Assembly: GCA_014191975.1 (NCBI GenBank)
Contig: BJHG01000018.1
Span: 1-33,791 of the forward strand
DNA length: 33,791 nucleotides
Direction of reading: 5' to 3'
DNA from: Methylococcaceae bacterium
GTDB lineage: Bacteria > Pseudomonadota > Gammaproteobacteria > Methylococcales > Methylomonadaceae
Made by a program: the position numbers and the translations under genes
The notes under the pieces: model-generated
What the model saw: only the letters and a program-made list of their open reading frames with translations
What the model was told of the DNA's origin: nothing
Databases searched by the model: none
Part shown: positions 1 through 33,791 of the stretch, piece by piece
Layout of the letters: the number at the start of each line of letters is the position of its first letter
Position numbering within the stretch: the stretch's first letter is position 1

Positions 1-218
1 GTCTCATCCGATACTTGTTCTAATTCAGCCATCCCTTTGCGTATCGTTTTTGGATCAATATCAAAGAGCCTTGAAATATAATCAGTCCCTCCATGATTTA
101 ATTTCTCCGCTTCAATGGCGGCATATCGGCGTTTATCCTTTTCCGATAACGTGACAAAGAGACGTTGCATTTTTACTTCGATGTGCTTTTCATAACTGAT
201 CATTTGATAATTTGCCAT
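1..218 (-). CDS. ISAzo13-type transposase, N-terminal part (cut by window edge)
   Basis: This is the first 72 codons of a minus-strand gene starting with ATG at 218 and running off the left edge of the window. The predicted protein contains EKDKRRYAAIEAEKLNHGG followed by a helix-turn-helix-like stretch (YISRLFDIDPKTIRKGMAEL). From memory, this matches the conserved start of ISAzo13-type transposases (the DDE_Tnp_ISAZ013 family), where a 'RRYAAIEA..LG.GG' motif precedes a DNA-binding helix and 'I..G..EL'. The catalytic DDE domain would lie outside the window, so I cannot say whether the element is intact. Terminal inverted repeats cannot be judged with only one end visible. The gene points away from the TA cluster and lies about 80 bases from the next gene. 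Confidence 0.65.
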   Translation of the reverse strand, partial: MANYQMISYEKHIEVKMQRLFVTLSEKDKRRYAAIEAEKLNHGGTDYISRLFDIDPKTIRKGMAELEQVSDE

Positions 219-300
219 GAGAAAAATTTAGGGGCTTATTATCTCATTTCAACTCATTAAATCGGGATATTATTTTTGACTGTATCCTAAGGCAAAAATC

Positions 301-543
301 ATGAAATACTTAACCTTAATAGCGTTATTTTTAGTTATCAGTCCATCCTATGCCGAATCGTTTGAGTCTATGCAAAATCAGTATTACCAACAGCAGGAAG
401 TTATGAATCAGCGGAATCAACAGATGCAGCAGTTGCAAGAACAGCAACAACAACGGGCGCAGCAACAACAAATGCAACAAATGCAACAACAAAATCAGAT
501 AAAGTGGCAGCCTGTAGGGTCAGGATCCCAACGGATGTGGTAA
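301..543 (+). CDS. small exported glutamine-rich protein
   Basis: The product is an 80-residue protein of unknown function. Residues 1-18 form a textbook signal peptide: Met-Lys start, hydrophobic core, and an SYA cleavage site before Glu. The mature part of about 62 residues contains 27 glutamines, mostly in runs of two to four separated by Met, Arg or Asn, and ends in a short non-repetitive tail (IKWQPVGSGSQRMW). It is probably periplasmic and largely disordered or coiled. The start is backed by AAGG at 289-292, eight bases upstream of the ATG. The first hairpin repeat lies 42 bases after the stop and would end its transcript. I do not recognise a family, and low-complexity composition makes homology inference unsafe. 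Confidence 0.6.
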   Translation: MKYLTLIALFLVISPSYAESFESMQNQYYQQQEVMNQRNQQMQQLQEQQQQRAQQQQMQQMQQQNQIKWQPVGSGSQRMW

Positions 544-585
544 TGCTTGTTAAGATTAGACTCGATATAATTTGATCCCGAAAAC

Positions 586-628
586 AAAAAGCCCCGATTG
601 CATCACGCCGTCGGGGCTTTTTTTGTGT
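586..628 (+). repeat. 41-base hairpin repeat, copy 1 (terminator-like)
   Basis: The left arm is AAAAAGCCCCGA (586-597), the loop is TTGCATCACGCCG (598-610) and the right arm is TCGGGGCTTTTT (611-622), followed by extra T's and GTGT. The 12-bp stem with a T tract on the plus strand looks like a factor-independent terminator for the glutamine-rich gene. The loop and the trailing GTGT are shared with three other copies, which is more conservation than a terminator needs. A further 12 bases (629-640) are shared with copy 2 apart from one mismatch. Confidence 0.9.
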
Positions 629-671
629 AGAATTGCCGCATGAAAAACTTTCAACTCCCGAGTAACGTGCA

Positions 672-881
672 ATGAATAGCCAACAATTAGTGTTTCAATA
701 CGAAATTCTGCAACCCGATTTACAAAAACAAGTGTTAGATTTTGTGAGTTTTCTGATCAAACAACAGCAAAAACAAGTTGTTCAAAAAAGAACCGTTGGT
801 GAATATAAAGATAAAATTCGTATTCATGCTGATTTTGACGCGCCGTTATCGGATGATTTTTGGATGGGCGAAGAAAAATGA
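672..881 (+). CDS. DUF2281/VapB-like antitoxin
   Basis: The product is a 69-residue protein expected to bind and neutralise the PIN toxin encoded immediately downstream and to autoregulate the pair. The N-terminal half has the pattern of DUF2281 antitoxins, 'L.PDLQKQVLDFVSFLIKQ', a helix-rich stretch of about residues 14-32. The acidic C-terminus, DAPLSDDFW, matches the usual 'DDFDAPL.DF' toxin-binding tail of this family. Its TGA overlaps the toxin ATG (ATGA, 878-881), which indicates translational coupling. GAG at 660-662 could serve as a ribosome site. Recognition is by motif, without a search. Confidence 0.75.
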   Translation: MNSQQLVFQYEILQPDLQKQVLDFVSFLIKQQQKQVVQKRTVGEYKDKIRIHADFDAPLSDDFWMGEEK

Positions 882-1264
882 ATCGGTTGTTAGATACGCA
901 CACATTTTTGTGGCTTAGAAATGCACCTGAAAAAGTGTCGGAAAAAGTTTTAGGCGCTTATTTTGAAATGGACAATAACGTATTTTTAAGTATGGCGAGC
1001 GTGTGGGAAATGCAAATTAAATCTCAACTTGGAAAGTTGGAACTTGATTTGCCGTTTAAAACGATAATTCAAACGCAATGTATGAATAACGGACTACAGA
1101 TTTTGCCAATTGAAACCTCTCATATTTTTGCATTAACGGAGTTGCCGTTTCATCACAAAGACCCTTTCGACCGCGTGATTTTGATTCAAGCAAAATTAGA
1201 AAATTTGAAACTGGCAAGTGTTGATAGCGTCTTTCATCACTACGATATTGAGTTGTTTTGGTAA
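878..1264 (+). CDS. PIN-domain (VapC-like) ribonuclease toxin
   Basis: The product is a 128-residue PIN-domain protein, predicted to be a metal-dependent RNase toxin paired with the DUF2281-type antitoxin upstream. The acidic catalytic residues are visible: Asp6 in LLDTHTFLW, Glu in the SVWEMQIKS stretch, Asp in DPFDRVIL, and Asp in LASVDS. This is the layout of the VapC-like subgroup with an 'LLDTHxxLW' start. A longer reading frame from 860 adds six residues. I chose the ATG at 878 because the protein then begins MNRLLDTH as in relatives and overlaps the antitoxin stop by four bases. Hairpin copy 2 begins three bases after its stop. It looks complete. Confidence 0.85.
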   Translation: MNRLLDTHTFLWLRNAPEKVSEKVLGAYFEMDNNVFLSMASVWEMQIKSQLGKLELDLPFKTIIQTQCMNNGLQILPIETSHIFALTELPFHHKDPFDRVILIQAKLENLKLASVDSVFHHYDIELFW

Positions 1265-1266
1265 AT

Positions 1267-1307
1267 AAAAGCCCCGATTGCATCACGCCGTCGGGGCTTT
1301 TTTGTGT
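1267..1307 (+). repeat. 41-base hairpin repeat, copy 2 (terminator-like)
   Basis: Arms AAAAGCCCCGA (1267-1277) and TCGGGGCTTTTT (1291-1302) enclose the same 13-base loop as copy 1, followed by T and GTGT. It sits right after the PIN toxin stop and would terminate that operon. Identity to copy 1 continues to about 1319 (AGAATTGC, then TGCA versus CGCA), so these two copies share more than the hairpin. Confidence 0.9.
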
Positions 1308-1344
1308 AGAATTGCTGCAGTTATTGTTTATCTTTGGAGTTGAA

Positions 1345-1524
1345 ATGGAATTAACCGCTGTTTTTCAAAAAGTGCCAGAAGGTTATATTGCTTTCGTGGA
1401 AGAATTAACAGGCGCAAATACACAAGGCGCAACGCTAGACGAAGCGCGTAAAAACCTATTTGAAGCCATAAAAATGGTTGTGGATGCGAATCGATTTTTT
1501 ACGACAAATTCAACCAATCCTTAA
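1345..1524 (+). CDS. truncated HicB-like antitoxin, orphan
   Basis: The product is a 59-residue protein starting at ATG 1345, with GGAG at 1336-1339 as ribosome site. Residues 1-50 match the small HicB (UPF0150) fold: an N-terminal beta strand (MELTAVFQKV), PEGYIAFVEEL, then 'GATLDEARKNLFEAIKMVVDANR'-type helix (quoted in part). In relatives the helix continues and a hicA gene usually follows. Here the sequence turns into FFTTNSTNP, which is encoded by DNA that is also the 3' end of the convergent PIN gene (26-base overlap). The likely reading is a HicB gene cut at its 3' end when the AbrB/PIN pair arrived, with its hicA lost. It could still be expressed, but no partner is present. Confidence 0.6.
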   Translation: MELTAVFQKVPEGYIAFVEELTGANTQGATLDEARKNLFEAIKMVVDANRFFTTNSTNP

Positions 1525-1924
1525 ATTCCGTCAACGTCATAATCGGTGGCGCGTGAAAAATCGGTTTTATTTCTAAAATATCCGCATCACCTGTGACTAA
1601 AATTTCGGCTTGTCCAACCACCGCAAGAATTAAAAACATTTGGTCGTTTTTATCTCGAATTTGCGGCAAATCGTCAGGAATGGATTCAATTTTTACCGTT
1701 TCGGCATACGGCAGAAAATCCGCCAGCAATAAGTGTTGCTCGGCTTTCGTGAGTTTAAATTTGGGGTACGAAAATACGCGGATTAACTCACTTACCGTGT
1801 CTTTACTGGCTAATGGCGTGATGTCGCCATTTTGCCAACTGTGCCGCAACCACGCCATTGGCTGTTTTGAAAATAATAACGCCGAAATAATGCAATTTGT
1901 ATCGAGTACGACGCGCCGACTCAT
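1499..1924 (-). CDS. PIN-family toxin (COG1569/TIGR00305-like)
   Basis: The product is a 141-residue PIN-domain protein, predicted to be an RNase toxin and of a different subgroup from the one at 878-1264. It starts MSRRVVLDTNCIISALL, the 'VvlDTNvliSAL' signature of the 'putative toxin component, PIN family' group. Further acidic residues lie in VSELIRV, in RDKNDQMFLILAV and in LVTGDADIL, giving the four-acid metal site. The start is placed at ATG 1924, because this ATG overlaps the TGA of the AbrB-like antitoxin (1921-1923). The longer frame to 1945 would run inside the antitoxin. Its 3' end overlaps the truncated hicB on the other strand. Confidence 0.85.
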   Translation of the reverse strand: MSRRVVLDTNCIISALLFSKQPMAWLRHSWQNGDITPLASKDTVSELIRVFSYPKFKLTKAEQHLLLADFLPYAETVKIESIPDDLPQIRDKNDQMFLILAVVGQAEILVTGDADILEIKPIFHAPPIMTLTEFKDWLNLS

Positions 1925-2148
1925 ACGGTTTCTTGCCTTGCCCACGAAATGGCATCATTCACATCTTGTTCGCTAATGCCTAAGGCTTCTAATTTTTCAC
2001 GAACGGCATCGGCTTTTTGAATTCGCACTGGGGTAAGAATAATGCGCCCTGCATCAACATCCACATTGTAGTATTCCGAACTTCCGACAGACATCACGAC
2101 GGCTTTTGGTAGGGTGAGTTGATTTTTACTGGTTAATTTCGCTAACAT
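1921..2148 (-). CDS. AbrB/SpoVT-type antitoxin
   Basis: The product is a 75-residue protein with an N-terminal swapped-hairpin AbrB/MazE-type DNA-binding domain: 'LAKLTSKNQLTLPKAVV' followed by 'YYNVDVDAGRIILTPV'. The C-terminal part (about residues 45-75, ending SEQDVNDAISWARQE) is helical and is the expected toxin-binding region. It precedes the PIN toxin with a four-base ATGA overlap, the usual antitoxin-first order. AGG about ten bases upstream of the ATG can serve as ribosome site. Autoregulation through its own promoter between 2149 and the hairpin at 2191-2232 is expected for the family, but I cannot identify the operator. Confidence 0.8.
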   Translation of the reverse strand: MLAKLTSKNQLTLPKAVVMSVGSSEYYNVDVDAGRIILTPVRIQKADAVREKLEALGISEQDVNDAISWARQETV

Positions 2149-2190
2149 GGCAAATACCTAAAAAGTAATGAAGTAAGATTATATTACCAG

Positions 2191-2232
2191 AAAAAGCCCC
2201 GATTGCATCACTCCGTCGGGGCTTTTTTGTGT
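2191..2232 (+). repeat. 41-base hairpin repeat, copy 3
   Basis: The arms are AAAAAGCCCCGA (2191-2202) and TCGGGGCTTTTT (2216-2227). The loop is TTGCATCACTCCG, with one base different from the other copies, and GTGT follows. The repeat abuts the stop codon of the HicB gene (2233-2235, minus strand). Read on the minus strand it gives a GGGGCTTTTT arm, so it can end the hicA-hicB transcript. On the same strand it lies upstream of the AbrB/PIN pair. Confidence 0.9.
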
Positions 2233-2565
2233 TTAATAAGCCGCTTGCCTTAACGTATCAACCGCCCACTGATTAAGACTTTTTCCTGATGCGCTCGCGG
2301 CAATTGAAATCGCAGCATGGTCTTCGGGTGGAATTCGCAACACAAATTTTCCTGAATAGGATTTAAATGGCTCAATGCCATCTTCTTGGCACGCTTCCAG
2401 AAAAACCTTGAGTGAAATCGCGCCTTCACGTCTTAACCCTTCGGCATCTTTTGCATAAAAATCTGCGCCGCCATTTAGTCCTAAAAATTCGCCACGAAAC
2501 ATATCAATGTCTGAATCGTAGGTAATGACCGCTTTCACGCCGTCAATGGTCATTTGGTTAATCAT
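2233..2565 (-). CDS. hicB: HicB-family antitoxin
   Basis: The product is a 110-residue HicB antitoxin of the larger type. An N-terminal partially degraded RNase-H-like domain (DGVKAVITYDSDIDMFRGEF, then LNGGADFYAKDAEGLRREG) is followed by a C-terminal ribbon-helix-helix segment, about residues 78-110. That segment (RIPPEDHAAISIAASASGKS, then LNQWAVDTL) is used for DNA binding and autoregulation. The family binds HicA and blocks its mRNA cleavage. Its ATG overlaps the hicA stop (ATGA at 2562-2565), with toxin first and antitoxin second as usual for hicAB. It looks complete and intact. Confidence 0.87.
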   Translation of the reverse strand: MINQMTIDGVKAVITYDSDIDMFRGEFLGLNGGADFYAKDAEGLRREGAISLKVFLEACQEDGIEPFKSYSGKFVLRIPPEDHAAISIAASASGKSLNQWAVDTLRQAAY

Positions 2566-2816
2566 GGTTTTACTCCGTTGTTAAATAACCAATCACGCAA
2601 ACTAGCTAACGCGCCTTTATCGGTGGTTGGTGTGGGATGTGGACGGTGAAACACGCGCCGTTCGCCGAATAATTTAATCAATACTCGTGAACCTTCACGT
2701 TCTTCAATTTGTGCGCCGAGTTCAAACAATAAGGCTTCAATATCTGACCAACGCACATTCGCAGAAGTTGGGCGTGCAAAAATAAGTTCGAGTGTTTTTT
2801 GATGTTTTCTTTTCAT
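2562..2816 (-). CDS. hicA: HicA-family mRNA interferase toxin
   Basis: The product is an 84-residue double-stranded-RNA-binding-fold protein of the HicA family, predicted to cleave mRNA. It starts MKRKHQKTLELIFARPTS. It has the middle segment 'DIEALLFELGAQIEEREGSR' and the C-terminal FHRPHP...DKGALASLRDWL stretch typical of HicA proteins that pair with ribbon-helix-helix HicB. The ATG at 2816 is preferred over the upstream TTG at 2855 because relatives begin here and the extra residues (FDCDTKYRYYF) look like leader. That TTG also overlaps hairpin copy 4. The ribosome site is weak. Confidence 0.85.
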   Translation of the reverse strand: MKRKHQKTLELIFARPTSANVRWSDIEALLFELGAQIEEREGSRVLIKLFGERRVFHRPHPTPTTDKGALASLRDWLFNNGVKP

Positions 2817-2824
2817 GGCGAAAT

Positions 2825-2843
2825 AGTATCTATATTTAGTATC
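2825..2843 (-). promoter_or_regulatory. short direct repeat in the hicA leader, possible operator
   Basis: AGTATC occurs at 2825-2830 and 2838-2843, 13 bases apart, a little more than one helical turn, directly before the hicA start codon. HicB proteins with a ribbon-helix-helix domain bind repeated sites at their own promoter, so this is a reasonable operator candidate. The assignment is inference from position only. Confidence 0.25.
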
Positions 2844-2853
2844 ACAGTCAAAC

Positions 2854-2895
2854 AAAAAGCCCCGATTGCATCACGCCGTCGGGGCTTTTTTGTGT
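2854..2895 (+). repeat. 41-base hairpin repeat, copy 4
   Basis: Arms AAAAAGCCCCGA (2854-2865) and TCGGGGCTTTTT (2879-2890) enclose the common 13-base loop (2866-2878), with GTGT after the T tract. It lies upstream of hicA and 80 bases downstream of the minus-strand membrane protein gene, so it could end that transcript. It marks the right edge of the TA cluster. Confidence 0.9.
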
Positions 2896-2975
2896 TGTTA
2901 AAGTGATGATCGAAACGACGTCAATTCAGATGATTGTTTGAGAAAATTTTAGCCCAATTGAAAAGTACATTTTTA

Positions 2976-3479
2976 TTAAAAGCAGCTGCCATAATCGAGC
3001 AGTAATTCATCACATTCAAAAAATAATCGTGGATAATCAACACGAATAAGCAGTTTTAAACCGTATTCAGCAAATACAGCGAATGTTAAAAATCTAGCAC
3101 AAGCCGCCCAAATGCCAAGGCTGGTATTTTCCGAGCATCGCCAAATTGATACTGCCCACCAAATGACGGGTAAGCATAAAATAAAATACACGTCATCCCA
3201 AGCAGAAACAGTTAAAGTGCCTGATTTTGCTAATGTATCGGCAACATAAAAACAAACATTCAAAATTAAAAAAAACGGCCAAAACACCCACTTCAATTCT
3301 ATTTCGCCATACCATGCAGAAAAAAGATAATTGTCTAACGATTTTTTCTGCGTATTTTTTTCTGCAAAAAACGAAGCTATAAACAACGCAACGAATAACG
3401 CAATGGAAATAAATAGCAAATCGAATTGACTAATGAAACCAATATCCGTGAAAAATAGCGGTAAAGAATAGATAAACAT
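2976..3479 (-). CDS. small multi-pass membrane protein, unknown function
   Basis: The product is a 167-residue protein I do not recognise. It has four or so hydrophobic segments: about residues 19-38, 64-82, 95-112 and 122-146. A polar stretch between the first two (AEKNTQKKSLDNY) suggests a short loop. The C-terminus (FFECDELLLDYGSCF) is acidic with two cysteines. The ATG start at 3479 is the only sensible one, placing a short N-terminal region before the first membrane span. It lies between the TA cluster and the small exported protein, on the same strand as the latter but separated from it by 89 bases that include a hairpin. Its base composition is even more AT-rich than the genes to its right. 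Confidence 0.55.
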   Translation of the reverse strand: MFIYSLPLFFTDIGFISQFDLLFISIALFVALFIASFFAEKNTQKKSLDNYLFSAWYGEIELKWVFWPFFLILNVCFYVADTLAKSGTLTVSAWDDVYFILCLPVIWWAVSIWRCSENTSLGIWAACARFLTFAVFAEYGLKLLIRVDYPRLFFECDELLLDYGSCF

Positions 3480-3527
3480 AATGAAATACGCCGTTTTTAA
3501 AAGTGAAAATAGTAGTTTGAAGCAACA

Positions 3528-3558
3528 TTAAGGGTTATTTTTATGAAATAGCCCTTAA
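3528..3558 (-). terminator. hairpin after the small exported protein gene
   Basis: TTAAGGGTTATTT (3528-3540) pairs with AAATAGCCCTTAA (3546-3558) around a five-base loop, with one G-T pair in a 13-bp stem. It lies 10 bases beyond the stop of the minus-strand gene at 3569. A clear T tract follows only on the plus strand, so its strength in the gene's direction is uncertain. Confidence 0.55.
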
Positions 3559-3568
3559 TTTTTAACGC

Positions 3569-3952
3569 TTACTCGCTAATTTTTAACAACCAACCTGAGT
3601 CGCCTGCACAGTCATTTTGTCCACGCGCGACAATAGAAATCCGCGCATAATCGCCGCCTTTCAATAATGCAGGAAGTTTACCACTGACTTTAAATGATCC
3701 ATTGTGTTCGGTGTCAATTTTGAGCGTGATGGGCTGATCTTTAATTGTGACTTTAATGGTATTCGGATTTGTATTTTCAGAAGTAGTGAAAGAAAAAGAT
3801 GAGCCGGTCGCGACTGCTGAGTTCTCGGCAGGCGTGAAGTCGGAAAATTTAGGCTTAACGCACGAATTAGAGCTGCTACTACTACCATAAGCCCATGAAT
3901 TAAGACTTATTGCCATTAAAATAAAAACCCAAACATAACTATATGGTTTCAT
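3569..3952 (-). CDS. small exported beta-rich protein, unknown function
   Basis: The product is a 127-residue protein with a signal peptide (about residues 1-21, hydrophobic core then NSWA cleavage region). A serine run and a cysteine follow (YGSSSSSNSCVKPKF). The rest (FTPAENSAVATGSSFSF, TIKVTIKDQPITLKI, GSFKVSGKLPALLKGGDYARI) alternates beta strands in the manner of an Ig-like or 'copper-resistance CopC-like' sandwich, ending with a second cysteine (NDCAGDSGW). The two mature cysteines could form a disulfide. It is probably periplasmic and stands alone. The start at 3952 has AAGG just upstream. No catalytic residues are evident and I do not assign a function. Confidence 0.6.
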   Translation of the reverse strand: MKPYSYVWVFILMAISLNSWAYGSSSSSNSCVKPKFSDFTPAENSAVATGSSFSFTTSENTNPNTIKVTIKDQPITLKIDTEHNGSFKVSGKLPALLKGGDYARISIVARGQNDCAGDSGWLLKISE

Positions 3953-3956
3953 TACC

Positions 3957-4184
3957 TTGCCTTATTTTGTAATTATACCGATTCGATTAAACCGGCATTA
4001 CACGCTAACTTATTGTGACGTGCCCGTCAATATACGCATCAAAGACGAAAATTTTTTAGTTAAAATGCATTGCTACATTTTCTTGATTGATCGAAATAGC
4101 AAAGGAAAATACCAAAAAATTTTAACGTTAAGTGATGTTTTTGATAATGGCTTTGACAAACCATTGATTATTATCAATAAGTAA
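3957..4184 (+). CDS. doubtful short reading frame in the gap before comM
   Basis: This is a 75-codon frame in an otherwise empty 277-base stretch (3953-4229). The second half (FLIDRNSKGKYQKILTLSDV, then FDNGFDKPLIIINK) is protein-like, while the first half overlaps the probable promoter of the minus-strand gene at 3569. No ribosome site and no recognisable family are visible. It may be the tail of a decayed gene or chance. Apart from this frame and the -10-like site at 3972-3977, I see nothing in the gap. Confidence 0.2.
   Translation: MPYFVIIPIRLNRHYTLTYCDVPVNIRIKDENFLVKMHCYIFLIDRNSKGKYQKILTLSDVFDNGFDKPLIIINK
3972..3977 (-). promoter_or_regulatory. -10-like site upstream of the small exported protein gene
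   Basis: Read on the minus strand this is TATAAT, 19 bases before the ATG at 3952. The -35 region is weak, so only the -10 hexamer is supported. Confidence 0.35.
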
Positions 4185-4229
4185 TATCTAAAGTATCTTA
4201 TTTCGCTATTTTAAATTTTAGTCCTACTA

Positions 4230-5738
4230 TTAGCTACTTCGGTCTAATTTGCGATAACCAATCGCTTCGCTCAAATGTTGAATTTCAATATTGGGTGAAT
4301 TCGCTAAATCCGCAATAGTTCGTGCCAATTTTAAAATCCGATGATACGCGCGATTCGATAAACCAAACCGTTCCATTGCCTGATCTAACAGTCGATGACT
4401 TGAATCCGACACTTCGCACCATTGTTTTACCTCTTTCGCGCTTAATGCTGAATTCGCTTTGCCGCTGCGAGCAATAGCAAGATTTCGTGCCGCAACCACT
4501 CGCGTCCGAATTGTCGCGCTACTTTCTTCACCGTCTGGCGAACCACGTCGCAACAAATCGTGCGACACGCGTGGAACTTCCAAGTGCATATCAATTCTGT
4601 CTAAAAGTGGCCCTGAAATTTTCGTCCGATAACGCCCAACTTGTTCCGAACTGCAATGACAACGCCCCGACGCATCCCCCAAATACCCGCACGGACACGG
4701 ATTCATTGCCGCAATCAATTGAAAACGCGCTGGAAAATCCACTTGCCGCGCCGCGCGTGAAATCGTGATGTGTCCCGTTTCTAACGGTTCCCGCAACACT
4801 TACAACACTTTTCGATCAAACTCAGGCAACTCATCCAAAAACAACGTGCCGTAATGTGACAACGAAATTTCACCTGGACGCGGATTACTTCCACCGCCGA
4901 CTAACGCCGCTGCCGAAGCCGAATGATGCGGCGCACGATAAGGCGGACGTAACCAATTCGCCACGTCCAAACCTTGATCACTAATCGACGCAATTGCCGC
5001 CGTTTCTTGCGCTTGTTCTTCGGTTAAAAACGGCAAAATCGTCGGCAATCGTGCCGCCAACATGGATTTCCCAGTTCCAGGAGGTCCCAGCATTAACAAA
5101 TTGTGTGCGCCCGCTGCCGCAATTTTAAACGCGCGTTTAACGTGATATTGCCCGTGAACGTCTGAAAAATCCAACTCGTGCTGAATTTCCGTCGGTTGCG
5201 GTTGTTGATACGTCGTTTGAATCTGCGTTCGTCCATTCAAATGAGCGCACACTTCCAACAAATGCGCCGCTGGTAGAATTTCCACGTTTTTGACTAACGC
5301 GGCCTCGGCGGTATTTTCTTTGGGCAAAATCAGTTGCCGATTGCAATCTCGGGCTCGAATTGCAACCGGTAAAACACCGGTAATCGGACGCAATTCACCG
5401 CCCAACGACAATTCACCCACGCATTCATATTTATCCAAATCCTTGGTTGAAATCTGACCGCTTGCCGCCAAAATTCCCAACGCAATCGCCAAATCGAAAC
5501 GCCCACCTTCTTTTGGCAAATCGGCAGGTGCAAGATTCACCGTAATGCGTTGCGCGGGGAAATCGAAACGGCAATTTTGAATCGCGCCACGCACGCGATC
5601 TTTACTTTCTTTCACCGCCGTTTCAGGCAAACCCACGATATTTAACGCGGGTAAACCATTCGCAACGTGAACTTCAACGGTCACTAAGGGCGCGTCAATG
5701 CCAGAACGACCGCGACTGTAAATGACGGCTAAACCCAT
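4230..5738 (-). pseudogene. comM: comM/yifB AAA+ ATPase interrupted by one in-frame stop
   Basis: ComM (YifB, Mg-chelatase-like) is a hexameric AAA+ helicase that promotes branch migration during integration of donor DNA in natural transformation. The frame starts at ATG 5738 (MGLAVIYSRG, as in relatives; the upstream extension to 5801 overlaps ubiK). It runs 312 codons through the N-terminal Lon-S5-like domain, Walker A (GPPGTGKS) and Walker B (LFLDELPEF). At 4800-4802 a TAA occurs within FDRKVL*VLREPLETG, where the family has FDRKVLEVLREPLE, so a Glu codon became a stop with no frameshift. The remaining 189 codons are intact to the normal end (NPCPCGYLGD, sensor and arginine-finger region). 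Total length of about 502 fits the family. Either this is a recent nonsense mutation, a read error, or two polypeptides are made (GTG at 4797-4799 follows the stop). Confidence 0.9.
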
Positions 5739-5748
5739 GTTAGTAAAC

Positions 5749-6006
5749 TCAATCTTGGGTTGGTGCGACGGAGGCTTCCAATGCTTCAACACGCTTTTCA
5801 AGAGCTTCCAAATTCGTGCGCGTTTTCGCTAACACTAATTTTTGCACTTCAAATTCTTCACGAGTGACTAAATCCATTTTGCCCAACGCGCTTTGTAAAA
5901 CAGCCCGAAAGGTTTTTTCTAAATCGTCTTTGACTGTGTGTAAAGCAGGCGGAATTACGCCAGCTAACTTATTTGCCATCTCATCAATTGTTTTTGCATC
6001 GAACAT
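5749..6006 (-). CDS. ubiK: UbiK (YqiC/BMFP-domain) ubiquinone biosynthesis accessory factor
   Basis: The product is an 85-residue protein matching the BMFP family: MFDAKTIDEMANKLAGVIPP at the start, an amphipathic N-terminal helix. A C-terminal coiled coil follows (about residues 48-78, VTREEFEVQKLVLAKTR then LEALEKRVEALEA). UbiK assists late ubiquinone ring-modifying enzymes and can bind lipid. It lies 10 bases upstream of comM and 15 bases downstream of the MarR regulator, in the run speE-marR-ubiK-comM. The pairing of ubiK with comM is common in gammaproteobacteria. Length and start are normal. Confidence 0.85.
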   Translation of the reverse strand: MFDAKTIDEMANKLAGVIPPALHTVKDDLEKTFRAVLQSALGKMDLVTREEFEVQKLVLAKTRTNLEALEKRVEALEASVAPTQD

Positions 6007-6021
6007 GATTCTTCTCTCAAG

Positions 6022-6588
6022 TTAAGCCGGTAAACGATGTTCACGGCAAATTTTATGGGTTTCAATTTGCCAAACTGGCAAACGAGTTTTTCTACAAGTG
6101 TAGTGATTTTCTTCGACGTTAAAATGAACGCATGAATCATCACAAGAACCAAAACTTTTAATGTCACAACTTTTTTGTAATGTGAATAACGTCATTCGCA
6201 ACGCATCGTCTAACGTGGCGTATTGTTTCGATAAAACAGCTTGTTGTGCCTGATTAAAAACGTCATCGTTATTCGCATTTTTAAGTAACAATTCACCATT
6301 TTTTGATAATAATAGATGTGTCACACGCGCGTCTTCTTCATCTAATTGTTTTTCGATGTAGCCTTTACGCTCCAATACTTGCAACGTTTGCGATACAGTT
6401 CCTTTTGTCAACCCAAAATACTCGGTCAAGCCAACGGCGGTGTTGCTGTAACTGTTATAATCATTTAAATAATCAAGCACTTGAATATGAATTGGTTGCA
6501 AGCCTAATGTTGCATGTTTTTTGCGTTCTTCAGCACGAATTAACGTGCTAATACGCTCAATCAATTTAAAGGTAGATAAATTCTGCAT
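6022..6588 (-). CDS. MarR-type regulator with cysteine-rich C-terminal tail
   Basis: The product is a 188-residue protein. Residues about 1-135 are a MarR winged helix domain: TEYFGLTKGTVSQTLQVLER is the recognition helix region, and YIEKQLDEEDARVTHLLLS is the wing with the conserved D-x-R. The last 50 residues are an added segment with cysteines at 141, 149, 153, 165 and 181 (SFGSCDDSCVHF, YTCRKTRLP, KICREHRLP). Such a tail could hold a metal or Fe-S cluster, or act as a thiol switch. I have an impression of other MarR proteins with a similar 'CRxC..F....C.....ICREH' tail, but cannot name a studied one. It starts three bases after the speE stop, so it is probably co-transcribed with polyamine synthesis. 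Its targets are unknown. Confidence 0.8.
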   Translation of the reverse strand: MQNLSTFKLIERISTLIRAEERKKHATLGLQPIHIQVLDYLNDYNSYSNTAVGLTEYFGLTKGTVSQTLQVLERKGYIEKQLDEEDARVTHLLLSKNGELLLKNANNDDVFNQAQQAVLSKQYATLDDALRMTLFTLQKSCDIKSFGSCDDSCVHFNVEENHYTCRKTRLPVWQIETHKICREHRLPA

Positions 6589-6591
6589 TGA

Positions 6592-7434
6592 TTACGCAAA
6601 CGCCTTTTTGAAAAATTCAGGCTGTGCCATTGCTGCGTGATGAATGTCGAGATTGTAATAAACAGTTCCGAAATCTTTGTTAGCGCAATCATCAGCGCGG
6701 AATGTTAACGCCGTTTTACTTGCAATTGTTGCACTCCACCAGCCTGATGGATAAATACATTGCGGGAAAAATAGCGTTTGTTTATGACCAAAACCAGCGG
6801 TTTGCATAGCACCACGCATATCTTTGATTAAATCTAAATGTAATAACGCAGATTCACTTTGCTGAACCAGCATCCCATCTTCCGCTAAACATGCCACACA
6901 ATCACGGTAAAACGCTTCGCCGAATAAACCTTCCGCAACACCAACAGGATCAGTGCTATCAACAATAATTAAATCGACTGAATTTGGCGCGGCATCTTTC
7001 AGCCATTTTATACCGTCAATAAATTTCAAATCTGCGCGCGCATCGCCATTTGATTCACATAACTCTGGGAAATAAATTTCTGCTAAACGTGTGACGCGTT
7101 CATCGATGTCAATTTGTACCGCTTCTTTCACGTTTGTGTGTTTTAAAACTTCACGCAACGTCCCGCAATCACCACCACCGATAATCCAAACACGTTTTGG
7201 ATTTGGGTGCAAAAACAACGCAGGGTGACTAATCATTTCGTGATAAAAGAAATTATCGCGTGTTGAAACCATTGTGCAACCATCAATTACCATCAATTTA
7301 CCAAACGTTTCGGTGTCATAAATTTCTAGTTTTTGAAATTCCGATTGCTCTTCGTGCAGCTTTGCGTTTATTTTCAGAGAAAAAGCAGTCCCAGTTGACA
7401 ACATTTTTTCAGTGAACCATTCGTTTGAATTCAT
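6592..7434 (-). CDS. speE: spermidine synthase (polyamine aminopropyltransferase)
   Basis: The product is a 280-residue enzyme that transfers an aminopropyl group from decarboxylated S-adenosylmethionine to putrescine in the cytosol. Its features are those of the family: an N-terminal beta domain, YHEM at 64-67, the nucleotide-binding loop GGGDCG (86-91), the acidic VQIDIDERV strand, and VDSTDPVG with catalytic Asp159. Length matches bacterial SpeE (about 280-290). The start is ATG 7434 with AGGA upstream. It is the first gene of the minus-strand run speE-marR-ubiK-comM and is divergent from mrcB. No speD or ornithine decarboxylase is in the window, so the source of substrates cannot be seen. 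nspC at 26192 is the only other polyamine gene here. Confidence 0.95.
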   Translation of the reverse strand: MNSNEWFTEKMLSTGTAFSLKINAKLHEEQSEFQKLEIYDTETFGKLMVIDGCTMVSTRDNFFYHEMISHPALFLHPNPKRVWIIGGGDCGTLREVLKHTNVKEAVQIDIDERVTRLAEIYFPELCESNGDARADLKFIDGIKWLKDAAPNSVDLIIVDSTDPVGVAEGLFGEAFYRDCVACLAEDGMLVQQSESALLHLDLIKDMRGAMQTAGFGHKQTLFFPQCIYPSGWWSATIASKTALTFRADDCANKDFGTVYYNLDIHHAAMAQPEFFKKAFA

Positions 7435-7467
7435 TGTTAAAATCCTAAAAAGTTAAGTAATAAAATC

Positions 7468-7473
7468 ATTATA
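7468..7473 (-). promoter_or_regulatory. -10 site of the speE promoter
   Basis: Read on the minus strand the hexamer is TATAAT, 33 bases before the speE start. Seventeen bases further upstream the -35 hexamer is only TGCAAG, a weak match, which might mean an activator is needed. Confidence 0.45.
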
Positions 7474-7513
7474 GTTGGATTCGTGTATTGCTTGCACCTT
7501 GAACAGTTCGATT

Positions 7514-7542
7514 TTGTAGCAATTCCATCAAAATGCTATGAT
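7514..7542 (+). promoter_or_regulatory. mrcB promoter
   Basis: TTGTAG (7514-7519) and TATGAT (7537-7542) are separated by exactly 17 bases and lie 28 bases before the mrcB ATG. This is a fair sigma-70 match, back to back with the speE promoter in the shared 136-base gap. Confidence 0.5.
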
Positions 7543-7570
7543 TAGCTAACTTAAGCAATCGTGTGTCCTA

Positions 7571-9928
7571 ATGGCAGATATAAGAAAACGTAGCCGTTCA
7601 CGTTACGAACAACAACCCTCTAATAATCGTAAAAATAACAAAAAATCCTTTTCATTTCCATGGCTTGGTAGCCTATTTTTAATAGGAATTGGAACTGGTG
7701 GCTTTTTCTTGTTTGGTTATTTGGGCATTTTAGATTATAACGTTCGCCAACAATTTGAAGGCAAACGTTGGGCAATTCCTGCGAGAGTTTACGCTAGTCC
7801 GATTGAGCTTTATTCGGGTTACAACATGAATGCGATGCAATTTGAAACGCAATTAAAAGCATTACATTATCGAATTGACAGTACATTGGTGGCTGAGGGA
7901 ACTTACGTTAAAAAAGGTTCACAGATTTCATTAAAAACACGCCCCTTTAATTTCTGGGACGCACCACAAGAAAGTAGTTTAATTCGTGTTAGTTTTACGG
8001 ATTCTACAGTCGAAAATATCACCGATTTAAACAAACGAGAAACTGACGTTGCTTTATTGCGTTTAGATCCTGCACAAATAGGAACACTATATCCAAATAT
8101 CAAAGAAGATCGCGTTTTAATTAAATTAGAAGACGCACCTCAAGCATTGATTGATGCGTTATTAGTGTCTGAAGATCGAGATTTCTATCATCATTTTGGG
8201 TTGTCATTTCGAGGCATAGCACGAGCGATGTTGGCCAATTTAAAAGCAGGTGGAATGGTTCAGGGGGGCAGTACAATTACACAGCAATTGGTAAAAAACT
8301 TTTATTTAAGTTCTGAGCGTAGTTTGACACGCAAAGTGAATGAAGCATTTATGGCATTAATTTTGGAATATCGTTACAGCAAAAATGAAATTTTGGAAGC
8401 CTATTTAAATGAAATTTATTTAGGACAAAATGGAAATAGCTCGGTACATGGTTTCGGTTTGGCGAGTGAATTTTATTTTAACAGTGCTTTAAAAGATTTA
8501 CCGCTGCATCAATTGGTTTCATTGGTTTCTCTTGTCCGAGGACCGTCGTATTATGATCCACGTCGTTCATACGAAAGAGCATCGCAGCGCCGTAATTTAA
8601 TTCTTGATGAAATGGCAACGGCTCAAGTAATTACCGCAAAAAAGGCTGCTGACGCAAAAGAAAAATCGTTGGGAGTGATTACAAATGCCAATCGCTCAGC
8701 GAACTTATATCCGTATTTTTTAGATTTGGTGAAACGGCAATTAAGTCAGGAATATAGAGAAAAAGATTTAACGTCTGACGGATTAAGTATTTTCACGACT
8801 TTAGATACGCGTGTACAAGATACACTTGAACAAACGATTAAAAAACAACTTGTGCAACTTGAAAAATTACCTAAATCAACAGGGAATTTAGAAGCTGCTG
8901 CTGTTGTAACTCGTCGTGATAGTGGTGAAATTGCTGCATTAACAAGCGGGCGTGAAGTTGTCTCATCTGGTTTTAATCGAGCATTAGATGCCGTTCGCCC
9001 AATTGGTTCGTTAATTAAACCCCTCATCTATTTAACTGCGTTAAAAAATTCAGAAAAATATACCATTACCACCTCAGTGAGCGACACTGAAATCGTTGTG
9101 CAAAATAAAGGTAGTGAACCGTGGATTCCGAAAAATTATGACCATCATGAACACGGAAATGTAAGCTTGCATCAAGCTTTAGCACATTCATACAATTTGG
9201 CTACTGTGCGAATTGGTATGGATGTTGGTGTGAATAATGTAATTGAAACCTTACGAAGTATGGGTGTCACACGTGATGTAGAATCATTTCCATCATTCTT
9301 GCTAGGTTCAGCACAACTTACACCGATGGATGTGACGCAAATGTATCAAACGCTCGCGGGTGATGGTTTTTTAAGTCGTTTAAAAGCGATTCGTGCCGTG
9401 GTTTCAGCGAAAGGTGAGCGCTTGCAAAGTTATCCCTTTATTGTCAAGCAAGCAATTGATCCCGCAGTAACCTATATTGTGAATACAATGCTGCAAGAAG
9501 TTATGACCGAAGGAACAGGGCATAAGGCTTACGATATTTTTCCAAAAAGTTATGGGTTAGTAGGCAAAACAGGCACAACGAATGATGCCAAAGACAGTTG
9601 GTTTGCCGGTTATTCAGGTGATTATTTATCGGTGGTTTGGGTGGGACGTGACGATAATAAGCCAATGGGATTAACAGGTGCGACAGGTGCATTACCCGTT
9701 TGGTTATCCGTTATGAAGCAAATTTCGATGCAACCTGTGAATTTAATAGCACCAGATAATATCAAAATGGCTTTATCCAATAACTGTTTAGAATCAGGCT
9801 ATTACCCTTACATTACAGGTTCTGAACCATTAGCTAGAGGTTGTGAGACTACGAGTGGTGGTAATGGCTATTTTGTCCCAGATGATTCGGCAACGTTTAC
9901 TAATGAAGAATTGCCAGATCATTTTTAA
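7571..9928 (+). CDS. mrcB: penicillin-binding protein 1B (bifunctional peptidoglycan synthase)
   Basis: The product is a 785-residue inner-membrane class A PBP that polymerises lipid II and cross-links the peptides in the periplasm. A basic cytoplasmic N-terminus (KRSRSRYEQQ) precedes one membrane span (about residues 28-50). A UB2H-like segment follows (to about 150, GKRWAIPARVYASPIELYSG). The GT51 glycosyltransferase domain has EDRDFYHHFG with catalytic Glu201, GGSTITQQLVKN, and YLNEIYLGQ. The transpeptidase domain has S480-L-I-K483, SYN at 540-542, and K666-TGTT. All catalytic motifs are intact and length fits PBP1b. The ribosome site is weak. It stands alone on the plus strand, ending one base before zapD on the opposite strand. 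Confidence 0.96.
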   Translation: MADIRKRSRSRYEQQPSNNRKNNKKSFSFPWLGSLFLIGIGTGGFFLFGYLGILDYNVRQQFEGKRWAIPARVYASPIELYSGYNMNAMQFETQLKALHYRIDSTLVAEGTYVKKGSQISLKTRPFNFWDAPQESSLIRVSFTDSTVENITDLNKRETDVALLRLDPAQIGTLYPNIKEDRVLIKLEDAPQALIDALLVSEDRDFYHHFGLSFRGIARAMLANLKAGGMVQGGSTITQQLVKNFYLSSERSLTRKVNEAFMALILEYRYSKNEILEAYLNEIYLGQNGNSSVHGFGLASEFYFNSALKDLPLHQLVSLVSLVRGPSYYDPRRSYERASQRRNLILDEMATAQVITAKKAADAKEKSLGVITNANRSANLYPYFLDLVKRQLSQEYREKDLTSDGLSIFTTLDTRVQDTLEQTIKKQLVQLEKLPKSTGNLEAAAVVTRRDSGEIAALTSGREVVSSGFNRALDAVRPIGSLIKPLIYLTALKNSEKYTITTSVSDTEIVVQNKGSEPWIPKNYDHHEHGNVSLHQALAHSYNLATVRIGMDVGVNNVIETLRSMGVTRDVESFPSFLLGSAQLTPMDVTQMYQTLAGDGFLSRLKAIRAVVSAKGERLQSYPFIVKQAIDPAVTYIVNTMLQEVMTEGTGHKAYDIFPKSYGLVGKTGTTNDAKDSWFAGYSGDYLSVVWVGRDDNKPMGLTGATGALPVWLSVMKQISMQPVNLIAPDNIKMALSNNCLESGYYPYITGSEPLARGCETTSGGNGYFVPDDSATFTNEELPDHF

Positions 9929-9929
9929 A

Positions 9930-10691
9930 TTAAATCATGCAGTTCGTTAAGATAAATGGCACATTTTCAACACATTGTTTGGGGCGTTGTTTATTGTGTG
10001 GTGGCTGCATAAATCTAATCGTACAGCGGTGTTTCCCACCGCTTATTTCCACAAAATAAGGTTGTATTTTTTCAACATCCACACGCAATAATTGGTGCGG
10101 TAAATTGCTATCTAGCGTGATTTGAAAAAAACCTGTTGGCGCAATTTCTTCAGTTATCGTATGACTTTCGCGAATGAAATTTAACATTAACTTAATTGCC
10201 GAAAAAATATCCATAAACGGACGACTCCATTGAATTAGGTCTTCAAAACTCACGGCATTATCTTGCATCAACCAAAAATGAAACTCTGGTAAATCAAATG
10301 AACAGGTTCCACCTGGGATGCTGCTACGCTGTACGATACTTTGAAATAATTCGTTTTCTATCAGATGGTTGCCAACTCGTCCTGTTGTTGCATAAAGTTT
10401 CTGACTAATTTCAGATAATTGTGGCAATCGTTCTGATGTGTGAATCAGATTTGAATTCTGACCATTTTTTAACGCATTTATATATCGATCAAATTCTTTC
10501 AAAACTTCAGATTTCAAATCGTTCCGTTTGAAAATGGCAACAATATCAAGTAATACACTAATAGCAGTGCGTTTGTCGAAAACGGATGCGCCTTGTAAAT
10601 GGTGGTTAAATTGTTGAAAAAGTTGTTCGAGGCGGATGAAAATGCGAATGCGTTCGTTGAGGGGGAATTCGTAACTAATAAAGGTTTTCAC
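9930..10691 (-). CDS. zapD: cell division protein ZapD
   Basis: The product is a 253-residue member of the DUF1342/ZapD family, which cross-links FtsZ filaments at the division ring. It begins FISYEFPLNERIRIFIRLEQ and contains SSIPGGTCSFDLPEFHFWL and 'GFFQITLDSNLPHQLLRV', all characteristic of the family, and ends near 'RFMQ' as relatives do. Length matches the usual 245-255. The start overlaps the coaE stop by four bases (10688-10691), the standard coaE-zapD order. The yacG zinc-protein gene that often follows is absent, because mrcB comes in from the other side only one base away. Confidence 0.92.
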   Translation of the reverse strand: MKTFISYEFPLNERIRIFIRLEQLFQQFNHHLQGASVFDKRTAISVLLDIVAIFKRNDLKSEVLKEFDRYINALKNGQNSNLIHTSERLPQLSEISQKLYATTGRVGNHLIENELFQSIVQRSSIPGGTCSFDLPEFHFWLMQDNAVSFEDLIQWSRPFMDIFSAIKLMLNFIRESHTITEEIAPTGFFQITLDSNLPHQLLRVDVEKIQPYFVEISGGKHRCTIRFMQPPHNKQRPKQCVENVPFILTNCMI

Positions 10692-11302
10692 AGCGGTAGC
10701 GAGTCCTGATAATGACTTAAAGAAAGGTAGAAATTGTGTAGTTTTTTAACATGCTCTACAACCAAATCTTTTTTGTTTGAATTTTCGATAATATCATGTG
10801 CATGGATTTTTCTAAATTCCATTGAAACTTGTGTTTTTAATATGGCTTGAATTTGTTCTAGTGACAAATTATCACGTTGTTTCACACGCTCAATTTGAAT
10901 TTTTGTATCGCAATTTACGACCAAAATTCGATTAACTAAGGATTCGGCATGCGTTTCAAATAGTAGTGGAATACTAATAATACAATAATCAGCTGAAATT
11001 TTAGTCAATTGATTTGAAATTTCTTGGAAAATGAGCGGATGCAAAATAGCTTCAAGTTGCTGTTTTGCACTGAAATCATTGAAAATATATTTTTTTAAAT
11101 AGGCGCGGTTAAGCTCACCATTTTTATGTAAAACTTCTGCACCGAAAATGCTGGCAATAATTTGTAGAGTAGGTTGCCCAGGTTGAGCTAAATAATGTGA
11201 AATCTCATCTGCATCAATAATTGGAACATTCAATTCCGAGAAAAAACCTGCAACTGTTGACTTCCCACAACCTATTCCACCAGTGAGTCCGATTTTTAAC
11301 AT
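10688..11302 (-). CDS. coaE: dephospho-CoA kinase
   Basis: The product is a 204-residue P-loop kinase that phosphorylates the 3'-hydroxyl of dephospho-CoA in the last step of coenzyme A synthesis. The Walker A loop is GGIGCGKST at 8-16. 'VPIIDADEISHYL' is the substrate acidic motif, and 'HPLIFQEI' with 'IPLLFET' match the CoA-binding and lid regions. 'VVNCDTKIQIERVKQRD' completes the family pattern. Length is typical (about 200-206). The start ATG at 11302 is followed directly by the MLKIGLTGG beginning seen in relatives. It precedes zapD. The type IV pilus genes (pilD) often found upstream are not present here. Confidence 0.95.
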   Translation of the reverse strand: MLKIGLTGGIGCGKSTVAGFFSELNVPIIDADEISHYLAQPGQPTLQIIASIFGAEVLHKNGELNRAYLKKYIFNDFSAKQQLEAILHPLIFQEISNQLTKISADYCIISIPLLFETHAESLVNRILVVNCDTKIQIERVKQRDNLSLEQIQAILKTQVSMEFRKIHAHDIIENSNKKDLVVEHVKKLHNFYLSLSHYQDSLPL

Positions 11303-11340
11303 CGATTAATCGTGTTTTGTAATGTTTTAAATTAACAAAA

Positions 11341-11838
11341 TTATTTGCGAACAATTGTTCTTGTCTCGTCGTCTTTATTTCCACCAACATCAAGGTTTAG
11401 CTCATTTTTTGGCTCATTAACTTTTGCTTCTGAAACTCTTTTTGACGTTAATGTGGTATTTGTTTGTACAAGTTGCTCGCTCATATTTTCCATTAGCCCA
11501 CCCGATAGCCAACGATTTTCATTCACAAGCAACTCAAGTTCTGATTGTGTCTTAATCATGACAAGTTTTGATTTCTCAGTGGTTTTTGCAGAAAAGCTAC
11601 GTGGTTTATGGCTGTAAATTTCATTATCTCCAAAAATTTGAAAATTTTTAATTGTTGCCATTACTTGTTCACCACCTTTGTTTTCAGCAGTTTCTGGACG
11701 ATCTACATAAATTTTTACACTACCTTCAATCAATAAATATATGGTCTCGTCACTTTCACCTTTCTCAAAAATCATCATGTCAGCCTCGACTTCGATAATT
11801 GGCAATTTTGTCTTTACTTTTTGTCTATAAAATAACAT
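11341..11838 (-). CDS. cyclic-nucleotide-binding-domain protein (second of a tandem pair)
   Basis: The product is a 165-residue protein. Residues about 12-115 form a cNMP-binding beta barrel: 'MMIFEKGESDETIYLLIEGSV', then 'FQIFGDNEIYSHKPRSFSAK' in the position of the phosphate-binding cassette, then a helix. The usual 'FGE(M/I)AL..' is FGDNEIY here, and the Arg expected to hold the phosphate may be that of PRSFSA. The tail (about 120-165, VSEAKVNEPKNELNLD) is polar and probably disordered. There is no helix-turn-helix, so this is not a complete Crp-type regulator. It follows its paralogue by seven bases and has AGGA before the start. Its role is unknown. Confidence 0.7.
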   Translation of the reverse strand: MLFYRQKVKTKLPIIEVEADMMIFEKGESDETIYLLIEGSVKIYVDRPETAENKGGEQVMATIKNFQIFGDNEIYSHKPRSFSAKTTEKSKLVMIKTQSELELLVNENRWLSGGLMENMSEQLVQTNTTLTSKRVSEAKVNEPKNELNLDVGGNKDDETRTIVRK

Positions 11839-11845
11839 ATAAATC

Positions 11846-12196
11846 CTATGAAATAGCTTCTGCGGCTGCTTCTGCGAGACGTTGTCCCATCATACGCGTC
11901 ATTTTACCTGCAAAAGTTGGATTACCCGCCATAAATTGTTCAAGCTCCATTCGCGATTTAATGACCGCAAGTCTTGAATTTGTAACGGCTTTTGCTGAAA
12001 AACTGCGCGCTCTTTTTTTGAACATCTCAATTTCACCAAAAAACTCATGCTTTTTAACAATACCAATCTCAACATCTTTGCTGTTACGTGTGACGTAAAG
12101 GCTAATTTCACCTTCTAACACAATATACATAGTACTATCGTATTTGTTCTCTTCAAAAATAACCGCGTTTGATTTAACTTTTATTATGGGTAACAT
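11846..12196 (-). CDS. cyclic-nucleotide-binding-domain protein (first of a tandem pair)
   Basis: The product is a 116-residue protein that is almost only a cNMP-binding domain: LPIIKVKSNAVIFEENKYDS, 'MYIVLEGEISLYV', the cassette HEFFGEIEMFKKRARSFSAK and a short C-terminal helix (MMGQRLAEAAAEA). FGEIEMF fits the canonical cassette better than in its downstream neighbour, and RSFSAK is shared by both, so they appear to be a tandem duplication. ATG 12196 was chosen over 12226 because AGGAAAA lies just upstream and the neighbour begins at the matching place (LPIIEVEADM). It has no DNA-binding domain. It lies downstream of ilvD after a 78-base gap, so it may be transcribed independently. Confidence 0.72.
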   Translation of the reverse strand: MLPIIKVKSNAVIFEENKYDSTMYIVLEGEISLYVTRNSKDVEIGIVKKHEFFGEIEMFKKRARSFSAKAVTNSRLAVIKSRMELEQFMAGNPTFAGKMTRMMGQRLAEAAAEAIS

Positions 12197-12274
12197 TTGT
12201 ATTTTCCTAAAATAGTAAAAAGTCAAAAAAGGTTTTGGCAGATAGTTAACATCTCTAAACGCACGCCAAAAATC

Positions 12275-13960
12275 TTAATTATCAGTCACCGCACCAAGCG
12301 AAGCAGAATTTACTAATTTGGCATATTTCGCCAATACACCCCGTGTGTATCGGGGGGCGGGTTGTTGCCATTTTTCAAAACGACGGGTAATTTCATTTTC
12401 GTCAACGTGCAAGGTTAACGCGTTGGTTTCCGCGTCAATGGTAATCGAATCACCATTTTTAACGACGGCTAACACGCCACCGACAAAAGCTTCGGGCGTA
12501 ATGTGACCGACAACGAAACCGTGTGTGCCGCCTGAAAATCGTCCGTCAGTAACTAGCGCGACTTCTTTGCCCAAACCTTTGCCCATAATCGCAGACGTTG
12601 GCGACAACATTTCGCGCATTCCAGGACCGCCTTTTGGGCCTTCGTAACGAATTACAATCACATCACCTTTCACGATTTCACCGTTCAAAATTGCTTGCAA
12701 GGCTTGTTCTTCGGCATCAAACACTTTGGCATTACCAGTGAAAAGCAAACCTTCTTTGCCTGTAATTTTTGCAACTGAACCTTCTGATGCTAAATTTCCG
12801 TATAAAATAACTAAATGGCTGTCTTTTTTAATAGGATGTTCGAAATCACGAATTATGTCTTGACCGACTGGATAGGGTTGAACGTCGGCTAAATTTTCTG
12901 CTAACGTTTTACCCGTGACTGTTAAACAATCACCGTGCAACAAACCGCTATTAAGCAACATTTTCATGAGCGGTTGAATGCCACCAATTTCAATCAGTTC
13001 CGCCATTTGATAATGACCGCTTGGTTTCAAATCTGCCAACATTGGCACACGTTTGCCGATGCGGGTGAAATCGTCGAGCGTAATATCGACGTTTGACGCA
13101 TTCGCCATCGCTAAAATATGCAACACCGCATTCGTTGAACCGCCTAACGCAATGACAACCGTAATCGCATTTTCAAACGCTTCTTTTGTCATGATGTCGC
13201 TTGGTAAAATTCCTTTTTCGAGCAAATTCAAAACTGCGGCGCCCGCGCGTACACAATCTAATTTTTTGTCTTCCGAAACGGCGGCTTGCGCTGAACTATT
13301 TGGTAAGCTCATTCCCAATGCTTCAATCGCTGAAGCCATTGTGTTAGCAGTGTACATTCCACCACATGAACCAGCACCAGGAATGGCTTTCGCTTCGATT
13401 TCGGCTAATTCGGCATCGTCAATTTTATTGTTGGCACGTGCGCCGACGGCTTCAAAAACAGACACCACGTCGAGTTTTTGGTTTTTGTGGCAACCCGGTA
13501 AAATCGTGCCGCCGTAAACAAAAATCGCGGGACGATTCAAACGGGCAATTGCCATCATGCAACCCGGCATATTTTTATCGCAACCACCGATTGCCACAAC
13601 ACCGTCAAAGCCTTGGCAACCAATCACGGTTTCAATCGAATCTGCAATGACTTCGCGCGACACGAGCGAGTATTTCATCCCTTCCGTACCCATTGAAATG
13701 CCGTCAGAAATGGTAATCGTGTTGAAAATAACGGCTTTACCGTTCGCGGCATTCACGCCTTTTGCGACTTCGTCAGCCAATTTGTTGATGTGCATATTGC
13801 ACGGCGTAACCATGCTCCACGTTGAAGCCACACCGATTTGAGGCTTTTTAAAATCGTCGTTGGTAAAACCAACCGCGTGCAACATGGCGCGACTCGGTGC
13901 ACGTTCCATGCCGTCAACGACCAAAGATGAAAATGTGCGTGTATTTTTAGTATCTGTCAT
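12275..13960 (-). CDS. ilvD: dihydroxy-acid dehydratase
   Basis: The product is a 561-residue enzyme that dehydrates 2,3-dihydroxy-3-methyl acids to 2-oxo acids in valine and isoleucine synthesis. The three cysteines that ligate the Fe-S cluster in the family are at 54 (VTPCNMH), 127 ([10 protein letters not shown]) and 199 ([14 protein letters not shown]). '[12 protein letters not shown]' and '[13 protein letters not shown]' are the C-terminal signatures. Length fits the shorter DHAD group of about 560 residues. No ribosome site is obvious before ATG 13960. It is separated from the SH3 gene upstream by only 29 bases, so it may be the last gene of the argD-argF-SH3 transcript. No other ilv gene is in the window. 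Confidence 0.96.
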
Positions 13961-13989
13961 AAGAATTTTTTATTTGTTTTTGAAAAAAT

Positions 13990-14661
13990 TTAATAAGTGT
14001 CCCAACCGCTGCGACTGCGTTTCCAGCTCAATTTTGGTAAAATAAAACCAAGTAAAACGCCCACTAACGCTAAGATTCCACCGTATAAAAACCAATCTTG
14101 ATTTGCGGTATCGCGCAACGCTTGATTTTCAAGTTTAACTTGTTGTAAATCACGCTCAACGGCAACATAACGTTCTTGTAATTCGTCACGTTCATTTTTA
14201 AGTTGAACCGCACTACCTGAAACACGCTTGAGTTCGTTTAATTCACGACTTAATTTATCTCGTTCGGTTGCAAGTGATTGTTCAAGTGTTGTGCCAGGTG
14301 TAATTATTTCTTTTGCGGCTTTCAACTCATTTTCTAATTTTGTGATTTTAATTTGTAACGCTGAGATATTTTTTGCTGCAATATCGTCGCGATCATGTTC
14401 GGGGGCTTCTTTTTTGACATATTTTTCTTTAATGAAACCTTCGGTTCCATCAATAGTTTTAACTTTTATCAGGCCATTGCTTGTAGGATGGTCAGCAATA
14501 ATGGTTAACGGTGCGCCTGTTGGTAAAGATTTAACTTTGCCTGTGTAATTTGATGTACCCCAAAGCGTTAAATTGTAATCATCTGCGACATAAACAATGT
14601 CATTGCTTGCATTAGCAACAACACTCACAAACATTAACACTGACAAAATTATTTTTTTCAT
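13990..14661 (-). CDS. TIGR04211-type SH3/coiled-coil membrane protein
   Basis: The product is a 223-residue protein. It has a signal peptide (about 1-19, MKKIILSVLMFVSVVANA), a bacterial SH3 domain (about 20-85, VYVADDYNLTLWGTSNYTGK to TIDGTEGFIKEKYV), a long coiled coil (about 100-185) and one C-terminal membrane span (about 192-212, WFLYGGILALVGVLLGFILP) with a basic end. This matches the 'SH3 domain protein, TIGR04211' (YgiM-like) group, anchored in the inner membrane with the SH3 domain in the periplasm. ATG 14661 is preferred to the TTG at 14673 because the signal peptide begins there. It is 12 bases after the argF stop. Its molecular role is not known to me. Confidence 0.82.
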   Translation of the reverse strand: MKKIILSVLMFVSVVANASNDIVYVADDYNLTLWGTSNYTGKVKSLPTGAPLTIIADHPTSNGLIKVKTIDGTEGFIKEKYVKKEAPEHDRDDIAAKNISALQIKITKLENELKAAKEIITPGTTLEQSLATERDKLSRELNELKRVSGSAVQLKNERDELQERYVAVERDLQQVKLENQALRDTANQDWFLYGGILALVGVLLGFILPKLSWKRSRSGWDTY

Positions 14662-14673
14662 AGCCACTCGCAA

Positions 14674-15603
14674 TTAATCATTGAGTAAAGAAATTTTTGC
14701 ATTGCCACACATAAGCAACTCCAGCAACGCTTTTTGAGCGTGCAAACGATTTTCGGCTTCGTCAAAAACAACACTTTGTGCGCCATCAATTACGTCTGCA
14801 CTTACCTCTTCACCACGATGTGCGGGTAAACAATGCATGAATAAGGCATTCGATTCCGCTGCCGCCATCACTTTTGAATTGACTTGATAATTTTTGAAAG
14901 CCATTTCGCGCAATTTTTGCTCTTCTTCTTGTCCCATACTTGCCCAAACATCAGTTACGACTAAATCAGCACCTGTTGCCGCATCAATTGTATTATCAAA
15001 AAAGTGAATTCGTTCACCCGCTAACGCTACAATTTCAGAATTCGGTAAATAACCTTTTGGCGCGGCGATATGCAACGTAAAATCTAACACCATTGCCGCA
15101 TGAATGTAAGAGTGGCACATATTATTGCCGTCACCAATCCACGCCACTATTTTACTTCGAATATCGCCACGATGTTCAAAATAGGTTTGCATATCCGCTA
15201 ATAATTGGCATGGATGCTCTTTATCGGTCAAACCATTAATCACCGGGACACGCGAATTTTCAGCAAAATGTGTCACCGTTTCATGTTCATGCGTGCGTAA
15301 CATCACGCAATCCACCATGCGCGAAATGACTTTCGCGCTGTCTGCAATCGGTTCACCGCGTCCTAGTTGGGTATCGCGTGGTGACAAAAACAGCGCGTGC
15401 CCACCAAAATGCGCCATGCCTGTTTCAAAGGAAACGCGCGTGCGGGTTGATGATTTTTCAAAAATCATTCCCAAAACTTGCCCTTTCAATGGCTGATAAT
15501 GGTGGTCACGATTATGTTTTAACATCGTGGCGCGTGCGATAACTTGCCGTAGTTCGTCGCTAGTTAAATCCAGCAAGCTGATAAAATGTCTAGGTTTTTT
15601 CAT
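14674..15603 (-). CDS. argF: ornithine carbamoyltransferase
   Basis: The product is a 309-residue enzyme that makes citrulline from ornithine and carbamoyl phosphate. The carbamoyl-phosphate loop STRTRVSFE starts at residue 52. 'RTHEHETV', '[11 protein letters not shown]', the ornithine loop '[13 protein letters not shown]' and [11 protein letters not shown] near the C-terminus are all present. Length is normal for the anabolic enzyme. Its ATG overlaps the argD stop (ATGA, 15600-15603), the argD-argF order seen in several gammaproteobacteria and pseudomonads. It therefore shares the argD promoter. Confidence 0.96.
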
Positions 15604-16775
15604 GGGTTTGTCTGTTCTTGAATCAACATGGATAACGTGTCTACGAGTTGGGTTATTTGGTTTTTGTCGATAATTAGCGGAGGCAATAAACGAATGACCT
15701 TATCTTGCGTCACGTTAATTAACAAACCCACGCTTAAGGCTTTGCCGACTAATTCGCTACAAGGTTTGTCTAATTCTATGCCAATCATTAAACCTAAATG
15801 ACGAATATTTACAATGTGCGGATTAGAGTATAATTTTTCGTGAAACGCCGCGCAAATCATGTCGCCTTTTTCACCGGCTTGCGTTATCAAATCGCTCTCC
15901 GTTAACGTGGTTAAAACCGCTAATGCTGCGCTGCAAGCCAATGGATTTCCGCCAAACGTTGAACCGTGATTTCCAGCGGTGAATAAATTCGCCGCTTTCC
16001 CGTGCGCCAAACACGCGCCAATTGGAACCCCATTGCCCAACGCTTTCGCCAACGTGCAAACATCAGGAATAATGCTGTTATGTTGAAACGCTAAAAATTT
16101 GCCAGTACGTCCAATGCCTGATTGAATTTCGTCCAACATCATCAATATATCGTACTGATCACACAAGGCACGAATTTGATTCAAATAATTTGGCGCGGGA
16201 ATGTTTACGCCGCCTTCACCTTGAATTGGTTCAACTAAAATCGCTACAATCGACGTATTATCTGCCAACGCCTTTTTAATAGCGTCAATATCGTTGTACG
16301 GCACTCGTACAAACCCTTCGACCAGTGGCTCAAAACCCTGTTGAATTTTTGTGTTGCCGGTCGCACTCAATGTCGCCAACGTCCGACCATGAAAACTTTT
16401 ATCAAACACGATAATTTCCGGTGTTGAAATGCCTTTTTCGTGTCCAAATTTACGTGCCAATTTAATCGCCGCTTCATTTGCTTCTGCGCCAGAATTGCTG
16501 AAAAAAACGTTCGTCATGCCGCTCATTTTTGTGAGTTTGTCTGCGAGTTTTTCTTGGCTGGCGATATTATAAAGGTTGGACGTGTGTAGCAATTTCGCAC
16601 TTTGCTGACAAATTGCTTCATGTACCACCGGATGTGTGTGCCCCAAATTGCACACCGCAATTCCCGACAACGCATCTAAATAACGCTGATTATTTTCGTC
16701 CCACAACCACGCACCTTCGCCACGTTCAAACGTAACGGCAAGACGCGTATAAGTGGGCATAATGTAACTTTTCAT
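15600..16775 (-). CDS. argD: acetylornithine aminotransferase
   Basis: The product is a 391-residue class III PLP-dependent aminotransferase that converts N-acetylglutamate semialdehyde to acetylornithine. Motifs seen: '[20 protein letters not shown]' (cofactor phosphate), '[13 protein letters not shown]', '[11 protein letters not shown]', '[16 protein letters not shown]' and the lysine in '[15 protein letters not shown]' that forms the Schiff base. '[13 protein letters not shown]' completes the signature. The length is standard. ATG 16775 has AAGG about 11 bases upstream; MPTYTRL at 16760 is an alternative start. It is the first gene of the argD-argF unit and has a near-consensus promoter. 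I see no convincing ArgR box. Confidence 0.94.
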
Positions 16776-16805
16776 GACATTTTGCCTTTCAACAAAAAGA
16801 GGCGG

Positions 16806-16834
16806 ATTATAGGTTTCAATTGATTTGCAAGCAA
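16806..16834 (-). promoter_or_regulatory. argD-argF promoter
   Basis: On the minus strand TTGCTT (16834-16829) and a perfect TATAAT (16811-16806) are separated by 17 bases, 30 bases before the argD ATG. This is one of the best sigma-70 matches in the window. Confidence 0.65.
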
Positions 16835-16899
16835 GTAAGATAGCGTTTTAAAGTACTTCTACTCGTTTTTAGAAAAATTCTTTTAATTTTTCATCACAT

Positions 16900-16929
16900 A
16901 AAAAAGGCTAATTCACATTAGCCTTTTTT
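16900..16929 (-). terminator. htpG terminator
   Basis: AAAAAAGGCTAAT pairs perfectly with ATTAGCCTTTTTT around a four-base loop, with A and T tracts on both sides. It lies 24 bases after the htpG stop and before the argD promoter. It is symmetrical and could act in both directions. Confidence 0.88.
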
Positions 16930-16953
16930 AATTACTCACAAACTGCGTTGAAA

Positions 16954-18891
16954 TTATTTCAACAAATTTTCTAACAAACCATTCAATTTATGCACAAACG
17001 CCGCTGGATCGTCTAATTTTCCGCCTTCGCTCAAAATCGCTTGATCAAACAAAATCTGCGTTAAATCTGCAAAACGGCTGTCGTCTTGTTCCACTTTCAG
17101 GCGTTGAACTAGCGCGTGGTCAGGATTGATTTCAAAAATCGGTTTTTTGTTACCCAAGCCCATTCCACCCAACATTTGTCCCGCATCTTTCATCATGCGT
17201 TCCATGTGTAAACTCATGCCGTAAACGTCCGCGACCAAACACGCAGGTGATTCCGTTAAACGATGACTCAAACGCACGTCGCTTACTTTGTCGTTCAACA
17301 CGGTTGTAATTTGCGCTAAAACGCTTTCAAAATCTTGCGTCGTCGCTTCGTGTGCGGCTTTGGTTTCTTCGCTTTCTTCTTCGCCTAAATCCAAATCACC
17401 TTTGGCAACGGATTGAATATGTTTGCCGTCGAATTCGTCTAAATGCGACACCAACCATTCGTCGATGCGGTCGGAAAGCAATAAAACTTCAATGCCTTTT
17501 TTGCGGAAAATTTCCAAATGCGGACTATTTTTCGCCGCTGCAAAACTTTCTGCCGTGACGTAATAAATTTTTTCTTGCCCTTCTTTCATACGGCTAACGT
17601 AATCTTCTAACGACACATTTTGTGTGTCGCTGTCGTTGTGCGTCGAAGCAAAACGGAACAATTTCGACACGCGCTCATTATTTGCGCTGTCTTCAATTGG
17701 AGCTTCTTTCAACACCGCCCCAAATTGCGTCCAGAAAGTCGCGTATTTTTCAGGCTCATCTTTCGCCAGATTTTCCAACATGCCCAACACTTTTTTGACC
17801 GCACCCGATTTAATGGTGTTGAGTTGTTTGCTTTGTTGCAGAATTTCGCGCGACACGTTCAACGGCAACGAATTGGAATCAATAATCCCACGAATAAAAC
17901 GTAAATAACGCGGCATCAATTGTTCAGCGTCGTCCATGATGAAGACTTTTTTAACATACAATTTCACGCCGTGTTTTGCGTCTTTATCCCATAAATCAAA
18001 AGGCGCGCGGCTTGGAACGTACAACAATAATGTGTATTCGTTTGAGCCTTCGACTTTGCTGTGAACGTGCGTAATCGGATCTTGGAAATCGTGCGAAACG
18101 TGTTTGTAAAATTGGCTGTAATCGTCGTCAGAAATTTCTTGACGTGATTTTGTCCACAATGCCGCCGCGCTGTTAATCGTTTCTTCGACGATTTCAGGAA
18201 CTGCTTTTTCGGCAGTTTCGTCTTCGTCGTCACCAAATTCAGATTGAACTTCTTTATCCATCACAATCGGCAACGAAATGTGGTCGGAGAATTTACGAAC
18301 GATGGAACGCAATTTCCAACCGTCTAAAAATTCGCTTTCGCCTTCTTTCAAATGCAAAACGATTTCAGTGCCGCGTGTCGATTTTTCAACGTTTTCAATT
18401 GTGTAATCGCCTTCGCCTGCTGATTCCCAACGTGTGGCTTCGGTTGAACCGGCTTTGCGTGTGGTCAATGTGACTTTGTCGGCAACGATAAATGCCGAAT
18501 AAAAACCTACGCCGAATTGTCCGATTAACTCGCTGTCTTTCGCTTGTTCGCCCGTCAATGCTTCAAAAAATTGTTTCGTGCCAGATTTTGCAATCGTGCC
18601 GATGTGTTCTTGAACTTCGGCGCGACTCATGCCGATACCGTTGTCAATAATTGAAACGGTGCGTTTGGCTTCGTCAAATTCGATGCGAATTTTTAACTCG
18701 CTGTCGCCTTCGTATAAACCGTCGTTCGATAACGCTTCAAAACGCAATTTATCCGCCGCATCCGACGCATTTGAAATCAATTCGCGCAAGAAAATTTCTT
18801 TGTTGCTGTAAAGCGAGTGAATCATCAAATGTAATAAATGTTTTACTTCAGTTTGAAAGCCTAACGTTTCTTTTTTTATCGCAGTAGTCAC
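16954..18891 (-). CDS. htpG: HSP90-family chaperone HtpG
   Basis: The product is a 645-residue cytosolic ATP-dependent chaperone. The N-terminal GHKL ATPase has [20 protein letters not shown] with the catalytic Glu, '[11 protein letters not shown]', '[11 protein letters not shown]' and '[17 protein letters not shown]'. The middle domain has '[11 protein letters not shown]' and '[11 protein letters not shown]' with the conserved Arg, followed by the C-terminal dimerisation domain. The usual bacterial length is 620-640. It starts at GTG 18889-18891 with AAAGGAAA close upstream. A heat-shock-type promoter lies just before it, so it is likely a single-gene unit under sigma-32 with its own terminator. 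Confidence 0.96.
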
Positions 18892-18932
18892 GGTTTTTCC
18901 TTTGTTTAATTAAAAAATGAATCGTTATTGAT

Positions 18933-18958
18933 TTATGGGCAGGATTCTTTTTTTCAAG
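18933..18958 (-). promoter_or_regulatory. sigma-32 (heat-shock) promoter of htpG
   Basis: On the minus strand CTTGAAA (18958-18952) is followed after 11 bases by GCCCATAA (18940-18933). The heat-shock consensus is CTTGAAA, 11-16 bases, CCCCATnT. The site is 41 bases before the GTG start. The chaperone context supports it. Confidence 0.7.
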
Positions 18959-19033
18959 TCAGGTAATTTTCTATAAAAACCATGTAGGGGAATTTTTTTG
19001 ACTATATTTTAAAGCAGATGATTGATTGATTGG

Positions 19034-19585
19034 TTATGAATGAACAGGATGTTTTTCTAATTTGCGTTGTAATGAACGGCGGTGCATATTTAACGCGCGC
19101 GCAGCAGCTGAAATGTTACCGTCATGCTGCATTAACACTTTTTGCAAATGTTCCCATTCCAATCGTTTTACTGATAAGGGCGAATCACTAATTACAGTCG
19201 AAGAATCGCCTTTATTTTTTAGCAACGCGGCAACAATTTCATCCGCATTCGCCGGCTTTGTTAAATAATGGGTTGCGCCTAATTTAATTGCTTCAACCGC
19301 TGTTGCAATACTCGCAAATCCTGTCAACATAACAATTCGCGTATTATCATCAAGTGAAATCAATTTTTTGACCAATTCCAAACCTGATTCAAATCCAATG
19401 CGTAAATCAATTATGGCGTATTCAGGCAAATTTTGTTCGGCTAACGCGATGCCTTCTGCTACATCGTAAGCGACTAGAACATCATAATTACGCTTTATTA
19501 ATGCACTCTTTAAAACATTGCAAAATGTTTTGTCGTCATCAACTAGCAATAATCGCGCATTGTCTGATTCTTCATTCACTGTCAT
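19034..19585 (-). CDS. regA: RegA/PrrA-type redox response regulator
   Basis: The product is a 183-residue response regulator of the compact RegA/PrrA/ActR type. The receiver has the acidic pocket DDD at 16-18, phospho-acceptor Asp60 (YAIIDLRIG), 'VMLTGFASIATAVEAIKLGA' and the Lys of YLTKPA. A short linker leads to a Fis-like helix-turn-helix (about 150-178, DGNISAAARALNMHRRSLQR), nearly identical to the family signature. It is preceded by a perfect AGGAGG ribosome site and overlaps the end of regB by 14 bases. In other proteobacteria this pair responds to redox state and controls respiration and carbon or energy genes. The regulon here is not visible. Confidence 0.9.
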   Translation of the reverse strand: MTVNEESDNARLLLVDDDKTFCNVLKSALIKRNYDVLVAYDVAEGIALAEQNLPEYAIIDLRIGFESGLELVKKLISLDDNTRIVMLTGFASIATAVEAIKLGATHYLTKPANADEIVAALLKNKGDSSTVISDSPLSVKRLEWEHLQKVLMQHDGNISAAARALNMHRRSLQRKLEKHPVHS

Positions 19586-20963
19586 TTTTTTCCTCCTTAT
19601 CTGGTAGCAGTGGTAGCGTAATAGTTACCTGCGCGCCTCCTTCGGGGCGATTTATAAACTCTAATTTTCCGCCTAATCGTTGCAGTGTAGAATAACTTAA
19701 AAACAAACCTACACCCAAACCACTTTTGCCACTAATGACAGGTTGCAGTCCTGCAAATTTAAGAAAATTTTCAGGGAAACCATGTCCAAAATCACTGATT
19801 TTAATCGTTGCAAATTCCCTGTCCCACGTGGTGTAAAAATCAATGCCTAAATCAGGATTCGTTGCTTGAGCCGCGTTATTTAAAATGTTGATCAGTGCGT
19901 GTGTTAAGGTGCGCTCTGCAATAACTTGTCTTTCGTAACCTGTATCTGCGTCAATAGAAAAACTTAATTTTGTCCTAACATTGTGTGTTCGCCATTGTGT
20001 AATTACGCTGTCCAAATAATCACTCAAAAACATAACATTTCCTGATTCAGCACGCATTTCACCTGCCGATGCGGACATCACAGATAACGCATCTTTACAG
20101 CGTGTGATTTGCTCTTCGATAATTGACATTTTTTCGTATAAATCGGGGTTATTACAATAGTTGTAATCTTGTGTTATTTCGTGTGCAATAATTGCCATCG
20201 TGCCAAGTGGCGTACCCATGTCGTGCGCTGCACTAGCGGCAAGTGTTCCGAGTGCAACTACACGTTCATTTCGCAACGCATTTTCACGCGCTTCAGCCAA
20301 ACTTCGCTCACGACTTTTTAACGTTTTAGCTAACTCAGCCATGAAAAAAGCGACTAATCCAGCACTAAATACAAACCCAAACCACATTCCAAAAATGTGT
20401 AAATTAAAATAACTTTTGTCACTAATTGCGTGATCTTGTTGTAGTACTTCTAAATGTGCGTTTAAATGTGTGGTGTCCGAAAGAATAACTACCGAATCAT
20501 GACTTAAATGCGGTGCAATTGAGGGCAATGGTATATTGTAAACCATTAGAATCGTGTACATCGTCGTGGTTAAAATTACCATGTACCACGCATAAATTGG
20601 CGGTAACATAATAGTGGTAATCATCAATGGCAATAAATATACCCAAATAATTGGATTGGATGCACCACCTGTCGGGTAGAGCAATGCTGTAATCGCAAAA
20701 ACATCCAATACCAATTGCATGAAAATTTCTTGTTCTGTAACAGGTGTTTGATCTTCTAAACGTAGCCAAGTATATATGTTTACTGCTGTGATACTAGCAA
20801 CAATCCACCACAAGGGACGCTGTGGAAAGTCGAGATACAAGGCGTAAATTGAAATAAAAATTAAAAAAGTTTCAGCAAGTAACATCAAATTCCGCAGCAC
20901 AAATAGCCAGTGTAAATTTTGCCGAAAAGAGGTTTCATATTTTGAAGGAATGTAAGAAAACAT
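19572..20963 (-). CDS. regB: RegB/PrrB-type redox sensor histidine kinase
   Basis: The product is a 463-residue membrane kinase. Six hydrophobic segments fill residues about 20-210. Between them, GGASNPI (99-105) stands for the GGxxNPF ubiquinone-sensing motif of RegB, with Ile replacing Phe. The H-box is SAAHDMGTPLGTMAI with His247. Cys289 in ITRCKDAL occupies the place of the redox-active Cys265 of Rhodobacter RegB, about 40 residues after the histidine. The ATPase end has 'HALINILNNAAQAT', 'DFGHGFPENF' and 'GLGVGLFLSYSTLQRLGG'. It is 11 bases after the oxidoreductase gene and overlaps regA. Identification as RegB rests on the motif set plus the RegA neighbour. Confidence 0.9.
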   Translation of the reverse strand: MFSYIPSKYETSFRQNLHWLFVLRNLMLLAETFLIFISIYALYLDFPQRPLWWIVASITAVNIYTWLRLEDQTPVTEQEIFMQLVLDVFAITALLYPTGGASNPIIWVYLLPLMITTIMLPPIYAWYMVILTTTMYTILMVYNIPLPSIAPHLSHDSVVILSDTTHLNAHLEVLQQDHAISDKSYFNLHIFGMWFGFVFSAGLVAFFMAELAKTLKSRERSLAEARENALRNERVVALGTLAASAAHDMGTPLGTMAIIAHEITQDYNYCNNPDLYEKMSIIEEQITRCKDALSVMSASAGEMRAESGNVMFLSDYLDSVITQWRTHNVRTKLSFSIDADTGYERQVIAERTLTHALINILNNAAQATNPDLGIDFYTTWDREFATIKISDFGHGFPENFLKFAGLQPVISGKSGLGVGLFLSYSTLQRLGGKLEFINRPEGGAQVTITLPLLPDKEEKNDSE

Positions 20964-20974
20964 AGTGACTCAGC

Positions 20975-21967
20975 TTAAATAGAAAGAACCAATTTACCCA
21001 TCGTGTTCCCAGTTTCAATTAAGTCATGGGCATTTTTCGCTTCGGTTAAAGATAAAATATGGCTAACATGAATGTTTAATTTTTCCGTGTCGATAAAATT
21101 AGCACATTTTTTAAGCAGTGAAACATGTTTGTCACGTTCTAAATCCAAATCACGCAACATTGGTGTCAGCATCAATTCAAAACCAATTGACAAGTTTCGC
21201 ATCCTCGCTTCGTTTAAATCTAAATTTGATGCATCGAGTAATGTCACAATTCGCCCAAAATGTGCCGTGCAAGCAATACTCGCTTTAAAAACATCTGCAC
21301 CAACTGTATCAAAAACTAAATCTACGCCACGATTTTCAGTTAAACGATTCACCTCAGCGGCAACATCGGTTTGGTTATAAAAAATGATTTCATCTGCACC
21401 AAGTGATTTCACAAAATCCGCTTTTGCATTTGAACTGACGGTTGTAATGACTTTTGCGCCTGCAATTTTTGCAAGTTGAATCGCCACATGACCAACACCG
21501 CCAGCACCTGCGTGAATTAAAATAGTTTCACCCGATTGCAACAAGCCACGTTCAAATAATGCGCCCCACGCGGTAATTAAAGCGAGTGGTGCTGCGGCGG
21601 CAGTTTGATAATTCACATTTGGCATCAAACTCGCCCAGCGTTGGTCAATCGTTGTGAATTCGGCATAATTTCCTTGTTCACGCCCTAAACCCCCGTTGCA
21701 AAACCAGACTTTGTCGCCAATTTTAAAATCTGTGACGTCTGTACCAATTGCAACGATTTCTCCCGCACCATCACAACCTAAAACTGCCGGTAATTTTGCA
21801 TTCGGATAAAACAAACCGCTTTTACGAATTTTAGCATCGACAGGATTTACACCTGCGGCATGCAAATGTACTTTAATTTCTGTTGAGGTTGCTAAAGTCG
21901 GTTCAGCAATTTCTTGCTCAATTAAAACGTTACTGCCACCAATGGCGGTCATTAAAATAGCTTTCAT
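20975..21967 (-). CDS. quinone oxidoreductase-like medium-chain dehydrogenase/reductase
   Basis: The product is a 330-residue NADPH-dependent MDR-superfamily protein. The N-terminal GroES-like domain has 'VHLHAAGVNPVDAKIRKSG' and 'LGCDGAGEIVAIGTDV'. The Rossmann fold has 'ILIHAGAGGVGHVAIQLAK'. 'NRGVDLVFDTVGADVF' and a C-terminal 'HDLIETGNTMGKLVLSI' end as in zinc-free quinone reductases. Catalytic zinc ligands are not apparent, so it probably reduces quinones or enones using NADPH. The exact substrate is unknown. It lies between the SNF2 gene (21 bases upstream) and regB (11 bases downstream), so it may be co-transcribed with the redox sensor. Confidence 0.85.
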   Translation of the reverse strand: MKAILMTAIGGSNVLIEQEIAEPTLATSTEIKVHLHAAGVNPVDAKIRKSGLFYPNAKLPAVLGCDGAGEIVAIGTDVTDFKIGDKVWFCNGGLGREQGNYAEFTTIDQRWASLMPNVNYQTAAAAPLALITAWGALFERGLLQSGETILIHAGAGGVGHVAIQLAKIAGAKVITTVSSNAKADFVKSLGADEIIFYNQTDVAAEVNRLTENRGVDLVFDTVGADVFKASIACTAHFGRIVTLLDASNLDLNEARMRNLSIGFELMLTPMLRDLDLERDKHVSLLKKCANFIDTEKLNIHVSHILSLTEAKNAHDLIETGNTMGKLVLSI

Positions 21968-21988
21968 TTTTGTCCTTTTAATTTCGAA

Positions 21989-24900
21989 TTATTCAATATC
22001 ACGCAATAATGCCAACATATCATCAACTGACATTTTACCGCTCAATTCGCCGCCTTCAAGCAAGCTGTTTGCTAAATCGCGTTTTTGATGATGCAATGCC
22101 ACAATTTTGTCTTCAATCGTATCTTTCGCGACTAAACGATAAACCGTGACGGGGCGTTTTTGTCCCATTCGATGCGCTCGGTCAGAAGCCTGATCTTCAA
22201 CTGCTGGATTCCACCACGGATCCATGTGAATGACATAATCAGCGGCGGTTAAATTCAAGCCGGTGCCGCCAGCTTTCAAACTGATTAAAAACAAATCACC
22301 GTCACCTGCTTGAAACCCATTCATCGCTTGTTTGCGTTTAATGACAGACGTTGAACCGTCCAAATAATGATAAGGAATTTTCTTTTTATCGAGCAATTCC
22401 CGAATTAACGTTAAATGCCCAACAAATTGACTAAATACCAATGCCTTATGCTTATTGTCGAGAAGTTCATCGACTAATTCTTCAAATGCATCGAGTTTTG
22501 AACTACTCAACGCACTATCTTCGATCACTAAGCGTGGATTACAACACGCGCGGCGTAATTTCATGATTTCAGCTAACACTTGCAATTGCTGATTTCCGTT
22601 TTTGGTTTGTGATTCTTGCATTATTTTCAACGCATCACGGCGTAAGGCTTCATAAAATGCGCGTTCTTCACCACTTAATTCAATGTGCAACGTGACTTCG
22701 GTACGCGCTGGTAATTCGGTTAAAACGTCGTTTTTCAAGCGGCGCAAAATGAACGGACGTAATACTTTCTTCAGACGTTGCTGTGCGTTGTGGTCATGAT
22801 TATTTTCAATTGGATTTGCGTAACGTTCATTAAATTTCGACAATGAACCTAGTAAACTCGGATTAATAAAATTAAACAAATTCCACAATTCACCTAAATG
22901 GTTTTCGATTGGCGTTCCTGTTGTGACCATTCTGAAATCCGCTTTCAGCGCCATTGCGGCTTTTGAACGCTTGGTCATACCGTTTTTAATTGCCTGTGCT
23001 TCGTCTGCAATCAATGTGTGCCATTGCACTTCTTTCAAACGATCACCTTCAGTTTGTAACAATCCATAACTACAAATAATTAAATCAAACGCGCCAGCAT
23101 TATCAAGCATTGTTTGACGGTCACCGTTTCCGAAAATTTGTACGTTTAATGTTGGTGCAAAACGGGCGGCTTCTTCTGCCCAATTGATACAAACAGAGGT
23201 TGGTGCGAGAATCAATGTCGGGCCATTTAGGGCTCGGGATAAAATTAATGCCAACGATTGAATCGTTTTGCCTAAGCCCATGTCATCGGCTAAACATGCG
23301 CCCGCTCCCCAATGCGCTAAACGACTCATCCACACAAAACCTTCGTGTTGGTAATCACGTAATTCACCTTGCAAGGTCGAAGGGACTTTGGGTTTTAAAT
23401 CAACCAATTCGTCTAATTTTTTGAGTTGATCTTTCCATGGTTTGCTGGCTTTAATTTCCATGCCATTCGTGATTTCGTCTAATGCTTGTGCCGCAAGTGA
23501 ATGAAATTGCACTTTGTCATCTTTGACTTCACCGACACCGCGTAAATCATCTAAACGCTGACGCAATTCTTTGGTTAATGTGACAATTTGTCCATCTTCA
23601 AGTTGCAAAAAGCGACTCGAAGAATTTGCCAATAAGTTCATCAGACGTTGCATATCGAGCACTTGATCGTCATCGATTTGCAAATCGCCTTCGACGCTAA
23701 ACCAATTTTGTTCGTGTCGAACTGAAAAGCGCGTTTGTGATAAACCGAGTTCACGGCTCAACCGAATTTTTTTACCTTTAGGCCATTCGAGTAATGCAAA
23801 TTCGCCCAATTCTTGCAAATTTAACAATGTTTCCAATGCAGAATCTGCATCTTCGAGTGACCATTTAAAGGAATCGTTTGATTCAAGTAATGGGCAACTT
23901 TCAAGTAATTGCGTAACGTATTTTTTTTCTAATTTGAAATCACGGGTGGTTTGAAGTTGTTTGCCGTCAATTTCAGCCAAAACGGTCGTTCCACCTGTTG
24001 CAGGTTTATAATGTGGTCCACCATCTAAAAAGGGTTGTACGAAAATTTCAATGTGCAGTCCCTGTCCTAATGGTTGTAAATGTAAATGTAATCGATCATC
24101 GGCTGATACATTTTCGGCTTGTGTCGCGAAACCCACCATATTTGATTGCACAGTAAGTGTTGATGCAATTGCTGAAATCGAATCCATTACTTTTTGACGT
24201 GCGCTGGCAGGGATTTTTAAACCATCAACACCCAATGTTTGTGCGACTTGTCGATGTTGGTCATTAATTGTGTAAAGCAACACGCCGTTTGCTGTTTTTT
24301 GAATAGCTATTTTAGAAGTCGAAGAAATTTGTGGCTGTAAAACGAGCAGTAATTGATCACCTTCTTCTTGTACTAAAAGTTGTGGTTCTGCGATTTGAAT
24401 ATCAATTGGTGCGTTGTATTGAATTTGGTTTGCCCAATAAATATTTGGGTGTCCAACCATGTCAAATAAGGCTTCCTCAGGTATTTCGTAAATATCAGAA
24501 CTATAGTAATAATTATGTGATTCGGAATACTTGCGAATTTTTTTACAAATCCGAATGTCTTGATCCGTTAAATAAGTGAAAGAATTTAGTTCGCTGTGTA
24601 AGCGTTTTAATGCCACATTTCGACCTTTTGACCAATTACCGTTTTTGCCTAATTTTTGTTCTTTTGGCTCTAAAATTATGATGTCATTTTCTAAACTTAA
24701 CGCCCAAACCATGCGTGATTCAGATTGTAGACCATCAACGGAAGTAGTTTTAAGTACGTTCATTTGTGATAAAACTTCAAGCGCACGTTCCCATGCGGCA
24801 GTTTTTGGCATTGCATCGAGCAACCCTACAAACGGCAAATCGGCATATTTTAAAGCGAGTTTGTCACAGGCTTTGTGGCTGTAATTTAAGCGTTTTAATA

Positions 24901-26140
24901 ATGCTGTTCCCATTGCCACATACCAAACGTTGTTTAATTGGTCTGCAATTTGGCAATAATTGGCAAGTGGTGCGAGAAAAATAATTCGTGGTGCTTCATG
25001 TTTTAAACTGTCCGTCTCGTCAAGCCAATAACGAAGTAACAGTTGAACTAAATTAGCATACGACAACTTCGTTGCAGTTGGGCTCGCGAGTGACGACACA
25101 TTGAATTTCTTTTTGCCTTGATAAATTTCAAGCGCGTCATGTAACAAAATCAGTACGCCATCTTGTTCATGTGTTTTTTTCAAACAAGTCGTCAAATAGA
25201 CATCCATCAATTGTAAATTCGCTAATGTTCGAGTCCGAAACAACATCAATCCATAAAAAAAGTCATAGAAACCACCAAATGTTGCAGTTTTTTTATTATT
25301 CTTTCGAATCAACTTTAACGCTTCGGTGAATAATTCCAGCGCGTAATCGTAACGATTTTGCAAAATGGCCAGCATCGCTAAGAGCTGTAAACCGTTTGCT
25401 GAATAATCATTTTCTAACCAGTTTTGAGCATCTTTGTGATTGCCACGAAATAAACGTTGCTCAATAACTAAATGTGTAATTTCTACATTGCTATTTTTTA
25501 CGTCCCCAAACGATTCTTCAAGTAATTCAATAATTTTATATTTACTACAAATTGACATTGAATCACATGAAAATAAATCACTCCAAATAGTATATTTTAG
25601 AACGAAAAAACGGACCTCTTGTGACAGCGACATAAACCAATCTTTATCGAATTTCTCGAAAAATAATTCACTCATCGCGCTGGCAAAATAATCGAATGAA
25701 TTGTTGTAAAGCATTACTAAATTTGCTTCAAAGCCTGTTTCATTGCCTTGATATAAAAATAAACGAAGTTTTTTAATTTGATTAAAATAAATTTGTTTAT
25801 TTGTTCCGTAACTTGGCTCACGTTCCATGATAATTAGCTGTGCTAACTTGTTAAACCATGGTTTTGTTAATGCTGATTTAATCAAACCATCACAAATATC
25901 TCGATGACAATGCCAACCTTCGTTAGTTGCAATCAGGAAGCCCATTTTCTGAAAACGCTCTCTAAAATCACGATTAATAGTATTTTGTATACTTAAATCA
26001 AAGCCTGTATTTTTAATTAAATTCGTTAAATTCATTTGCCCAATCGGTGAATAAGTCACCGATAAAATTAACAATATATTTTGTTCATTTTGAGGTAATA
26101 CATCAAAAATATCAGCGAAACGTTTTTGTATAAGAGTCAT
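21989..26140 (-). CDS. large SNF2-family DEAD/DEAH helicase-like ATPase
   Basis: The product is a 1383-residue protein. The C-terminal third is a full SNF2 motor. Motif I is ADDMGLGKT (about residue 950), motif II is LIADEAQAIKN, motif III is TGTPIENHLGELW, motif V is SLKAGGTGLNLTAADYVI, and motif VI is QASDRAHRMGQKRPVTVYRL (about residue 1318). The first 900 residues are not a known nuclease or methylase. Residues about 1-450 are helical and repeat-like (for example LQNRYDYALELFTEALKLI, TPR-style), and about 550-900 contain mixed alpha/beta segments as in long COG0553 proteins. It probably remodels DNA-protein or transcription complexes, but the substrate is unknown. The frame is uninterrupted and the start at 26140 is the family-like MTLIQKRF. 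It follows nspC by 51 bases. Confidence 0.88.
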   Translation of the reverse strand: MTLIQKRFADIFDVLPQNEQNILLILSVTYSPIGQMNLTNLIKNTGFDLSIQNTINRDFRERFQKMGFLIATNEGWHCHRDICDGLIKSALTKPWFNKLAQLIIMEREPSYGTNKQIYFNQIKKLRLFLYQGNETGFEANLVMLYNNSFDYFASAMSELFFEKFDKDWFMSLSQEVRFFVLKYTIWSDLFSCDSMSICSKYKIIELLEESFGDVKNSNVEITHLVIEQRLFRGNHKDAQNWLENDYSANGLQLLAMLAILQNRYDYALELFTEALKLIRKNNKKTATFGGFYDFFYGLMLFRTRTLANLQLMDVYLTTCLKKTHEQDGVLILLHDALEIYQGKKKFNVSSLASPTATKLSYANLVQLLLRYWLDETDSLKHEAPRIIFLAPLANYCQIADQLNNVWYVAMGTALLKRLNYSHKACDKLALKYADLPFVGLLDAMPKTAAWERALEVLSQMNVLKTTSVDGLQSESRMVWALSLENDIIILEPKEQKLGKNGNWSKGRNVALKRLHSELNSFTYLTDQDIRICKKIRKYSESHNYYYSSDIYEIPEEALFDMVGHPNIYWANQIQYNAPIDIQIAEPQLLVQEEGDQLLLVLQPQISSTSKIAIQKTANGVLLYTINDQHRQVAQTLGVDGLKIPASARQKVMDSISAIASTLTVQSNMVGFATQAENVSADDRLHLHLQPLGQGLHIEIFVQPFLDGGPHYKPATGGTTVLAEIDGKQLQTTRDFKLEKKYVTQLLESCPLLESNDSFKWSLEDADSALETLLNLQELGEFALLEWPKGKKIRLSRELGLSQTRFSVRHEQNWFSVEGDLQIDDDQVLDMQRLMNLLANSSSRFLQLEDGQIVTLTKELRQRLDDLRGVGEVKDDKVQFHSLAAQALDEITNGMEIKASKPWKDQLKKLDELVDLKPKVPSTLQGELRDYQHEGFVWMSRLAHWGAGACLADDMGLGKTIQSLALILSRALNGPTLILAPTSVCINWAEEAARFAPTLNVQIFGNGDRQTMLDNAGAFDLIICSYGLLQTEGDRLKEVQWHTLIADEAQAIKNGMTKRSKAAMALKADFRMVTTGTPIENHLGELWNLFNFINPSLLGSLSKFNERYANPIENNHDHNAQQRLKKVLRPFILRRLKNDVLTELPARTEVTLHIELSGEERAFYEALRRDALKIMQESQTKNGNQQLQVLAEIMKLRRACCNPRLVIEDSALSSSKLDAFEELVDELLDNKHKALVFSQFVGHLTLIRELLDKKKIPYHYLDGSTSVIKRKQAMNGFQAGDGDLFLISLKAGGTGLNLTAADYVIHMDPWWNPAVEDQASDRAHRMGQKRPVTVYRLVAKDTIEDKIVALHHQKRDLANSLLEGGELSGKMSVDDMLALLRDIE

Positions 26141-26191
26141 TTTAATTAATTTCTTTAGGGAGAATTATGGAGTTTTTAATCGTATCTGGCT

Positions 26192-27322
26192 TTAGATGTT
26201 CATTTGCCACTGTTGTTGATAATTCTGGTAAGCGTAACTTTTGAGTAATTTCACTTCTCCCTCCTTAGGTTGGAAGTAGAAATTCGGGAGATTATGACCA
26301 TTAAAACGATTCGCTTTAATTAGCGTGTATGCGCCAACATTACTAAACGTAATTTTGTCACCCAATTGTAATGGGTGCTTAAAGCGATATTCACCAAAAA
26401 TATCACCGGCTAAACATGTTCCACCCGCTAAAATAAAACTGTGATCACCTTTTATATCCTGCTCCAAAATGTCAGGCGAACGCTGATATTCAAATACTTC
26501 TGGATTATGATTAATCGATGTATCCAATATTGCGACAGTTTTGCCATCACTTTCAAAAATATCAATGACACTTGCCGCCATTTTTGCAGCATTTCCAATA
26601 ATGCCATTGCCAATTTCGATATAAATCTCAACGTTTAATTCACGACGTAATTGAATCACTAAATCAATAAACGGTTGGCAATCTGAAATGCTGTGAAACA
26701 AATAACCACCACCAAAATTCAGCCAATGTAATTTTTCTAATCGTGTACCAAAATAATCACGTAGTTTTTCAATCGTTTGAATTAAGGGTGTGAAATCTGT
26801 TGCTGAAAAAACCGTGTGAAAATGCAAGCCGCTAATTTGTTCAGATTCCAAGCAATTCGATTTCCACAGCATATCAATATCGATGCCTAATTTTGAATGT
26901 CGCCGACACGGATTAAAACGGTCATCTTTTAAAAAAGGCAATTTTGGATTTACACGTAAACCCATTGAAGTTTGTGTTTGAACAATCGGCGAATAACGTT
27001 CGTGATGCGTGAGTGAATTAAAATTGATGTGTGAGCATAGTGTTGTTAATTCGTATAATTCCTCGGTTATCAACGCAGGGGTAGTTAAATGAATTTCACC
27101 ATTATCACCTAAAATTTCTTGTGCAAGTTGTGCTTCAAATAATGAACTTACTGCAAAACCATTAACAAACGGCTTCGCAATTTCCAATACGCGTGAGCAG
27201 GGAAGGGCTTTCATTGCGTAAAGAACTTTGCAACCAGATTGATCTCGGATTTCAGCGAGTTGCATTAAATTAGAAATCAATTGTGCTTCGTCGATAATAA
27301 ACGCAGGCGTTTTAATGTTCAT
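26192..27322 (-). CDS. nspC: carboxynorspermidine/carboxyspermidine decarboxylase
   Basis: The product is a 376-residue PLP-dependent alanine-racemase-fold decarboxylase that removes the carboxyl of carboxy(nor)spermidine. It starts 'TPAFIIDEAQL', with the PLP lysine Lys38 in VLYAMKALP. It has 'SGLHFHTVFSATDF', 'LHWLNFGGGYLF', 'VEIYIEIGNGI' and, near the C-terminus, 'LAGGTCLAGDIFGEYRF' with the catalytic cysteine typical of this family. 'KITFSNVGAYTLIKANRFNG' closes the pattern. Length fits NspC. It begins three bases after the sdhD stop and precedes the SNF2 gene. The preceding enzyme of the pathway, carboxynorspermidine dehydrogenase, is not in the window. Confidence 0.9.
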   Translation of the reverse strand: MNIKTPAFIIDEAQLISNLMQLAEIRDQSGCKVLYAMKALPCSRVLEIAKPFVNGFAVSSLFEAQLAQEILGDNGEIHLTTPALITEELYELTTLCSHINFNSLTHHERYSPIVQTQTSMGLRVNPKLPFLKDDRFNPCRRHSKLGIDIDMLWKSNCLESEQISGLHFHTVFSATDFTPLIQTIEKLRDYFGTRLEKLHWLNFGGGYLFHSISDCQPFIDLVIQLRRELNVEIYIEIGNGIIGNAAKMAASVIDIFESDGKTVAILDTSINHNPEVFEYQRSPDILEQDIKGDHSFILAGGTCLAGDIFGEYRFKHPLQLGDKITFSNVGAYTLIKANRFNGHNLPNFYFQPKEGEVKLLKSYAYQNYQQQWQMNI

Positions 27323-27325
27323 ATT

Positions 27326-27649
27326 TCACCCAATAAAAAATAACAACGAAACTGTATTCAACCCCAACATTGTAAAGAATGAATTTACAATCCAAATTGC
27401 GGTCAAACGTTTCTGGGTATTTGAAATATAATCTTCTAAAACGACTTGTAATCCAATCGCTGCGTGATAAAAAACGACTAAAAACCACGCGATTAACGCG
27501 ATTTTATTTAACGGTGTAGCAATCCAATCGGTTATTTCAAAATAATTTGCGTTAAGTACAAGTTTTAAAAATGCTAAGAGCCAATAGGATAAAGGTAGCA
27601 GTAAAATCGCTGTCAAACGCTGGATTGCCCAATGTCGTGTCGAATTCAT
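27326..27649 (-). CDS. sdhD: succinate dehydrogenase membrane anchor subunit SdhD
   Basis: The product is a 107-residue membrane protein with three hydrophobic helices (about residues 12-34, 43-65, 78-104). It anchors the succinate dehydrogenase catalytic dimer and helps form the quinone site and heme b pocket. 'WAIQRLTAILLLPLSYWL' and 'VVFYHAAIGLQVVLEDYI', with the heme-side His and the conserved Asp-Tyr, are typical. ATG 27649 is chosen because it overlaps the sdhC TGA (ATGA, 27646-27649). A longer frame to 27703 would lie inside sdhC. It is followed by nspC, not by sdhAB. Confidence 0.87.
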   Translation of the reverse strand: MNSTRHWAIQRLTAILLLPLSYWLLAFLKLVLNANYFEITDWIATPLNKIALIAWFLVVFYHAAIGLQVVLEDYISNTQKRLTAIWIVNSFFTMLGLNTVSLLFFIG

Positions 27650-28020
27650 AACAGCACCAATAGAGTTAAAATCGTTAATGAAAATGACGCAAAGAGTTCC
27701 CATTGTGCATAGCGGGTAAGCGTTTCACGAGAAAAACTTTTTCCAATATCCCAAAATAAATGCCGCACACCGTGACATAAATGAAACATTAGCGCGTAAA
27801 TAAAACCACCTAACATAATTTTCATCGGCACGCTGTGCAACATGTTTTGCATTTCTAAATACGACAGCATTCCGTTTTTAATTTGTATTAATATCACCAC
27901 CAAACCGATTAAAGCGATGATTAAAAATACACCAGTCAGCCGATGGCTAATCGAAATAATACCTGTAATGGGTAATTTGTAAATTTGTAAATGTGGTGAT
28001 ATTGGTCTATTGTGCGACAT
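27646..28020 (-). CDS. sdhC: succinate dehydrogenase cytochrome b556 subunit SdhC
   Basis: The product is a 124-residue subunit with three membrane helices. The start MSHNRPISPHLQIYKLPITG is the standard SdhC N-terminus, 'SISHRLTGVFLI' holds the Ser/Arg of the quinone site, and 'HLCHGVRHLFWDIG' has the heme b histidine. The ATG at 28020 has AAAGGAAAAG just upstream. The longer frame from 28143 is rejected because it would run across the divergent nudF gene. It is the first gene of a long minus-strand series and lies 40 bases from nudF. Confidence 0.93.
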   Translation of the reverse strand: MSHNRPISPHLQIYKLPITGIISISHRLTGVFLIIALIGLVVILIQIKNGMLSYLEMQNMLHSVPMKIMLGGFIYALMFHLCHGVRHLFWDIGKSFSRETLTRYAQWELFASFSLTILTLLVLL

Positions 28021-28060
28021 CAACTTTTCCTTTAAAACCTTTGAATAACGTGATTGTAAC

Positions 28061-28648
28061 ATGAAAAAAGACTTAAAAATTCTAAGCTCTGAAACGCTGT
28101 ATGATGGTTTTTTTCGCATGAAAAAATACCATTTACAACACACATTATTTGCGGGAGGCTGGAGTGGTCAAATAAATCGTGAATTATTTGTTCGTAATAA
28201 CTGCGTCGCGGTAATTTTGTATGACCAAAAACGCGATGAAGTCGTGTTAATTGAGCAATTTCGAGTTGGTGCAGCCGTTAATCCGATTAATACACCGTGG
28301 TTAATTGAAATTGTCGCTGGAATTATGGAAAGTGGTGAAGCGTTAGAAGAAGTGGCGCGACGTGAATCAATTGAAGAAGCGGGCTGTGAGATTTTAGAGC
28401 TAATTAAAATTAACACATTTTATTTATCGCCAGGCGGTTCTTCCGAACAAATTACACTTTTTTGCGGTTTTGTGAACAGTGAAAAAGTCGGTGGGATTCA
28501 TGGGGTTCCTGAAGAAAATGAAGATATTTTTGTTCGTGCGGTGCCTTTTTCAGACGCTTATGAAATGGTAATGAATAATCAAATTGACTCGGCAATTCCA
28601 ATAATCGCGTTGCAGTGGCTGGCTTTACAAAGATTGTCAAAGTCTTAG
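28061..28648 (+). CDS. nudF: ADP-ribose pyrophosphatase (Nudix hydrolase)
   Basis: The product is a 195-residue cytosolic Nudix hydrolase. The Nudix box is [20 protein letters not shown] followed by AGCE, with the REx2EE core intact. The upstream '[20 protein letters not shown]' and 'EQFRVGAAV' strands and '[17 protein letters not shown]' after the box are the NudF/ADPRase pattern, which cleaves ADP-ribose to AMP and ribose 5-phosphate. The ATG at 28061 matches relatives, though the ribosome site is poor. It is divergent from sdhC with overlapping promoter space, and followed on the same strand by rph after 67 bases. Confidence 0.9.
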
Positions 28649-28715
28649 CTGTCAATTTTCATCAAGATTATGCGTTATACTGTGCGACAACTTTATTTTT
28701 AGGATAAAAAACACT

Positions 28716-29438
28716 ATGAGACCAAGTGGGCGCGATGCCGCACAATTACGAGAAATTAAGCTGACTTGCGGCTATACCAAACATGCTGAAGGTTCAGTTT
28801 TAATCGAATTTGGTGATACAAAAGTTCTGTGCAATGCAAGTGTCGATAAAAGCGTACCACGTTTTTTAAAAGGAAAAGGTGAGGGTTGGGTGACAGCAGA
28901 ATATGGAATGCTGCCACGCTCAACGCATACTCGTTCAGATCGTGAAGCGGCACGTGGAAAACAAACAGGTCGAACTCAAGAAATTCAACGGTTAATTGGT
29001 CGATCATTACGTGCGGTAATGGATTTGAAAGCCTTAGGTGAACAAACAATTACAATTGATTGTGATGTTTTACAAGCAGACGGCGGTACACGAACAGCCG
29101 CAATTACGGGCGGTTACATTGCATTATCCTTAGCGATTCAAACGATGTTAGCTCGGAAACAAATCAAATTTAATCCGATTCATGGACAAATCGCGGCAGT
29201 TTCTGTGGGGATTTTCAATGGGGAGCCTGTTTTAGATTTGGATTATGCTGAAGACAGTAATGCTGAAACTGACATGAATGTCGTGATGAATGACGCGGGT
29301 GGATTTATTGAAATTCAAGGTACAGCAGAAGGTCATGCGTTTCGTAAAGATGAACTCGATGTGTTATTAGCACTAGCAAACTCTGGCATTCAAACATTAT
29401 TAGCAAAACAATTAGAAGTCTTAGAATCGGTAAAATAA
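28716..29438 (+). CDS. rph: ribonuclease PH
   Basis: The product is a 240-residue phosphorolytic 3'-5' exoribonuclease that trims tRNA 3' ends. It starts [20 protein letters not shown] and has '[19 protein letters not shown]', '[20 protein letters not shown]', '[20 protein letters not shown]' and '[13 protein letters not shown]'. '[19 protein letters not shown]' covers the active-site Asp residues and phosphate-binding Arg. It ends with the '[19 protein letters not shown]' stretch and the conserved C-terminal helix. Length and start are standard (usually 237-240). Confidence 0.97.
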
Positions 29439-29469
29439 AAACAGTTTTAAACCAAAAGAGGATTTACAA

Positions 29470-29712
29470 ATGTTATACAACCAAGATTTATTAAATGAAT
29501 TAAATGTGTTGGCACGTTATCACTTAGAAAGCCTTCAAGAAGGCATAAAAGTACATAAAGATGCAGCACCAGAAGTTGTTTCTGCTACGGCACGATTATT
29601 TCACAAAGGCTTAGTTGATCATGAAGATGGCGGATATTTGACACATTTAGGTGTGGAAGTCGCTGAAAAAGTACAATCTATTTTAACGATTCTTTGCACT
29701 GAAAATAATTAA
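29470..29712 (+). CDS. TIGR02647-type small protein
   Basis: The product is an 80-residue protein. MLYNQDLLNELNVLARYHLE, the middle 'EGIKVHKDAAPEVVSATARL' and the 'LFHKGLVDHEDGGYLTHLG' ending match the conserved TIGR02647 proteins found in gammaproteobacteria. These have sometimes been called DNA-binding from a winged-helix-like pattern. GAGG (29458-29461) lies eight bases before the ATG. It is 31 bases after rph and probably shares its transcript. A strong hairpin follows. Confidence 0.85.
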   Translation: MLYNQDLLNELNVLARYHLESLQEGIKVHKDAAPEVVSATARLFHKGLVDHEDGGYLTHLGVEVAEKVQSILTILCTENN

Positions 29713-29721
29713 TGATTGATT

Positions 29722-29750
29722 TGTCGGGTTTCAAATATTGAAACCCGACA
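29722..29750 (+). terminator. hairpin between convergent genes
   Basis: TGTCGGGTTTCAA (29722-29734) pairs perfectly with TTGAAACCCGACA (29738-29750) over a three-base loop. It lies 10 bases after the TIGR02647 stop and 16 bases from the SPOR gene stop on the other strand, so it can serve both. T tracts are lacking, so it may stop transcription only partially. Confidence 0.7.
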
Positions 29751-29765
29751 ATATAATGATATAAA

Positions 29766-32153
29766 TTACTCGTTTGAACCAGAACCTACCCACGCCTCAT
29801 TCAAATTGTGCGATTTTTTGATTTGTTCAGCATACGCACTTGCATCCGATTTAGTTTTAAATCCAGTCACTTTTAATCTATAGCGCGTTGCGTTATCGCC
29901 GATGTTAACAGGCACAACTTCAACTGGAATACCGTTTTGCTTGAATTCAGCTGCTTTACTTTGTGCAAACCATTCTTGTTGATAAGAAACTACATTTACA
30001 GAATATTTGCCAACTGGAACCGCTTTTTGAGATTCGATTGGTGCTTTACTCTTTGTTACTTCACCCTGATTTTTTTCACCACTGTAAGCCATTCCGCGTG
30101 TCATTCTCCCTGTATAAACGGGTTGTACGGCTGATGCGGCTTTTGCAACAGCATCCGCTTTGGCAATTGTTTGACTCAGTAATTCAGCTTCGGCTTTAGT
30201 GGCTTCGGGTGTTTTTTCAACTTTGGTTACTTCAGGCGTTTTTTCGACCTTGGTTACTTCCATTGGTTTTTTAGCGATTTCTTTTAATTTCGGTGATTCA
30301 TCACTTTTTTCCTCTACGATATTCTCGGGTACGATATGTTCTGGCGCTATATTAATAGGTGGAATAGTGTTTGAATCCATAGCTACTTTAGGTGCGCTAA
30401 TGACAGGCGATGTTTGAACAGTTTTATGTTTCAATGAAGCAATGAGTGAGTTTACTTTTCCTGCATTCTTGGTAGTTACATTTTTATCCTGTTCAATTGG
30501 TGCAATCACTACTTCAGGAGGTGGCACAACAACTTGCGCGGCAGCTACTTTTTCAACTTTTTGATTTAATTGTTCAACAGATGCTTTTAAATTTTCAATT
30601 TCTTTTTCAGGGTTTTTAGCAAAAAATCCGTCTACTTTTTCTTCTAATGCTGTGACAGATTGCGCTAATTCTTCAGATTTACTTTTCCCATCGTAAGAAA
30701 GCCAGCCTACCCCAGCACTTCCAAGTAAACCAATAACGCCAAGGCTCAATGCAATATAGCTAAAAATAGCCGTTTTCTTTCTTTTGCTTTCAGCATCGGC
30801 AAATTGTGTTTTGTTTTCACCTTGGATGATATCTTGATCTGCACGTAATTGTGCAATCGCTTGATCCTGTGCTTCGGTGTCAGGAGCTTCTATTTTGTTA
30901 GCAGGTTCTTTAGAAGCATTAAAATCACTTTTAAGAACATTGTCAGTGCTGCTATCTTCATCTGCGCCAGTAGCTTCTTCTCCTAAATCTTCCATCTGCG
31001 ACATCCAATCGTCATCACCTGCAACTTCTTTAATATTGGTTGTTTCTTCGTCTAAATCTTCCATCTGTTTCATCCAATCGTCATCGTTTGTAACTTCTTC
31101 TGTATCAGGGGTTTCCACGGCAGTAAGCTCAGTGGTTTCTTCGTCTAAATCTTCCATCTGTTTCATCCAATCGTCATCGCTTGCAACTTCTTCTGTATCA
31201 GTGGTTTCCACGGCAGCAAGCTTAGTAGTTTCTTTATCTAAATCTTCCAGTTGTTTCATCCAATCGTCATCAGATTCTGTGACAGTAATTGCACTTTCTT
31301 TTTCAGCACTATCCTCGTCAAGTAAATCAAAGCCAGCAATTGTATCGTTAATATTTTCTGTTAAATTATCAGATTCATCATCAATAGATATTTCTACAAG
31401 TGGTGCAGATATTTCTACAAGTGGTGCGAGGCTATCGGAAATTTCAACTTCAGTATCTTCATCGTCAATTTTTAAAATATCTTCAAATCGAACGGTATCG
31501 ACTAAATCATCTAATGCTATTTCTGATTCAACGATTAATTCAGCATCGGAATCCAATTTATTCTCTTCAATTTCAGATTCTGCAACAACTTCTAAATCTT
31601 CTCCAGCGACACCAAAATTTAACAATTCATCAACAGCGGCCATCAGTGACTCTTCATTTATTTCTGGCGTTTCGGTTTCAGTCACAAATTTATCACTAGT
31701 GGTTTCGCCTAAAGCAGAGTCAGGATTATCCTCCGCACCGTCTAATAAATGATCTAATTCAATGTCTTCTTCTGGTGTTACTAATGAATTCATTGCAGCG
31801 GCCAGTTGATTTTCCAACAATGTCATTGCGTCAGATTTAATAGGTGTGAAGTTATCTAAAATTTCCAATTCTTCAATTTCTTCAATTTCTTCAATTTCTT
31901 CAATTTCTTCAATTACGTCTTCTTCAATCGACAAATCTCCCAAAAAAAACTCATCGTCAAATTCAGGTATTTCGATAGGTAATTCAGCATCAATTTCTTT
32001 TTTTGCATCTGCAAGAAGTTGATCTAACGCATCACCTGTAGGTGGTTCGCCGCCTTGTGGTAATGTTGATTTGGCTTGATCAAGGCGTGCTTCTAAATCC
32101 AAATCTAAATTGTCGCGTGTCGCTTTTGCTGGTTTTTTGGATGAATTTGTCAT
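29766..32153 (-). CDS. large acidic single-pass membrane protein with C-terminal SPOR domain
   Basis: The product is a 795-residue protein. Residues 1-455 are highly acidic and low in complexity, predicted cytoplasmic. They include a run of EIEE units (about 76-97) and four copies of a DDDWM..(M/L)EDL unit at about 293-385. One membrane helix follows (about 458-480, IFSYIALSLGVIGLLGSAGV). A coiled coil (about 490-540) and a Lys/Glu/Pro-rich stretch with repeated VTKVEKTPE (about 640-665) come next. The C-terminal SPOR domain (about 715-795, YSVNVVSYQQEWFAQSKAAE, then YRLKVTGFKTKSDASAYAEQ) binds denuded peptidoglycan glycans at septa. It is likely a cell-envelope or division-site protein. The long acidic cytoplasmic part is unlike ordinary FtsN or DamX. 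It resembles FimV in style only. Confidence 0.75.
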   Translation of the reverse strand: MTNSSKKPAKATRDNLDLDLEARLDQAKSTLPQGGEPPTGDALDQLLADAKKEIDAELPIEIPEFDDEFFLGDLSIEEDVIEEIEEIEEIEEIEELEILDNFTPIKSDAMTLLENQLAAAMNSLVTPEEDIELDHLLDGAEDNPDSALGETTSDKFVTETETPEINEESLMAAVDELLNFGVAGEDLEVVAESEIEENKLDSDAELIVESEIALDDLVDTVRFEDILKIDDEDTEVEISDSLAPLVEISAPLVEISIDDESDNLTENINDTIAGFDLLDEDSAEKESAITVTESDDDWMKQLEDLDKETTKLAAVETTDTEEVASDDDWMKQMEDLDEETTELTAVETPDTEEVTNDDDWMKQMEDLDEETTNIKEVAGDDDWMSQMEDLGEEATGADEDSSTDNVLKSDFNASKEPANKIEAPDTEAQDQAIAQLRADQDIIQGENKTQFADAESKRKKTAIFSYIALSLGVIGLLGSAGVGWLSYDGKSKSEELAQSVTALEEKVDGFFAKNPEKEIENLKASVEQLNQKVEKVAAAQVVVPPPEVVIAPIEQDKNVTTKNAGKVNSLIASLKHKTVQTSPVISAPKVAMDSNTIPPINIAPEHIVPENIVEEKSDESPKLKEIAKKPMEVTKVEKTPEVTKVEKTPEATKAEAELLSQTIAKADAVAKAASAVQPVYTGRMTRGMAYSGEKNQGEVTKSKAPIESQKAVPVGKYSVNVVSYQQEWFAQSKAAEFKQNGIPVEVVPVNIGDNATRYRLKVTGFKTKSDASAYAEQIKKSHNLNEAWVGSGSNE

Positions 32154-32314
32154 GATTTCACTAAAAGATAAGGGAAGAAAAATGCCGTCTAATTAAAAAG
32201 ATGTTACGTTCTCATCGGCGTGATTTGTTATGCTAATGCCCGTTAATATGAACAGGCGTTTATTTTCGTTCATTTAATGCTAAATTCCTAAAAACTCTCA
32301 GAGAAAGTGCCGTG

Positions 32315-32842
32315 ATGCAATTTGTAATTACCATTTTAAGCGACAATCCGTTCGATACTATTTCAGAAATTATACTTTCAACGGCAGCTTGCGGCTGTCG
32401 TATTGCCGACATTAAATCATCACGTTTTGGCGATTTGAACTGCGCTTATTTATTGGTTGAAGGTAATTGGAATGAACTTGCTAAATATGAAAGCACGTTA
32501 CATGCCATTGAAAAAAAATTACATGTTAAAATTCACAGTCATCGTATCGAAAAAAAGCGTGAATTACAAAATTCAATGCCTTATACCGTTGAAATTGTTG
32601 GCTTAGAAAATACTGATATTTTACACAAAGTTATTTCATTTTTAGGTGAACGCGACGTTGATATTGAAGAAATAAACGGCCGGCATTATTCATCACCTTA
32701 TTTGGATACACAATTATTTTCAGCACGCTTAGTTATTTCAATTCCACAAAGTGTTTCATTATTTATGCTTCGTGATGAATTGATGTACACCTGCGATCAA
32801 ATCAATGCTGATATTATTTTTGAACCTTTTCGGAATCAATAA
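32315..32842 (+). CDS. gcvR: GcvR-like ACT-domain regulator of glycine cleavage
   Basis: The product is a 175-residue protein of two ACT domains. The first is 'FVITILSDNPFDTISEIILS', with 'CRIADIKSSRFGDLNCAYLL' in its second half. The second is 'YTVEIVGLENTDILHKVISF', with 'GERDVDIEEINGRHYSSPY' following. It matches GcvR, which in enteric bacteria binds GcvA to repress the glycine cleavage operon. No gcvA or gcv genes are in the window. GTG at 32312 and ATG at 32315 are both possible starts, and GAGAAAG at 32301-32307 suits either. It is followed two bases later by bcp, the classic gcvR-bcp pair. Confidence 0.88.
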   Translation: MQFVITILSDNPFDTISEIILSTAACGCRIADIKSSRFGDLNCAYLLVEGNWNELAKYESTLHAIEKKLHVKIHSHRIEKKRELQNSMPYTVEIVGLENTDILHKVISFLGERDVDIEEINGRHYSSPYLDTQLFSARLVISIPQSVSLFMLRDELMYTCDQINADIIFEPFRNQ

Positions 32843-32844
32843 TC

Positions 32845-33312
32845 ATGAAAAATTTAACTTTAGGGGAAATCGTACCAGACTTTATAGCGACGATTACACA
32901 TAATAAAACGATTAAATTAAATGATTTTTCGGGTAAAAACGTGGTGCTGTATTTTTACCCCAAAGATAATACGCCGGGTTGTACGTTGGAATCAGACGAT
33001 TTTAGGGATAATTACAAAAAATTTGAAACGTTACATACCGTAATTTTTGGAGTATCGCGTGACAGTGTGAAATCTCATGATAACTTTAAATGTAAGCAAG
33101 CCTTACCCTTTGATTTGATTTCTGATTCCGAGGAAAGGCTTTGTCAATTATTTGACGTACTAAAATCTAAAAATATGTACGGTAAACAGGTTATTGGAAT
33201 TGAGCGCAGTACATTTTTAATAAATGCCGAAGGCGTGTTAATTCATGAATGGCGCAAAGTGAAAGTTGATGGGCATTGTCTGGACGTGCTGGAAACAATC
33301 GGCGCAATTTAA
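32845..33312 (+). CDS. bcp: peroxiredoxin Bcp/PrxQ type, lacking the usual second cysteine
   Basis: The product is a 155-residue thiol peroxidase that reduces hydroperoxides in the cytosol. 'VVLYFYPKDNTPGCTLESDD' has the peroxidatic Cys46 in the TPGCT context, followed by FRDNY. Many Bcp proteins have a resolving cysteine five residues later, but here that position is Asp51, so the protein looks like a 1-Cys form. Other cysteines (in KCKQALP, RLCQLFD and GHCLDV) are not at the typical position. 'FGVSRDSVKSHDNFK' and 'FDLISDSEERLCQLFDV' confirm the family. Its start lies two bases after the gcvR stop. Confidence 0.9.
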   Translation: MKNLTLGEIVPDFIATITHNKTIKLNDFSGKNVVLYFYPKDNTPGCTLESDDFRDNYKKFETLHTVIFGVSRDSVKSHDNFKCKQALPFDLISDSEERLCQLFDVLKSKNMYGKQVIGIERSTFLINAEGVLIHEWRKVKVDGHCLDVLETIGAI

Positions 33313-33321
33313 ACTTGCGCC
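33301..33321 (+). terminator. hairpin at the bcp/holC convergence
   Basis: GGCGCAA (33301-33307) pairs with TTGCGCC (33315-33321) over a seven-base loop that includes the bcp stop codon. The 15-base gap between the two convergent stops leaves no room for another signal. T tracts are absent, so confidence is moderate. Confidence 0.45.
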
Positions 33322-33327
33322 AATAGT

Positions 33328-33756
33328 TCAAATTTTATGTGTGTCGATTTTGATACCTGCTTGCTGATAAGTTCTATAACGTTCACGCGCCGTGACTTTT
33401 GTCGTCTCACTATTATCTAAAATTTCCAATACACGTATCGATTGCTGCCAAGCTTGTGGGAGTTGTGATGACAAATTGAAAACGACATTTTGCCACTCAG
33501 TTGGTGTGCTATCAGTGCCAATTAGCACTTGCGATGTGATCTCAGGTGCCGTTCCAGTAAAAAGTTGATGCGGGACAAAACTTCCCGCTCGAAACGTCCA
33601 CAACATGTCGTCTAAGTCTTGACACTGTTCGAGATTATCAAGTAAAACGTAACAAAATTTTCCTGTGCTATAGGCTTTTTCTATTAACTTACAGGCAAAC
33701 AAATAACGGTCATAAAGTGACTCACTATTTAAAATGTAAAATGTGACTTCAGGCAT
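33328..33756 (-). CDS. holC: DNA polymerase III chi subunit
   Basis: The product is a 142-residue protein of the HolC family, which links the clamp loader to single-strand-binding protein at the replication fork. It has 'VTFYILNSESLYDRYLFACK' at the start, 'EKAYSTGKFCYVLLDNLEQC' and 'LDDMLWTFRAGSFVPHQLF' (the conserved LW.F....F.PH motif), and a C-terminal 'RERYRTYQQAGIKI'. ATG 33756 (MPEVTF) is preferred to the GTG two codons earlier, because family members begin there. The start lies inside the last codons of pepA, a common arrangement (pepA-holC). Confidence 0.93.
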   Translation of the reverse strand: MPEVTFYILNSESLYDRYLFACKLIEKAYSTGKFCYVLLDNLEQCQDLDDMLWTFRAGSFVPHQLFTGTAPEITSQVLIGTDSTPTEWQNVVFNLSSQLPQAWQQSIRVLEILDNSETTKVTARERYRTYQQAGIKIDTHKI

Positions 33757-33791
33757 GAACACGGTTTAATAAATATTGCATCAATAATGGC
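33749..33791 (-). CDS. pepA: C-terminal end of leucyl aminopeptidase (cut by window edge)
   Basis: Reading the minus strand from the right edge, one frame gives PLLMQYLLNRVHA and then TGA at 33749-33751. This resembles the end of PepA (in E. coli '...RPVALLAQFLLNRAG...'), and pepA directly precedes holC in gammaproteobacteria. Only 13 codons are visible, so the call rests on the short match plus gene order. It overlaps the holC start by eight bases. Confidence 0.65.
   Translation of the reverse strand, partial: PLLMQYLLNRVHA

Follow-up and report, generated by a model that had tools for sequence, protein, structure and literature searches.

Introduction

Does a single stop codon in an otherwise well-kept comM gene record the loss of natural transformation in a relative of methane-oxidising bacteria, or is it an error of a draft genome, or a stop that the cell tolerates? 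PMC11612176 describes ComM as the canonical branch-migration helicase that serves transformation in Gram-negative bacteria. Breakage of comM is already known, and the case presented here is a further instance. The window analysed, a stretch of 33,791 nucleotides, is the whole contig C18 of a 2.13 Mb draft genome (131 contigs, 97.4% complete, 0% contaminated) from a Methylococcaceae-like gammaproteobacterium, which is labelled G000 in our comparisons. An initial annotation of this window had reported a TAA in comM in place of a conserved glutamate codon and had offered three options, i.e. a very recent change, a sequencing error or suppression.

Results

The comM frame lies on the minus strand and runs from an ATG at 5738 to a TAA at 4232..4230. 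In the sequence as given, positions 4802..4800 read TAA and interrupt this frame at codon 313, exactly where the initial annotation had located the stop; with codon 313 left open the gene encodes 502 residues (Table 1). Residue 313 is the single internal stop, and the downstream half, previously described as intact, is indeed strongly conserved and free of any further lesion. With the stop entered as X, the frame matches TIGR00368 (NCBIfam) over its full length (641 bits against a cut-off of 362) and also exceeds the cut-off of PRK09862 (560 bits). The domain order is that of ComM/YifB proteins, with a Lon-like domain (PF13541), PF01078 and a C-terminal PF13335. The stop splits PF01078, and the two pieces share out the Pfam Mg_chelatase model between them (positions 1-123 and 125-204 of 207). 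The one uninterrupted reading frame of a ComM/YifB gene is thereby broken, and the stop stands where relatives keep a sense codon, as in a young pseudogene. A genome search revealed no second comM copy.

Table 1. Features of the comM region; positions refer to the window.
Feature	Position	Strand	Basis
Premature TAA, comM codon 313	4800..4802	-	GAA or GAG in same-genus relatives
comM 5' part: 312 codons + stop; Lon-like (ChlI) domain, Walker A K224, Walker B D302/E303	4800..5738	-	PF13541 and first 123 positions of PF01078; residues invariant in 109/109
comM 3' part: 189 codons + normal stop; opens with GTG right after the TAA	4230..4799	-	Domain matches, structure alignment
Contents of comM 3' part: Arg316 (sensor 3), DNA-contacting hairpin region, zinc-finger cysteines, arginine finger R463, Mg-chelatase C domain	4230..4799	-	Cysteines by eye
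Stretch close to G010: comM + 85-codon ORF, speE	4237..7504	.	DNA identity; tree (comM)

The affected codon was compared across 109 further comM loci (29 of relatives, 80 of a named genome collection), among which at least one genome appears twice (L025, L034). Residue 313 is Glu in 100 and Asp in nine of these loci, as the claim of a conserved glutamate site would have it, and all 15 same-genus copies carry GAA or GAG. The nearest relatives, G009 and G010, have proteins 98% identical to the ComM studied here and retain GAA, the state implied by the single G-to-T change that the initial annotation proposed; the nearest named relatives in the genome collection, 83% identical, include Methylococcaceae and Methylobacter records, in a search that may omit this genome's own record. 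K224, D302, E303 and R316 are invariant in all 109 copies, and R463 is present in 108, the remaining copy not being aligned there. The comM stop is a true feature of the sequence as given and affects a strongly conserved codon.

Among the best 150 comM matches from 201 genomes of the family, a list ordered best first in which weaker and possibly broken copies go uncounted, two carry an internal stop, i.e. this genome and G007. A comM match is absent from 12 of the 201 genomes, and some others hold fragments only. G007 belongs to the same genus, and its stop (L009, G007:C33), a TGA at codon 473, is independent of the one reported here. Both are single in-frame stops in otherwise conserved genes, but the TGA of G007 lies 10 residues past the arginine finger and costs the protein its last 30 residues only. 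Two further observations, to which no weight is given here, concern the sequence context of codon 313. The codon following the stop is GTA in G009 and G010 and GTG here, and other same-genus copies also have GTG. At 4794-4808 of the window the motif GTGTTG is found on both sides of the stop, the right-hand copy having arisen via a synonymous change relative to G009/G010.

Residues 1-497 of ComM align without gaps to ComM of Legionella pneumophila (PDB 8rxd, E 1.4e-155; see also 8rxk, 8rxs and 8rxt), a ComM/YifB member which shares these motifs but whose frame, in contrast to the one studied here, is not interrupted at residue 313. For the Legionella protein, PMC11612176 describes a lysine piston (K224), a sensor 3 (R316), a DNA-contacting hairpin (324-336), an arginine finger (R463), an embedded zinc finger and a Mg-chelatase C domain. 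The catalytic glutamate is E302 in the numbering of that paper, and the Walker B pair in our sequence is D302-E303. The premature stop leaves the Lon-like domain and the Walker A and B motifs in place and removes everything from sensor 3 onward. It lies three residues before R316 and 150 before R463, so that the proposed separation of the Walker motifs from the sensor and arginine-finger region is borne out.

Selection on comM was examined by comparison to the nearest relatives. Against G009 the gene shows 94 synonymous and 8 nonsynonymous differences (dS 0.32, dN 0.007), and dN/dS to the nearest relatives is about 0.02. This genome departs from the shared state of G009 and G010 at 70 codons (65 synonymous changes, four missense changes and the stop). 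Neutral drift over the whole branch would be expected to leave about 200 missense changes, while the 95% upper limit for four events is 9.2; the period in which comM could drift freely is thus limited to less than about 5% of the branch. Since selection on comM is not relaxed, the stop must be very recent or false, and the former idea of a "very recent" stop gains a numerical limit from the missense count. The nonsynonymous differences to G009 fall mainly into the downstream half (seven versus one upstream, Fisher p 0.02). A similar lean is seen between G009 and G010, in both of which the gene is intact (five versus one, p 0.22), and the downstream excess was for this reason not read as decay.

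The mutational pattern was estimated at synonymous sites of G010 versus this genome, in a comparison without outgroup that covers L128-L147, L150, L184-L213, L250-L269 and the window on our side and stretches of G010 on the other. The skew amounts to 3.3 for G-to-T over T-to-G and 3.2 for C-to-A over A-to-C, and to 1.9 and 1.7 for the transitions. Under this substitution pattern, about 14% of newly arising nonsense mutations are expected to be GAA-to-TAA. A GC-to-TA mutator was considered and is kept as a lead only, as mutY and mutM are free of stops and the comparison has no outgroup.

A second premature TAA was found in comEC, the gene for the DNA-import channel. It corresponds to residue 638 of the 756-residue G009 reference (L150 position 3094, about 9297 in G000:C51) and lies after the channel domain, within the metallo-beta-lactamase domain (512-698 of the G009 protein). 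The aligned residue is encoded by GAA in 10 and by CAA or CAG in three of 13 relatives, and this genome's copy is the only one of 14 full-length genus copies with an internal stop. At columns otherwise invariant the comEC of this genome has 11 private changes, the most of the 14 genomes; G007 has 10. Both competence stops are compatible with a GAA-to-TAA change. This coincidence is mildly striking and is the principal argument for a common damage process or for readthrough as glutamate.

The matches of this genome to dprA, pilQ, the ComEA family and the ComF family contain no stops, although in none of the 18 genomes does a ComF match reach the family cut-off. Of the six competence-related families examined (comM, comEC, dprA, pilQ, ComF and ComEA), two thus carry a stop in the assembly. 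Genus-wide, comM and comEC together show three stops in 30 full-length copies versus none in dprA, mutY, mutM, pilQ and comF (Fisher p 0.017, with 83 copies entered for a comparison set that counts 84, i.e. 16 dprA, 16 mutY, 16 mutM and 18 pilQ copies above cut-off plus the best comF match of 18 genomes). The partial copies of comEC (G001, G008 and two of G017) and comM (G015), none with a stop, were excluded from the 30. Weaker second mutY matches, which have stops and fall below the cut-off, were dropped from the mutY set. Among the top ComEA matches no stop was seen in the genus.

Across the family, an internal stop occurs in three of the 150 comEC matches listed, those of this genome, G097 and G161. 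The chance of finding at least one genome in both stop lists (two comM, three comEC) is 0.04 on the assumption that the two lists cover an identical set of 150 genomes. This value is rough, since G097 is not among the comM matches listed, and such overlap statistics are weak and were found after the fact. G097 and G161 each carry one in-frame TAG in comEC, and the best comM match of G097 is weak (E 4.9e-161).

The comM gene may also have a history of its own. DNA identity to G010 is 92% at 4237-6006 (comM and the 85-codon ORF) and 86% at 6593-7504 (speE), and the sequence between these similar segments, 6007-6592, is unmatched to G010. Synonymous difference to G010 is 0.205 in comM. Across the 316 gene pairs in which 80 or more codons were compared, the median is 0.39 and the 5% point 0.197; the comM value is low, yet not unique. 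The comM tree places this genome beside G009/G010 with full support. A tree of comEC, dprA and mutY, from which mutM and pilQ were left out, does not recover this grouping and places the genome with poor support (38-39%). Each alignment rejects the tree of the other (AU p below 1e-40, 11 genomes), in a test that compares whole trees, which also differ elsewhere. It is likely that the lineage took in the comM block by recombination, through transformation or another route, before the stop arose. Low synonymous difference to G010 was also observed at 16957-17517 and 18238-18891 of the window, in L252 (11644-15098) and in L266 (6596-11121), and these patches suggest several recombined tracts besides that of comM.

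Discussion

Our analysis favors a genuine and very recent nonsense mutation, which probably inactivated ComM in a lineage that is losing natural transformation. The ribosome would terminate after residue 312 and release a short ComM consisting of the Lon-like domain and half an ATPase. Such a product would lack Arg316, the hairpin, the zinc finger, the arginine finger and the C-terminal domain, and a hexameric branch-migration motor could presumably not be built from it. The premature TAA in comEC would be a second hit on transformation. Because comM seems to lie within an imported block, the lineage appears to have recombined with relatives earlier on; it would then recently have stopped, or be in the course of stopping, the uptake of DNA. 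Several points speak against this scenario. As comM shows no relaxed selection, and comEC no clear sign of it, the two genes would have to have been lost separately and both of them recently, a pattern for which an error accounts just as easily. The matches to dprA, pilQ, ComEA and ComF, moreover, are stop-free.

The alternative that deserves most attention, although we hold it only tentatively, is a sequencing or assembly error, i.e. a false base in the draft contig and a second one in comEC. Selection is not relaxed in comM, nor clearly so in comEC, the draft is split into 131 contigs, and the two stops share one change class, for which a damage-type error is conceivable. General assembly quality was evaluated on 318 gene pairs (104,998 aligned residues) from sampled stretches of this genome versus G010, a set including some duplicates and fragments from overlapping G010 stretches and from genes cut at stretch ends. 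The disruptions of comM and comEC were known beforehand, which leaves 316 other pairs. Three of these contain a disrupted gene: a DUF3570 gene (L142 around 1300-1370, G000:C15) with a frameshift followed shortly after by a TAA, and frameshifted genes in L262 and L252; occasional errors in the assembly are thus conceivable. Short frameshifts near gene ends can escape such a comparison, and the one in the DUF3570 gene was found only by looking. A stop was flagged in 21 pairs, 17 of which were set aside by position, local identity and inspection by eye, their stops preceding the gene start or falling within the final residues. That leaves comM, comEC, the DUF3570 gene and the frameshifted gene of L262. 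The L252 frameshift is listed apart from the 21, and the pair L261, outside the 318, stays in one frame.

In-frame stops are therefore rare among the other pairs (1/316, in a gene that is also frameshifted), and hits on two of six competence-related families would be unlikely if errors were scattered. The comM stop site, furthermore, is outside any homopolymer run. The low disruption rate speaks against an assembly riddled with errors throughout; the comM and comEC codons themselves are not cleared by it. Two leads were abandoned in this part of the analysis. The stop of the DUF3570 gene, a potential third GAA-to-TAA change, is no clean parallel as the gene is frameshifted just upstream. A codon-usage scan for split genes proved too weak, its filtered list missing comM itself, and homology was used instead. 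As a separate observation, L147 (G000:C21) shows the same features near 4228 and near 18779, about 14.5 kb apart in a 20 kb stretch, a possible duplication.

A stop tolerated by the cell, either because UAA is partly decoded as Glu or because ComM is made from two pieces after re-initiation, is improbable. In its favor, relatives mostly have Glu at the positions of the two stops, both comM halves are strongly conserved, and the GTG straight after the TAA opens a frame of 189 codons. By eye, no strong Shine-Dalgarno sequence precedes this GTG, and the split falls within the ATPase domain. UAA, moreover, is recognised by both release factors. A search that scored 150 of 197 candidates yielded 36 tRNA genes, all of which were read by ARAGORN; none has a stop-reading anticodon, and the two for Glu carry the ordinary TTC. 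This set is probably incomplete, as isoleucine is not represented in it. Stop usage was counted over 434 kb of the genome: of the 256 open stretches of at least 200 codons that reach a stop, 167 terminate in TAA, 59 in TGA and 30 in TAG. As TAA is the commonest stop and no stop-reading tRNA is among the 36 found, dedicated suppression is unlikely, which weakens the third option of the initial annotation. A suppressor tRNA was rejected on the same 36 genes, a set that looks incomplete. We give very little credence to the more far-reaching idea that some GAA Glu codons in conserved genes became UAA and are partly still read as Glu, with ComM and ComEC made at low, perhaps regulated, levels by readthrough.

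That comM is an old and drifting pseudogene, long lost, is highly improbable, for the stop itself and the other one in the sister genome G007 at codon 473 are outweighed by a dN/dS of about 0.02, the lack of any further lesion and four missense changes where drift predicts about 200.

A recent genuine loss has parallels elsewhere. In Acinetobacter baumannii, according to PMC11472951, comM has often become a pseudogene, with most of the interruptions falling in the Mg-chelatase domain, and this is linked to non-transformable strains. In the assay controls of the same paper, loss of comM cuts transformation more than tenfold and loss of comEC brings it below threshold. The inactivation there is mostly due to insertions of mobile elements, in contrast to the single codon without any insertion found here. 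Piscirickettsia salmonis, as presented in PMC12955456, resembles our case in having a broken comEC next to intact competence genes; it differs in that comEC is hit by transposons, deletions, frameshifts and stops and comM is intact, whereas here comEC and comM have one stop each. Among the papers listed in a limited literature search, none concerned competence loss in methane-oxidisers.

Were both stops genuine, transformation would be blocked mainly at DNA import, through comEC, and the effect would go beyond recombination efficiency. The genome would then represent a very early case of a methane-oxidiser relative losing transformation by point mutations in the genes for the channel and the branch-migration helicase, following the apparent replacement of comM itself by recombination. 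It would offer a clean setting, without mobile-element insertion, for asking what selects for the loss of transformation outside pathogens. If the stops are errors, they are a warning on calling competence loss from single draft genomes.

One further possible comM disruption was seen in an order-level relative (G034:C1:2519380-2536387). There the gene appears to be split into two pieces about 15.5 kb apart, which cover residues 1-284 and 281-501; this arrangement suggests an insertion with a short target duplication.
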